Source: Lepas anatifera
Lineage: Eukaryota; Arthropoda; Thecostraca; Lepadidae
NCBI GenBank assembly: GCA_034440635.1
Contig: JAOTON010001937.1
Coordinates: 1 to 64,000, forward strand
Length of the DNA: 64,000 nt
Reading direction: 5' to 3'
Shown: one piece after another, positions 1 through 64,000 of the stretch
Numbering within the stretch: the first letter of the stretch is position 1
How the letters are laid out: each line of letters begins with the position of its first letter
Notes under the pieces: model-generated
The model's database searches: none
What the model saw: only the letters and a program-made list of their open reading frames with translations
Told to the model about the DNA's origin: nothing
Position numbers and translations under genes: made by a program

Positions 1-63
1 GCACTGGAGGGGCGGCCTGCCAGGGAATTTTTGTGTGCACAAACTGGGAACCATTTAGGGTGC

Positions 64-283
64 CCAGCCCTCGCCCTTGGTCTCCAGCCCGCGCCCATGA
101 TCTCCAGCCCTCGCCCTTGGTTCCCAGCCCTCGCTCTTGGTCTCCAGCCCTCGCCCATGGTCTCCAGCCATCGCCCTTGGTTCCCAGCCCTCGACCTGGG
201 TTCCCAGTCCTCGCCCCTGGTCTCCAGCACTAGCCCTTGGTCCCCAGCTCTCGCCCTTGGTCTCCAGCCCTCGCCCTTGGTCA
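64..283. repeat. 20-bp minisatellite, about 11 units
   Basis: Eleven head-to-tail copies of a 20-bp unit close to CCAGCCCTCGCCCTTGGTCT, each with a few substitutions. The unit length is not a multiple of three, so the short open frames across it are incidental. No conserved spacers, so it is not a CRISPR array. Confidence 0.9.
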
Positions 284-344
284 CTTGACCTTAAATAGTC
301 TCTTGACCTGACATGACCTGACCTAAAAAACTTGGTCAGAGGCG

Positions 345-556
345 AGACAGAGAGAGAAAGAGAGAGAGAGAAGGAGGAGGAGGAGGAGGAGGAGGAGGAG
401 GAGGAGGAGGAGGAGGAGGAGGAGGAGGAGGAGGAGGAGGAAGAAGAAGAGGAAGAGGAAGAGGAGGAGGAGGAGGGAGGAGGAGGAGGAGGAGGAGGAG
501 GAGGAGGAGGAGAAGGAGGAGCAGGAGGAGGAGGAGGAGAAGGAGGAGGAGGAGAC
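345..556. repeat. Purine microsatellite: (GA)n then (GGA)n
   Basis: A GA-rich stretch followed by about 180 bases of nearly uninterrupted AGG/AGA triplets, with all purines on the + strand. It is the left edge of the dispersed repeat that follows; the second copy of that repeat (from 13505) is also preceded by a (GA)n tract, so the microsatellite seems to be part of the element. Confidence 0.9.
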
Positions 557-1142
557 AATGGGTCAATTTTTTGTAAACAGCGTACTGGGCCTAGCTATCG
601 CTACATTGTAGCATGCCTAATATTTTTTTGGTGATTTATTTCTATCATGAAAATATTTATGTTATAATAATCGTTTTGGGCTATAATGGTGCACCAACTG
701 CTGGGTCATAAGACTTCTCAGAATGGGAATACGCTAGGCTTGAGCGTTGAAAATTTGTTTGATTTCACACGCTGATGTCTGCTGCTGCTAACACGTTGTC
801 ATAAGGACCAGATTAAAAGCGCACGGTACATTAAAATCGCTATCCTTTCAAAGACCGAGTCAAAGACACAGTTTCGGACCCGTATCTCACTGAGTTTCCG
901 GAAAAAGCTGAGTAATTTCACGCAATGTGTTGAAATGTGCAAGTCAGTTTTACCTCCCGAGGAAGTCATGATCCGGCACGTGTAAAAATCCTACCATCAT
1001 ACAGCTTCATACGGTATTTATAGGCATTGCCCGCATTCTAGTGCCTTCATTTTCTTACGGGAAACATGCACTCCTGTGGCCCCCGACCGGACCGGGGCCC
1101 CTTTGGTTTGAAAAGAGATCTCCACCCCGATAGGGATATTTA
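557..1142 (+). repeat. Dispersed repeat D, copy 1
   Basis: Clearly related along its length to 13505-14508: both contain a 'CTAGCTATCGC' start, a 'CACCAACTGCTGGG' core followed by 'CATAAGACTTCTCAGAA', and a 'TTTGAAAAGA' end. This copy lacks the hAT insertion found in copy 2, so it serves as the empty site. The core motif also occurs near 16670 and 35780. No coding potential seen. Confidence 0.75.
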
Positions 1143-1941
1143 AAAAATATGCCGGCTAGATTATCTTGTCTTCATGTATTGATAAGGATATCAGTATCTA
1201 CTTGTGGTCATGGTTTATTTGTCATCATTTAATTGTCATGGTCGCCGGGATGAGATATGTCGTGTATGTTGTGGTGAAGGGTATATTTTCTGATTATTTT
1301 TTTTGCCGAGTAAATTCTGCTACAAGAAGATGGTGGAATGCCGAAAGTTTTCGGAAAGTTTGCATTATCAAATGTAATAAAATTCATTTTCCTGACCAAC
1401 TTAGATCATACTCTTTCCCCTTGTTTGATAACAATGAAAAACCAAGAAATTAGACGTTTCTTCAATTTCGTAAGTAATTAACTCCTCCCTTTAGAAATCA
1501 AAGCTGTTGGACATTTATACAAGTAGGTCATGATGTAATTGAATAGATGAATGGTCAAAATGTTAGGTAGCAGCTTTCGTAAACTTGGGAACATGTCAAT
1601 TTCAGAAAAAAAAACAAAGGAGGCAATTGGAGTTCAAAACATAATTTGCAAATGACATTAACAAACACGGCGTGCAACATTGTAATCAGTAACATATCAC
1701 CGTTTTGAAAATGTCTGCGCTTTTAGGGTTAGACGTTGTATTGTTGAAAGATAGATACGGTCTGGAATATTATTTGGTGTTTATTCCATTATTTCACCAC
1801 TTTTAGCGACCACTGTTATGCCCCTTCTTTGAATAAACCTGCTTGCACGGAACCTGGTACACACCACGCTGATATTGTCAACGCAGTACCACGGCAATGG
1901 AGACACTGCAATGTACTACAGTGTCTCAAGTGTCGCAAGAG
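1143..1941. other. Intergenic, nothing recognised
   Basis: AT-rich sequence with short incidental open frames only. No splice-bounded exon, RNA gene or terminal repeat was recognised. Confidence 0.6.
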
Positions 1942-2040
1942 GATGTCAGGGAACCGATCCCATGTCTGTACATGCACTGCCACTGCATGTTCCTGAGCAG
2001 TGGGCCGGAGTCAAACGCTCTACCAACTGAGCCACCGGGC
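1942..2040 (-). repeat. tRNA-like SINE head or tRNA pseudogene
   Basis: Read on the - strand the segment starts GCCCGGTGGCTCAGTTGGTAG, and TGGCTCAGTTGG fits the RNA polymerase III A box exactly. A B-box-like GGATCGGTTCC lies about 70 bases further on, at 1950-1960. The 3' side does not pair with the GCCCGG acceptor strand and the A-B spacing is long, so this is not an intact tRNA. A tRNA-derived SINE head is the best reading. Confidence 0.5.
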
Positions 2041-2454
2041 TTTGCTACTTTGCTTTGGTACAGAATACACATTTATTGGAAATATAGACATGGTGAGACT
2101 AGGTACGGTAAATAGCGGTACCATGACCGGATAGATCTTGTTATGTAAATGAAACATTGCAGTTAGCTTAATCAACAATCAACATTTTAAAAGGCATCTA
2201 CTGCGCCAACTTCAGGGTTTCCTAAAGTTGCGATGGATTTTTATGATGACTCTGGACACGTTTTAAAATTTAGAAGGAGATCTCAAGGTTTTGTGCGGAA
2301 TGGGATAAAAGCTGAAGAGTTCAAAGTTTAGATCTGGAGGTTTTTTATATTGATTTTTTGGCAGCACTGCACAAAGATATATCAAATTTAGACCTTCTCA
2401 TAATACCAGTATGTCTACTCAAAGTTTTAATCTGGTTTATGTGAAGCGTCACAT
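2041..2454. other. Intergenic, nothing recognised
   Basis: AT-rich flank between the tRNA-like segment and the first TTAA element. It may include the SINE's unrecognised body; no gene seen. Confidence 0.5.
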
Positions 2455-3488
2455 TTAACCCGCGCCCCACCGGGGGTCCAGCGCCACCTTCGCCCCACCG
2501 GGGGGCCATCGATGGCCCCCACCTCTAACTCCGAAAATATGGGCGTTAGCGCAAATCTGCAAAGTGCAATAGGAAGCTCGCGTGAATTCAGTAAGAAATT
2601 ACTTCACATGTTTTAGTGCTCAGGTCAATGGTTTGACCTCCAGAGGTCAAATTAGGTCAAGATCGGCTATTTTCACTCAAATATGCAATGATTAAGCCAA
2701 CTGGGCATAACTCTTATGTCATTAGAGCTATTGAGGCCTGGTAAAGTACATTTGATAGCAAATTGCCAGTACTTTTTCCGCTATGTGGAACGTAAAGACC
2801 TCCCGCCAGTGGTTTGACCGCCAGAGGTCACCTCGTGACCTAATATGACCTGAGGTCACGAAAGGTCAAAAAGTGACCTTGCCGTATATCAAATGAAAGC
2901 CAGTGACAAGACAAACACGATGGTGTTTGTTTCACCGTTCTTGCTCAATTGGGTCAAAAATTATTGTCAAAATACTGTTTTTAACCTCTGGTGACCTTGG
3001 ATGACCTTGGAAAAGTCAAAGGGGAAATATGACCCCTGGGATCCGTGAAAGGGTGTCCAAAAACGTTGTTCTGAGCAGTCTGAGTATTTGCAATCATTTT
3101 TGTGGCTTTTATATCATGAAATAGCTTTTCCCCATGCTTTGTCAATGGGAGAGGTCGCCTCGTGACCTGACCTCAGGGCACGAAATCGAAAAATCCCGGA
3201 TATACACCTTGTAGACCCTGGAGGAGTCATGAAGTGTAGGAAGTTTCAAATCGATCGACTTTGAAATGTAGCTCTTACAGAGCTCTAAAGTTGAAGTGAG
3301 GTGACCTTGGTTGACCTCGTCTTGTGACCTGACCTTGGGTGACCCGGGGTAAAAAATTTCAGGGATGATGGGAAAATGATGCAGTGAGAGGTAGAGCCCT
3401 CAACCGCGGTGCTGCGCCTCGTCGTTTTTCTGCTATCCCGGAAAAACCTTAGGGGGCCATCGATGGCCCCCGGTGGGGTGAGGGTTAA
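2455..3488 (+). mobile_element. TTAA-flanked non-autonomous element, family A, copy 1
   Basis: About 1.03 kb bounded by TTAA on both sides. The ends are inverted: TTAACCCGCGCCCCACCGG on the left and, reverse-complemented, TTAACCCTCACCCCACCGG on the right. Near each end is the palindrome GGGGCCATCGATGGCCCC. A TTAA target with CCC...GGG termini is the known habit of piggyBac-type transposons. There is no transposase. The interior is full of TGACCT/AGGTCA motifs. A second full copy at 42287-43311 is nearly identical, implying recent movement. Confidence 0.8.
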
Positions 3489-3639
3489 GGTCTTCTTTCG
3501 TTATAACCTCTGGGCATTTGACCTTGGCCTGACGGTTCAATTTGTCATTAATTAAGACAATGTCAAGATCTGCTTTGTGTCTAGGATAAATTTGGTACCC
3601 TGAATTCAACGCACTTAAAACGATGTTTTTTCTTTGGTA

Positions 3640-4110
3640 GGTGGAGGGTGGCCCAGCTGTTCTTCTGTCAGGGTGATGACAGGTCTGCTCTGTTCCGTGT
3701 TGCAGCTGCTGCCGGGCACCCTGTGGCGGTGGGGAGTGGGTTTGGTGTTCTTCTGTCTGGGTTATGACCGGTCTACTCTGTTCCGTGTTTCAGCTGCTGC
3801 CGGGCACCCTGTGGCGGTGGAGGGTGGTCCAGCTGTTCGTCTGTCAGGGTGATGACCGGTCTGCTGTGTTCCGTGTTGCAGCTGCTGCCGGGTACCCTGT
3901 GGCGGTGGAGGGTGGTCCAGCTGTTCGTCTGTCAGGGTGATGACCGGTCTGCTCTGTTCCGTGTTGCAGCTGCTGCCGGGCACCCTGTGGCGGTGGAGAG
4001 TGGGTCTGCTGTTCGTCTGTCAGGGTGATGACCGGTCTGCTCTGTTCCGTGTTGCAGCTGCTGCCGGGCACCCTGTGGCGGTGGAGAGTGGGTCTGCTGT
4101 TTTTCTGTCT
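3640..4110 (+). repeat. 88-bp tandem repeat carrying five apparent splice acceptors
   Basis: Five copies of an exactly 88-bp unit. Each contains a pyrimidine-rich stretch ending in TTCCGTGTTGCAG (one copy TTTCAG), with the AG at 3705, 3793, 3881, 3969 and 4057, followed by CTGCTGCCGGGCACCCTGTGG. After the last acceptor the sequence runs into the long hexosaminidase reading frame. Because 88 is not a multiple of three, each upstream acceptor would shift the frame; three units (264 bp) would not. Inference: tandem duplication across an intron-exon boundary. Confidence 0.8.
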
Positions 4111-5923
4111 GGCCGGCCTGGGCACCGTCACCTACCTCAGCTCTCTGGAGAGGAGAGGCTCCACCTCTGTCGCCGTGCCGGCAACTCACCGCCAAACGCC
4201 GACTGTCCAACAGTGGAACCGGCGTGCTGCTCAGGAGCGCACCTACCGTGACCTGAGCGTGCAGCCACCTCGCCCAAGGGGAGATGGCGCTCAAAGCGGG
4301 TCCGGGAGAGAGCGCTGGTGGCGGGGGGAGGATCCAGTGCCACCGCCACGCCAGCAAGTGACGATCCCGCCACGACGGGTCATTCACTTCGACCTGAAGG
4401 GCGCGCCCCCAAAAATGTCGTACCTGACAGGCTTACTCCCGATGATCCGCATGCTGGGTGGCACAGATCTGCTGGTGGAGTGGGAGGACATGTTTCCGTT
4501 CTGGGGTTCGCTGCGGTCTGCAGCGGCACGCAACCACTACACCAGAGCAGAGGTGCGCCAGCTGCTGTCTGAGGCACGTCGCAACGGCCTACACGTGATC
4601 CCACTCGTACAGACGTTCGGCCACATGGAACCCTTTCTAAAGCTTGAGCAGTTCTCAGCGCTACGTGAAGTTCCCGCCCAACCTGCCGCGCTCTGTCCGT
4701 CCAAGAACCAATCGATGCAGCTGGTACAGCGAATCATAGACCAAATCATGGAGCTTCACAGGGGTGCTTCTTTTCTGCACATTGGCTGCGACGAAGTGTA
4801 CCACATGGGTATGTGCGAGCTCTGTCAGCGTCGCATGAGAGATGACCTGTACCTGGACCACGTGGTTGGGGTGGCTCGGTACGTGCGGCAACGGTATAGC
4901 GTCACTCCTCTCATTTGGGACGACATGATACGACACATAGCTGTGGACGCTCTGCAAAGCTCTCCAGATCGGCCAGCTGGTGGAGCCGATGGTGTGGGTG
5001 TACGCGGAGGATGTTTATCGCTTCGTGGGTCCACAGGTGTACTCCAACTTTGCGCAGGTATTCCCTCGCGTATGGGGGCCAGCGCGTATAAGGGCGCGTT
5101 CGGCGAGACACTGATGGCACCGCCGCTACAGAGACACCTGGACAATACACTCAACTGGCTGAAAGTTATCCAAAACGAGGGTCCGAGCTTCTCTGAAGGT
5201 TTTCGGGGCCTGGTGCTGACTGGGTGGCAGCGGTATGACCACATGGCAGTGCTCTGTGAGATCCTGCCAGTCTCAGTCCCCTCCATGGCGCTGAATCTTC
5301 TCACAGCTTCTTATGGCTTCTTCAACGCCTCCTCACACAAGGCCCTATACGATGCCTTAAAGTGCGGAGACCAGTACGGCAGGAGCTACATGAATCTGGA
5401 GGGAGATCCATATGGCTTCATCACCTTCTCGCGCTGCACCTTCCCGGGACACGAGTTCTTCCGCTACATCAGCCAGCTGATGGCGACGTTAACACGAACG
5501 AAGGAGACATTCAAAGCAGCTCAGAGCAAAGGATGGCTAACGGAATACAGCATTGAGCGTAACTACACTAATCCTTTCCGTGTGGACGAGATTCTAGACT
5601 CGTTCTATGGCGTCGAGTACTCGCTGAGAGATGCGGTGACGTCGGCCCGCGATGCCCTGCAGGGCGTGGTGGATCGCTTTACGGTGGCGGAGTGGGTGGA
5701 GCAGAAGCTGTTGCCCTGGCTGCGGCGACTGCAGTCGCTGCGGCGTCACGGCGAGTCCCTGAAGAGGCGCTCAGTGTGGCGGCGTCGGCCGCTGCCTATG
5801 CTTGCCGAGCTGGCCGCCTATGGTTTGAACGTGACCGAGAACAGGCAACGAGGCGACGTGGGCCGACGCCGCGCGCACAGCGACCTACAGTCACGGCCGC
5901 ACAGTGCACCCCGCCAAACTTAG
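4025..5923 (+). CDS. HEXD: Hexosaminidase D-like GH20 glycosidase, membrane-anchored, with two frameshifts
   Basis: A 632-residue frame from the ATG at 4025; the coding exon may instead start after the acceptor ending at 4057. Residues about 16-40 form a hydrophobic stretch after an Arg/Trp-rich start, suggesting a type II signal anchor. The GH20 domain begins near residue 117 (RRVIHFDLKG) and carries the catalytic Asp-Glu pair in HIGCDEVYHMGMC at residues 256-257. GH20 hexosaminidases remove terminal beta-linked GlcNAc/GalNAc; the D subtype matches best by its HFDLKGAPP start and single-domain layout. Residues about 313-350 are out of frame: one extra C at 4964-4965 and one missing G in the run 5074-5078 would explain it, and the family-like sequence (QIGQLVEPMVWVY) is in the other frame. 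This is either a sequencing error pair or a compensated mutation. The C-terminal extension is basic. No other exon was located. Confidence 0.85.
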   Translation: MMTGLLCSVLQLLPGTLWRWRVGLLFFCLAGLGTVTYLSSLERRGSTSVAVPATHRQTPTVQQWNRRAAQERTYRDLSVQPPRPRGDGAQSGSGRERWWRGEDPVPPPRQQVTIPPRRVIHFDLKGAPPKMSYLTGLLPMIRMLGGTDLLVEWEDMFPFWGSLRSAAARNHYTRAEVRQLLSEARRNGLHVIPLVQTFGHMEPFLKLEQFSALREVPAQPAALCPSKNQSMQLVQRIIDQIMELHRGASFLHIGCDEVYHMGMCELCQRRMRDDLYLDHVVGVARYVRQRYSVTPLIWDDMIRHIAVDALQSSPDRPAGGADGVGVRGGCLSLRGSTGVLQLCAGIPSRMGASAYKGAFGETLMAPPLQRHLDNTLNWLKVIQNEGPSFSEGFRGLVLTGWQRYDHMAVLCEILPVSVPSMALNLLTASYGFFNASSHKALYDALKCGDQYGRSYMNLEGDPYGFITFSRCTFPGHEFFRYISQLMATLTRTKETFKAAQSKGWLTEYSIERNYTNPFRVDEILDSFYGVEYSLRDAVTSARDALQGVVDRFTVAEWVEQKLLPWLRRLQSLRRHGESLKRRSVWRRRPLPMLAELAAYGLNVTENRQRGDVGRRRAHSDLQSRPHSAPRQT

Positions 5924-6978
5924 CCCGATCATAATTACACACTGTTAGTTGTTAGCAGAGACACAGATACTCGGACTTACTTCCGAGAGAAAATCCTTCG
6001 TGTAAGAGTTCCTGGGCACTCAAATGGGGATGCGCCGGACTCTGAACGTTGTCATTCGAAGTGGTGGCCTTACTCAGCGGGTTCAAACGTACCGTTGGAT
6101 CACTGAGACGCTTAGAACACAGTTGCTTCAGAACGTTGGCGTCTGCAAGTGTGCAAGCAGGCTTCGCAAACGGTCTGGGGCACAAAACATGTTTTCGGCG
6201 TAATTTAAGTGCTCTTTTGCGGTTATAGGTTACAGTTATACGTGCAAAGCAGAGTTGTTTTCTACAGTGTCTGGTTCCTGATATATTGGGGTTTTCTGTG
6301 TATCTCGTTTTTTCGGGTGTGTTTGGTTCTCGAAGCAGTGAATAAGGGGCATTGTTGTCGGCTGCATACGTTACGTAGAATAAGAGATTGATACCTACTC
6401 GAGGTACGATGGTAGATTGGTTGTGTGTGTGCTGTGAGCTCATCAATTGTGTCAACTGAAGAGATACCAGATTCAAGACTACTTTACGCAGGTTTGGCCC
6501 ATTACAGGAATATTTTACCGAAGTTGACGTCAAACGTGGTGTGACAGCGATGTGACTGCAACGGCTAACGCTGCGTTGGCGCGACAAGGCTTGCAGTGCT
6601 AGCCTTAGACGCAAATAGCTATGATCGATTGAAACGATGTCCTCTTGAAAGTATCGCTTCTGGAAATAGATTGAATGTATGATTAGGATGAAACAAAATT
6701 GCAATCCCTCTAATGCATGATTTTCTTGTTAAATACCTTTAAATTTGTCCAATTCTTATACAAGACCTAATGGGTAGAGGGAGATGTAGTCACCGGCGTG
6801 GCGTCACAGTATGGGTGGCCTCGGATTGGCGGATGGGAGCTATGCCAAATACGATAAGTTTGCTATAAAGCCCCAGAACTAGATTTATCCAACACAGTTG
6901 TGCAACTTAAATAATGACATTTCTATGTCACGTAGGCTGCGCTTTGGCCATGTTTCTCTTTGCAATAGCACGTTAGTA
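5924..6978. other. 3' flank of the hexosaminidase gene, with a 250-codon antisense open frame
   Basis: Probably 3' UTR and flank. An uninterrupted frame of 250 codons lies on the - strand at 5952-6704, longer than expected by chance at this base composition. It has no recognisable domain, signal peptide or membrane segment and is rich in Ser, Arg, Leu and Thr. No polyadenylation signal for either strand was clear. Confidence 0.4.
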
Positions 6979-7097
6979 GCTGGCCGTGCTATGGTTTGAA
7001 CGTGACCGAGAACAGGCAACAAGGCGACGTGGGCCGACGCCGGGGCGGGGCGACCTACAGTCACGGCAGCGCAGCGGACCCCGCCAAACTTAGCCAA
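6979..7097 (+). pseudogene. Duplicated fragment of the last hexosaminidase exon
   Basis: About 110 bases closely match the end of the hexosaminidase coding sequence (about 5809-5926), including TATGGTTTGAACGTGACCGA and the final CCGCCAAACTTAG stop context. Homology ends just after the stop codon and just before the GAGCTGGCC segment. It has no reading frame of its own. Inference: a local segmental duplication about 1.2 kb downstream of the source. Confidence 0.8.
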
Positions 7098-7769
7098 TCT
7101 TTGCTTGGGTGTCTGCTCCCTCGTCCCAAATCAGGAACCAGCGCTCACGATCTTTTTTATTGAATGTATGTTTTCATCTGAACTGAGAATGGCAGATGCT
7201 TCGAGTAGCTGCAGGGCTGTGTGCACAAATATGCTAGTCAATAGGATGGATTCATTGCATTTGCGCTAGCTAAAGGTGTTTTTACTTCAGAACACATCCC
7301 GGAACGCATGATCGAGATGGTCTTGCAAAGTTTGATGGTGGTTACATTTCAAAACTGACGCAACTTCATAACTACAGCCCTTATATAACTTACATTTCAA
7401 ATGTCTGGGTACTCAGTGCCAGCTATCTGAAAATCCAGTGCCTTTAGCAGCCACTGATGGGCACCACATGACTCCAGAAGTACTGGCGTTCCCTGAAGCT
7501 TGAATAATCAGAAAATGAATAGTAGCCACTGACGATCCCGATGGACTTGTAAGGTCCCTTCTTCAGTCTCCTCAGATCCAACGCTGGTACATGGGGTACA
7601 GCTTGGGGCACTTATGAGATAAAATGGGGACCCTGTTTAGACCCCATTTCCTCTCCCAATTATCTCCAGACCTTCACATTTTCATCCCCTGCGGACCAGT
7701 GCTCTTCAAGTTGTAAATAGCTGCAGACGTGTTCCTTGGTTTGCAACAGCTGTAGTGGCCTTTGCTGAC
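7098..7769. other. Intergenic, nothing recognised
   Basis: No exon-like segment, repeat end or RNA gene recognised. Confidence 0.55.
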
Positions 7770-7862
7770 GGCTGCCGGGGGCTAGATTCGGACCCCTGCC
7801 CCCAACAACCTCGGCAGTTGGCGACGGTAGGAAAAAATCGGAGCGGCGCTGAACCACCCTGC
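7770..7862 (-). repeat. tRNA-like SINE head
   Basis: On the - strand, GGCAGGGTGGTTCAGCGCC resembles a tRNA 5' half with an A box (TGGTTCAGCGCC), and GGTCCGAATCT at 7784-7794 is a near-match to the B box GGTTCGANTCC. The arms do not form a clean cloverleaf. Probably the promoter head of a tRNA-derived SINE. Confidence 0.4.
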
Positions 7863-8380
7863 CGTTCTCTATTGCTGAACCAAATCTGAATCAGTTCCGT
7901 TTACCCGTGACGTGGCACGAGGTCAAAATGGGTCAAATTAGGCAGAGTTAGGGAAATCCTCTATAAATTAGGACAATTTAGCCCTAGAACAACGCGGCAG
8001 TTACCGCTGTATTTTTCCCACGGATTACCATGATATGCTGCATGACCGTGTCAGTAAACATAGGGTCAGATCATGGCCAAAAGATAAAATTGCGAATGGT
8101 TTGATTTCTTGGATCCTGTTTGTCACTATGATGTGAACTTTATTTCTGTAGTTTGTTTTGTTCAAAAGTTATATACACAAATGAATTAAGAAAGCGAGAT
8201 ATTCGATAACCTCTGTTGACCTGCATGTTGACCTAACCTGAAACATGACAGCATCCAGGTTTTTATTTCCAAGGCCTTCGAATGATATTCGGAAATTTAT
8301 CTAGCTCATGTAGGAGCTGGGAACTTCCACGGCATCAAAAAAACACCTTAAATCTAAGATTTGCTTTAAACTTTGTCTTA
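7863..8380. other. Intergenic, nothing recognised
   Basis: No gene. A few scattered AGGTCA/TGACCT motifs, perhaps remnants of the TTAA elements. Confidence 0.5.
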
Positions 8381-8388
8381 GGGGCTCT

Positions 8389-8635
8389 CAGGGCGTAGCC
8401 AAGGGGGCCGTAGGCCCCTCCCTGAGGACATGGGCCGCGCGAAGCTCGGCTCGCCCACAATATGCTCTGTGGCCAAATTTGAAATTTAATACCAGACAGG
8501 GCCCTCTTAAGCCCTCGCCAGCATTATTCTGTAACAAGCAGGGCCCTTTATACCCATTGGGGCCCTTTTGACACTGCTGTCGCAGGGCCCCTTTTCAGGG
8601 CGCCGCCCCCGACCAAAATCCTGGCTACGCCCCTG
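8389..8635. mobile_element. hAT MITE, 247 bp, 8-bp target duplication
   Basis: Terminal inverted repeats CAGGGCGTAGCCAAGG and, reverse-complemented, CAGGGGCGTAGCCAGG, flanked on both sides by GGGGCTCT (8381-8388 and 8636-8643). An 8-bp duplication and CAGGGGCG-type ends are diagnostic of the hAT superfamily. There is no coding capacity. A truncated relative sits at 47093-47211. Confidence 0.9.
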
Positions 8636-8643
8636 GGGGCTCT

Positions 8644-9559
8644 CTTGGGCGCTGATTCATGCTGTGACATTTTAGCTTCATCCTTTCAGAGGTTTCCGAG
8701 TTTTTGCCAGCAGAAATTGTCATAGGTAGTGAGAAAACCTATTTTCCAATAGCTATATCTACAAAACAATCGTGATATTTATATAAAACATACGTCCCTG
8801 GAACTCTTAAGACCTGAATAATAATGTGGAGGAGTTGAAATCAAAATAATAATAATAATAAAGGCATACGTTTGCCTTTGACCTAGAGCCAGGTCATGTT
8901 ATTTCATAACGATGACACTAGAAGATGTACATGCTTTTTCTTTGGCGAAATTGAGTTTGGTATATTAGGTTTCCTTACCCCAAAAATTTTAGGCAGGTTT
9001 TTTCTTAAATTTGTTTACTTTTGTTTTGAAAGTACTACTGCAGGCGCATTTTAGCCAAGGATTGCGTGCTTTTAATCATCACCTACACAGAAAAATGACC
9101 TACACCGGGTTTTATGTTTACAATGGGCAGGGTGGCACATTCACTCTAAGTTTAGGAATTAATTTCCCATCTGCTGTAGAATTCATGGGTGGAGTTTCCG
9201 GGGGGTGGGGGAGTCAGGACCCCCTGATTTGGAAATCGAAAGAACCTGAGGGGGTCAGCCCGAGTCCTACATCTTCTGCTCTCACAAAATATTTTCTAAC
9301 CTATAAGTAATGATAGTTCAATTCGCGGAACATGTGTGATCGGCTGAGTCATAATTTGACCTATCTGTCCCTTTGCATCTTCTTTGTAGAGGGGTACTAG
9401 AGACCAAGGGCAGCGCCACGACTTCCCCTCACGACTAGGCGTCAGGAAAAGTACTGGTCCCCGAGCTGGTCTAAGGTCCCTCAGCTGAACTAAGCAGCAC
9501 CCTAATCCGCACCCTAAGTCTTTCACAGAGGATACGTGATTTAGTGCTGGACCATGGTA
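8644..9559. other. Intergenic, nothing recognised
   Basis: Includes an (ATA)n-like tract near 8850. A segment at about 9480-9531 is repeated imperfectly at 9733-9782 (AACTAAGC, then CACAGAGGATA). No gene seen. Confidence 0.5.
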
Positions 9560-10677
9560 TTAACTGGCGTCAACGTACAGTGGAGGGTCCTGAAGGGGCC
9601 CCTGAGATCTCGGAAACCAAGAGGGTTTGAAATCACCCGTTATGAGACGCATGATGGCGATGGTGATCTACGTTATGGCTAAGTTTCATTGACCTGGCTC
9701 AGTATCTTCAAAGTCTAAGGAGGTTGTAAAGGCCCCTCTGCTGAACTAAGCGGCACCCTAAGTCGGTCTTTCACAGAGGATATGGACCGGCTGGAAACCT
9801 ATTGGGAAATGTCATAATTATGCAGAAAAGCGGTAATACGCCAAAAGTGAGCTAAGGTCATATAGGGAAGGCCCACTTAATGCCCTCTGAAAGTTTGAGG
9901 TCAAGGTCATTCACGGTGACCTATGATTAGCAAGACCCATTCCCAACAATGTACAATACAACTGGCACTGTAAAAGCCTTTTGGCAGAACTGAGGGTTTG
10001 GCCTTGAAAAAGCTTTTGACCTTGACCAGTGACATTGACATTGACTGTGAGTAACTATAACTATGAAGCCAGAGCATCGCATAAGTTATATTGAGTAATG
10101 ACATCTGTACGGAAGAACACTGGGATCAATGACCTTGGCATGTGAGCCTGGTCCTTATTTGGGGTGACTGATAGATAACCCGATTATATCAAGTTATTAT
10201 CTGATTTCTTATGTTTCTTGAATAGGCGTTCTGAGCCTTGCTCCTATGTCCACCTCTAAAGCATCGTGGATTTAAATTCATTTAAATTTGAAACAATTTA
10301 AATTAATTTAAAAGCATTTAAATTCGAAACAATTTCAGGGAAAGGCAAACCGTAATTTAGAATCTGGCCATTCTTAATGTAGAGGAGTAATTTTAGCATT
10401 TTTGTTTGCAATATTATATGACGTTATTACGTCACCACTCGGTCTACATTGCATGCGAACTGGTGCGACTGCAGGATTACACCGGTCTCAAAATATAAGT
10501 GAACTTGAAAGCCTATAAAAACAAAATTGAACCGATTTTTTTAAATTCGTTCACAAATCGATGCACTCATGCGTTCTCTCAAATTTGGCCAAGTAACGTA
10601 TTTTGGCGGCGAACGGTTCTCCGGACACTTTGAAAAGTAGGTGACGGCACTTTATGACCCCTGAACTTCGCGTTATA
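9560..10677 (+). mobile_element. TTAA-flanked element, family C, copy with internal insertion
   Basis: Starts TTAACTGGCGTCAACGTAC, followed by the family landmarks GAGATCTCGGAAACC, a TGACCT-rich centre, then ACGTCACCACTCGGTCTAC and a GGTTCTCCGG end. Compared with 40554-41433 the first 20 or so bases of the left end are missing and the right TTAA is decayed (TTATAA). A 223-bp insert lies at 10190-10412. Confidence 0.7.
10190..10412. mobile_element. 223-bp insertion with 7-bp direct repeats
   Basis: Interrupts the family C element at a point where the other copies read straight through (GATTATATGACGTTATGACG). ATTATAT occurs on both sides (10183-10189 and 10413-10419), consistent with a target duplication. 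The start TAGGCGTTCTG resembles a segment at about 18515-18560. Superfamily not identified. Confidence 0.6.
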
Positions 10678-10679
10678 AG

Positions 10680-13110
10680 GTCACCGAGCGGTGTTAGGAC
10701 CCCTGAGCTGGTACGGCCCCCTGAGTTGATTTGGCGCTCGCTTGAGGTGATTCAGGGGCTCTTAGCTTGACTGGGCCTCTGAATTGGCGTAGAGCCCCCG
10801 CGTTGGTGTTGCTCCCGCCCCCTCCCCCTTTAGCAGTTTTGGGATCCCGCGAAGTTAAGCTAAGCCTCGGTCCCTGAAAAAGACTAGGGCCTGCAACTGG
10901 TTTGGACCCCTGGGATGGTGTGAGCCCTTGAGCTGGTCTGGGCCATTTACATGGTCGGGTCGCCTGCAGTGATCTTGAGAACCATGGGCTAAGCTGGAGC
11001 CCTAAGAGTTGTGACATGAGCCACTGAGCTCATCGTGGGCCACTCATCTGGTCCGTGGTCCCTGAACTTTTATGGGGCCTGCCAGGTGGTCTTCGAACCC
11101 CTGAGGTGGTCTGCACCCCTGAGTTGGATTTGTGTCTCCTGAGATCAAAGTTTCGCAGGGGACCTTTGGCTGTTCTGGGGCCCGCTTATCTTGAGACGCA
11201 TGGGCTGATATGGACCCGTGAGTCGACACTGGGACCTCTGAGCTCTTTGGGGTCTTTTATCTTGTCTTACCCTCCTGAATTGATATTGGGCCTCCCTCAA
11301 ATGTTTTTGGGAGCCCTGAGATGTTCTGGAACCTATGAGATGCTCTGGAACCTCTGAGTTGGGTTCATGCCTACTGAGATGGAGCTTCACTAGGGGCCCC
11401 TGAGCTGTTCTGGGGGCCCTTGAGACTCTTGCACAGGAGGTAATAGACTTGAGCTTGAGGCCCCTCGGTATCGTCTTCTGAGTTTTTATGACCCCCTGAG
11501 GACTTTAGGATCCTTGAACAGGCCGGCGCCCCCTGAGTTGTTGGTGGGTCCTCTGACGTGATATTGAGTCCCATCGGCTGATCTGGGGCCCCTTTAGATA
11601 ACCAGGCCTCCACATTGATCTTGAAATCCATGTGTTGGCCCTGGAGCGTCATGCGCTTGTCGGGACCCGTTAACTGGTATCAGCTGGTCTTGGGACTTCT
11701 GAGTTGGTTGTGAGCCGCCGGAGAGGGAGTTTTGCAGGTAGACCCTGGACTGTTCTGGGGGGCCGTGAGATGATATTACACATGAGCTTACGGGTTCGGC
11801 CTTAGACCCTGAGCTGGTTCAGGGGTCGTGAACTGGTCTAGGGTCCCTGAAAGGATTTACTTAGGAGGTCCCTGGCTTGGTCATAAGGCCCCTATCTGGA
11901 TTGGTGTCCCGTGAGCTGCTAAGGGACACAGAGCTGGTATTAGGCCCTTTAAATGGGTATGGGTCTTTTAACTTTTCCGGGTCCTATTATGCTACTTGAG
12001 GTCCCTTGAAATCGTCGGGGGCCCAATTGCTCTGGCCCCCTGTGTTTTTGTGGGCCTGCTGAGCCGATTTAGAGCCCTCAAAGCGGGTCCTAGCCCCCTG
12101 AGCTGATCTGAGACCCTTTCAGATGGTCAGGGTCCCCTCGCTGATCTTGAAACCCCGGTGTTGACACTGGCGCTTTTTGAGCCGTCAGGGGCCCCTTATC
12201 TGGTATGGAACCTCTTAACTGGTATGGCTCCTCTCGGCTAATCTTTGGTCACATGAGTTGGGTTTGGGCCTCCTGAGAGGATGTTTTGCAAGGGGTCCCT
12301 GGACTGATCTGGTACTCTGAGAGAGTACTATACAGGAGCTTACTGTCTTTGTCTTGGGGCACAACCTGATTTGGGGTCACCTTAGCTGGTAAGGGCCCCT
12401 GAGAGGAACTACATAAGAGGTTCTGACTCTGCCCCATGGCCCTTAGCTGGATTGGTGTCCCTTGAGCTTACAAGTGCCCGTGGGTTGGTATCGGGTCCGT
12501 TTAACGTATGGGCCCCTTCGGCTTGTTTGCAGCTTCGTGAGTTCGTCAAGGCACCCAGCTGGTCTGGCCCTCTTAGTTTGATGGGCTTCCTAAATTGACA
12601 ATGAACCTTCTTGAGAGAGTTTCGCAAAAGGCCTCTGGGCTAATCTGGGTCCTTGGGAGGGTATTGCACAGGAGTTTACTGGAGTGATATTGGGGCTCAA
12701 GCTGGTTTGGGGCCCCTGAGCCAAAATGTGCCCCTGAAGTACAATGTCAAAGGAAGTCCTGAGCTAGTCTAGAACCCATGAGAGGAATTTTGTAAGAGGT
12801 TCCTGACTTGGTCCAAGGGCCCCTAAGCTTGATTGGTGTCCATTGACGTGGCATTGGGACTTTTTAATCAGTATGGATCCAATTAGCTTGTCTGGGCATA
12901 TTATGCTGATCTGGGGCCCCTGAGCTTTTTAGAGCCCTTAGCTCGTCTGGGACTCTGGGTTTGTGCTGGGCCCATTAAACTGGCCTGGGGCCTAATGAAA
13001 ATAGATTTTGCAGAAGGTTTCTGACTTGAGCTCTGGATCCCTAAGCCAGTGAAGGGCCCCTGAGACCAAATTTGGCGTCTGTACCCACAGTCATGCATCG
13101 GAAAGAAATT
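10680..13110. repeat. Degenerate 2.4-kb satellite built on GGGCCCCTGAGCTGGTCT
   Basis: Irregular tandem copies of a roughly 25-30 bp unit resembling GGGCCCCTGAGCTGGTCT, many diverged. Landmarks such as GAGAGRRTTTTGCA followed by a GGACTGTTCTGG-like motif recur near 11150, 11385, 11725, 12280, 12615 and 13000, suggesting an older higher-order period of about 350-550 bp. Open frames here are by-products of low stop density. Confidence 0.75.
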
Positions 13111-13458
13111 GTGTTGCAATTGGTGCGTTTACAGGAGGCCCACTCTTTGTTATTTGCCATAGTTTCAGTACTCCGGACAGCGTGATGAGACACTGCATGA
13201 GAAGTGGTGGGCGGAGGAGGGACAAACGTACTCCGTCCTCTCTCACTTTCCAAAGTGGGGGGACGCGTCTCCCCGTCCCCCCAACGGCGGGACCCTTTTA
13301 TCTATACACGAAAAAGTATCAAGAAAGTGGTTTAATGAAAGCAATTGCATTTTTCACACATTCAAGGAACGAATTTTCTATGCATAATTTCTTTTTATAT
13401 AGTTTCCTTTGATGTATGGTGCAGTTTTTTGTCTTAGAATTTTAGGGGCAAAACCATC

Positions 13459-13460
<2 letters not shown>
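13111..13460. other. Spacer between satellite and repeat D
   Basis: Contains a short G/C-run inverted motif near 13255-13290 and nothing recognisable as a gene. Confidence 0.5.

Positions 13461-13504
<44 letters not shown>
13461..13504. repeat. (GA)n microsatellite
   Basis: About 21 uninterrupted GA units directly preceding copy 2 of repeat D, as in copy 1. Confidence 0.95.
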
Positions 13505-13506
<2 letters not shown>

Positions 13507-14508
13507 GTAGAAAGAGCTAAGACAATGAGCCAATTCCACGGAAATAGCATACTAGACCTAGCTATCGCCATACTGAAGCACCCCTCAGAATTTTTGGTGA
13601 TTTATTCATATCACCAGAATATTCATATCGTAATAATCATTTTGGGCAATAATGACACGCCAACTGCTGGGGCCATAAGACTTCTCAGAAGGGGAATACG
13701 CTAAACTTGAGCATTGACAAGTATTTTGATTTCACACACTAATGTTGCCTGTTGCTAACACGTTTTCATTGAGGACTAAATTAAAAAGTGCACGGTACGT
13801 TATAATATCTCTCCTTTCAAAGACAGAGCCAACGGCAGAGGTTTAGACCCGTATCTCATTTTGGGCTTCCGGAAAAAATTTGATTAAATGGTCGAAGTGT
13901 GTTTAAATGTTCATGTCGGTCTTACCTCCCGGGGAAGTCATGATCCGGCTCGTGTAAAAATCCTACCATCATACGGTTTCGTACGGTTTTTATAGGCACT
14001 ACCCGCAGTGGCGGATCCAGGGGGGCAAAAAGGCAATTGCCCCCCAAACGGAAAAGCTCGGGGCAAAACTATGTTTTTGCCCCCCAAAGCGATCGACCTC
14101 CTTTTTCCCCCGACTCCTTTTTAGCTTGTAAGCAAAATTTTGGTGCTTCAACTCTCAACTTCAAACAGAATTAGAGAAGTTCAGTGTAAATATTGGGGCT
14201 TGAATAGGAAAAAATGTATCTTGAGCCCATATTTTTCACCCCGTGACGTTTTTTTGCTTTTCGTCTTCAGTTCCCAAAATCCTACCGAAAAGGCATATTG
14301 TAGCGCAATTTTTCACTGCGCGACGTTTTTTTTCTTTTTGCTTTTCGACTTTGGTTTGCCCCTCCCAAACCAACCGGCTAGATCCGCCACTGACTACCCG
14401 CATTTAAGTGTATTTTTTTCTTATGAAAAGCATCCACTCCTGCGGCCCCGACCGGATCGGGACCCCTGGTTTGAAAAGAAATATCCACCCCTGGTAGAAA
14501 TATTACGG
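13505..14508 (+). repeat. Dispersed repeat D, copy 2, split by a hAT MITE
   Basis: Matches 557-1142 on both sides of the insertion at 14006-14392: the left part from ACAATG to TATAGGCACTACCCG, the right part from ACTACCCGCATT to GGTTTGAAAAGAAAT. No coding function is apparent. Confidence 0.75.
14006..14392. mobile_element. hAT MITE, 387 bp, 8-bp target duplication
   Basis: Ends CAGTGGCGGATCCAG and, reverse-complemented, CAGTGGCGGATCTAG, with ACTACCCG repeated on both sides (13998-14005, 14393-14400). Copy 1 of repeat D shows a single ATTGCCCG at the same point, which confirms the insertion. The interior is C-run rich and encodes no transposase. Confidence 0.92.
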
Positions 14509-15384
14509 GAGTTGGCGTTAGATTAAGCAAAGGGTGCCAATTGGACAGTCTGTGGAAAATCTATGCTTTTGGGCTTTTACCACCGAGTAACTGAACTCTT
14601 TTAACAAAAACTCAGTGGTAAATGCAAATGGCGCATTATTCCTTAAAGAATAATGCTACACTGTAGTTGTATATCAATTAATCCGGACAGCGTAAAAATG
14701 CTTGACTCATGTATTTGCTTTAGGTGGTTAAAGTTTGCTTAGGTGGTTAAGTTATTCTGTTCAAATTTCTGATTTGGTGTGTTTTTATGACTTGAAGTAT
14801 AATTCTACCACCATATAAACTTGCGCCGAGCGGAGTTTTCCGGTCGTTACCGTACACTATGAAAAACGGTAGAGGTAAGGATTCCAGGTGGGTATAGTGG
14901 TCTAGTTTGGCCATAAGGATCATAGATTGGCCAGGTAGGTTTCATAAATATCATAAAAACAGCAATTAACCATAATTTGAACATTTCTCTGAGTCAGTTT
15001 TGTTCTTTCTTGGCTTAGACAACTGACAGTCTCCACACGGTAGATGTTGGTAGAGGCACGGACAAAGGCTCACGCAGGGGCGAATCGAAGGCGAAGAATC
15101 TGATAATGGTCCCCGTTGCCGTTAATTCATGTCTTTTTGTTGAAAGGAACGGGTAAGTTGATTGTATTTTTTTCGACATCGTGGGGCCCTCCGGTCCCCC
15201 AAACCTTAGGTCTTGATACACCGCTGAGCCCACAGGCATGCTGCAACGCGCCACTTCGTTGCTTTGTTTACGAGTAGTTAAGGCTTGTGCTGTGGGTGGG
15301 GCGGAGCTTTTGAACAAGAGAAGGTGAGTTGAGATGTTTGTCAAAATCTTAAACACTTGCTAACCAGAGGCGGGTTTTCCGGAT
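14509..15384. other. Intergenic, nothing recognised
   Basis: No exon-like segments or repeat ends recognised. A 113-codon - strand frame at 15015-15356 shows no family resemblance. Confidence 0.5.
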
Positions 15385-15885
15385 TTAACACGCACAGTGG
15401 AGAGGGTCGAGCGTCAACGGACTGTGGATTGGGTCCAAAAGTGTCCCCTCTCCTGAGATCTCAAAAAGCTAATGGGGTTAGAATAGCGCCCATTTGAGGG
15501 TGAGTGGGTTCGACGGCTATTCATGTTACAGCTAAGTTCCATTGACCTAGGTGAATATTTTCAAGGTCGAACGAGTTGGTGAAGGTCAAATCTGAGCCGT
15601 GCTGGAGACATTTTGAGAAATGCCGTGATTATGCGGGAACAACCGGGAATGCACCAAAAGTGGAATAAGGCCATAGAGGAAAGGTCCCACATAATGTTCC
15701 CTGAAAGTCTGAGGTCAGGTTCATTCAAGGTCACTGACCTATGGCTTACCAATATGACATATTTCAAAAACGTACCGACAATATAGCTGGCACTATACCT
15801 GACTTTACGAAAAATGAGGGTTTGACCTTCAAAACGACCTTTGAACTTGACCTACGACTTTCACCTTGGCATTGAGCAGTCTTAA
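15385..15885 (+). mobile_element. TTAA element, family C, 3'-truncated copy
   Basis: Begins TTAACACGCACAGTGGAGAGG, continues GCGTCAACGGACTGTG and GAGATCTCAAAAAGCTAATGGGGTTAGAA, then the shared TGACCT-rich interior. The right third found in the copies at 32299 and 40554, with its TGACGTCA block and terminal repeat, is missing. Confidence 0.65.
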
Positions 15886-16188
15886 CACGAGCATTGACAT
15901 GAGGTGAAAATCACAAAGATGCAGAATTCTCACGAATATGCCTCCGAAGGCACAATTTGCGTGAAGTGTACGTTAAAGATTTGGAAGAAATTGTCCAAAC
16001 TGTGCTATCATCCATGACTTCGCCCCGGGCTAGATCTCGAAAACCTGTAAATAAATTCAAGTTTGTGCTAAGTGGCAATCAGGCACCGTAATGTTGAGGT
16101 ACTCCTGTAGCATCTATGTTTTTGGTCCGTATCCTACTCTACCTTGTCGTACTCCCGTTGTACCTTAACAATATATTGCTCCCTTCAG
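15886..16188. other. Possible intron sequence upstream of the candidate exon
   Basis: Ends in the pyrimidine-rich acceptor TTGCTCCCTTCAG at 16188. Nothing else recognised. Confidence 0.35.
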
Positions 16189-16312
16189 CTGTGGGATGAT
16201 ATGGCCAGAATAATGGGGAAGGACGAGGTCGAGGAGCAGCTCACTGTGAAGCCCTCAAAGCTGGCAGAGGATTCCTCCGTCAACGTCATCGCACTGAAAA
16301 CCGTTGACAACA
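16189..16312 (+). CDS. Candidate internal exon of an unrecognised gene
   Basis: A 124-bp segment bounded by a good acceptor (CTCCCTTCAG at 16179-16188) and a consensus donor (GTGAGT from 16313). It is open in one frame for 41 codons plus one base and reads LWDDMARIMGKDEVEEQL... ending in IALKTVDN, an acidic, protein-like composition unlike the surrounding sequence. I do not recognise the family and found no partner exon. It is more convincing than other short frames because both splice signals fall exactly at the edges of the well-composed stretch, but it could still be chance. Confidence 0.4.
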
Positions 16313-16559
16313 GTGAGTACCTTCAGTTATGTCGACTTTTTGAGAGAAGTGTGCGCTAACGTGGCCGATTGTGTGTTGCATGTATTAACGTATTGTTGCA
16401 ATAGTCTCTCTGCAATGAACCCACCTGTGCGATTTTTAAAGTACGTCATTGATGCATTATTTTCATTGGATGCAACTTTTTACACAAAACTTTAGGCCTT
16501 TTATTCTGGAAAATGCCGAAAAAATAACACACTTTTTCAGTTCAGATTAGGAGTGGTGC

Positions 16560-17446
16560 CAGGGGTGTAAATTTGGATGGTTTTAGGCGTGCAAGAATAA
16601 GAAAAACACCACTTTAAATCATCAAAACCTTATTATTATAAGACATATAAGTGTTGGGGGGGTTAACGACGCACCAACTGCCAGGGTCATACGGCCAGGG
16701 TCATACATATAAGTGTCCAGACTACTTCGTTCTCTTGATTTTTCTCGGTTTTCGGTGAAATGCCTCGTTTGAAGTGGGCGTGTGTAAGCGGCCGGTGATC
16801 TGCAGATAAGGGACCCTCAATAAATGACGTAACGCTAATTTTAAACGGAGATCTCCACAATAATGTCGCAATATTGACTTTAACTTGGCCTGTGCAGTTT
16901 TACTCGCACATGTCTGTATCTGCAAAACATTAAAGGGTGTCTCATCTTTTTAATGGGTTTTGAACTGAGAGTATTTTTGCACGGTGTGTCGAGAAATCAC
17001 CATTGGCATATATAATTTCACCCAGATCTCTGTGTATAAAATTTCCGCAAGCCTTAAATTTCAAAGAAGAGGGATTTACTATTTTATTTCAAAACATGAA
17101 AAATCCGTGCTGGAAGCGCATATCCCATGATGAATGTTAACAAATGGCATGACCACGCAACCGTACTTCATGCTTTCATGCGATGCTTGGATAAACCCAG
17201 CGTAGTAAGATAATGAGCGATATATTTGTTTTGAACGATTGGAGGTGGAAACAAAAGTTGGTTTCATGGTTTTTCCGACCTATTTTGTACATAAATTGTT
17301 ATTTTTAGTGTCAACAAAGAGGTATATTTCCTTTCATTGATTATTTTCCCTTCAATTAAGATATTTGAATTTTTAAACATTCAAATCATTTTCACCGGTT
17401 TGTTAGGAAAAGCATCCCTCAACCGTTCCACAATTGCACGCCCCTG
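16560..17446. mobile_element. Non-autonomous hAT element, 887 bp
   Basis: Ends CAGGGGTGTAAATT and, reverse-complemented, CAGGGGCGTGCAATT, with near-identical 8-bp flanks AGTGGTGC (16552-16559) and AGTGGTGT (17447-17454). It contains the CACCAACTGCCAGGGTCATA core shared with repeat D. No transposase frame. Confidence 0.75.
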
Positions 17447-17699
17447 AGTGGTGTTTAGCATCGCCATTTAGGATTTTGCTTGTTGGTAATTAGTGGTAAT
17501 AACTGGAAGTCAACCATACCAGTAATGCTCATCCGCAATTAGATTAAAAGCGACCCTCTTCATCCGCACGATTTCGTATCAGGCAAAATAGGTAGCATAA
17601 GCAGATCTGCTCTGACATGTCACTGGGATCAATTTGTAATTTTAGAGAAATGAGTGCGGAGTGAAAAAGTTCCCAGAATTCTTCGTTGTTCTGAGGTCT
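17447..17699. other. Short spacer, nothing recognised
   Basis: No feature recognised between the hAT element and the reverse-transcriptase fragment. Confidence 0.5.
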
Positions 17700-18240
17700 C
17701 TCATAAAGCAGGCTGGGATATGATTTTCCACCAGTTTCAGTGCAGGAAGCAAGTGGAGTATAGAGTAACTACAAAATCACGGCCCTTGCTGACGGGCTGC
17801 TGCTGCAACACGGCCTAGATCGTTTACGGAGGTGGTCCGTTAGGTGGGGTCTCATTCTAAATCCCATAAAGTGCAAATCGTTCAGGATGACACTCAGACG
17901 CTCACCTCTCCAGATACAGTATCATATCGATAACGCTGTTATTGAATCCGTCAACAAAATTCGTGATCTGGGCACTGTTTTAGACAACAAACTCACGCTT
18001 TCGGCTAACATCTTTAGAATCGTTAGTCGGCCAAACCGTGTATTAGGCCTTTTGATTCGGACATTTCAGATGAATTAAAGAAGGACTAAATGCAGACCAA
18101 AATATGTTCTGACGGCATGCTACGCCAAAATTAGGTCTCTGTTAGAATGGAACATCATTATGTGGTCAGATGCTGCCAATTCCCACACAGTGCGGGTTGA
18201 TCGGGTACAACAACAAATTTATCATCTGGTTAAAGGGAAT
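17700..18240 (+). pseudogene. Non-LTR reverse transcriptase fragment
   Basis: One frame reads LLQHGLDRLRRWSVRWGLIL, NPIKCKSFRM and then VNKIRDLGTVLDNKLTLSANI, the order of motifs downstream of the YADD box in non-LTR reverse transcriptases (a loop ending in W..W.L.LN..KC, then KDLGV..D..L...). After a stop at about 18076 a frameshifted continuation (LLEWNIIMWS, RVDRVQQQIYHL) matches the next conserved region. Both ends of the element are missing. It is unrelated in sequence to the larger element at 19274-23088. Confidence 0.7.
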
Positions 18241-19036
18241 GGACCAGTTTGTCGAAGTTCCAAAAAGCATAATAAATGAACAAAATTGGTCTGAAAATCT
18301 GGAAACCACATTATTTCCTCACTTTGATACGCTAAAAACAGAAATATATCTTCTTCTCTACTGATTAATGACGTCATCAAAAGAGTAATTTTTATAGTCA
18401 GTAAAATCCCGAGCATTGATTCCGCTCGATCGTAGACTCGCTGTGAAACGGAATTGAAGGTCAACCGATTACTGCGCATATGTGGCTTACTTACTTACTT
18501 ACTTATGGCTTTTTATTAGGCGTTCTGTGCATAGCACCTTTGCCCGCCTCTAAAGGAGTGTGTGGGAGAATTTTTAGAATTTTGCGTGAGGGCAAGCTAC
18601 GTTAGTCTGTTGAAGCAATGGGGGGTTATTTCAAGTAATGGGTTGCAAGATGTTTTAGCTTGCGAAGGGACGGTCGTGGCAATGGCATAGCCATGCCAAG
18701 GGAGGTCTTTTAATAAATTTAGACCCGCAGAGTGCGAAGGTTATCCATGTGGTTGAAGATCTTAAATTTAAAATTTTGGAATTTAGAATTTAGAATTTTG
18801 TGTGTCAGCTACTGATGTCCGCTTGTCTACGTTACTCGAAATCCTCCGTTAAATCAATAATTTTCATATTTTAGAAAGTGCGCTAAACACCTGGCCAGGG
18901 TGCCGCGAATTTACCCTGCAACCCGGAGGTGAGGTTGCAGCTCCCCTCTCCGGCTGGGCAGCCGCCGCGCAGAGGAAAAGAAGTGTGAGAGGACAGTTAG
19001 ATTGCTAGTAAGAGTATGAGTGTGGTTAGCATAGAG
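18241..19036. other. Intergenic with a short (TTAC)n tract
   Basis: Contains (TTAC)5 near 18487-18505 followed by a segment that resembles the start of the 10190-10412 insertion. Otherwise nothing recognised. Confidence 0.5.
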
Positions 19037-19060
19037 CCGCAGTGAAAGGTATCACTGCGG
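19037..19060. other. Perfect 9-bp hairpin
   Basis: CCGCAGTGA and TCACTGCGG separated by a 6-base loop. It lies downstream of the - strand retrotransposon's coding end and may belong to its 3' UTR. Confidence 0.45.
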
Positions 19061-19068
19061 TGAAGAAG

Positions 19069-19140
19069 TCTAACCTAATTAACCTAACCTGCTTTCAAAG
19101 CTAGCCTAACATAACCTATCCTTAGCCTAAGATAAACCAT
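19069..19140 (-). repeat. Degenerate TTAGG-like sequence
   Basis: On the - strand GGTTAGGTTAATTAGGTTAG and nearby TTAGGCTA motifs. It resembles the arthropod telomere repeat but is short and irregular and lies just beyond the retrotransposon's 3' coding end, so it may simply be its tail. Confidence 0.35.
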
Positions 19141-19273
19141 TTAAAGGTTAAACAACTATGGCTTAAATTTTGCAGTGGATCATCTGTGACATGAATGGCT
19201 AATTTGAAAATAGGCCAGTCCTACTTTGAGGGTGCACCATGCACCCTCCATCATATATACTGGGAGGGGTGAT

Positions 19274-22200
19274 TTATAGAAACTTCTCTAGCCCAGAGTC
19301 CTTTAGAAATGTAAAGAGTTTTTCGAGTAGCTCAGGATGGTCGTTACCGAGCAGAGTTTTTAGGTCTACAGGGATGTTTTGGATTCGGCAGTAATCTAGC
19401 ATGGGTTGCCGATGGGTATTGTGCTGGGGACAATTGGTGAGAATGTGATAGGGATTCTCCATTGCGTCGCAGGTACCACAGGTACCCTCGTTCCAATAGG
19501 CATTTAATTCTGTGTGTCCATTTCTGAGTCTGGTTAGAATAACCTCGCGCCGGCGACTCTTTTGGTTGGAACTGGGCCAGTAGCCGATGTTAGGCTTGAT
19601 ATAGAATAGGTGGGCGCTGTGGTTTGTTGTCCAGTTATTTTGAATTTGCTTCCGGATACTGTCCTGGAGGAGAGCTTTGCTATCATCTCCAGACCACATT
19701 AAGGGTGCGATCTCTCTAAGTTCTAGGGACTTTTTTGCCTGCTCATCGGCCTTTTCATTTCCTTGAATTTTGCAGTGGCCCGGGATCCAAAGAAAAGAGA
19801 CATCAGGGGTATCATCGATACCTTTCTGAATATCTGCTATAACGTGGTGGCTGGGGTTGACTACGTCACTGACGGCCTGCAGGACAGATTTAGAGTTGAA
19901 CAGATGGCGGCTGAGTTGATATTTTGGGTTCTGATTATGGCTAATGCATCTAGGATGGCAACAGCCTCGGCTGTGAAGATAGAGCAGTTGTCCGGAAGTC
20001 TTTTCTGTAGGCAAATATTTTGACCCAGATGCCGAGGCCTACTTTTTCGCCTATTTTGGAGCCGTCTGTAAATATAAAGGTCTTGTCCGCGTTACAAGAT
20101 CGGAACTCTAGGAATTGCTGGGAGACTTCTTCCTCTGAGAAGTCCGTTTTACGGGAAGTGAAAAGAAATTCCACTTTGGGCTCTTTCCGAGTCCAGAAGC
20201 GGGAGAGTGGGGTTTGCCTATTGTTGCTGGCAGTGCAAAATTTAGGCCTTCCAGGGTTTTGCTACTCTGTGCTTAAATGGGGGCCACTTCGGTAGAGTGG
20301 CTTTATTTGCTCGTCTGGGATGGGCGAAACATTGTTTTGCCGGGTGGTTTTCGGTGGATTGGACCTTAATGTAGTAAGAAATAAGCTGGGCGTCGCGTCT
20401 TGTCTGCAGTGGGCATAGCCTGCTGTCAGTTAGCAGGCTGGTGCTGGGGGATTCTCTGAGCGCGCCTGTGGCTGCCCGGATACTGGCATTTTGGACTCCC
20501 TCTAGCTTTAGTTTATTGGTCTTGTTCGTCGAGTCAAAAACGAACGAATTATACTCGAGAATGGACCGTATCAGGGACTTGTAGAGCATAAGCAGGGTCT
20601 TTCGGTCCCCGCCATACTCTGTGCCGCCGAGCATGCGGAGAATGTTGACTCGCTTTTGACAGCTAGAGACGACTTTGGTGATATGCTCATTGAAACTCAA
20701 TCGGGAATCTAGGGTGACGCCCAAGAATTTGAAGCTATTGGTGCATTCAATAGGTTTACCCGAGATTTGGAGCCGTGGAGGGTCGTGTCTGGAATGCGCT
20801 CTGGCAAAGACAACGACTGATGATTTTTCCGCCGAGAGTGATAGATCCATTAAACTACACCAATTATCGATGTCGTTTAAGCTATCCTGCAACTGCGTAG
20901 TTGCATGTTGAAATTCTGGTTCATTATACCGCCTGGTATCGATTGCAGTGGATTTCCAAATGGCGACATCGTCCGCAAAATGGGAGTAATTTATTCCAGG
21001 CGGTAGCTTTTTGGCAAAGAGATCATTGATCATTACTAGAAAGAGGGTGGGGGACAGAACGCTACCCTGGGGTGTGCCTTGGTCTTGGGTTGCCAGGTAG
21101 GAGAATGTGGTGCCACAACGGACTTTAAATTTTCGGTCCTTGAGGAAGTTTTCAATGAATTTTGCAAGGTGGCCACGAATTCCTAGCTTGCTTAATTTAA
21201 ACAAAAGGGCGTCTTTTTGTACGCGATCGAACGCCGATTTAATGTCTAAGAATGCAGCTATTGTTACTTGCTTTTTGTAAAAGCCATTCTGGATGTCACT
21301 GACTAGTTTACCAAATTGTCAGTGGTGGCTCGCCCGCGCCGGAAGCCTGATTACATAGCATCAAGTTTCTTTTCGAGGATCTTGTGAAGTCTAACGTTTA
21401 CCATGCGCTCGACAAGCTTGCTAGCACAGCTAGTAAGCGAAATTGGGCGATATCCTTTTGGGTCTGTTTTTTCTTTGCCAGGTTTTGGAATGGGAATGAT
21501 AATACTCTCTCGCCACGATGTGGGGAAAGAGTCGCTAAGAAACATGTTGTTAATGGCCCAAAGCAGGTACTTTAGTGCTGTTTGGCTGAGGTGCCTGAAG
21601 AAAGAGTAGTGAATTTCGTCAGGGCCCACTGCAGTGTTTCCACACTTGCCAATGGCGTAATTTAGCTCGGTCATTGTAAATGGTACGTTATAGTACTCTT
21701 GATTACCATAATTGATGAATGTGTGCTTTTGCACCATTCTGCCTGGTCTTTGGAGCGCTGGCTGTATGAGTTATTAGCTGCGACACTGGCGTAATGATCA
21801 GCAAATTTATCCATGACTTCCTTAGGTTCGGTGATGGGTTGGCCAGCTATTTTTAGTTGAGGGAAAGGTCCACGGGGTGGCCGCTTCGCAGAGAAAGCTC
21901 TGATGGTTTTCCAAACTTGGGTGGTGGGAGTGAAGCGGTTGAATTTGGAGGCAAAAGAGTTGAACTGTCCTTTTGAACCCGCTTGCACGTGTTTCGAAAG
22001 TGTTCTTTTGCTGCCCGAAGTGCACATCGAGTAGGGCTGTGTGCCCTCCTCTCATATGCCTTGCGGGCTCTTATCATTTGAGCTTTGGCGTGTGCCGTCT
22101 CTACGTTCCACCATGGGGCTCCGTTTTTCTTTCGGGGTCCTCTGGTTTTTGGTATTGCTACTTGTGCTGCTGAGCTTATGGCTCTTAGTATTAATTCAAT

Positions 22201-23088
22201 GTCTGCCGAGTGTGGGTCACCTTCGGTGACCAGTGTGAGGTCGACCTCTGCCTCAAATTTTGTCCAGTCCGCTCGTTTTAGACTCCAGGAAGGGGTGAAC
22301 AGATCAACGCGGTCGAGTGCTCCTTGGGGGATATCAATTTTGATTGGGAGGTGATCGCTCATGCCTGGGTTGTCTTCGACATCCCAGGTAAACAGTGACG
22401 CAATTCTAGGCGTGCAGCACGAAATATCAATGGCTGGGTCTAAATATCCGCTTTGCGTTGCTTGGCGGGCTGGTGCGCCGTTATTTAGGATAACTAAATT
22501 TTGAGAACCTATTGCGTCATATATAATTTCACCTCTACGGTTTGGTGTGGCGCTGCCCCAGGATGGGTGGTGACCATTCAAGTCTCCAAGTAATAACAAA
22601 GGCCCGTTTATTTGATTGAATAGTTGAGCGAGTTCCCGATCCGTTGGATCAGGGTCGGAAGGAGATATGTATGTTGAAACTACCGTCAATTGGACGTGTT
22701 GTATTTTCAAGCTAATAGCTACACAGTCCAGTGATGTTACCAAAGGCACGTGACTGTGTGGGATGCTATTTTCTATTAGGATGGCTGTGCCTCCCTTACG
22801 GACAGCAGCGTTTACGTTATGGCATATGTGGCATTCCTTCGACGCGATTTTAGCCGTGTTATTCTGCCGTGCAGAACGCACAATAGTGTGCCGCACGCAT
22901 GCGCAGTATGGTATCTTGGACCCCATGATGCCGTACTGCGCATGCGTGCAGCACACTAGTATGCGTTCTGCCGGCAGAACAACACGAATTTGGCTCTGTT
23001 GTTTTGTGAACCAATTTTGAAGTGTCTGCAGTATTATCAAGGTAAATATTGATTGAGAAACATATGGGTAATATTCTTTGTAGGGCAT
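19274..23088 (-). mobile_element. Broken non-LTR retrotransposon: endonuclease, reverse transcriptase, RNase H (I-superfamily-like)
   Basis: Read from high to low coordinates. An APE-type endonuclease region (about 22820-21990) has LLLGDLNGHHPSWG and SDHLPI. A linker follows. The reverse transcriptase (about 21737-20242) has GPDEIHYSFFRHL, PIPKPGKEKTDPKGYRPISL, GTPQGSVLSPTLF and the catalytic YSHFADDVAIW. RNase H (about 20174-19274) has IFTDGSK and FLWIPGHCKIQGNEKADEQA. An RNase H domain after the RT is typical of the I superfamily. At least four frame changes separate the parts (near 22000, 21740, 21350-21310, 20240 and 20000), with an internal stop near 21305, so it is a dead copy. The endonuclease N-terminus with its catalytic Glu is not recognisable; that area carries a 132-bp palindrome. 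The 5' end is undefined. Confidence 0.9.
22855..22986. repeat. 132-bp near-perfect palindrome inside the retrotransposon
   Basis: The two arms, centred between 22920 and 22921, are reverse complements with few mismatches; the outer sequence is CGTGTTRTTCTGCCG and the inner arms carry TGCGCATGCG. A foldback insertion is likely. It stays open in the surrounding endonuclease frame, but the residues it encodes do not resemble any endonuclease motif. No convincing target duplication was found. Confidence 0.8.
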
Positions 23089-26000
23089 TGGCTTCTGTTG
23101 ATGCTAACTGATGTTACCGTGCTGTGTATGTGTAATTGGTAGCATCATTGAAAATTGCTTATTTCTTATGTACTTTAAGTTTCGAAGTTAACAAAGTAGC
23201 AGAACGAAGGAAAAAACTGGTGAGGTCATGCTGTTCACAATTTGACAATGAGGCTGGGGGGGGGCAAAGTAAGCGACCGGCTGAAAGTTTCCATGGACAA
23301 TTCCAATCAGGGTCACATGTTGTTTCCAGATGCATTTGCAATGCTGATACATTTTTGGCAATGGAAACAGTGTCAATCTGATTCTCGTCAATCCACATCC
23401 AACAAGATTTGGCAGGAGTTTGTGCAGTGTTGGACTGATGGTAAATATTTTTCTTACAGTGTGAGGTGAAGGAGAGTAGATTGCACAGGGTAAATATTTC
23501 TGTGCTACTAAATAAAATAGAATCAAATTTTAGACAATACTATTCATCAAACAAAACTAATATTCATGAAAATTTGGCTGCATGCACATTGCTCTATGTG
23601 ACTGCTATTCTGATTTGCTCTAACTTGTGACATGCTCATTATATTGCCTTATTTTATTATTTTGTCATGCCTGCTCTTCTTTGTTTGCTTCTTGTTCCTT
23701 GCTTCTGCTGCCTTCTTTTTGTAGCTAAAATAAATGAATTGCTAATGATAAACAAAATTGTGAATTTGGGTGAAGAGAGGTGAAGGTTGTGAAAGAAAAC
23801 GTCTATTGTGAGCCAGGAATGCAGACAAAATTGAGATTGAAGACACTTCCATCTGCTCGAGCTGTATCCATATCCAAGCTTAATCACCATGGAACCTGCA
23901 GTTGCTGTATTCTGACATTCAACTCTTTTCAGACTGGCTTATTGTGCAGGGAAGCTGGGCTCATTTTTCATTATTTATTATTTTTCATGTTTCCATTTTC
24001 TCCGAAACTGCAGTTATAAGAAAAACAGCAGCGACTGTGCTTTCATTTGGTGAGCTTTGACTAGGTGCTACAGAAGTTGTGAGTCAAATCATTTTTTTAC
24101 ATGGTTGATTTGGTTACACCTCTTACCTGAAATGCACCATACATTATCCTAGCAAGTTAATATTTTTGTCTTAAAATAAAGCCATTTATCTACAAAGCAC
24201 CTTCTGCTTCCTGTAGTCACTAAAACTATAGCTCTCTTTATTAATATGCAGTACACATAGTGGACCATCTCTCCCACCATAAGCTTTGGCTGAGCACCCC
24301 ATCAAAACGTTTCCATAAAATAATCAAACATTTTTTGGTGGTAGACCAAAGTTGCCCCCATAGACCAAAGATGTTCAGTTTTACAGTACCTAGATAACCT
24401 GATAGTGATGCAAAAAATGTCATATTTTTGTTATGCACAATTGAAGGTGGAATAAATATGTGGTTTCCTCATTCCCAAAATTATGTTTCCTATAACTTTT
24501 CGTTTTTCGAATTTCAAGAAATTGGTCTATTCACTGTTATCAAGAATTTAATGTAAATTTCCATGTTGTCACAATGTTTTGAGTAAATTAAAATTAATAA
24601 AAAACATCCAGTTCAAACTTCTGAGGTCCTGTTCTCAGTTTCCATCACATTCAACATTCAAATACACCATTCATCCTTCAGATTTGTCACACTGATGCCC
24701 AATTTTCGGAGGACAAAAAACACTACTAGTCTGTTCCACCGCCCTGCATGGAGAAAAGTCGAGATGAAACTGCCAGATGTGTAGGAAAACAACCAATAGT
24801 TGACATTAAGAAACCTTTCAAAGTCATAATATTCCAATTGATGTGTACGATTGACTCTTCCAGGGTACTTTAACTACGGGTACAACCAAATTTCCTACTA
24901 AATATGGTTCTCCCCTGATGACGTCACCACCCTTTCCTACAAAGTTCTAGGATATTCTACTAAGTTTTTGGAAGGATCAGCTGGAACATAACAAGTTTGG
25001 GCGTATTTGGCAGCAATATAGTAAAAATCGAAATCAACTTGCTTCACCCATTTGACAGTAACCTTGATCTCAACGGTGAGCGTCGTATTTTACGTAAATC
25101 TAATGAAAAAAATCATATCACTTCGAAGAATTTGTTGAAAGGGCATGCATTTATATGATCAACTCAGGCCAACTTGAATTTATGCAGCCGTGAACAGTGA
25201 TGTTGACAAATATAGAGACAGATAAATCAGCAACAACATGCAAATACCTATCAGCAATTTCTAGCTTCTCAATCGCCAATTTGGATACCCTTCATCACGT
25301 AAATTCATATTATCAGAACCCACACGCTTATCGTATGACTGCTTAGTAAAGAAATGCAGAAGCATTGAGAAGGATGAAGCCATGTAGCACACGCGACCAA
25401 TGGAGTCGAATACCTGAAGCTTGATGTTACGAAAACCCACTGAAATTTCTAATCATGCCCATCTGCATGGATTAAGAGAAGCACCATAACACTACCGTCT
25501 AAATATTACCTGCAAATTCGTTATAATCCATCCGCTTTTATTAATAGCCGAGAGAAATAACTTTACCTTCGCTCAAGAGATCACTGGTGTTTATTGTCTT
25601 CTGCTGCAGGTGCCACCAACAGCCAATCAAAGGTCAGCAATCAACAACCAATCCAAATAGAGATTAGTCATACTGCAAACAGCTGTTAGTGTTGAAGCTG
25701 CCATTATTTTGACACGCTCTAGAAAATTTGTAAGAAATAATATTCTTCGCAGGAGTTTTCGCAAAACATCTAATGGTTTCACAAATAAAAATCTTTCAGC
25801 TTTCTGTTCAACCATATAAGTTTTGTTGATACAGTTCTGAAATAGGCTAGAGCTTCGAAAAAGTGGAATTTCTCCAATGCCCTGCATAGTAACTGTTGTG
25901 CCTCTCCAGCCCTGATGATGTAATGCTGTCAAACAACTTGAACGGGGTCTGGACTTTTCTTTGTTTCTTTGAAGCTCATTTGGATATTTCTGAGTCTTTT

Positions 26001-26440
26001 TGAAGATAAGGAAATTCAGAATTGTTGTGTGTATCCCAGAAGCTCACATCTTGAAGAAAAAATATCTCTCTAAATTCACACTAAAACCTCAAAGCAGAGA
26101 CAGGACCTCAAGACGACAGAGATGCTTCGATATACCCTTTACTGCAGTAAACTACATAACATTTTCGTTATCCTTAGCAGCACCATACACTAGGAACGAA
26201 GTTGTTAGATCCAGAATTAGAAACACTTCTGATTTATTTATTTATTAAAATTCATCACCAACAGGCTTAGAACCCACTGATTGGTGAAGTCATCGATTAA
26301 AACTGCTGATACTGATATTCCACCTAACAAGACAGTTTTCAAAATAATTGTGCAAAAAATCCTGGATCAGTATTGAGGCATGAATGAGACTGTTCTACCT
26401 TCTTGGAATGACATTCCAAGACTACCTTCAGGCTTTTTTA
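23089..26440. other. AT-rich intergenic stretch
   Basis: More than 3 kb without convincing exons or structural RNAs. About 25960-26075 is similar to 35262-35375 (shared TATTTCTGAG and CAGAAGCTCAC), so it is an old dispersed repeat. No inverted termini were recognised. Confidence 0.6.
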
Positions 26441-27180
26441 CTGTGTGTCTGACTTCTCTGTCTCTGCTCCTCGCAGACCACATTCTCCGCGGCGTCGAAA
26501 GTCCGCTGCTGAGTGCTGCGGTTGCCGCTGCCTACGGCGCTAGTGTGTCCTGTGCATCGAGAGCGCATTCACCACCTGGCGTCGCCGCCCCCGTGTGCCA
26601 CCTAGGTGTGGTCCGATGACTCGGCTAATGAGGGCGTTCGAGATGAAGGCGCGGAGCGCTCATTGTCTTCCCAGACGACCAGTGCCAGGAACTGCGCGCC
26701 CCTGCCGGCAGTCTATGCTCGAGCTTCAGTGCAGAGATGACGGCCCTCCAGACCGCCCTAACTTCTTGAGTAGTCACCCAAGTTCCTAACGTCGATCCCG
26801 CCTGCCTGACGGGCGCACATCAGCATAAAGAAGTACTCAATACCACAATACCGTTGGCTAGCGGTCGCGTGCGGGATCAGTTGCGGCCCTCTGCTCGGGA
26901 GGTGCGTCGTCATGGGTGGTTACAGTTCAGTGAGTCCGGCTGACGTGTCCTCGCGGGGACATGATAATTCTGCCGTTGTGCCTCTGCCACTGTTCTAAAC
27001 TCTGTGTTTTTAGATCTTCACCTCGCGCTTCCAGACTGACCGGTCCGTGTAGTCGCAGTGAGTGCCTCACCCCACCTTCTCAGCAGCTGGCTCCAATGCT
27101 GCAGACGTGATGGACGGGACAGACTGCAGTACCACGTGGGTGCTGCAGCTCCAAATATCTTTAACTAGTCGCTAGTCGTG
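26441..27180. other. GC- and CpG-rich island of unknown nature
   Basis: An abrupt GC-rich block in AT-rich surroundings. It contains an acceptor-like CTCCTCGCAG at about 26467-26476 and short open frames on the + strand rich in Ala, Arg and Pro, none longer than about 80 codons and none recognised. It could be a promoter CpG cluster, a diverged exon or part of an unrecognised element. Confidence 0.3.
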
Positions 27181-27228
27181 AAGCATGCGTTTCTGCCCTA
27201 AATGTCATGGGTTTTAATGTGTGTGTAG

Positions 27229-29051
27229 CAGAGTTGTGCTACCTGTGAGTCAGAGTTGGAGTTTAACTCAAATTCTGACTCATTCGACTCTGAGTTGAAA
27301 TGAGTTGAGTCGAAAAAAATTAGACCAGTGAGTTGAATTGAGTTGAGTTGTGAAGAAAGCGAGTCAAATGAGTTGACGAAACAAGTTGGCTCAACAGGTA
27401 AACATGATAGCAAGTAACGGTGTTTGAATTTGCCTACCTTTTGCAAAACTCCTTTAACCTCCTTTATATACTTTTCTCTCCATAATTTCAATTGTTTAAA
27501 TCAAAGTTTCAATTTGTTTCAATATATCAATAATTATATGGTTCAATTGCTTATTTTAAAGGCCCATCCGGTCTGAAGAAATCCCTAGGCACAATTAATA
27601 CATATACTAAAAAATTTTACAGTTTCCTATCACTGGCCTTGTCTTAAACATTTGAAGTGGTGAAACGCACCACAAAATATATTTAAAATCTCTCAAAAAC
27701 TTCTCATCCTCAATAATTAACATTGCTTCTTCAACCACTCCTACAACACGTGTCGTCGTCGCTGCTGATTGTTTGTTGTCGTCAGTGGTCGTCGTCTGAG
27801 AATAGTGTGTGCGCCATTGCTGTCTTTGAAGAACAAATTCAACCGAGTATAGGCACAAGCTTAACTAGCCTCAAGGAAAAATGTAAATATCACGTGATAA
27901 TTCATAAAGCCATGCAAGTGCTTGTATACCTACATGATATATTGTCTCTTTTGTCCTAAATGCGCCGTCTGCCACCGTTCTTTTCATTTTGCCTATTAAA
28001 AGCAGGTACTGCTACTAGGATAGAAAAATGGACCCTTGATTAGACAGAAATGTTGAGACGCCTTTATCGCTAGAATCAGAGGAATTATTTCATGCTACTA
28101 GTTTTGTCTGATCAGAGACCCTCGCCTGGGGTTCGTGTTTTATTTAGAAAGCTATACATTATGATTTGTCTATGAAATCGTGCTCCAATTTTGAAGGGCG
28201 ATAGGTATGTACTGTATTGGAGGTTCTCAAGCTAAATTTAGATTGGGTTTAAAATATGAATATATTAAAATCCAACACGTTGAAAGAATTTCCATTTCTA
28301 TTGTCCTTTGTCATATATAGTATACTTTTTCTTGAGAGTTTGCTGTAGTTCTTAGAATTAGCAATTGCAACTAGATACTCGAGTAATTATTGCTTGACAT
28401 TTGATTAAACTCATGGCATGGTAACGTTTAATTTATAAAAATTACCTAGCATCGTTCTTTAACGGAAAATCAATACCTATACCATGCCTACAAATACAGT
28501 CTATATCATATTTTTTAGCTTGGACCTTTTTGACAGCATGGAGGCTCAATTTTGTCTGTGTTGGTGTAACGCTAGCCTTTTTAGGTTCCTTTCCATTTCA
28601 TTTACCTAGTTTAATATTCAATGCTCCTTTTAGAAATAATTGCAACATGTGGTGGCTTTTTTGGGCAGTGACAGTCTGGAAGAATTAAAAAGTCATTCAT
28701 GGTTGCTCGCTAGTTGTTAACCAATGTTTGAATGCTAATTAACTAATTTTGCTTTTACTTATCTTCCGCTTTGTGTCAGACAGTCTGAACAGCTTGTTTT
28801 TTGCTGGTTTATTGATTTATTTCTTTATTTAAAAAATTATATATTTATCTTTTTTTCGGAAACGATTCAAAGTTTGAGTTGAGTTGAGTCGTGAAATGAG
28901 TCAGAGTTGAGTCAGATGAATTTATCCTTGAGTCAGAGTTGAGTCGACTCACTGAACTCATGATCATGAGTTGAGTGGGAATTGAGTCAACCGCTCTCAG
29001 CACTTGAGTTGAGTTGGTCGACTCAAGAAAATTCTGAAACGCACAACTCTG
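27229..29051. mobile_element. Non-autonomous hAT element, 1.8 kb, with GAGTTGAGTC subterminal arrays
   Basis: Ends CAGAGTTGTGCTAC and, reverse-complemented, CAGAGTTGTGCGTTTC. The 8-bp sequence GTGTGTAG is repeated exactly on both sides (27221-27228, 29052-29059), diagnostic of hAT insertion. Both subterminal regions (27250-27380 and 28870-29035) are packed with GAGTTGAGTC, TGAGTCAGAGTTGAG and their complements; the centre is AT-rich and has no transposase. Short GCACAACTCTRGTGT echoes just outside the right end suggest another decayed end. Confidence 0.88.
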
Positions 29052-29059
29052 GTGTGTAG

Positions 29060-30590
<1,531 letters not shown>

Positions 30591-30743
30591 CAAGGCAGCA
30601 GGAGGCTAAAGAAAGAATTTGTAGTCTAGTTCTGCGGTACATTTTGGACTAAGTAGGGGAGTGAGATAAAGTTCCCCTCCAAGAAACCCGATGTACGAAA
30701 GGAAAATGCTTAAATATAATCAAGAAACATCTTAACTACTTTC

Positions 30744-32256
30744 TTAAACGCGCATTGACGGGGGTCTGAGCCTCCTTAGCTTGACAGGGGCGGGTACCCG
30801 CCCCCTAAGAATGCGAGAACCACGCTAGACAGCAAAAAACGGTAATGGCGTTGGGTTGGCCATGTAACACGAGCATTGACCGGGGAGGGCGGGCACCTGC
30901 CCCACCTCGGGTTTTTTGGAGACAGAATAAAAACGGCGGAACATGAGCCGCCGTACCTGGCATACCTTTACTCTGATGATTTTTACTGCTTTTGACAACA
31001 TTTTAAGGCTGTGTCATCTCAGCTCAGGTCACCAGTGCAGGTCAAGTGACCTCACCTCAAAAAACGTTTAGGATAGCATAACTCAGAACAGGCTGGACCT
31101 ATCCAATTGAAACTTGTACCACATAATGGACCCCACCGAGTTTTGCAAAATTTGTTCCGGTATTTCTTATCTCGGTGACCTAAGGCCCGGTACGAGTCAT
31201 GGCCTCTCGATTGGAAATACATGGGAGAAATTGTTTAAAGTGAATAACATAGTAATGGATGGTGGTAAAACATTTATTTTACCGGTATTAGGTTTGCCTC
31301 ATCCTTTTTGTTCTAATGATATGCATTTTGACCTAATTTGACCTCGAGCTGACCTCAAGTCGGGTAAAATATTATTTTTACCTTATCTGACCCAGAAAGG
31401 TTATATCATATATCATTCAATTTGTCTCGCTGCGAGTATTCCGATGGCCGAGATTATTTTGCTCTATCTTTGCTAGTTGAGATGTAATGAAAGAAAACTT
31501 TCGCCCACATGATATCCCTATGGTGCCGTGCCTTTACCCATAGTTACCTCAAATGTGACCTGAGAAAAAATTATTATTTTTCTATCGAGAACTGGATGGG
31601 CTATCCATTGCCGTTTACCGTTTTTTTCGCTATTTAGCGTGGTCCTCGAGATGTTCATTTATTTATTAACAATTTAGACCCAAAGAATCTTTATAGGTAG
31701 CCGAATCGAATGGTATAAAATATGACCTTCCCATGTCAAATTGGGTCAAATTTAGGATTTCATTTGACCTGACCTGAGCTCAGGTCAAGGTGAAATTAGG
31801 AAAATACATGTCCTGAGAACCGCAGAGATGAGGCAGGCCTAATGCCGTTAAAATAAATGCTCTACCACCATCCATTACTAGGTTATTCAATCTAAACCAT
31901 TTCTCCCCAAATATTTCCAATGGAGAGGTCACGGCTCGTACCTGACCTTAGGTTATCAATATCAAAAATATCGGAACATATTTCATGGAACTCTGTGGGC
32001 TCATTGTGTGGTATGACTTTCAATCGGAAAGGCTCAAACTGTTCTGAAATATGTATCTTAAAATGTTTTTGAGGTGAAGTCACTTGACCTGCACAGGTGA
32101 CCTGACCTGTGATGACCCAACCTTAAAATTTTGCATACAGTTGTACATATTACTAAAGAAAATGCATACGAAGTACGACAGCGCTACGCGCCACCATTTC
32201 TATTCTATATAAAGAACAAGGAGGGCGGGTACCCACCCCGTCAATACGCGTGTTAA
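30744..32256. mobile_element. TTAA element, family B: composite of a + copy with a - copy inside
   Basis: Outer ends are TTAAACGCGCATTGACGGGG (left) and, reverse-complemented, TTAACACGCGTATTGACGGGG (right). Compared with the simple copy at 49836-50685, 30744-30862 and 31660-32256 are in + orientation, while 30865-31650 is a nearly full copy in - orientation beginning TAACACGAGCATTGACC. The result is a large inverted repeat with arms of roughly 450-500 bp. The inner copy's far end is lost, and the outer copy misses about 160 bp. TGACCT motifs abound. Confidence 0.7.
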
Positions 32257-32298
32257 AGAATGTTTTGATGCACGGTACATAGTTGACATCTCTAATAT

Positions 32299-33216
32299 TT
32301 AACACCCGCAATGGAGGGAGGTCTGGCACTAACGCGCACTGGAGGGGGCCTGGTAGGCCCCCCTAAGATCTCGGAAACTAATGAGGTTAGAAAAACGCCA
32401 CTCGGTAGGTGGGTGGGGGCTATAGAGATCTACATGATGACTAATTTTCATTGACCTAGATCAATATATTTAAGGTCAAACGAGGTCGTAAATGTCAAAT
32501 ATTGGCCATGCTGGGATCGATTGGTAAATGCTGTGATTATGCAGGAAAATGGCGGGAATAAGCCAAATGCGGGCAAGGTTCATAGAGAAAAGGTCTCAAA
32601 GAGGCTTCCCCACAACTTTTGGGTCAAGGTAATTCAAGGTCATTGACCTTTAAGGTCACCATATGGTATACTACTTATTATTTACACTTTGACTAACACT
32701 GTAGCTACTGTTTGGCGGGAAATGAGGATTGAACTTTCCCAATGACCTTGACCCTTGACCTTGACCTTTGTATTGGGGTACCCTACCGATGACGTCATAG
32801 CATAATATATGTCAGACGGGGTAACGTCATTTGGCCGGACGCACAGTGGTCAGTGACCTTGAAAGTGCAGATATGACCTTGACCTGTGACCTTTGACCTG
32901 ACCTTGACTTTCATGTGAAGTGACCTTGACATATAGTCCCGCTTATATGACGTTATGACGTCACCACTCGGTCTTCAATGCAAGCTAACTGGTCCGACCG
33001 CGCGTTTACGGCGATCTCAAACTGCAGGTCTAACTTTGAAAGCCTAGAAGTCAAAAACATTTCGGCCGATTTTCAAAAAGTCTTCACCAATCGACACGCT
33101 ATTAAATTCTTTTAAATGTGGCCACGTTTCGTTTTTCGGCCACAAGCGGTTCTCCGGCCACCTTGGAAAACAGGTGGAGGGGGCCTCCGAGGCCCCCCCT
33201 CCAGTGCGCGTGCTAA
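32299..33216 (+). mobile_element. TTAA element, family C, near-complete copy
   Basis: Starts TTAACACCCGCAATGGAGGG; the right end, reverse-complemented, reads TTAGCACGCGCACTGGAGGG, so the last TTAA has decayed to CTAA. It shares the GATCTCGGAAA block, the TGACCT-rich interior, TATGACGTTATGACGTCACC and GGTTCTCCGGCCA with the copy at 40554. At 32872-32910 five TGACCT half-sites occur within 40 bases. Confidence 0.75.
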
Positions 33217-33480
33217 TGCTACATTCTTATTCCTGACCTTGGGCATACGCAGATCCAGCGGCAACTGCCCCCACGATCGACCCTCAGCGCCCCCTGAAAT
33301 GGTCACGGCAACCCCCTAAAATGCTCTTATCCCCACCCCCCAGGATGTGAAAATCGGCGCACATCGATATCACTTGGCCAGATAGGTTTTGCCGGTCAAA
33401 ACTGGTACCATCCTGGTCCGGACGGCGCCCTCCAGGAAGGGGCCCCTCCCCCTGATTGACGATCCTACACTCTCCTGTGA
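33217..33480. repeat. Dispersed repeat related to 43830-44054, hAT-like right end
   Basis: Shares CAGCGCCCCCTGAAATGG, AAAATCGGCGC and a GGACGGYGCC block with 43830-44054, whose right end is CCTGGATCCGCC (a hAT-type terminus). Both copies are degraded. Interior G/C runs produce open frames without meaning. Confidence 0.5.
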
Positions 33481-33975
33481 CTTTGGGAGCTGAAAGAAAG
33501 AGTAAAGATTTGCAATAAATAAATGCAGCAAATGGGATATCAAAATGTCTGGCTTTTCTTGCCCTCCTCTCCCCAACGGGTGTGCCATAAGGGAAATTTG
33601 GTAGTCACTGGCTTGGGCAGGGTATGGTTCATGATAGAATGGAGGAGTTTTGTTTCTGAAAATTTGACAATATTAATAATTTTCTGCAGACCAGATTTGT
33701 TCAGATAGGACTTGATGGGGCTAGGCGATCTGATTGCTCTAAAATTCTTAATATTTTCCTTCAGGCCATTTTTAACATGTTAACTGGGGGGCCATTTGCC
33801 CCCCCAGTCAGCCGAAATGCCCCCCCAGTGCCCGGAATTTGCCCCCCAGTGAAATAGACAGATGACTTAAAATTGACCAAATGCAGGCTCACCTAACGAA
33901 AATAAGACAGAACACCACCCGATCATTATAACTGTGTTCTATTTCTGGTCCCGAACTGGCAAACCACAAACATTG
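33481..33975. other. Intergenic with a short C-run tandem motif
   Basis: Near 33785-33850 there are three imperfect copies of a unit around TTTGCCCCCCAGT. Nothing else recognised. Confidence 0.45.
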
Positions 33976-35045
33976 TGTTAAAAAATTTCCATCCGTGGCT
34001 GTCTACTCCATCGTGCGAAGACGAAAGAAAGCGCGTAGTTACGAAAAATCCCGTCAAAGCAGCCTCAGCATCAACTAATCACAACACTGGAGATGAACGC
34101 TCGTCTACAACCAATCAAACATCCTGTTCTATCCGACCGGAAGCCCACATCCCAGCCAGTGCCGTGACATTGCATGATGCTTTCATTTCACATGCAGTCA
34201 GTTGTCAGCGCTTAGAGCTCGTTCGTGGATTAGACGGGACACGGATAGTCAAAGTGCCTAAGACTGGTTGCTAGTGTGGCGGTATGAAGTGCTTAGCCTG
34301 TTGATTTATTATTGAGGTGGTAGCATGCATAAGCGTCGCCACCGTAAAAAAGTGAGCGGGCCAGTCAAACTTCAACCTGATGCTGACAGCAAACTTTCCA
34401 CTTTAGTACCAAAAACTTATCGAATTTGGGCTCCTGGTTGCCTTCCGCAGCGGCTGGTTATACAAATTTCCGGTTTAATCCCATTTTGACTGAGATCAGG
34501 AAATTTTTGGTCAAAAAGTTTGGAGGGTGATTGATGATGATAAAAATTGTTCTGGTTATGTAGATAAAATCGTTCGATGGCCATGCAAAGTTGGAAGGGC
34601 ACCCCTGGCTTCCTATTAGATGCGTAGTGTGCTAAAAATATTGCGTCAAGACAATATCAAATTTTTCAACAATTAGTTTTAAACAGTGATACAAGTCGCT
34701 TTTTCTGTGGGTTTATGACTCCGGCTAGGGGTCGTTTTAGCCTCACATCTGGCTTTTGTGGTGTTTATTTGGCTGTTTTAGTGGAAATAAAAATTTTCTC
34801 CTCTTCAGCCCTTTTCTAATTTGGTTTGACCTTTTCGGCCAAAAAAACCCGGCAGCCCTGGGCAGAAACTAACAGACATGGAATAGCACAAAAATTGGAA
34901 AACATCTTTTAACACTAACGCGCCAAAGTTTTATTAAACCACCTCAAAACGGGGTCTTGAGCCCCTGAAGACACTACAATGGTCAGCACAAAAAATGCCC
35001 CCACTGACTTTTCCTTAAAAAATGCCCTGTTTTCCTTTCAAGGGA
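33976..35045 (+). repeat. Dispersed repeat R, copy 1 (possible old transposon)
   Basis: From about 34158 to 35045 this matches the reverse complement of 58919-59781 plus 61866-61883. It opens with a 99-codon frame at 33975-34274 (starting MLKNFHPWLSTPSC) of no recognised family. An AATAAAAATTTT tract near 34787 could be a polyadenylation site. It preserves the uninterrupted sequence GCATGATGC into which two CACTA-like elements inserted in copy 2. Confidence 0.6.
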
Positions 35046-35879
35046 TTTTAAAAAATTAATAAGCAAACCACAATATTTTACATAAAAAACACACTTTGCC
35101 TTCACATTTGGCCAAAAATACAGATAAAGTAAACTTGGTAGGTATACCATTACCAGCTGCAATCAAAGTATGCCAGTGAGAAATTAAAACCAACATACCA
35201 CATACAAAACCTGCAAACAGGAGCCTCATGGAGGGATTAAAATAAAAATGGCCAAACTTTATTGAACTTCATTTGCTTTTTTAATTAAATTTGGGTATTT
35301 CTGAGCCTTTTGAAAGTCAAGTATTCAGATGTGGATCACAGAAGCTCACACATCTTAAAAAGGAAACACTGCTCCCTGAAACATGGACATAAAATACCAT
35401 TGAGGTTATATTTTTGGGCACAGCCCTTCATTTGATATGGAGTAATAATCAGAGACATGCTAGGGCAATCAGACATATATTCCATATCTAGCCAAATTGT
35501 GAATAATAATTTGGCTTGACCTACCTGATCCTGATGGACCGTGCCCAAATACATAATGGGCCCAAAAATATAATATAATATATAATCATTAAGTGGTATT
35601 TTACATCCAGGATTTGGAAAGGCAGGCCAGTATATACCTGTCAACTTTTAATCATGCTTCTTGCCTCAGCACTCCAAAATCTATCAACATTGGAAATCAC
35701 TTCATCAAAATATGTTATGCAATCAAAATGTTTACAAGCTTTGTGAGACATCCCAATATTGATATAATTTTTGGGGCTTATCGACAAACCAACTGCCAGG
35801 GTCATATGGCCTTGCCTACTCTTCTCCTGTTGGAAGGGTTTACAGGGAGCCAACTTGCTCCTTGTTCAAGGAAGCTGCA
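35046..35879. other. AT-rich sequence with old repeat fragments
   Basis: About 35262-35375 resembles 25960-26075, and CCAACTGCCAGGGTCATA near 35780 is the core of repeat D. No gene seen. Confidence 0.45.
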
Positions 35880-36095
35880 GGCGCGGGTGTCGAAAGCTGG
35901 GGGGGCAGGGGACGTGTCCCCCTGCTCACCAACCAGGGGGACATCCCCCAAAAAATTTTGGGCCAATGGTCATAAAGGCTGTCAGGTACAGAATATTCTC
36001 AAAATTCGCCTCCCCGGTCAGCACCAGCCCGGGTCCATTCCCCCCTGTGAAAATTCTGCTGCAGCGCCCCTGGCTGCAGGGCCCTAAACCCGAGT
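35880..36095. repeat. Dispersed GC-rich repeat, copy 1
   Basis: GGGGGACAT followed by CCC-rich and AAATTTTGGG motifs are shared with 38255-38420; the following GGTCAGCACCAGCCCGG and GCGCCCCTGG portions resemble the minisatellite at 38490-38665. Probably pieces of one old element. Confidence 0.4.
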
Positions 36096-38254
36096 CAGCT
36101 ATAAAAATATTGATATCCTGGCATGTGATCTTTATGATGAGATCATGCCATCCAATCATCTTTGCTGCACTAAACAATATTGAGGATACACTTTTATTTT
36201 TATAGCTAGGATGTGTTGAGATTCCTTTTCTTTAGTCTTTCTATCATGCAACATCTAATTCCTTCATTATGGGTTTATAACTTAGATAGCCTGGTTTCAA
36301 ACTGAGATGGACTGCATCATCAATTACATACAAATTTATTGTGCCCAATGTCCAGTTCAATCACATTTGAAATGTATTTTAAGAACCCTCATTTTAATGG
36401 GATTCCAGAAATTCCCCCTCCCCAAACCAAGAAAGAATACTGTACCCAGAGATGACCAATAATATATTATGAAAAGGAGAACTTTTAATTTCATTTTTTA
36501 CTGTTTCATTTTTCCATATAAACAGGTAAAGAGAAGCAAAGGACATGAACAGCAGACAAGAGACATGAGAGAGGCAAGCAATAGTCATACACTACAGTAC
36601 AAGTGAGGCAGGTGAGTATGTTGTGAAATTAGTATGTTATGAGATTAGGACAAATAATAATAATGCTTGTCAGTAGACATAACACAAAAACAATGCAGAA
36701 AAGCAAAAAGAGAAGCAATACAAAACAAAATGAGCAGACAGATAATCAAAAACTCGTCTAACAAAACAAATAAAATGACGAAAAAAACTAACAAATTATA
36801 AGTATAAATTAGTTTGAAGTTCTGGGCCCACATATGCTGTTTTTGTTAGTCACAAACGAATAAAACACCCAGGTTCGCATACATTGTGCAGGATAAGAAC
36901 AAATAATAGTGGCAATTAATGAAGCAAAAACAAAAGCAACAAGCAGGAAGCCAAAAGCACAAAAAACAGGACGAAGAACATAACCAGGCGAAATGAGAGC
37001 AAAGATGACACTAGTACCAGGCGAAATGAGAGCAAAGATGACACTAAGTACGCATAAAGCAAACGAAAAAGGATAAACAAAATTTTGAGTTAAATGGAAC
37101 AGCACAAGAGCAGCGAGAAAAAGCAAAAAGAGCAATACAAGAACGAAATGAACATAGCAGACTAAATAAGCTCATGCAACATGGCGCCATGCTTGATAAT
37201 AATCATGTTTAATAATAATTAATAATGCTTAGGTAACTCAATATTCAGTTCATCATCATCATCAATTCATTTTTTTCTTTTGTATTTATGATAGTAAGAC
37301 AGCAGAAATGAGGAGCAAGAAGCAGATAGAGGAAGAGCGAGCAAGACAAAAATCGTACAAAAAGAAGCATATTAAGCAGGACCACATGTGATATTAACTT
37401 TATTACAAGCAAATCTCGGTCCCCAAATCAGCATCACTTACATTTTGATGTTTTTGTCGCTTTTTACATGTGTATCACTCACCTGTGCATATAGTTTTCC
37501 TTCTTCTTACATTGACTACGCCTGTTGGGAGAACATGTTCTGTAGGCGATTTTCTTTCAAAATAAACATAAAGAAATGACGGCTAGTCCGCATCTCTGGA
37601 TTGTGTTCCTCATTGTTGATGCGATTAAACGCGCGAACAAATGTATCTGGTTGGGTTTTAATACCTTATGCGTTATTTATCTGGGATCTTGTGCACGTTA
37701 TCCTAACCGCTCCCCGGCGTAATTTTAGGGGGCCCGCACCGGGAGGCACGTAGAGGGTTACATTTTCCTAAATAGTTCGACGTGGCAATTGTTGTGTGGT
37801 GCGTTTTATCATGTATGCATGTATGTATGCACTGTACAAGGTGCGGTTTCAACCCCGCTGGAACCCAGCGGTGAACGGCTGGTAGAGCTGCGGTTCATAG
37901 GTGGCCGCTAGAAATAGGCCAAGTCGTTCGGCTATCGCACACTCAATTGGTAACTCGCGGATATATGGTATGAATGGGATGCCTCCGGCATAACAGTCGC
38001 TGGCTTAGGATTGTATATTTGCCTAGCCCATCATAGATCATGAATCGAATGCAGCCTCGCATGCGGTTTTCATTGCTCTTTAATTTTTTTGTCTGGTGTC
38101 GGAAATTTGCACGCCATCTGGTATTGCTTTCGTCACACGACGAAAATATATGCCAGTGTGCACGTCGTGGTACAATAGCCTCACCACCATAGAGGTATTG
38201 CCAAATCTGTCATAATATCAACTGTGTATGTCTTCCTTGATAAATATTAACACC
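36096..38254. other. AT-rich intergenic stretch
   Basis: No exon recognised. A 33-base segment with GCGAAATGAGAGCAAAGATG is directly duplicated at about 36985-37050. The leucine/phenylalanine-rich - strand frame there is compositional. Confidence 0.55.
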
Positions 38255-38420
38255 ACAGCCGTCGAAGGCGCGGCGGGACGGGAAGGACACCTTCCGCCAA
38301 CTCGCCAATCAGGGGGACATTCCACCCAAATTTTGGGACTGGAACGCTGGCTTGGTGCATGTTATCCCTATTTCCTGCGTGGACCAACCACACGCATTTA
38401 CCAGCGTGTAAATATGTAAT
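38255..38420. repeat. Dispersed GC-rich repeat, copy 2
   Basis: Related to 35880-36095 (GTCGAAGGCGC..., CAGGGGGACATTCC, AAATTTTGGG). No gene content. Confidence 0.35.
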
Positions 38421-38489
38421 GAAGTGCATTGTTGTTAGCGTTTTTATAGACAGCCTGCCTATATGATGAAAAATCGCCTGCCAACCCCA

Positions 38490-38665
38490 CCCTCCCCTGC
38501 CCCGTCATCGCCAATCCGGAGTCCGCCCCCGGTCATCGTCAATTCGGGGTCCCTCCGTCCCCCGTCATCACCAATCCGGGATCCGTCCCCCGTCATCGTC
38601 AATCCGGGGTCCGTCCGTCCCCCTCCCCCGGTCATCACCAATCCGGGATCCGTGCCCCCAGTAAA
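38490..38665. repeat. Minisatellite, about 30-bp unit, five to six copies
   Basis: Imperfect tandem copies of a unit around CCCGTCATCRCCAATCCGGG plus a GATCCGTCC tail, just downstream of the lysozyme gene. The alternating ...ATCCGG(A/G)... pattern suggests duplication of pairs of units. Confidence 0.7.
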
Positions 38666-38824
38666 CATTCGAAGGCGGCGCCCCTGGTTGACACTGAAAT
38701 TATCACACCATATACTCTATATTTAGCATAATTTTCCCGCAGGCATGTGATCCTCATCTGACTTCAATACTAGGAAACTGACACATCTGCATCAACATCA
38801 CTGCATCATGCTGCTTTGCATCCA

Positions 38825-39271
38825 CTATGCGTTGGGGTAGTTGGCCAGACACGCCTGCAGTTTGCGCCAGTACTGGGTCTGCCGTACTGATGCCTGGTTT
38901 GCCAAACAGCCTCCGGGGCCTGCCTTGTGAATCATGGCGTGATCTAAACACGACTTCTTGCCATCTTGGTTACAGTCGTATGGGTACTTGGCCATGTACT
39001 TGCGGATGATGGCTGCTGAGCAGAACGCGTCGCCAGCGCACGTCTCGAACGTCTGCTGACTGTAGGCCGGCTCGCGCCCCAGCTCGGAGTCGACCCAGAA
39101 GCCGCGCCCGATCAGGAACGGACCACACACGCCGTTGCGGCAGCCGCGGTTGACGTCACAGCTACTGGAAGCCTCGCAGATGCAGCCCAGGCACTCGCGA
39201 CTGACCAGCGGCGCATCCTGCGTCGCCGCCAGAACAACCAGCACGAGGAGCAGCAGCACCGACGCAGACAT
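38825..39271 (-). CDS. i-type lysozyme (destabilase family), secreted, intronless
   Basis: A complete 148-residue frame from the ATG at 39271 to TAG at 38825. Residues 1 to about 17 form a signal peptide (hydrophobic LLLLVLVVLAA). The mature part opens with the hallmark CLGCICEASSSC (residues 27-38) and holds an even set of cysteines, GFWVDS, ETCAGDAFCSAAIIRKYM and a C-terminal CLANYP, typical of PF05497 proteins. In bivalve members the catalytic Glu lies three residues after the CIC motif; here that position is Ser35, and the segment holding the catalytic Asp is shortened. Many arthropod paralogues share this, so muramidase activity is doubtful, while isopeptidase or other antimicrobial roles remain possible. 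There are no introns and a TATA-like box lies upstream. It looks intact and functional. Confidence 0.93.
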   Translation of the reverse strand: MSASVLLLLVLVVLAATQDAPLVSRECLGCICEASSSCDVNRGCRNGVCGPFLIGRGFWVDSELGREPAYSQQTFETCAGDAFCSAAIIRKYMAKYPYDCNQDGKKSCLDHAMIHKAGPGGCLANQASVRQTQYWRKLQACLANYPNA

Positions 39272-39320
39272 ACCTAGCGGCGGCCAGAGCACGACTGCTG
39301 CCCACCCGCACCCAGCAGCA

Positions 39321-39330
39321 TTATGTATAG
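39321..39330 (-). promoter_or_regulatory. TATA-like box of the lysozyme gene
   Basis: On the - strand CTATACATAA lies about 50 bases upstream of the lysozyme ATG. A CAGTCGT initiator-like motif sits about 30 bases downstream of it (39293-39299), which would give a 5' leader of about 25 bases. Inferred from position and consensus only. Confidence 0.5.
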
Positions 39331-39334
39331 AGTA

Positions 39335-40553
39335 GCCTGGCAGGGTTTCCCGAGATCCTGGTGACGGCGGCGCCCTTCTCCGGTGTGAGGCAGCGGCAGA
39401 TAGAACATCTCTGTAAAGAGGCGGCCTCTACCACCTGGGGGGCGCTTTTGTGCAGTGCATGGAGGACTCTTTCGGCGTAGTTTTTAGCGGCACATATGTA
39501 ATAAGTCTTGCCGGAACACAATAGGGAAAATCTGACCAAAGCGCAGAAGTTTGCTCCGGCCAGTGAACGTGCGGCAAACACTGAAAAGTGCCGGAACACA
39601 GAGTGCCTCTCCGACTCGGATGCAGACTCTGCATATTCAATGACGTTTCATACTATCGTGGCTTCTCACTGTCACCTCAACATCATAAAACATATGGGTT
39701 TAGTGCGGTAAAAGAAAAGAATACATATAAATGAGATCTATAAATTTCACTTTACACAAACCCCTGCAATTTTTAGTAAAACAAAACCGGCTAAAGTTCC
39801 ATTTAAGGCAACTACGCCGCAGAGCAGATGCATTACAATGGTGTTGAGTGTGTATTCGGTGTCTGGGGTGCCCGACACCCAAAATGGGTGGTTCTACAGA
39901 TCTTAGAAGTAGGGACGACCGCAACTTTCCTCTCCCTTGTACCCGTCCATGGCGTGAAGTCACTGCGGAAATGTAATTCGTGACAAAGTGCTGCTAGCTG
40001 TGGTGGTGTTGTGATCCTCATTCTCTGGTAATCACGTAAGCACCCGTATTTAGCGCGGAAGGGATTGTGTTGAGCGGCTCGGTAAGCGGCTTTAAGCCGG
40101 CAGACTGCATTGGCACCGGACCGCAGCTCCCGGACCTCGCTCGTCCTGCCGGCGCCAATGTCACCCGCCCAGCAGGGCTGACGTCACTCCCGGAGCTGCC
40201 GCTCAGCCTCAGCTATGTTCCCGCCCAGATTGGAGGACGCAGGCGACCGGCCCACCAGTGCACAGTAGGAACTTCCATTTTGGCCTGAATTCATTCCTAA
40301 CGATAAAATCCACGAGTGAATTCGATTGGTTTGGCTGTGAATCAGTTGACTAGTGCTAAAATGACAGCATTGAACACTGTGTTCAAATTTGAACTTGATG
40401 CGCGCAGAGGAGGGGTCATAAAGTGCCCCCGAGACTATTTTCAAAATTAGTCCCAGTAACTAAAACGGGTCTCAGCCAATGTGACAATAACTTGTTACAA
40501 TATATGAATATCGTTTCTCATTTCATAGCCTAGCACTGAAATTTACGTTCCAA
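39335..40553. other. Intergenic; GC-rich block with a TGACGTCA site
   Basis: 40060-40290 is GC- and CpG-rich and contains a perfect TGACGTCA (CRE/ATF) palindrome at 40179-40186 with CCAAT-like motifs nearby, so it could be a promoter for an unseen gene. The remainder shows nothing. Confidence 0.35.
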
Positions 40554-41433
40554 TTAACACGCGAAATGGAGAGGGGTCTGGCGTCAACGTACTGTTGAGA
40601 GAGTCCTAAAGTGCCCCCCCTGAGATCTCGGAAATCAGGAGGGTTAGAACAACGTCCGTTGGGGTGTGGGTAGGGGCAATAGTGATCAAAATTATGACCA
40701 AATTTTATTGACCTAGGAATATCTTCAAGGTCAACCGAGGTCGTTTAGGTCAAATATAGGCCGTGCTAGGAGACCTATTGGGAAATTCCGTGATTATGCG
40801 GAGAATACCCACTAATACACCAAAGGCGGATAAAAATCATATAGGAAAAGTACCACACAATGTTCTCTGGTATTTTGAGGTCAAGGTCATCTAAGGTCAA
40901 TGATCTATGACGTAGCAATATGCCATATTCACAATAATGTACAATTCAACCGACACTACAGCACCCTTTGGCTGGGATTGATTATTTGGCATTGAGAAAG
41001 ACCTCTGACCTTGAATTGTGACCTTGACTAGCCTTAACTATGAAATCGTAACATACTTCATACTGAATAATGCCATCTAACCAGAATACTGGGGTCAATG
41101 ACCTATACCTGTAACATTTGATCTTGACCTTCCTGTGGATTGACCTTGACGTATAACCTGATTATATGACGTTATGACGTCACCACTTGGTCTACAGTGC
41201 AGGTGAACTGGTGCGACCGCGCGATTGCGATAGTCTCAAAATATAGGTCTGACTTTGAAAGCCTATAAGTCAAAATATTATTACCCGATTTTCAAAATTT
41301 CTTCACCAATCGACGCGCTCATAAATTTTCTCAAATGCAGCGGAGTGGCGTTTTCCGGTAAAGAACGGTTCTCCGGCCATCGAGGAGAAATCAGTGAGGG
41401 ACACTTTAGGATCCCCTCCACGGCGCGTTTTAA
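40554..41433 (+). mobile_element. TTAA element, family C, complete copy
   Basis: TTAA on both sides; left end TTAACACGCGAAATGGAGAGG, right end reverse-complemented TTAAAACGCGCCGTGGAGGGG. It shows the full family order: GCGTCAACGTACTG, GAGATCTCGGAAA, TGACCT-rich centre, TTATATGACGTTATGACGTC, GGTTCTCCGGCCA. No coding capacity. It serves as the reference for the other family C copies. Confidence 0.8.
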
Positions 41434-42286
41434 CATTTTATTATTATATGATTTATTTTTGCCGGAAGAGCTATTTATTTATTTATTTCGACAACCTACA
41501 AGACAATGCCAGGTTTCTCCACTCCGTGAGGACTATTAAAAAACCATCGTCACAATAACAACAGTCACATCATAAGTACCTCGGCCTGCGGCCTCGGCAG
41601 GTGCCGCTCCGGCGCAGGAGAAGCCGGTGACAATGTACGTTAGGCAAATAGTTCGATTGACAGGCGAGTGTTTTCGCAGTATGATACATATACTAACGTG
41701 ATGCTGGGACTTGAGGTCTTGTGTTCTCATTATGACTCCATTCAATCCATGTGTAAGCCCATGTTTTCCTAAACTAACATGTTTCTGCACACTGCGCCAC
41801 GTTTGCCCTCTGTTTATGTCATCGCATAAATAAACACACGTATAAAGTTTGGTTTGTTAAGTAAAGACTGGGTATGCCCAGAAGAAAGGAGATACAATAT
41901 AAAATATTATGGGTTTGCTGACCATATTTCACCTATACCCGGAGAACTTCACACAATTCAGCCTATTTCTTACCGAGTCAGCTTTGGTTACCCTAAGTCC
42001 CAGTCCGCATGCGCAGTAAAGTCTGCAGTGAATGAGAGCGAAGACACCGTTATAATTGACTGAAGCATGTTGGTATGTCGTGTGTTTGTCTCCTGGTCTA
42101 AACTATCCCTTATAGCCTAATATTACTTAGAATTCCTCCTGCGCATGCGCAGAACAATGCAGTGTCATAATGTCGTGAATTGGGATTAGCAGATAGTATT
42201 CTGCTGCTACTCGCAAAAATTGAGCCCAATCGGTCTATTGGCTCCCCAGATAGCCCCATGACCATAAGTTCTAATGCGTATGCGCA
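41434..42286. other. Intergenic; (TTTA)n and GCATGCGCA motifs
   Basis: A TTTATTTATTTATTT tract at about 41471-41487. The block 41990-42286 has several CGCATGCGCA motifs, including a perfect TGCGCATGCGCA near 42140, which matches the NRF-1 consensus but is also seen in transposon arms. A further copy lies beyond the TTAA element near 43568. No gene seen. Confidence 0.4.
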
Positions 42287-43311
42287 TTAACCCGCGCCCC
42301 ACCGGGGTCCGGCGCCACCTTCGCCCCACGGGGGCCATCGATGGCCCCCTCTAACTCCGAAAATATGGGCGTTAGCGCAAATCTGCAAAGTGCAATAGAA
42401 AGCTCGCGTGAATTCAGTAAGAAATTACTTCGCATGTTTTAGTGCTCAGGTCAATGGTTTGACCTCCAGAGGTCAAATTAGGTCAAGATCGGCTATTTTC
42501 ACTCAAATATGCAATGATTAAGCAAACTGGGCATAACTCTTATGTCATTAGAGCTATTGAGGCCTGGTAAAGTACATTTGATAGCAAATTGCCAGTACTT
42601 TTTCCGCTATGTGGAACGTAAAGACCTCCCGCCAGTGGTTTGACCGCCAGAGGTCACCTCGTGACCTAATATGACCTGAGGTCACGAAAGGTCAAAAGTG
42701 ACCTTGCCGTATATCAAATGAAAGCCAGTGACAAGACAAACACGATGGTGTTTGTTTCATCGCTCTAGCTCAATTAGGTCAAAGTTATTGTCCAAATACT
42801 GTTTTTGACCTCTGGTGACCTTGGATGACCTTGGAAAAGTCAAAGGGCAAATATGACCCCTGGGATCCGTGAAAGGGTGTCCAAAACGTTGTTCTGAGCA
42901 GTCTGAGTATTTGCAATCATTTTTGTGGCTTTTATATCATGAAATAGCTTTTCCCCATGCTTTGTCAATGGGAGAGGTCGCCTCGTGACCTGACCTCAGG
43001 GCACGAAATCGAAAAATCCCGGATATACACCTTGTAGACCCTGGAGGGGTCATGAAGTGTAGGAAGTTTCAAATCGATCGACTTTGAAATGTAGCTCTTA
43101 CAGAGCTCTAAAGGTGAAGTGAGGTGACCTTGGTTGACCTCGTCTGGTGACCTGACCTTGGGTGACCCGGGGTAAAAATTTCAGGGATGATGGGAAAATG
43201 ATGCAGTGAGAGGTAGAGCCCTCAACCGCGGTGCTGCGCCTCGTCGTTTTTCTGCTATCCCGGAAAAACCTTAGGGGGGCCATCGATGGCCCCCGGTGGG
43301 GCGAGGGTTAA
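42287..43311 (+). mobile_element. TTAA-flanked element, family A, copy 2
   Basis: About 1.03 kb between TTAA 42287-42290 and 43308-43311; ends TTAACCCGCGCCCCACCGG and, reverse-complemented, TTAACCCTCGCCCCACCGG. It is nearly identical to 2455-3488, with scattered single-base changes and small indels (for example AATAGAAAG versus AATAGGAAG). It lies between two parts of a CGCATGCGCA-containing segment. No transposase. Confidence 0.85.
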
Positions 43312-43829
43312 CATTTGTAGTAAGCAAGGGTGTCAAAACTTTCATACTAAATTTAAGCATGTTGGCTCTCCTCTGTTCATGTCCTCTTCTGAAATATCCT
43401 CACCTGTAAGGCTTATCTTTAAGGTTTCTACTCGCATGCACAAGGCAGTGCAGCTTCAATATGACATTATTTGTGGTTTGCATTCCGTGTCATTTTCTTA
43501 TTCACAAAATTTCAAGAAAATCGACCCGTAGGTTACCGGGATAGCCTCTGTTTCTATTAGTTTCAGTGCGCATGCGCAGTGACCTTTCATTGGCCTGAAG
43601 ACCAGATTCAAAATCTGCATGACCGATTTCCTCTTATTGATATTGTTCGATAATATGGAATAGAGTGCAACGAGATTTATATATTATTTATATGTCTAAA
43701 TACGATAGCGGATACAAGGGGCGAGGCTAGTAGGCTTAAGTCCCCCCATGTGAAAATGCCTACAGCTATAGCATAGGCAGAGGATGTTTTGAGGCAATGG
43801 CGGGAGGCTGAGCTAATAGGTGAATTCAG
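43312..43829. other. Intergenic, continuation of the CGCATGCGCA segment
   Basis: Contains GTGCGCATGCGCAGTGACC near 43567. No gene recognised. Confidence 0.45.
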
Positions 43830-44054
43830 GGCGGTGGGGGGGGGCACGTGCCCCCCTTGGTGGACCCTCGGCGCCCCCTGAAATGGCCACGGTGCCCCTA
43901 AGCATTCGATGGCACCCCCTGAAATGTCACTTCCCACCCCTCGCCCTAAGATGCAAAAATCGGCGCCACTCGGAAGGATTTTGCGTGTCAAAAGTCGCGC
44001 CCTATGTTCCGGATTACACCCCTTCCCCGGGACGGTGCCTCCTCTATCGGTAAT
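43830..44054. repeat. Degraded hAT-like repeat, source of the adjacent satellite
   Basis: Related to 33217-33480. Its right edge AATCCTGGATCCGCC is the motif that then recurs in every unit of the satellite at 44055-45050, suggesting the array arose by amplifying the end of this element. Confidence 0.5.
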
Positions 44055-45050
44055 CCTGGATCCGCCTATGCTCGAGCTCCTTAGCCCCACCCCCGAACTG
44101 ATATCCTGGATCCGCCTATGCTCGAACTCCTTAGGCCCATCCCCGTACTGATGTCCTGATCCGCCTATGCTGGAGCTCCTGAGCCCCACCCCCTTACTGA
44201 TGTCCTGGATTCGCCTATGTCCAACTCCGTAGCCCCACCTCCGTACTGTCATGGATCCGCCTTTGCTCGAGCTCCCTAGCCCCACCCCTGTACTGATGTC
44301 CTGGATCCTCCTATGCTCGATCTCCTTAGCCCCACCCCGTACTGATGTCCTGGATCCGCCTATGCTCGAGCTCCTTAGCCCCACCCCGGACTGATGTCCT
44401 GGATCCGCCTATGATCGAACTCCTTAGCCCCACCCCCTTACTGATGTCCTGGTTCCGCCTATGCTCGAACTCCGTAGCCCTACCTCCGTACTGTCCTGGA
44501 TCCGCCTATGCTCGAGCTCCTTGGCCCCACCCCGGACTGATGTCCTGGATTCGCCTATGCTCGAGTTCCTTGGCCCCACCTCCGCGCTAATGTCCTTGAT
44601 CCGCCTATGCTCGATCTCCTTAGCCCCACCCCTTACTGATGTCCTGGATCCCCCTATGCTCGAATTCCGTAGCCCTACCTCCGTACTGTCCTGGATCGGT
44701 CTATGTTCGAGCTCCTTAGCCTAACCCACGTACTGATGTCCTGGATCCGCCTATGCTCAAACGACGTAGCCCCACCTTTGTACTGTTTTGGATCCGCCTA
44801 TGCTCGAGGTCATTAGCCCCACCCCATACTGATGTCCTGGATCCGCCTATGCTCGAGCTCCCTAGCCCCAACCCCGTCCTGATGTCCTGGATCCGCTTAT
44901 GCTCGAGCTCCTTAGCCCCACCCCGTACTGATGTCCTGGATCCGCCTATGCTTGAGCTCCCTAGCCCCACCCCGGTACTGTTGTCTTGGATCCGCCTATG
45001 CTCGATCTCCTTGGCCCCACCCCCATACTAATGGCCTGGATCCGCCGCTG
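44055..45050. repeat. Satellite of about 50-bp units, about 20 copies
   Basis: Unit contains CCTGGATCCGCCTATGCTCG, AGCTCCTTAGCCCCACCCC and GTACTGATGT. Successive starts at 44055, 44105, 44155 and 44204 give a period of 49-50 bp. Variants (GTAGCCCTACCTCC) alternate with the main type. Long open frames on both strands, including 235 codons at 43677-44384 (-), are repeat artefacts. Confidence 0.9.
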
Positions 45051-45189
45051 CTTATACAGTTGATTTAAGCAGGCAGTGCAGGAGTCACGTGTCATGGTAT
45101 CACCACAAAGAGGTTTTTCGGCTGGGAAAGAAATTGTGTAAGGTGGATCCTTTAACCAGTGTTACCTATGGTTAGAGGATGCATTAACT
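45051..45189. other. Short spacer
   Basis: Nothing recognised between the satellite and the retroelement tail. Confidence 0.5.
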
Positions 45190-45400
45190 AGTGGGTAGAT
45201 AGATAGATGATAAACTTTTATTGGACGGAAACAATATGACAGGTATAACAAAGAGATTGACGCAAGGCCCGAAGGCTTAAGTGGTGGGGCCTCTCTTATC
45301 TCTCTTATAAAACACATCACTTTTACCGGACCTATCACACACATACACAGTAAGATTTGGACACACATAAAGAAACAAAACACAACAAACCAAACAAGCA
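45190..45400 (-). repeat. Probable 3' end of a non-LTR element or SINE with (ATCT)n tail
   Basis: On the - strand the sequence ends ...CCGTCCAATAAAAGTTTATCATCTATCTATCTACC: an AATAAA-like signal followed by a short (ATCT)n tail, as in CR1-like and related non-LTR 3' ends. It also has the CCTTCGGGCCTTG inverted motif upstream. The 5' portion is absent. Confidence 0.45.
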
Positions 45401-45805
45401 AACCAGTTCCTGACCACCATTTTGTTTTTTATTCGTCGCAAGTCGCCACAGCGAGCGGGGCCCTACCGCACGGCCGCCACCCGGTCGTCCGACTGATATG
45501 AATAATACAAGCTTACGCAGTTAAGAAATATTACATCAAGGGTGCCCGGAAACTTCTTTTTACTCTGTACTCCCGCGGAAAGAACAGGAGCACGTTGAAT
45601 TTTAGTGTGCAGCCTAGGCACTGACCTTGGTTTTTTATACCAGGGTATCCACCATCTCAGCGGTTGCTAAGTAACCAAAACAGCTGCTGTGTACTCTTAT
45701 CTCCTGCGTCTCTTACCCTACATGCTTGGCGATCACATTTCAGGTTGGATAAGTTTAAATTGTCAGCGGTAACAGGACGCCTACTAGAGGTTCGGCATCG
45801 AATGA
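45401..45805. other. Upstream flank of the ubiquitin protease segment
   Basis: No earlier exon recognised; the open frame at 45664-45852 is in a different frame from the protease motifs. Confidence 0.4.
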
Positions 45806-46159
45806 CCGCCACCTGTGGTGATTATACACCTGAAGCGGTTTTCCTACAGTGAAAACGCCTTGCACGAGACACAGGCTCATGGTTCTTTCCCTCTTAGTGA
45901 CCTCAATCTCAGTATAATGGTTAGCGGGCTTTCGCAGTTCTCTGGCAGCTTTGTATATGATCTGTATGCTGTAGTAGAGGACCATGGCAGCGCCCAGACC
46001 GGCCACTACACCGCCTTCTGCTGGAACCAGCCAGCGGCGCGCTGGCACTGCATGAACGATGTTTCTATAATGGAAGTGTCGGCCGCAAAAATGAAGACGG
46101 CATCAGCATACCTGCTTTGTTATGCCGCCAGAGATGTGCCACGATGCGCACGTGGTTAA
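45806..46159 (+). CDS. Ubiquitin-specific protease, C-terminal catalytic segment
   Basis: About 117 codons ending in TAA at 46157-46159. In order: PPVVIIHLKRFSYSE (the LPP..LVIHLKRF motif), YDLYAVVEDHGSAQTGHYTA (catalytic His of the GHYTA box), WHCMNDVSI (the W...ND/D third catalytic residue) and SAYLLCYA at the C-terminus. This is the final third of a USP (C19) domain; USP2/8/21-like members end this way. USPs cleave ubiquitin from proteins. The Cys box would lie in upstream exons that were not found. Oddity: an in-frame TGA lies at 45803-45805 and there is no AG dinucleotide between it and the first motif residue, so no normal splice acceptor is available. That points to a truncated or retro-copied pseudogene, a non-canonical junction or a sequence error. 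Confidence 0.8.
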   Translation, partial: PPPVVIIHLKRFSYSENALHETQAHGSFPLSDLNLSIMVSGLSQFSGSFVYDLYAVVEDHGSAQTGHYTAFCWNQPAARWHCMNDVSIMEVSAAKMKTASAYLLCYAARDVPRCARG

Positions 46160-47092
46160 GTCTAGGTGTGTCGCGGTTTCGAATAATTTTATTGTCAGCG
46201 AATTATCAACGGGTGAATTTTCCCTTTACATATTAAATCAGTTGGATGAAATGTACCTATGCATGTAATGTGGCTACCTGCAACACCTACATTGGTTTGA
46301 AATTTCAAACATTTTATTCTTTAAAGCCCGCTTTTCCAAAATGTTCATACAGTTATGATGGAGGCCATAGAATATCGGAAACCAAGGGAACAAGGGCTCT
46401 ATAGGCCATGGTATAAATAGTCCAGTCAAGTTATCAAATTTCACATGGGGAACCTGGACATAGCTCCGATATTTCTTTCATGGGCTTCATACAAAACACT
46501 GAAGATGGGGCCGTCTTAGACCTGTATTATTACTCCACGCACCAATGGGTCTTTGAGCAACAGGGGTGTAAGCTGCACGTGCAGGAATGGGCTAATACCG
46601 TACCGGATAATGGAAAATCCTCCACTGTTACTTAAGATTCGCTTAACGGGATATTTGACCTCATGCAAATTACAAGGGTACCACCCGAACCACCGCCGAA
46701 CCTCAATGCTTGAAATTGCGCACTGAACGTGCACTATCCACGTGCAAAATACAAAAATGGCATTTTTAAGCTAATGTGACTCTCTTTACATAGCTCTCGA
46801 GCGAAAAACATGGGGGCAGATGCGAAGTAACTTGGCCTCTTACGTTTGCCAACGTGTTAGCCCTATGCATGCATGAGCAGGATGGTGTCGGTCAATAGGT
46901 TTGTGCGCTCGTGCCAGAAGTATTTCTGGCCGGGGATCCTCCGCTTAAAAAATATCCCTTTCGAGCCGATAGCTGTGCTCCTATATGTGCCGCACTAACG
47001 CAATTTTGAAATAATATTAAGCCAGACCAGAACTCTTTGTGGTGCTATTTACGCCGCAGCTCGTACTCCGTGTACCCCTTGGCACGTGCAGT
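46160..47092. other. 3' flank of the protease segment
   Basis: No polyadenylation signal clearly seen and no other gene recognised. Confidence 0.5.
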
Positions 47093-47211
47093 CAGGGGCG
47101 TAGCCAAGGTGGGGGGGCGGCAGGGACAGCCGCCCCCCCTGAGGGCTCGAAGTGCCTCCCCTGAGGACACGAGCCGCGCGACGTGCGGCTCGCCCGCACT
47201 ATGCTCTGTGA
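47093..47211. mobile_element. Truncated copy of the hAT MITE at 8389
   Basis: Starts CAGGGGCGTAGCCAAGG and shares GAGGACAYGRGCCGCGCGA and ATGCTCTGTG with 8389-8635. The right half is missing; at 47212 a different CAGGGGTG-type end begins, running to about 47317 (CACCCCTG) and possibly another small hAT fragment. Confidence 0.65.
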
Positions 47212-47319
47212 CAGGGGTGTAATTTTCTATCTCTTTGGGGGTGTCCGAGCACCCCCAATCCTAATTCGAGCACCCCCAATCATGTGCTGAGCACCCCCAA
47301 TACATGTGTCACCCCTGGC

Positions 47320-48552
47320 GTATCACCACTACCCTGTAGAGTGTCACCCTATCTAATCACTGCCAGCCTTATTCGTGCCGCCCCTTTCAAGTTTTTCCCG
47401 TCCGGGTTCATTACTTCCACTCTGCTTGGTTCCACCTCTAGCTAATCAATGCCACCTGACTAATCCTTCCCCCATGATTTATGATGCCACATCACTGCCG
47501 CCCCCGCCTAATAACTATCGCCAAAAATTAATCACTGACGCCCCCCCTGGACGATTATTGCCGCCTTTTTTTCATCACTGATCAGCTGGCTGATCACTGA
47601 CACCCCTGATTTGTCACTGCTACCTTGATGATGCCGCCCCTGGCTTAGCACCCCGGTTTATTTCAATACCCATATACTTGCCCCTCCTGGTTAATCACTG
47701 TAACCCACTGAATCATCATTGCCGCCCCCGGCTGATCACTGCCGCCCCTCGTTCACCACTGCCGCACCTGGCTGATCACTGCCGCCCCCTGGCTGATTAT
47801 TGCCGCCCCTGACTGATACCTACCGCCCCTTGACTGCTAACTGCTGCCCATGGCGAATAACTGCCGCCCCTGGCAGATCAATGCCGCCCCCTAGCAGACC
47901 ACTGCCGCCCACTGACTGATAACTGCCGCCCCCTGACTAATCACTACCGCCCCATGGCTGATCACTGGCGCCCTCTGACTGATAACTGCCGCCCCTGGCT
48001 GATCACTGCCGCCCTTGACTGATTACTGCCGCCCCCTGACAAATCACTGCCGCCCTTGGCAGATAACTGCCGCCCCCTGGCCCGATCATTGCCGCCATCT
48101 GACTGAAGACTACCGGCTCTTGGCTGATAACTGCCGCCCCTGACTGATCACTCCCGCCCCTTGAATGATAACTGCCACCCCTTTGATGCTAACTGCCGCC
48201 TCTGGCTGACTACTGCCGCCCCCTGACTGATTATTGCTGCCCCTTGGCTGCTAACTGCCGCCCCTGGCTGACAACTACCGCCTCCTGACGTTGCCACCCC
48301 CTGACTGAAAACTGTCGGCTCTTGGCTGATAACTGCCGCCCGTTGACTGATAACTGCCGCCCCTTGGCTGTTAACTGCCGCTTCTGACTGACCACTGCTG
48401 CCCCTGGCTGATAACTTCCGACCCCTGGCTGATCACTGGCACCCTCTGACTGATAACTGCCGCCCCTTGGCTGATAACTGCCGCCTCTGATCACTGCCTC
48501 CCCCTGGCTGATCATTGCCGCCCCCTGTCTGAAAACTGCCGGCCCTTGGCTG
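47320..48552. repeat. Minisatellite of about 21-bp units (CTGATCACTGCCGCCCCTGG)
   Basis: Some 1.2 kb of CTGATCACTGCCGCCCCTGG-type units, 20-22 bp, degenerate at the left edge and regular from about 47660. Alternating variants (GATAACTGCCGCC, GATTATTGCCGCC) give a patchy higher-order look. Units vary throughout and there are no unique spacers. It abuts a TTAA-element fragment at 48553. Confidence 0.88.
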
Positions 48553-48763
48553 AGAGCTCTAAAGTTTAAGTGAGGTGACCTTGGTTGACCTCGTCTGGTG
48601 ATCTGACCTTGGGTGACCCGGGGTAAAAAATTTCAGGGATGGTGGATAAATGATGCAGTGAGAGGTAGAGCCCTCAACCGCGGCGCTGCGCCTCTTCGTT
48701 TTTCTGCTATCCCGGAAAAACCTTAGGGGGCCATCGATGGCCCCCCGTGGGGCTAAGGGTTAA
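48553..48763 (+). mobile_element. TTAA element, family A, right-end fragment
   Basis: The last about 210 bp of family A, from GAGAGCTCTAAAG to GGGGCCATCGATGGCCCC and the final TTAA at 48760-48763. The rest of the element is absent and is replaced by the 21-bp minisatellite, so either the array expanded into the element or the junction is a deletion breakpoint. Confidence 0.85.
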
Positions 48764-49245
48764 GAGGCATGCCCGTGGTCGCTCTCAGAACTAACGTCTC
48801 TTAGACTCTGGTCCAGGTGGCAGCACCGTGTATGACCGAACTTACTGTATGTTAGTCTGTTTTTTTACGCTGAGGATTGATCGGCTGGTGGTCTGCGCAG
48901 GAATTCTGGTGGAAGCCGGAATTCCTGGGTCCGATCGGGTCCGACCGGCAGCCAGCCAACATTTCATTTTGAGCTCGATATATCCTTTGTGTTAAACTTG
49001 ATGCTACAAGGGAACACAGGATCTCGACAAAACCGATCCAACGGCGGCGGGGCGGCAGCGGGAGGACCCGGGCGTTCCTGGAGATCCATCCTGCTCAATC
49101 GGAGAGCACGTAAACCGTGATCTGGTGACCTTATTAATGTATTTATGGCCGTAACTGCAGTTTGAGCGCTCGCAAGCGTCATGTTGGTATTTATAAAGTG
49201 GTTGTATGCGAGTGTATGTGCAGTGGCGGCGCTTGAACATTATGA
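48764..49245. other. Intergenic, nothing recognised
   Basis: GC-rich in part, with a small inverted GGAATTCC pair near 48900-48925. No gene seen. Confidence 0.5.
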
Positions 49246-49325
49246 CAGCCGAGGCACGATTGGCTTAGAGGTGAGGACGTCGCCCAGGCTTTTTACCTGA
49301 TATGGGACAGAGGCGATTCCAGCAA
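49246..49325 (+). repeat. tRNA-like SINE head
   Basis: GCACGATTGGCTTAGAGGTG contains an A-box-like TGGCTTAGAGG, followed by a possible anticodon arm CAGG-CTTTTTA-CCTG and a weak B box GAGGCGATTCC. The loop resembles a Lys (TTT) anticodon, but the acceptor arm is missing. Probably a tRNA-derived SINE start rather than a tRNA gene. Confidence 0.35.
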
Positions 49326-49835
49326 GCCGGCTGGAGAAGGGGCAAGCTCAAGTCGATGAGCAAAAACAATATTTGTGTTTAAATACTTAATATCATAAAA
49401 ATTGAAAAAAATTAAACCTACGTCGGTGGATTGCGGAAACGGTTATGCGGCAGTATATGAAAGGTACAAGGCAAAATTCAAGAAGGATAAGTAGGTAGGT
49501 AAGTAAGCCGGGAAGGACAAGGTACTAACGAGAGCTTCCCATTTCAAGGAAAGTTTCGGCACTTCATAGTTTATGCCGTCCAATTTCTCGCTGTACGATC
49601 GATTTGTGAACGGATTTTTTAAATTTCATCCGCCAGATTATGTGCCATGACTCACGTTCCTCATAAGGGTTGCAAAAATTAAATATCTCGCTAATAATTT
49701 CCAAAAACTGCCCCGCACTAGAGAAGGCTAGACATCCGCGAATACAAGAATGTCAATAAACGAATCCGCTGTAATCAAGGTCCTAAGACGCGGCTTTGCA
49801 TGTGCTAGCTCCTCAGGCAAGCCTGTGTTGCTGAT
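49326..49835. other. Intergenic, nothing recognised
   Basis: Could include the body of the SINE. No gene or terminal repeats seen. Confidence 0.45.
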
Positions 49836-50685
49836 TTAACACGCGCATTGACGGGGGTCTGAGCCACCTTCGCATTGACGGGGGAGGCGGGTACCCGCCC
49901 CCCTAAGATCTCGAGAACCACGGTAGGTAGCGAAAAACGGTAAACGGCGTTGGGCTGCCCATCCACTTCTCCATCGAAAACATTTGAACCATTTTTTGTC
50001 AGGGCATATTTAAGGTCACGAGAGGTCAAAACATGCCCGTCATAGGGATAACATGTAAATTCAGTTTTTCGGTCATTACATCTGAACAAGTGAAGATAGA
50101 GCAAAAATACTTGAACTGTATGAATTTTCTTAGCAAGCCGAATCGAATGATATATAATTTGACCTTGCTAGGTCAAATCAAGGATTTGACCTGACCTGAG
50201 GTCAGGTCAGGGTCAAATTATATAAAATGCATATCATTAGAACCGCAAAGCCCAGGTGAGTCTAATGCAGCTAAAATAAATGCTCTATTACCATCCGTTA
50301 CTGAGTTATTCCGTAAAAACCAATTTTCCCATGTATTTCCTAAGGAGAGGTCATGCCTCGTACCTGACCTTAGGTCATTGATATAAAAAATACCGCAACA
50401 TATTTTAGAGAACTCGGTGGGGCCATTATGTGATATGAGTTTCAATCGGATAAGTTCACCCTGCTCCGACTTATGCTATCTTAAACTTTTTTAGGTCGGG
50501 TCACTTGACCTGTACTGGTGACCTGACCTGAGATGACCTAACCTTAAAATTTTGACAGAAGTTGTAAAAATGATGAGGGAAAAGGTATACCAAGTACGGC
50601 GGCGCTACGCGCCGCCGTTTTTCTACTACCTCCGAAAAACCCGAGGGGGGCGGGTATCCGCCCCCTCCGTCAATGCGCGTGTTAA
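49836..50685 (+). mobile_element. TTAA element, family B, complete copy
   Basis: 850 bp between TTAA 49836-49839 and 50682-50685; both ends read TTAACACGCGCATTGACGG inward, followed by GC-rich GGCGGGTACCCGCC-type palindromes. In the middle (about 50175-50210) a run of TGACCT half-sites forms an inverted repeat. No protein is encoded; the - strand frame at 49805-50104 is not conserved in the copy at 30744. Confidence 0.85.
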
Positions 50686-51000
50686 CAAGCCAGTACTTGC
50701 GTCCGAATGAATGAGGTATTAGAGATATCAATCAAAAAGCACACGTTAGGTTTGCCACGGTATTAGCCAGATTCAGCGAAATCGCGAAGTGCCTAATGTC
50801 ACATTTGTCGACGGTAAGAGCTGCGAACATGGATTCTCAGAGATGCAAATTATCGGTTCTTTGAGCCAGTGATCCGAAAAAGGAATATTCTCTGTAGCTT
50901 AAACATCGAGTCAAATTATATTTATTCCACATAAAAACATACCTACTTCAACACTTAAAAGTGGCTAGGCAGTGCCTGATGTGCCTCTATGTCAGCGCCG
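50686..51000. other. Intergenic, nothing recognised
   Basis: No feature recognised. Confidence 0.5.
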
Positions 51001-51115
51001 CCCAGGGGGATCCAGGATTTTTCCCAAGGGGGCAGCAGGTTCAGGGGGGCGCCGTTTTTTCGGAATGGGAGCGCCATGTGGTCGCGAGTGTAGGCGCCGG
51101 GTGCACCAAGCATAG
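51001..51115 (+). mobile_element. hAT-like left-end fragment
   Basis: CAGGGGGATCCAGGATTTTT followed by AAGGGGGCAGCAGG resembles the left terminus of the CAG(T/G)GGCGGATCCAG group. No matching right end nearby. Confidence 0.4.
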
Positions 51116-51589
51116 GCAAAAACAAATTTCTATCTTGACCATATTATATTATCTTCTTAAGCCTAACGTCTGTCGACCACTTCTACGCCGCTTAGGCCTC
51201 AGGTTCATTTCTAAAACCGTGAAAGGGCAACTGAAATAGCAGCTTGCCTTCCAGAAGAAGACAAAACATGTATGGAATTTCATAATGGTCGAAGATATCA
51301 ACCTACTTCACACTAATCTCACAAAATTATCTGAGATAACCGAGAAATGAGTAGCCTGTATCCTGTCAGGTGTAAGGCACCAACTCCAAACAGTATCAAG
51401 CTACACCATACCATGCAACATCATTACCATCGCGCAGCCACGCCAAGCACCAAATCGACTCAACAGCAACATCGCCGCTGACCGCCGCGCCGGCCGGGTT
51501 GGGCGTAGCATGTTTACAGGACGAAGCTCCTGGTGAACTCTTCTAAGACGGCGTCCACGGTCAGGTGGAAGGGTGACGGTGTGCCTGCA
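51116..51589. other. Flank of the hAT transposase pseudogene
   Basis: Becomes GC-rich near 51470. No separate feature recognised; may contain the element's 3' end. Confidence 0.4.
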
Positions 51590-52440
51590 TCATGCAGATT
51601 GCCTCCAACCGCTCCTCTCACATGGTCGCCCTGATTGCGGTCGCTGCCAGTGAGACCCGGCTGAAGAAGCGCTCCGGCTCAGCTGTCGTGACTGGAAGCG
51701 CGACCAGGATCTGTAGCAGCTGGCTGATGGTGGGGAAGACCTCTGAGGGGGCAGGTGTCCAGCGCTGCCACTGCTGTGGCCGGACGCCTCGTCTCTGGCT
51801 TGTCTGCCCACATGGCAGTCCAGATGGCAAACTCCTCTTCCTGATGGCCATATAGGAAGCTCGAGTACCGATCGACGGCGGCCTTCACATCAGCCCACGA
51901 CTTGTCTTGTCTGAGAAGCAGCCCGCTTAGATGCAGAGAGGCCTGCTGTGGCTCACCGAAGCGAGCCGTCAGCTATTGTTCCGTGTCTTCGCACTCGCCT
52001 GCGTTGCAGTGATACACAGACCGCGAGGCACAGCGTGGACGCTTGATGTATGTACATTGCCAAGCCCTCGGCAGCATCCCTCGCCTTGCTGAAGATGCTG
52101 CTGAACTTTGACTCCGGCTCGCTCCTCCACTTCTCCAACGAGGCGCTCAGCAGCTGCGCGGCAGTTACAGTCTCCGTGCTCTTGGTTCGAGACACAGGCA
52201 GCAGGGTGGCGCTCACACACTCCATACTGAAGAGCGCCACCAGGAAGGCGGAAGAGCTAAGTGAGGCCAGAAGCTGATTAGCCTTCCGGCGCACTTCGGT
52301 GCCGTACCAGCTCACTCATAGTGGCAGTTACCAAGTTGAGGATCTGGATAAAGAATTAGACAGCATAAAACGTTTCACATACCAAAGTCGAGACAGGAGT
52401 TGGGCAATACTTACATGGGCGTAATCACAGTTGCCAAACG
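51590..52440 (-). pseudogene. hAT-family transposase, frameshifted C-terminal part
   Basis: Read on the - strand. A short exon-like piece with MDIGKPFGNCDYAH ends at a GTAAGT donor. After a 71-bp intron (52344-52414) the next piece reads ILNLVTATMSELVRHR. Then in another frame come RRKANQLLASLSSSAFLVAL and a segment with LSASLEKWRSEPESKFSSIF, as in the region before the dimerisation domain. Finally FPTISQLLQILVALPVTTAEPERFFS at about 51735-51660 matches the hAT C-terminal dimerisation motif (LP.T.A..ER.FS). At least two frameshifts break it. The type resembles transposases related to the 52-kDa repressor of PKR inhibitor. It is not obviously the source of the short hAT MITEs in the window. 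Confidence 0.7.
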
Positions 52441-52554
52441 GCTTGCCTATATCCATCTGGCCAGACAGCTTTCCTTGATTTTTTGGGCAAAAGTCTCTAG
52501 AACCCTCTGAAATTTCAATGAAACTCTTAGAACCCTCTTAGAAAACTCAGAGGG

Positions 52555-52695
52555 AACATCAAAATTGGCGCCCACAACCGGTGGGCACCCGCCACCGCGG
52601 CCGGGCTTGGGGCGGCGCGGGGCGCCACCCCAAGACCAGGGGGCAGCTGCCCCCACTGCCCCCCTCTGGATTCGCCCCCGGAGCCACCACTGTGT
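52555..52695 (-). mobile_element. hAT-like terminal fragment
   Basis: On the - strand it begins CAGTGGTGGCTCCGGGGGCG, then AATCCAGAGGGGGGCAG and GC-rich sequence, similar to the CAGTGGCGGATCCAG-type ends. It lies just upstream of the transposase pseudogene and may be that element's 5' end. Confidence 0.45.
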
Positions 52696-53216
52696 ATGTG
52701 TATGTTTGTTTTCAGTCGCCGGTGAGGCCCGCACCTCTCGGTAGCCGGGCGGACTCTCGGTTAGCCATGGTACGGCACACAGGGTTGGGGTAGGGGTTAG
52801 AATGGGGGGGATAGAAAGTGTAGGGGAGACCAGGGCAAAGCGGTCACGCTAGTGATATTTGCTCAATTTTGAAGAACTTGTAATCGAAATTTCTCTTGTT
52901 AGGTACCATGATTTTGTCCCATGTTCAATTCTGAAGACAAATAGAGGGGACAAAAATACAAGACATCTGCACAGGAAACCAAAAAGTAATCCCAAAGTTA
53001 TTTTGAACACTTTGCCCTAAGTACGGGGCAAAGTGAACAGGCTTATTTTGCCTCGATTCTTTGCAAATATTTGGCATGTATACTTTTCAGTTTGATATAA
53101 TTTTAATATATAATTGTACAAAAAATGCTTAGATCCACTAATTTAATATGATAGCTTCTGCGGAGCGGCAACATTGCTATCACATCTCAGCTACTCAGTT
53201 TCCAAACGCTCTAGCA
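52696..53216. other. Intergenic, nothing recognised
   Basis: No gene, repeat end or RNA recognised. Confidence 0.5.
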
Positions 53217-53690
53217 TTAACACGCGCCCCTGCTGGGTCCCTTGCATGACGCGCCAAGCTGGGGGGAGCGTTTCCCCCCGCTCCGTATCTGGTTCCCCAC
53301 GAAAGCTAAATGAAAATTACGGGCCACATTCGAAAGCTCTTGACAAGGCGAAGATATTTCATAAGAATAATTTTTATGTCAGGTCAATATTGAGGTCAGA
53401 ATAGGTGAAAGAAGGCCCCATAGGCTTACCACAGAGCAGTGTACGTTTCCCTCTCAATATTTGCCCGCAGGGGTGCTAGAGAAAATGTTTATGCATCATT
53501 GGATTCCTCTCATCGCTGCAAATCGAATGATGTATAATGTGACCTTGTTATGTCAAATAGTCAAAATGACCTGACCTCGACCTAGGTCAGGGTCACAGAG
53601 TGACCTGGTATAGTCATGTTGCATATCAATCGACTCCCCGTGAGAATATAAGCACAATGCAAGCAAAATGGGAGCTTTATCTCAATTCAG
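53217..53690 (+). mobile_element. Family B-related TTAA element, truncated
   Basis: Begins TTAACACGCGCCCCTGCTGG at 53217. From about 53520 it resembles 50140-50230 (AATCGAATGATRTATAATRTGACC and TGACCTGACCT...AGGTCAGGGTCA). The interior differs and no right terminus was found. Confidence 0.55.
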
Positions 53691-53861
53691 TGAGAAGTTT
53701 TTTTTCCAGTTTATCTTTGTATTATAAGCATAGCCCATAGTAATAGCATGAGAAAGCATTGCTGGAACATTCTTTTTCAGTGGCTTTTCAGGTGGCAGAG
53801 TTACAGCAAGCACAAAAAGCACAGCACACATAAGTAGGCTGGAATATAACACACACACATA

Positions 53862-53984
53862 CAGCAATATAAGTAACATCTTTACAAAAAGTTTTCATTT
53901 AAGAAAAAACGCAAAGACCAACGAGGAACATTCAGTGAACCCAATGAAACTCTAGGCACGACTCAAAGTATGCAACACAGGCTA
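53862..53984 (+). mobile_element. CACTA-like element E0, left remnant
   Basis: Matches the right-half interior of the family (for example 56800-56930) and resumes at 58685 after the 4.7-kb nested insertion E1. It is the oldest layer of the stack, and its own ends are not preserved here. Confidence 0.7.
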
Positions 53985-54216
53985 CACTGAGACAAATTTT
54001 TATTCCTATGTGCTCTATCTAATCCGGAATCACGGTCTGCTCGAGCATAGAATGATGCCATTAAACCTTATTCAAGGAACATTTGAGCATGCTTGCTCTC
54101 ATTAAATCCTCTCCCCAGCATAATTCCAGCACAGGAAGTGTTTTTGTAAGCCTTGACAGCTTAAAATGATTCTCGGCTTCTAAACATGATGGGAAGAAGC
54201 TTAATATGATACCAAT

Positions 54217-54591
54217 ATGGCGTTACAGGTGGGATCCTTTCTATACCAGAAAGCATCATTTAACCATAGGTGCTCGACCTATTCTAGCCGCGACATTCAA
54301 AGAGCTATTAATATCCTCTTCAATGTTTCATTTTATAGTAGGAATCAATATATTCTGTCACCAGAAATAACCAGGAATATGGGAGCTTTAGCTGCAGAAT
54401 CATTTGAAACCCCACTGTATTTTGATCCTACGTCAAAGCGTATCCGGAGATTGCGTGCGCGTGCCCGACACGCGATTGAGAAAAACTTACTCGCCGTTTC
54501 ACGCCATCTTCAATGTTCCTGCCATTACACGCAGAGCTGGCCACAAAGCTTTGGCGTCGTGGTCCGAGCGAAATTTGAGAGGAATAGCTGA
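54217..54591 (+). CDS. Open frame of unknown function in CACTA-like element E1
   Basis: 124 codons starting MALQVGSFLYQKASFNHRC. Homologous frames occur at the same place in E2 (55491-55835) and E3 (60014-60358). After about residue 91 it shifts frame relative to the others. A second overlapping frame (54404-54646) continues with WSERNLRGIADPFHFTL, so the ancestral protein was probably near 200 residues. It contains a basic KRIRRLRARARHAIEK stretch. I do not recognise a family. About 500 bases downstream, GGACAGAGGTAAGTCT is a consensus splice donor conserved in every copy, which would fit a captured gene fragment. Confidence 0.35.
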   Translation: MALQVGSFLYQKASFNHRCSTYSSRDIQRAINILFNVSFYSRNQYILSPEITRNMGALAAESFETPLYFDPTSKRIRRLRARARHAIEKNLLAVSRHLQCSCHYTQSWPQSFGVVVRAKFERNS

Positions 54592-55258
54592 CCCTTTTCA
54601 CTTTACGTTGGCACGTACTTCTACATCGATCGAACTCAGGTTTTGACCTGTGGGGCCTGAAGAAGCCACGCTGCATTTGGCATGGTTTACGGGAGAAGCC
54701 ACATCGACAGACCTAGCAGTGATAACGGATCAAGAGAAGAAGCTTAAGCTGAGTCTGATGACCGACAGACTCCGCTGAGAGCTAGCGAGAGTGAAGAAGC
54801 ATACTGGGGCTGCGACGGTTCAGGCATTCATTGTACTGGTGGCCAAAACCAGGAGTCCATGTGTGTCAGCTAGATGACGGCAACATGCACTGAAGCACCA
54901 AGTCTGGCCGCGCAGAACAGTCCTTGCTATGCAAAGTTGATGAAGTAGTGAGAAGCATCTGTTACTATTGGATACCGTCACCCACGTGTTCTAAAAATCG
55001 TTTTCAGCTCACTTTGAGCACAGATTAGGGTCGCTTAAAAAGATTGGAAGGATTTTCACGGGAGCCTCTGAACGCACGTCCATCGCTGGACAGAGGTAAG
55101 TCTAATTCTGTACAAAATCGTGCACAGAATTATATTTTCTCAGCCATGACGAAATACTCTGAAGCAAACATGTCTAAAATTATATCTATATATCCAAAGT
55201 AAACGAGGGCTGCTATCTCTGACGACAGCGGCATGTGCGTGCTTGAAGTGTAAGCCTG

Positions 55259-57374
55259 CACTGAGAGAAATTTTTATTCCTATGTGCTCTATCTAATCCG
55301 GAATCACGGTCTGCTCGAGCATAAAATAATGCCATGGAACCTTATTAAAGAAACATTTGAGCATGCTTGCTCTCATTAGATCCTCTTCCCAGTATAACTC
55401 CAGCACAGGAAGTGTTTTTGTAGGCTTTGATAGCTTAAAATGATTCTCGGCTTCTAAACATGGTGGGAAGAAGCTTAATATGATACCAATATGGTATTAC
55501 AAGTGGGATCTTTTCTACACCACAAACCATCATTTTACCATAGGTGCTCGACCTATTCTAGCGACGAAATTGAAAGAGCTATTAATATCCTCATCAAAGT
55601 TTCATTTTATACTTGGAATCAATATATTCTGTCACCAGAAATAACCAGGAATATAGGAGCTTTAGCTGAAGAATCATTCAAAACCCCAGTGTATTTTGAT
55701 CCCACGTCAAAGCGTATCCGGAGATTGCGTGCGCGTGCTCGACCCGCGATTGAAAAAACTTACTCGCCGTCTCGCACCATCTTCAGTGTTCCTGCCATTG
55801 CACGCAGAGCTGGCCACAAAGCTTTGGCGTCGTGATCCGAGCAAAATTTGAGGGGAATAGCTGACCCTTTTCACTTTACGTTGACACGTGCTTCTACATC
55901 GATCCAACTCAGGTTTTACGCTGAGGGGCCTGAAGAAGCCACGCTGCATTTGGCATGGTTTACGGGAGAAGCCACATCGACAGACCTAGCGATGATAACG
56001 GAGAAGCTTAAGCTGATCAAGAGGTCAAGCTTAAGCTTAAGCTGATCAAGAGGAGAAGCTTAAGCTGAGTCTGATGACCGATAGACTCCGCTGAGAGCTA
56101 GCGAGAGTCAAGAAGCATACTGGGGCTGCGAAGGTTCAGGCATTCATTCTACTGGTGGCCAAAACCAGGAGTCCGTGTGTGTCAGCTAGATGACGGCAAC
56201 ATGGACTGAAGCCCCAAGTTTGGCCGCGCAGAACAGCCCTTGCTATGCAAAGTTGATGAAGTAGTGAGAAGCATCTGTTACTGTTGGAGACAGTCCACAG
56301 TAACACTCAAGTGTTCTAAAGATCGTTTCAAGCTCACTTTGAGCACAGATTAGGGGCGCTTAAAAAAGATTGAAAGGATTTTCACAGGAGCCTCTGAACG
56401 CACGTCCATTGCTGGACAGAGGTAAGTCTCATTTTGTACAATATCGTGCACAGAATGATATTTTTCAGCCATGACGTGATACTTTGAAGCAAACATGTCT
56501 ACAATCATATCTATATATCCAAAGTAAACGAGGGCTGCTATCTCTGACGACAGCGGCATGTGCTTGAAGTGTAAGCCTGGACCGCTCCTGGGCGATATGG
56601 AAGAGGACTGTTAATTAAAGGCATTTCATGTGTGTCCGAAAAATGGTGAACGTGATTGTTGTTTAATGTTTGTGTTCCAATACAAAGTTACGATTATGTT
56701 ATCTTTTCTCGAGGCTAGAGTGGACTGCGGCAAACAAATTGGATTACCCTCATTATCATCAGACAAAGTCAATGTAATAGCAAGGCCACAACAGCACGAT
56801 AAGTAACATCTTTACAGAAAGTTTCAATTTAAGAAAAAACACGAAGACTAACGAGGAACATCTAGTGAACCCAATGAAACTCTAGGCACGACTTAAAGTA
56901 TGCCACACAGACTACAGTTATGCCAGCATCAGTTTTGCTACTAGACTAATTTTATGCCAAATGCAGACTCAAAAGAGGCGGTTTCGTTTGAGGCTTGCAT
57001 CGAATTCAGTTGCCGTGTTGAGTGGAGGGGCATGTTGTTCTAAACCATGTCTCGTGGAGAGCTGGAATATAATGATTCCATGACGATTTTGCTGATGGAA
57101 TACATTGATGCCGTGGAGATTTTCTATACCGAGCCAAGACTCATTTGAAACCAGGCATCAGACATTTGATTCCCGAGCTTACGGTGATCGTTCTATGAGC
57201 TTCAGAAAACACTACGTGCTAGACTCAATCCAGTCCAAGAGATTACATTGAGTCTGCGAAGGGAATACAATGAGCCTGATTCTGCCTTATTCCAACCGAG
57301 TTTGACACCAGAATCCAGACTCGCTTTCAGCACCGACTCAGTTTAGCCAGAAGGACTCAATTTTTCTCTCAGTG
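55259..57374 (+). mobile_element. CACTA-like element E2, 2.1 kb, inserted into E1
   Basis: Ends CACTGAGAGAAATTTTTATTCC and CTCAATTTTTCTCTCAGTG. It sits inside E1 at AAGCCTG/TGGACCGCTCC, where its own copy reads AAGCCTGGACCGCTCC, giving a TG duplication (55257-55258 and 57375-57376). The left half carries the shared open frame; the right half has small conserved frames (MSRGELEYNDSMTILLMEYI). Nearly identical to E3, so recent. Confidence 0.88.
55491..55835 (+). CDS. Open frame of unknown function in CACTA-like element E2
   Basis: 114 codons starting MVLQVGSFLHHKPSFYHRC and ending in VPAIARRAGHKALAS. Compared with the E3 frame most differences change the amino acid (for example EE/AE, FD/LD, RR/RK), so there is little sign of purifying selection since the copies separated. 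The stop after ALAS comes from a G-to-A change relative to E1, where the frame continues. A second frame at 55848-56045 continues the homology. Confidence 0.3.
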   Translation: MVLQVGSFLHHKPSFYHRCSTYSSDEIERAINILIKVSFYTWNQYILSPEITRNIGALAEESFKTPVYFDPTSKRIRRLRARARPAIEKTYSPSRTIFSVPAIARRAGHKALAS

Positions 57375-57663
57375 TGGACCGCTCCTGAGCGATATGGGAA
57401 AGGACTTTTCATTAAAGGCATTTCATGTGTGTCCGAAAAATGGTGAACGTGATTGTTGTTTAATGTTTGTGTCCTAATACAAAGTTATGGTTATGTTATT
57501 TTTTTCTTGAGGCTGAATTATTCTGCGGTAAACAAATTTGATTAACCTCATTATCATTAAACAAAGTGAATGTAATAGCAGGGCCGCAACAGCACGATAA
57601 GGAACATTTTTACAGAACGTTTCAATGTAAGAAAAAAACACGAAGACTAAGGAGCAACATCTA

Positions 57664-58169
57664 GGGCTTGTTCCAGCGCCTCCATACAAAAAAGATGAGA
57701 GTAGCTTAGGGTAAGTCGGAGCAGGCGCAAGAACCGGTGTCCGCTGGAACGATTTCGGATGAGATGGGATGAGATATCAGCTGATTGCGCTTGATCAGCG
57801 CCAATATGGCGGGCTGGCGCAGCTAAGAAACTAATGGAATTTGATTAAGGCCTCTGATACTCATTTAATGTATTTTAGTGAAAGTAGAATACAGAAAAAC
57901 AACGGAATCAAAACCTTTAGCTGCCACAAACGTCGTTTCTGACTGTAAAACAACTTATTTTAGTATCTCAATCAAAATTCGTGCACCACAGTTGAGCTCC
58001 TCCAACCTCCTCTGAAAACCACCTGTCGTTTGAGAGGAGGTTGGATTAGATTTGAGATGAGCTTTGGCGAGCTTGGAGGAAGTTTAAGGAGGCGCTGGAC
58101 CGGGCGAGAGGAAGTTGAAGAAGCTTTGAGGAGGTTAGACCAGGTTTGAGGAGGCGCTGGAACAGGCCC
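57664..58169. mobile_element. Harbinger-like MITE, 506 bp, 3-bp target duplication
   Basis: Ends GGGCTTGTTCCAGCGCCTCC and, reverse-complemented, GGGCCTGTTCCAGCGCCTCC, flanked by CTA on both sides (57661-57663, 58170-58172). Intact copies of the host element read ACATCTAGTGAACC without it. GGGCCTGTT ends and a 3-bp duplication fit PIF/Harbinger. It inserted into E1's right half and encodes nothing. Confidence 0.85.
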
Positions 58170-58684
58170 CTAGTGAACCCAATGAAACTCACAGGTACGA
58201 CTCAAAGTATGCCACACAGACTACAATTATACCAGCATCATTTTTGCTACTAGACTAATTGTATGCCAAATGCAGACTCAAAAGAGGTGGTTTCGTTTGA
58301 GGCTTGCATCGAATTCAGTTGCCGTCTTGAGTGGAGGGGCATATTTTTCTAAACCATGTCTCGTGGAGAGCTGGAATATAATGATTCCATGACGATTTTG
58401 CTGATGAAATACTTGATGCCGTGGAGTGTTTCTATACCGAGCGAAGAATCATTTGAAACCAGTCATCAGACATTTTATTCCCGAGCTTACGGTGATCATT
58501 CTATGAGCTTCAGAAAACACTACGCGCTAGACTCAATCTAGTCCAAGAGATTACATTAAGTCTGCGACAGGAATACAATGAGCCTGATTCTGCCTGATTC
58601 CCACCGAGTTTGACACCAGAATCCAGACTTGCTTTCAGCACCGACTCAGTTTATCCAAAATGAATCAATTTTTCTCTCAGTGTA

Positions 58685-58918
58685 CAACTAATACCAGCAT
58701 CAGTTTTACTACTGGACTAATTGTATGCTAAATGCAGACTCAAAAGAGGCGGTTTCGTTTGAGGCTCGTATCGAATTCAGTTGCCTTTTTGAGTGGAGGG
58801 GCATATTTTTCTAATCCATGTTTCGTGGAGAGCTGGAATATAATGATATCATGACGATTTTGCTGATGGAATGCATTGATGCCGTGGAGTTTTTCTATAC
58901 CGAGCGAAAGATCATTTG
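58685..58918 (+). mobile_element. CACTA-like element E0, right remnant
   Basis: Continues E0 from 53984 (CAACTAATACCAGCATCAG) up to ATCATTTGAAAC, where repeat R begins. Its right terminus is not seen. Confidence 0.7.
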
Positions 58919-59781
58919 AAACAGGGCATTTCTTAAGGAAAAGTCAGTGGGGGGGGAATTTCTTGCTTTGGCCATTATACTGTCTTTTAGGGGTCAAGAC
59001 CCGATTTTGAGGCGTTTAATAAAACTTAGACGTGTTAGTGTTAAATAAATGTTTATCAATTTTTTAGTTATTCCAAGTCTAGAGATTATAGATGCTACCC
59101 AGGGCTGCCAGTTTTTTTCAGCGGATAAGGTCAGACCAAGTTAGAAAAAGGGCCAAACAGGGGCAAAATTTTATTTTCACTAAAATACTAAAAAAAACCA
59201 TAAAAGCCAGATTTGAACCTAAAACGACCTCTAGCGGTAGTCATAAAACCAATGAAAAAACAATTTGTATCACTGTTTAAAACTAATTGTTGACAGTTTG
59301 ATATTGACTTGACGCAATATTTTTAGCACACTACCCATCTGATAGGAAGCCAGGGGTGCCCTTCCAACCCCGCGTGGCCATGAAATGGTTTTATCCACAT
59401 AACCAGAACATTTTTTGGGATCATCAATCACCCCCCTCCACCTTTTTACCAACAATTTCCTGATCTCAGTCAAGATGGGAGTAAAACGGAGATTTGTATA
59501 ACCAGCCGCTGCGAAAGGCAACGAGGAGCCCAAATTCGTTGGTACTAACGTGGAAAGTTTGCTGTCAGCATCAGGTTGAAGTTTGGCTGGCCCCCTCATT
59601 TTTTTGCCGGTGGCGACGCTTATGTATGCTACCAACCTCAATAATAAATCAACAGGCTAAGCACTTCATACCGCCACACCAGCAACCAGTCTTACGCACT
59701 TTGACTACACCGTGTCCCGTCTAATCCACGAACGAGCTCTTAGCGCTAACAGCTGACTGCATGTGAAATGAGAGCATCATG
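58919..59781 (-). repeat. Dispersed repeat R, copy 2
   Basis: Reverse complement of about 34158-35045. A 123-codon - strand frame (59270-59641) contains MRGPAKLQPDADSKLSTLVP; the corresponding region of copy 1 is frameshifted. No family is recognised. The R sequence continues beyond E3 as the 18 bases 61866-61883, and E4 then interrupts it again. Confidence 0.75.
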
Positions 59782-61865
59782 TACTGAGATAAATTTTTAT
59801 TCCTATGTGCTCTATCTAATCCGGAATCAGGGTCTGCTCGAGCATAAAATGATGCCATGAAACCTTATTAAAGGAACATTTGAGCATGCTTGCGCTCATT
59901 AGATCCTCTTCCCAGCATAATTCCAGCACAGGAAGTGTTTTTGTAGGCCTTGACAGCTTAAAATGATTCTCGGCTACTAAACATGGTGGGAAGAAGCTTA
60001 ATATGATACCAATATGGTATTACAAGTGGGATCTTTTTTACACCACAAAGCATCATTTTACCATAGGTGCTCGACCTATTCTAGCCACGAAGTTGAAAGA
60101 GCTATTGATATCCTCATCAAAGTTTCATTTTATACTTGGAATCAATATATTCTGTCACCAGAAATAACCAGGAATATGGGAGCTTTAGCTGCAGAATCAT
60201 TCGAAACCCCAGTGTATTTGGATCCCACGTCAAAGCGTATCCGGAAATTGCGTGCGCGTGCTCGACCCGCGATTGAAAAAACTTACTCGCCGTCTCGCAC
60301 CATCTTCAGTGTTCCTGCCATTGCACGCAGAGCTGGCCACAAAGCTTTGGCGTCGTGATCCGAGCAAAATTTGAGGGGAATAGCTGACCCTTTTCACTTT
60401 ACGTTGACACGTGCTTCTACATCGATCCAACTCAGGTTTTACGCTGAGGGGCCTGAAGAAGCCACGCTGCATTTGGCATGGTTTACGGGAGAAGCCACAT
60501 CGACAGACCTAGCGATGATAACGGAGAAGCTTAAGCTGATCAAGAGGAGAAGCTTAAGCTGAGTCTGATGACCGACAGACTCCGCTGAGAGCTAGCGAGA
60601 GTCAAGAAGCATACTGGGGCTGCGAAGGTTCAGGCATTCATTGTACTGGTGGCCAAAACCAGGAGTCCATGTGTGTCAGCTAGATGACGGCAACATGGAC
60701 TGAAGCCCTAAGTTTGGCCGCGCAGAACAGCCCTTGCTATGCAAAGTTGATGAAGTAGTGAGAAGCATCTGTTATTGTTGGATACAGTCCACAGTAACAC
60801 TCACGTGTTCTAAAGATCGTTTTAAGCTCACTTTGAGCACAGATTAGGGGCGCTTAAAAAGATTGAAAGGATTTTCACAGGAGCCTCTGAACGCACGTCC
60901 ATTGCTGGACAGAGGTAAGTCTCATTTTGTACAATATCGTGCACAGAATGATAGTTTTTCAGCCATGACGAGATACTTTGAAGCAAACATGTCTACAATC
61001 ATATCTATATATCCAAAGTAAACGAGGGCTGCTATCTCTGACGACAGCGGCATGTGCTTGAAGTGTAAGCCTGGACCGCTCCTGGGCGATATGGAAGAGG
61101 ACTGTTCATTAAAGGCATTTCATGTGTGTCCGAAAAATGGTGAACGTGATTGTTGTTTAATGTTTGTGTCCTAATACAAAGTTACGATTATGTTATCTTT
61201 TCTCGAGGCTGGAGTGGACTGCGGCAAACAAATTGGATTACCCTCATTATCATGAGACAAAGTCAATGTAATAGCAAGGCCACAACAGCACGATAAGTAA
61301 CACCTTTAAAGAAAGTTTCAATTTAAAAAACACGAAGACTAACGAGGAACACCTAGTGAACCCAATGAAACTCTAGGCACGACTCAAAGTATGCCACACA
61401 GACTACAATTATACCAGCATCAGTTTTGCTACTAGACTAATTTTATGCCAAATGCAGACTCAAAAGAGGCGGTTTCGTTTGAGGCTTGCATCGAGTTCAG
61501 TTGTCGTGTTGAGTGGAGGGTCATGTTTTTCTAAACCATGTCTCGTGGAGAGCGGGAATATAATGATTCTATGACGATTCTGCTGGTGGAATACATTAAT
61601 GCCGTGGAGTTTTTCTATACCGAGCGAAGACTCATTTGAAACCAGGCATCAGACATTTGATTCCCGAGCTTACGGTGATCATTCTATGAGCTTCAGAAAA
61701 CACTACGTGCTAGACTCAATCCAGTCCAAGAGATTACATTGAGTCTGCGAAGGGAATACAATGAGCCTGATTCTGCCTGATTCCAAACGAGTTTGACACC
61801 AGAATCCAGACTCGCTTTCAGCACCGACTCAGTTTAGCCAGAAGGGCTCAATTTTTCTCTCAGTG
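59782..61865 (+). mobile_element. CACTA-like element E3, 2.1 kb, inserted into repeat R
   Basis: Left end TACTGAGATAAATTTTTATTCC (first C mutated to T), right end CTCAATTTTTCTCTCAGTG, with TG on both sides (59780-59781, 61866-61867). Repeat R copy 1 shows the undisturbed site, reverse-complemented GCATCATGCAATGTC. It is full length with no nested insertion, so it is the best reference copy. Confidence 0.88.
60014..60358 (+). CDS. Open frame of unknown function in CACTA-like element E3
   Basis: 114 codons, same start and stop context as in E2 (MVLQVGSFLHHKASFYHRC to AGHKALAS), with a second short frame (60371-60562) continuing the homology. It may be the 5' part of an element protein or of a captured host gene. 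No domain recognised. Confidence 0.3.
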   Translation: MVLQVGSFLHHKASFYHRCSTYSSHEVERAIDILIKVSFYTWNQYILSPEITRNMGALAAESFETPVYLDPTSKRIRKLRARARPAIEKTYSPSRTIFSVPAIARRAGHKALAS

Positions 61866-61883
61866 TGCAATGTCTCGGTACTG

Positions 61884-64000
61884 CACTGAGAGAAAAATTG
61901 AGTCTTTCTGGATAAACTGAGTCGGTGCTGAAAGCGAGTCTGGATTCTGGTGTCAAACTCGGTTGGAATCAGGCAGAATCAGGCTCATTGTATTCCCGTT
62001 GCAGACTCAATGTAATCTTTGGACTAGATTGAGTCTAGCAAGTAGTGTTTTCTGATGCTCATAGAGTGATCACTGTAAGCTCGGGAATACAATTTCTGAT
62101 GACTGGTTTCAAATGATTCTTCGCTCGGTATAGAAAAACTCCACGGCATCAATGTATTCCATCAGCAAAATCGTCATGGAATCATTATATTCCAGCTCTC
62201 CACGAGACATGGTTTAGAAAAATATGCCCCTCCACTCAACACGGCAACTGAATTCGATGCAAGCCTCAAATGAAACCGGCTATTTCGAGTCTGCATTTGG
62301 CATAAAATTAGTCGAGTAGAAAACTGATGCTGGTATAATTGTAGTCTGTGTGGCATACTTTGAGTCGTGCCTGGACTTTCATTGGGTTCACGAGATGTTT
62401 CTCGTTAGTCTTTGTGTTTTGTTCTTAAATTGAAACTTTCTGTTAAGATGTTACTTATCGTGCTGTTGTGGCCTTGCTATTACATTAAATTTGTTTAATG
62501 ATAATGAGGGTAATCCAATATTTTTTTACCGCAGTCTACTTCAGCCTCAAGAAAAGATATCATAATCATAATTTGTATTAGGACACAAACATTAAATAAC
62601 AATCACGTTCACCATTTTTCGGACATACATGAAATGCCTTTAATGAACAGTCCTCTCCCATATCGCCCAGAAGCTTACACTTCAAGCACATGCCACTGTC
62701 GTCGGAGATAACAGCCCTCGTTTACTTTGGATATATAGATATAATTGTATACAGGTTTGCTTCAAAGTATTTCGTCATGGCTGAAAATTTCTCATTCTGT
62801 GCACGATGTACAGAATGAGACTTACCTCTGTCCAGCGATGGACGTACGTTCAGAGGCTCCTGTGAAAATCCTTCCAATCTTTTTTAAGCGCCCCTAATCT
62901 GTGCTCTGAGTGAGCTGAACACGATCTTTAGAACCCGTGGGTGACTGTATCGAACAGTACCAAATGCTTCTCACTACTTCATCAACTTTGCATAGCAAGG
63001 GCTGTTCAGCGCGGCCAAACTTGGGGCTTCAGTGCATGTTGTTGTCCTCTAGCTGACACACATGGACTCCTGGTTTTGGCCACCAGTACAATGAATGCCT
63101 GAACCGTCGCAGCCCCAGTATGCTTCTTCACTCTCGCTAGCTCTCAGCGGAGTCTGTCGGTCATCAGACTCAGCTTAAGCTTCTTCTCTTGATCCGTTAT
63201 CACCGCTAGGTCTGTCGATGTGGCTTCTCCCGTAAACCATGCCAAATGCCGAGAGGCTTGTTCAGGCCCCTCAGGTCAAAACCTAAGTTGGATCGATGTA
63301 GAAGCACGTGCCAACGTAAAGTGAAAAGGGTCAGCTATTCCTCTCAAATTTCGCTCGGATCACGACGCCAAAGCTTTGTGGCCAGCTCTGCGTGCAATGG
63401 CAGGAACACTGAACACTGAGAGAAAAATTGAGTCCTTCTCGCTAAACTGAGTCGGTGCTGAAAGCGAGTCTGGATTCTGGTGTCAAACTCGGTTGGAATC
63501 AGGCAGAATCAGGCTCATTGTATCCCCTTCGCAGACTCAATTTAATCTCTTGGACTGGATTGAGTCTAGCACGTAGTGTTTTCGGAAGCTCATAGGATGA
63601 TCACCGTAAGCTCGGGAATCAAATGTCTGATGCCTGGTTTCAAATGAGTCTTCGCTCGGTGTAGAAAAACTCCACGGCATCTATGTATTCCATCAGCAAA
63701 ATCGTCGTAGAATCATTATATTCCCGCTCTCCACGAGACATGGTTTAGAAAAACATGACCCTCCACTCAACACGACAACTGAACTCGATGCAAGCCTCAA
63801 ACGAAACCGCCTCTTTTGAGTCTGCATTTGGCATAAAATTAGTCTAGTAGCAAAACTAATGCTGGTATAATTGTAGTCTGTGTGGCATACTTTGTGTCGT
63901 GCCTAGAGTTTCATTGGGTTCACTAGATGTTCCTCGTTAGTCTTCGTGTTTTTTTAAATTGGAACTTTCTTTAAAGGTGTTACTTATCGTGCTGTTGTGG
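61884..64000 (-). mobile_element. CACTA-like element E4, opposite orientation, runs off the window
   Basis: Begins CACTGAGAGAAAAATTGAGTC after a TG at 61882-61883; repeat R copy 1 shows the empty site CACTGGCTGGG, again at TG. Its right half (61884 to about 62660) and part of its left half (to 63413) are present before another element starts. It lies 18 bases from E3 in inverted orientation, forming a long inverted repeat of about 1.5 kb arms. Confidence 0.8.
63414..64000 (-). mobile_element. CACTA-like element E5, inserted into E4, incomplete
   Basis: CACTGAGAGAAAAATTGAGTCC begins inside the left half of E4, directly after GGAACACTGAA, where intact copies read GGAACACTGAAGATGG. The window ends before the far terminus. 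The expected duplication would be AA. Confidence 0.75.

What the first reader, a model, noticed from the sequence alone, without database searches (positions are those of the whole stretch)
53862..64000. Matryoshka of a CACTA-like family inserted repeatedly into itself
At least six related elements (E0-E5) lie in 10 kb. E1 is inside E0 (TA duplication), E2 is inside E1 (TG duplication at a site whose intact form is seen in E2 itself), E3 and E4 are inside one repeat R (TG, confirmed by R copy 1), and E5 is inside E4. Ends are CACTGAGAGAAA and target duplications are 2 bp, mostly TG. Such self-targeting suggests a local target preference or a heterochromatic trap. The family assignment rests only on termini and duplication length.
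Basis: partly seen in the sequence, partly recalled or inferred. Interest (0 to 1): 0.75.

Follow-up and report, generated by a model that had tools for sequence, protein, structure and literature searches.

The report
Jumping genes nested in their kin
In what looks like a barnacle genome, a family of short non-coding jumping genes has repeatedly landed inside or right beside its own copies, apparently because copies cluster locally and carry the short mirror-symmetric sequence that the family prefers to land in.

Summary
The nest is real, with one exception. E1 lies in E0 (TA duplication), E2 in E1 (TG), E3 in repeat R (TG; empty site in R copy 1) and E4 in R (one flank seen). E5 inside E4 is not supported: beyond E5's far end (65,473, outside the window) neither E4 nor a matching duplication follows. 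The elements are about 2.1 kb, with no coding sequence recognised, in a 1.04-Gb crustacean genome (best named lysozyme hit: the barnacle Pollicipes). Genome-wide, CACTGAGAGAAA occurs 1,594 times (reversed control 151). Of 19 element-sized pairs of ends, 15 have a perfect 2-bp duplication; TA is commonest (7 of 15) but not obligatory. This fits the CACTA/Mirage/Chapaev supergroup, but no transposase was linked to these ends. The target preference is palindromic, C-N3-C-TA-G-N3-G; learned outside the window, it ranks the five self-insertion sites scored in the top 5% of the element. Copies are clustered about 70-140-fold within 3-10 kb. In 25 places two ends abut across exactly 2 bp (4 bp: 3 places). 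Local clustering plus target preference explains most of this; a broad heterochromatic trap is less likely, and IS30-like targeting of own ends is not excluded.

The parts
53856..53984 (+). E0, part 1 (interior of an old, truncated E copy; left limit at an AC microsatellite)
   Evidence: blastn 81-89% to other copies; alignment
58683..58929 (+). E0, part 2 (continues after E1; 58683-58684 TA is the duplicated target; truncated at R)
53985..58682 (+). E1, inserted in E0, TA duplication (53983-53984 / 58683-58684); itself interrupted by E2 and by a 506-bp foreign element
   Evidence: the same E position is occupied by an E end at C1065 (read) and, by pattern match only, at C1277 and C1501
55259..57374 (+). 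E2, inserted in E1 at TG (55257-55258 / 57375-57376); complete, 2116 bp
   Evidence: target ranks 6 of 2102 positions by the target model
57664..58169 (+). 506-bp unrelated DNA element in E1, TIR GGGC(Y)TGTTCCAGCGCCTCC, duplication CTA (Harbinger-like by form only, recalled)
   Evidence: sequence
58926..59781 (+). R, copy 2, left part (target of E3)
   Evidence: 84.7% to R copy 1 over 884 aligned columns
59782..61865 (+). E3, inserted in R at TG (59780-59781 / 61866-61867); 2084 bp; left end mutated to TACTGAGATAAA
61866..61883 (+). R, copy 2, 18 bp between E3 and E4
   Evidence: matches R copy 1
61884..63413 (-). E4, inserted in R at TG (left flank only); truncated at its inner end where E5 begins
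63414..64000 (-). E5 (continues outside the window to contig position 65473); flanks AA / TA do not match and E4 does not resume
34157..35025 (-). R, copy 1: the uninterrupted target, shows the empty sites of E3 and E4

Best explanation
E0-E5 are copies of one non-autonomous cut-and-paste DNA transposon family. [quoted passage not shown] a transposase supplied in trans is inferred, not seen. The integration machinery prefers a palindromic site, C-N3-C-TA-G-N3-G (shown from ordinary insertions). The E sequence contains good matches to it, and an element end followed by a TA duplication scores about 15-23-fold above the average site. New insertions also lie within a few kb of older copies far more often than chance (shown, about 70-140-fold), most likely by local reinsertion after excision (inferred). 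Together these give nests inside copies, reuse of a previous duplication as target (two ends exactly 2 bp apart), and clusters like this one. The window's array grew by successive arrivals from different sublineages: E0 is the most diverged copy, and E2, E3 and E5 belong to the youngest group. The E4/E5 contact is a later or aberrant event such as a deletion.
For: Junctions and empty sites. 1,594 exact ends against 151 for the reversed pattern; E-left 390 and E-right 463 copies at up to 2 mismatches, controls 0. 15 of 19 pairs with matching 2-bp flanks; chance match 0.24, P = 7e-7. Target half-site in 63 ends: T, A, G at positions 1-3 (P 3e-10, 2e-11, 5e-6) and G at 7 (P = 0.005); counted once per insertion, T 29 and A 32 of 44; without my hand-made exclusions, 74 ends, same bases, G at 7 P = 0.011. 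The five self-insertion sites scored rank 31, 6, 37, 14 and 83 of 2,102, Fisher P = 2e-6; with the two other ways of building the model, ranks 2-92, P 2e-6 and 3e-6. Clustering: 9 pairs within 10 kb against 0.1 expected, 14 against at most 0.19. End-to-end junctions: 11 places exact at spacing 0-30, control 0; 25 places at spacing 2 and 3 at spacing 4, up to 3 mismatches, controls 0. Three-deep nest elsewhere, at C884. No codon-position bias in 14 copies; for the longest frame no Pfam match above cut-off, no PDB match to E = 10, no protein match to E = 1. Sublineages: E2, E3 and E5 are 96.7-97.9% alike; E4 is nearest to a copy elsewhere (96.1%). CMCT termini (CA..TG in most cases, 2-5 bp duplications) and a CACTG-ended fungal CMC element are in print (PMC12730594, PMC12810828; passages).
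Against: No autonomous copy was found. The three Transposase_21 matches (one gene family) do not bear these ends in the stretches read. Published animal TRC/CACTA ends begin CCC, not CACTG (PMC1636069, PMC4298943, passages). Clustering times sequence preference predicts about 600-3,000-fold for exact end-to-end junctions, whereas about 10,000-fold is seen, so something may be missing. 4 of 19 pairs lack matching flanks, and so does the second element at L023 (TA/CA). Only 1 of 77 tested ends lies by another copy, so self-insertion is a minority outcome. Pairs in the clustering lists are not all independent (each list's pairs fall in 7 contigs). Local hopping was not observed, only inferred.
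Confidence: 0.72

Rival explanations
1. The element's machinery actively recognises existing ends as targets, as bacterial IS30 does, so that new copies are steered to the 2 bp beside an old end, in addition to ordinary palindromic targets.
For: 25 places at 2-bp spacing against 3 at 4-bp spacing. About 10,000-fold excess of exact junctions over chance, more than clustering times sequence preference predicts. Spacer TA in 20 of 25 against 24 of 44 ordinary insertions, P = 0.04. Of the seven exact junctions at 0-2 bp, the second element's far end was in the fetched stretch in five, and there its own duplication equals the spacer (L021, L025, L028, L030, and L022 with a mutated end in a complex locus); L026 and L027 were not seen to their far end.
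Against: Own end plus TA already scores 15-23-fold by plain sequence. Orientations are mixed (L-L, R-R and L-R in the loci read), whereas IS30 IR-targeting gives only IRL-IRR (PMC9333248, passages). Some of the 25 places are probably duplicates of each other (C794 twice, C1706 twice, C1295/C1887 identical).
Confidence: 0.2
2. Heterochromatic or neutral-region trap: insertions are random but survive only in gene-poor DNA, so copies pile up.
For: Older copies are truncated; the left-end list has 4 pairs at 30-100 kb where about 0.7 is expected.
Against: Most of the excess lies below 30 kb (right ends: 21 pairs within 30 kb, 22 within 100 kb). A domain-wide trap would spread over longer distances, and neutral DNA is too common to give a 70-140-fold excess (inference).
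Confidence: 0.12
3. Segmental or tandem duplication: the clusters and abutting copies arose by copying DNA, not by insertion.
For: Some loci are duplicates (L037-L040 share flanks; the C794 junction is repeated 98 bp apart; C1706 is a direct tandem). C1065 and C1277 share a site variant.
Against: In the window E1, E2 and E3 each have their own duplication and an intact counterpart of the target, and copies belong to different sublineages, E4 being closer to a copy elsewhere.
Confidence: 0.08
4. The family belongs to another superfamily (PHIS, Tc1/mariner or a new one) and only resembles CMC in its ends.
For: TA is the commonest duplication; no CMC transposase was linked; TA-duplicating PHIS-type elements exist (PMC12730594, passage).
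Against: Duplications include CA, AA, TT, CT, CC, CG, GA and TG, against an obligate TA; the end begins CAC.
Confidence: 0.2

Closest known systems
CACTA/EnSpm and the wider CMC(T) supergroup
   Same: Ends begin CA and finish TG; 2-bp duplications; a fungal CMC member (CNIRT6) has CACTG ends (PMC12810828, passage); that non-coding derivatives are common in such families is recalled
   Different: The plant CACTA element Tgmt* makes a 3-bp duplication (PMC2613891, passage); animal TRC elements begin CCC (PMC1636069, passage); no transposase was tied to these ends here
IS30 (bacterial insertion sequence)
   Same: 2-bp duplications, nearly palindromic hot-spot target, insertion next to own ends (PMC9333248, passages)
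   Different: IS30 junctions are only IRL-IRR and arise from circular intermediates; here all orientations occur and the inserted copy has its own duplication; eukaryotic, non-coding
Self-insertions and multimers of P, Ac/Ds and MITEs
   Same: New copies land in or beside old copies (PMC4744444, passages); alternative-end reactions of Ac are known (PMC3744419, search listing and abstract start only); MITE nests are recalled, not read
   Different: Other superfamilies with other duplication lengths (recalled)

Membership tests
CACTA/EnSpm (CMC supergroup) | Terminal inverted repeat beginning CACTA or, more widely, CA..TG | tested here: met
   CACTGAGAGAAA at both ends of 19 of 19 pairs chosen by that motif; 1,594 exact occurrences, reversed control 151. 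The fifth base is G, so the strict CACTA motif is not met; the wide CMCT rule is
CACTA/EnSpm (CMC supergroup) | 2-3 bp target duplication, not restricted to TA | tested here: met
   15 of 19 pairs match; nine dinucleotides among 26 matched targets
CACTA/EnSpm (CMC supergroup) | Transposase (Transposase_21/TNP2 type) encoded by a copy with these ends | tested here: inconclusive
   PF02992: 3 matches of 9 candidates, one gene family; no exact end, only scattered 2-3-mismatch matches, around two of them, and about 1.5 kb each side read for the third. Frames of the long copies L009 and L032-L036 were listed; only two frames of L035/L036 were put to Pfam, both reverse transcriptase
CACTA/EnSpm (CMC supergroup) | Subterminal repeats | tested here: inconclusive
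   GACTCA 6 times in the right 520 bp; the highest of 200 shuffles also reaches 6
Tc1/mariner | Obligate TA duplication (recalled) | tested here: not met
   TG, CA, AA, TT, CT, CC, CG and GA also occur
IS30-like end targeting | Insertion next to own ends | tested here: met
   25 places at spacing 2, 3 at spacing 4
IS30-like end targeting | Only left-right end junctions | tested here: not met
   L-L in L022 and L025; R-R in L028, L030 and L088; L-R in L026 and L027

The most novel reading that the evidence does not exclude
An animal CMC-type transposon whose transposition complex treats its own ends as a second class of target, reusing the 2-bp duplication of an older copy (IS30-like dual target choice in a eukaryote). 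Nests and end-to-end arrays would then be built actively and could transpose on as composites; C1065 and C1277 may be one such composite.
Probability: 0.18. Interest if true: 0.7.

Novelty: new member of a known kind. Interest (0 to 1): 0.42.

Why it matters
It turns an anecdotal nest into a quantified case: a target rule learned from ordinary insertions predicts where the family inserts into itself, and separates sequence preference from short-range clustering. It also gives end sequences, copy numbers and a target rule for repeat families in a crustacean group for which, according to the Pollicipes genome paper, no comprehensive repeat library was available (PMC8917513, passage). If the residual excess at exact ends holds, it would make self-targeting by a eukaryotic DNA transposon directly testable.

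Tried and rejected
E5 inside E4: rejected. Coding capacity of E: the 186-codon frame with one stop gave no match above cut-off in Pfam, PDB or the protein collection, and 14 copies show no codon-position bias. Long pairs of ends as autonomous copies (7.5, 8.8, 16.2 and 16.8 kb): frames listed, two put to Pfam, both reverse transcriptase; the rest judged by eye only. A 28.6-kb pair on C118 (298869/327482, TA on both sides) was not read. Transposase_21 genes: not linked. The 22-mer of the left end in prokaryote contigs and the 21-mer of the right end in viral contigs: 0 each. Subterminal repeats: not above shuffles.

Rows dropped before counts and corrections: the target model uses 63 of 77 ends; 11 were dropped by hand because their inner bases matched no other end (possible chance 12-mers) and 3 as repeats of another flank. 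38 of the 63 are the two sides of 19 insertions, so the duplication was counted twice there; recounted once per insertion, and also without the hand exclusions, the result stands, but the TA excess at junctions weakens from P = 0.016 to 0.04. In one search one site (C884, second level) was scored one base out of register and ranked 1592 of 2070; the aligned boundary (E 1-149) fixes the duplication at 148-149, and one search gives rank 37. The flank test used 77 of the 100 listed ends. The clustering lists hold only the first 100 exact ends each (of 390 and 463 at up to 2 mismatches) and stop at contigs C1563 and C1273 of 2126; the left-end expectation uses the whole genome and is somewhat low, the right-end one was also computed for half a genome.
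Full report
What was checked. The 10-kb stretch was read and compared with itself. Six related stretches are present. E1 (53985-58682) interrupts E0, E2 (55259-57374) interrupts E1, and E3 (59782-61865) interrupts the repeat R, each with a 2-bp duplication (TA, TG, TG). R copy 1 at 34157-35025 on the minus strand shows the undisturbed target of E3, and the undisturbed target of E2 is visible in E2 and E3 themselves. E4 begins at 61884 beside a TG that R copy 1 also shows. An unrelated 506-bp element (57664-58169) also sits in E1.

What was not confirmed. The window ends inside E5. The contig continues (window = C1812:1-64000; contig 1,542,364 bases), and E5 ends at 65473. In the next 8 kb there is no match to E2/E3 nor to R copy 1 or the E array, and the 2-bp flanks of E5 (AA and TA) differ. 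E4 is truncated exactly where E5 starts. This looks like a deletion or an aberrant event, not a clean insertion of E5 into E4.

Where it comes from. The genome holds 1,044,440,039 bases in 2126 contigs. An i-type lysozyme in the window (38825-39427, minus strand) is 98% identical to an unnamed contig protein; its best named match is Pollicipes pollicipes at 63%, followed by Amphibalanus amphitrite (7 matches listed). A barnacle or a near relative is therefore likely; the species was not determined.

The family genome-wide. CACTGAGAGAAA occurs 783 + 811 times against 81 + 70 for the reversed pattern. The 22-bp left end of E occurs 390 times and the 22-bp right end 463 times at up to 2 mismatches, controls 0. 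Among 19 pairs of ends at element-like distance, 15 have matching 2-bp flanks. By eye, at least four families share the 12-bp end and differ beyond it. The 14 copies of E compared differ by 2-8% from their majority; E2, E3 and E5 belong to a young group with copies elsewhere, and E4 is closest to a copy elsewhere. The array is therefore best read as separate arrivals.

No protein. No coding sequence was recognised in E: Pfam gave only sub-threshold matches (E 0.08 or worse), PDB none to E = 10, the protein collection none to E = 1, and its variation shows no codon-position bias. The family is treated as non-autonomous. The CMC assignment rests on ends and duplications; CMCT elements in most cases end CA..TG with 2-5 bp duplications (PMC12730594, passages) and one fungal CMC element begins CACTG (PMC12810828, passages). 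Animal TRC elements with 2-bp duplications begin CCC instead (PMC1636069, PMC4298943, passages). Three Transposase_21 matches exist in the genome, but their surroundings as read bear no such ends. Membership is therefore likely, not shown.

Target rule. In 63 ends outside the window (both sides of 19 elements, 25 single ends), the flank read outward from the element is T (41 of 63), A (43 of 63), G (31 of 63) at positions 1-3 and G (24 of 63) at position 7. Seen from both sides, in 26 matched targets that include E1-E3, this is C-N3-C-TA-G-N3-G. Scoring the E sequence with the 63-end rule places the five self-insertion sites that I scored at ranks 31 (E1 in E0), 6 (E2 in E1), 37 and 14 (C884) and 83 (L022, a complex locus) of 2,102. 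Two other ways of building the rule give ranks 2 to 92, Fisher P 2e-6 and 3e-6, and about 6-7e-6 without L022. The E1-in-E0 site is also used at C1065 (read) and, by pattern match, at C1277 and C1501. C1065 and C1277 share a variant and may be one event, so about three independent uses are likely. That search returned 14 places at up to 3 mismatches, several of them intact E copies; its reversed control gave 6.

Clustering. Of the 100 listed exact left ends, 9 pairs, in 7 contigs, lie within 10 kb against 0.1 expected; 11 within 30 kb and 15 within 100 kb against 0.3 and 0.9. Of the 100 listed exact right ends, 14 pairs, in 7 contigs, lie within 10 kb against at most 0.19 expected; 21 within 30 kb and 22 within 100 kb. 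The excess is thus mostly below 30 kb, with a weaker tail in the left-end list. A second deep nest, three levels, is at C884, read at its two edges. Of 77 ordinary ends tested, 76 do not lie by another copy; the 23 listed ends left out of that test include the nested or abutting loci L021, L022 and L031.

End-to-end junctions. Two exact ends lie within 30 bp in 11 places, the window's E3/E4 pair among them, control 0; about 0.02 are expected. Six have exactly 2 bp between them and one has 0. At up to 3 mismatches there are 25 places with 2 bp and 3 with 4 bp. The spacer is TA in 20 of 25, against 24 of 44 ordinary insertions (P = 0.04). Of the seven exact junctions at 0-2 bp, the far end of the second element was in the fetched stretch in five, and its own duplication equals the spacer in all five (L021, L025, L028 and L030, and L022 with a mutated end). 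At L023, where the spacer is 16 bp, the second element's flanks differ (TA/CA). At C794 both flanking copies are bounded by TA on both sides. Orientation is mixed. The observed excess at exactly 2 bp is about 10,000-fold, and clustering times the sequence score of an own end gives about 600-3,000-fold. Most of the effect is thus explained without special end recognition, but a remainder of a few-fold is not.

How it most likely works. Shown: insertion with 2-bp duplications, palindromic target preference, short-range clustering, prediction of self-insertion sites by that preference. Inferred: trans-acting CMC-type transposase, cut-and-paste movement, local reinsertion as the cause of clustering. 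IS30 is the closest analogue in behaviour (dual targets, 2-bp duplications; PMC9333248, passages), but its end junctions are only left-right, so this is not IS30-like in that respect.

Novelty. Nested and self-inserted DNA transposons are well known; the family itself appears undescribed. A search for barnacle with CACTA gave 4 papers, none on transposons judging by their titles and abstract starts, and the Pollicipes genome paper states that no comprehensive repeat library was available for barnacles (passage). It is filed as a new member of a known kind.

Noticed in passing
57664-58169: 506-bp element with inverted ends GGGC(Y)TGTTCCAGCGCCTCC and a CTA duplication inside E1; Harbinger-like by form.
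   Followed up: partly
L081, L082, L083 (C201, C1782, C1676): Three similar (about 97-98%) copies of a gene with a Transposase_21 domain (723-aa open frame at C201); ends unknown, perhaps a recently active animal CACTA/TRC element.
   Followed up: partly
G000:C118:298869-327482: Opposed ends of what looks like one CACTGAGAGAAA family, TA on both sides, 28.6 kb apart: possibly one giant element.
   Followed up: no
L089 (C1706:101800-104300): Direct tandem of another CACTGAG family, about 1.86-kb units separated by TA.
   Followed up: partly
L088 (C794), around 2666-2765: 98-bp duplication of an end-to-end junction with a (TTTAG)8 repeat in it.
   Followed up: no
38825-39427 (-) and 3944-5923 (+): i-type lysozyme (Destabilase) exon and a Glyco_hydro_20 domain frame; the lysozyme points to a barnacle-like host.
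   Followed up: partly
20242-21318 (-): Reverse transcriptase frame (RVT_1) of a retroelement.
   Followed up: no
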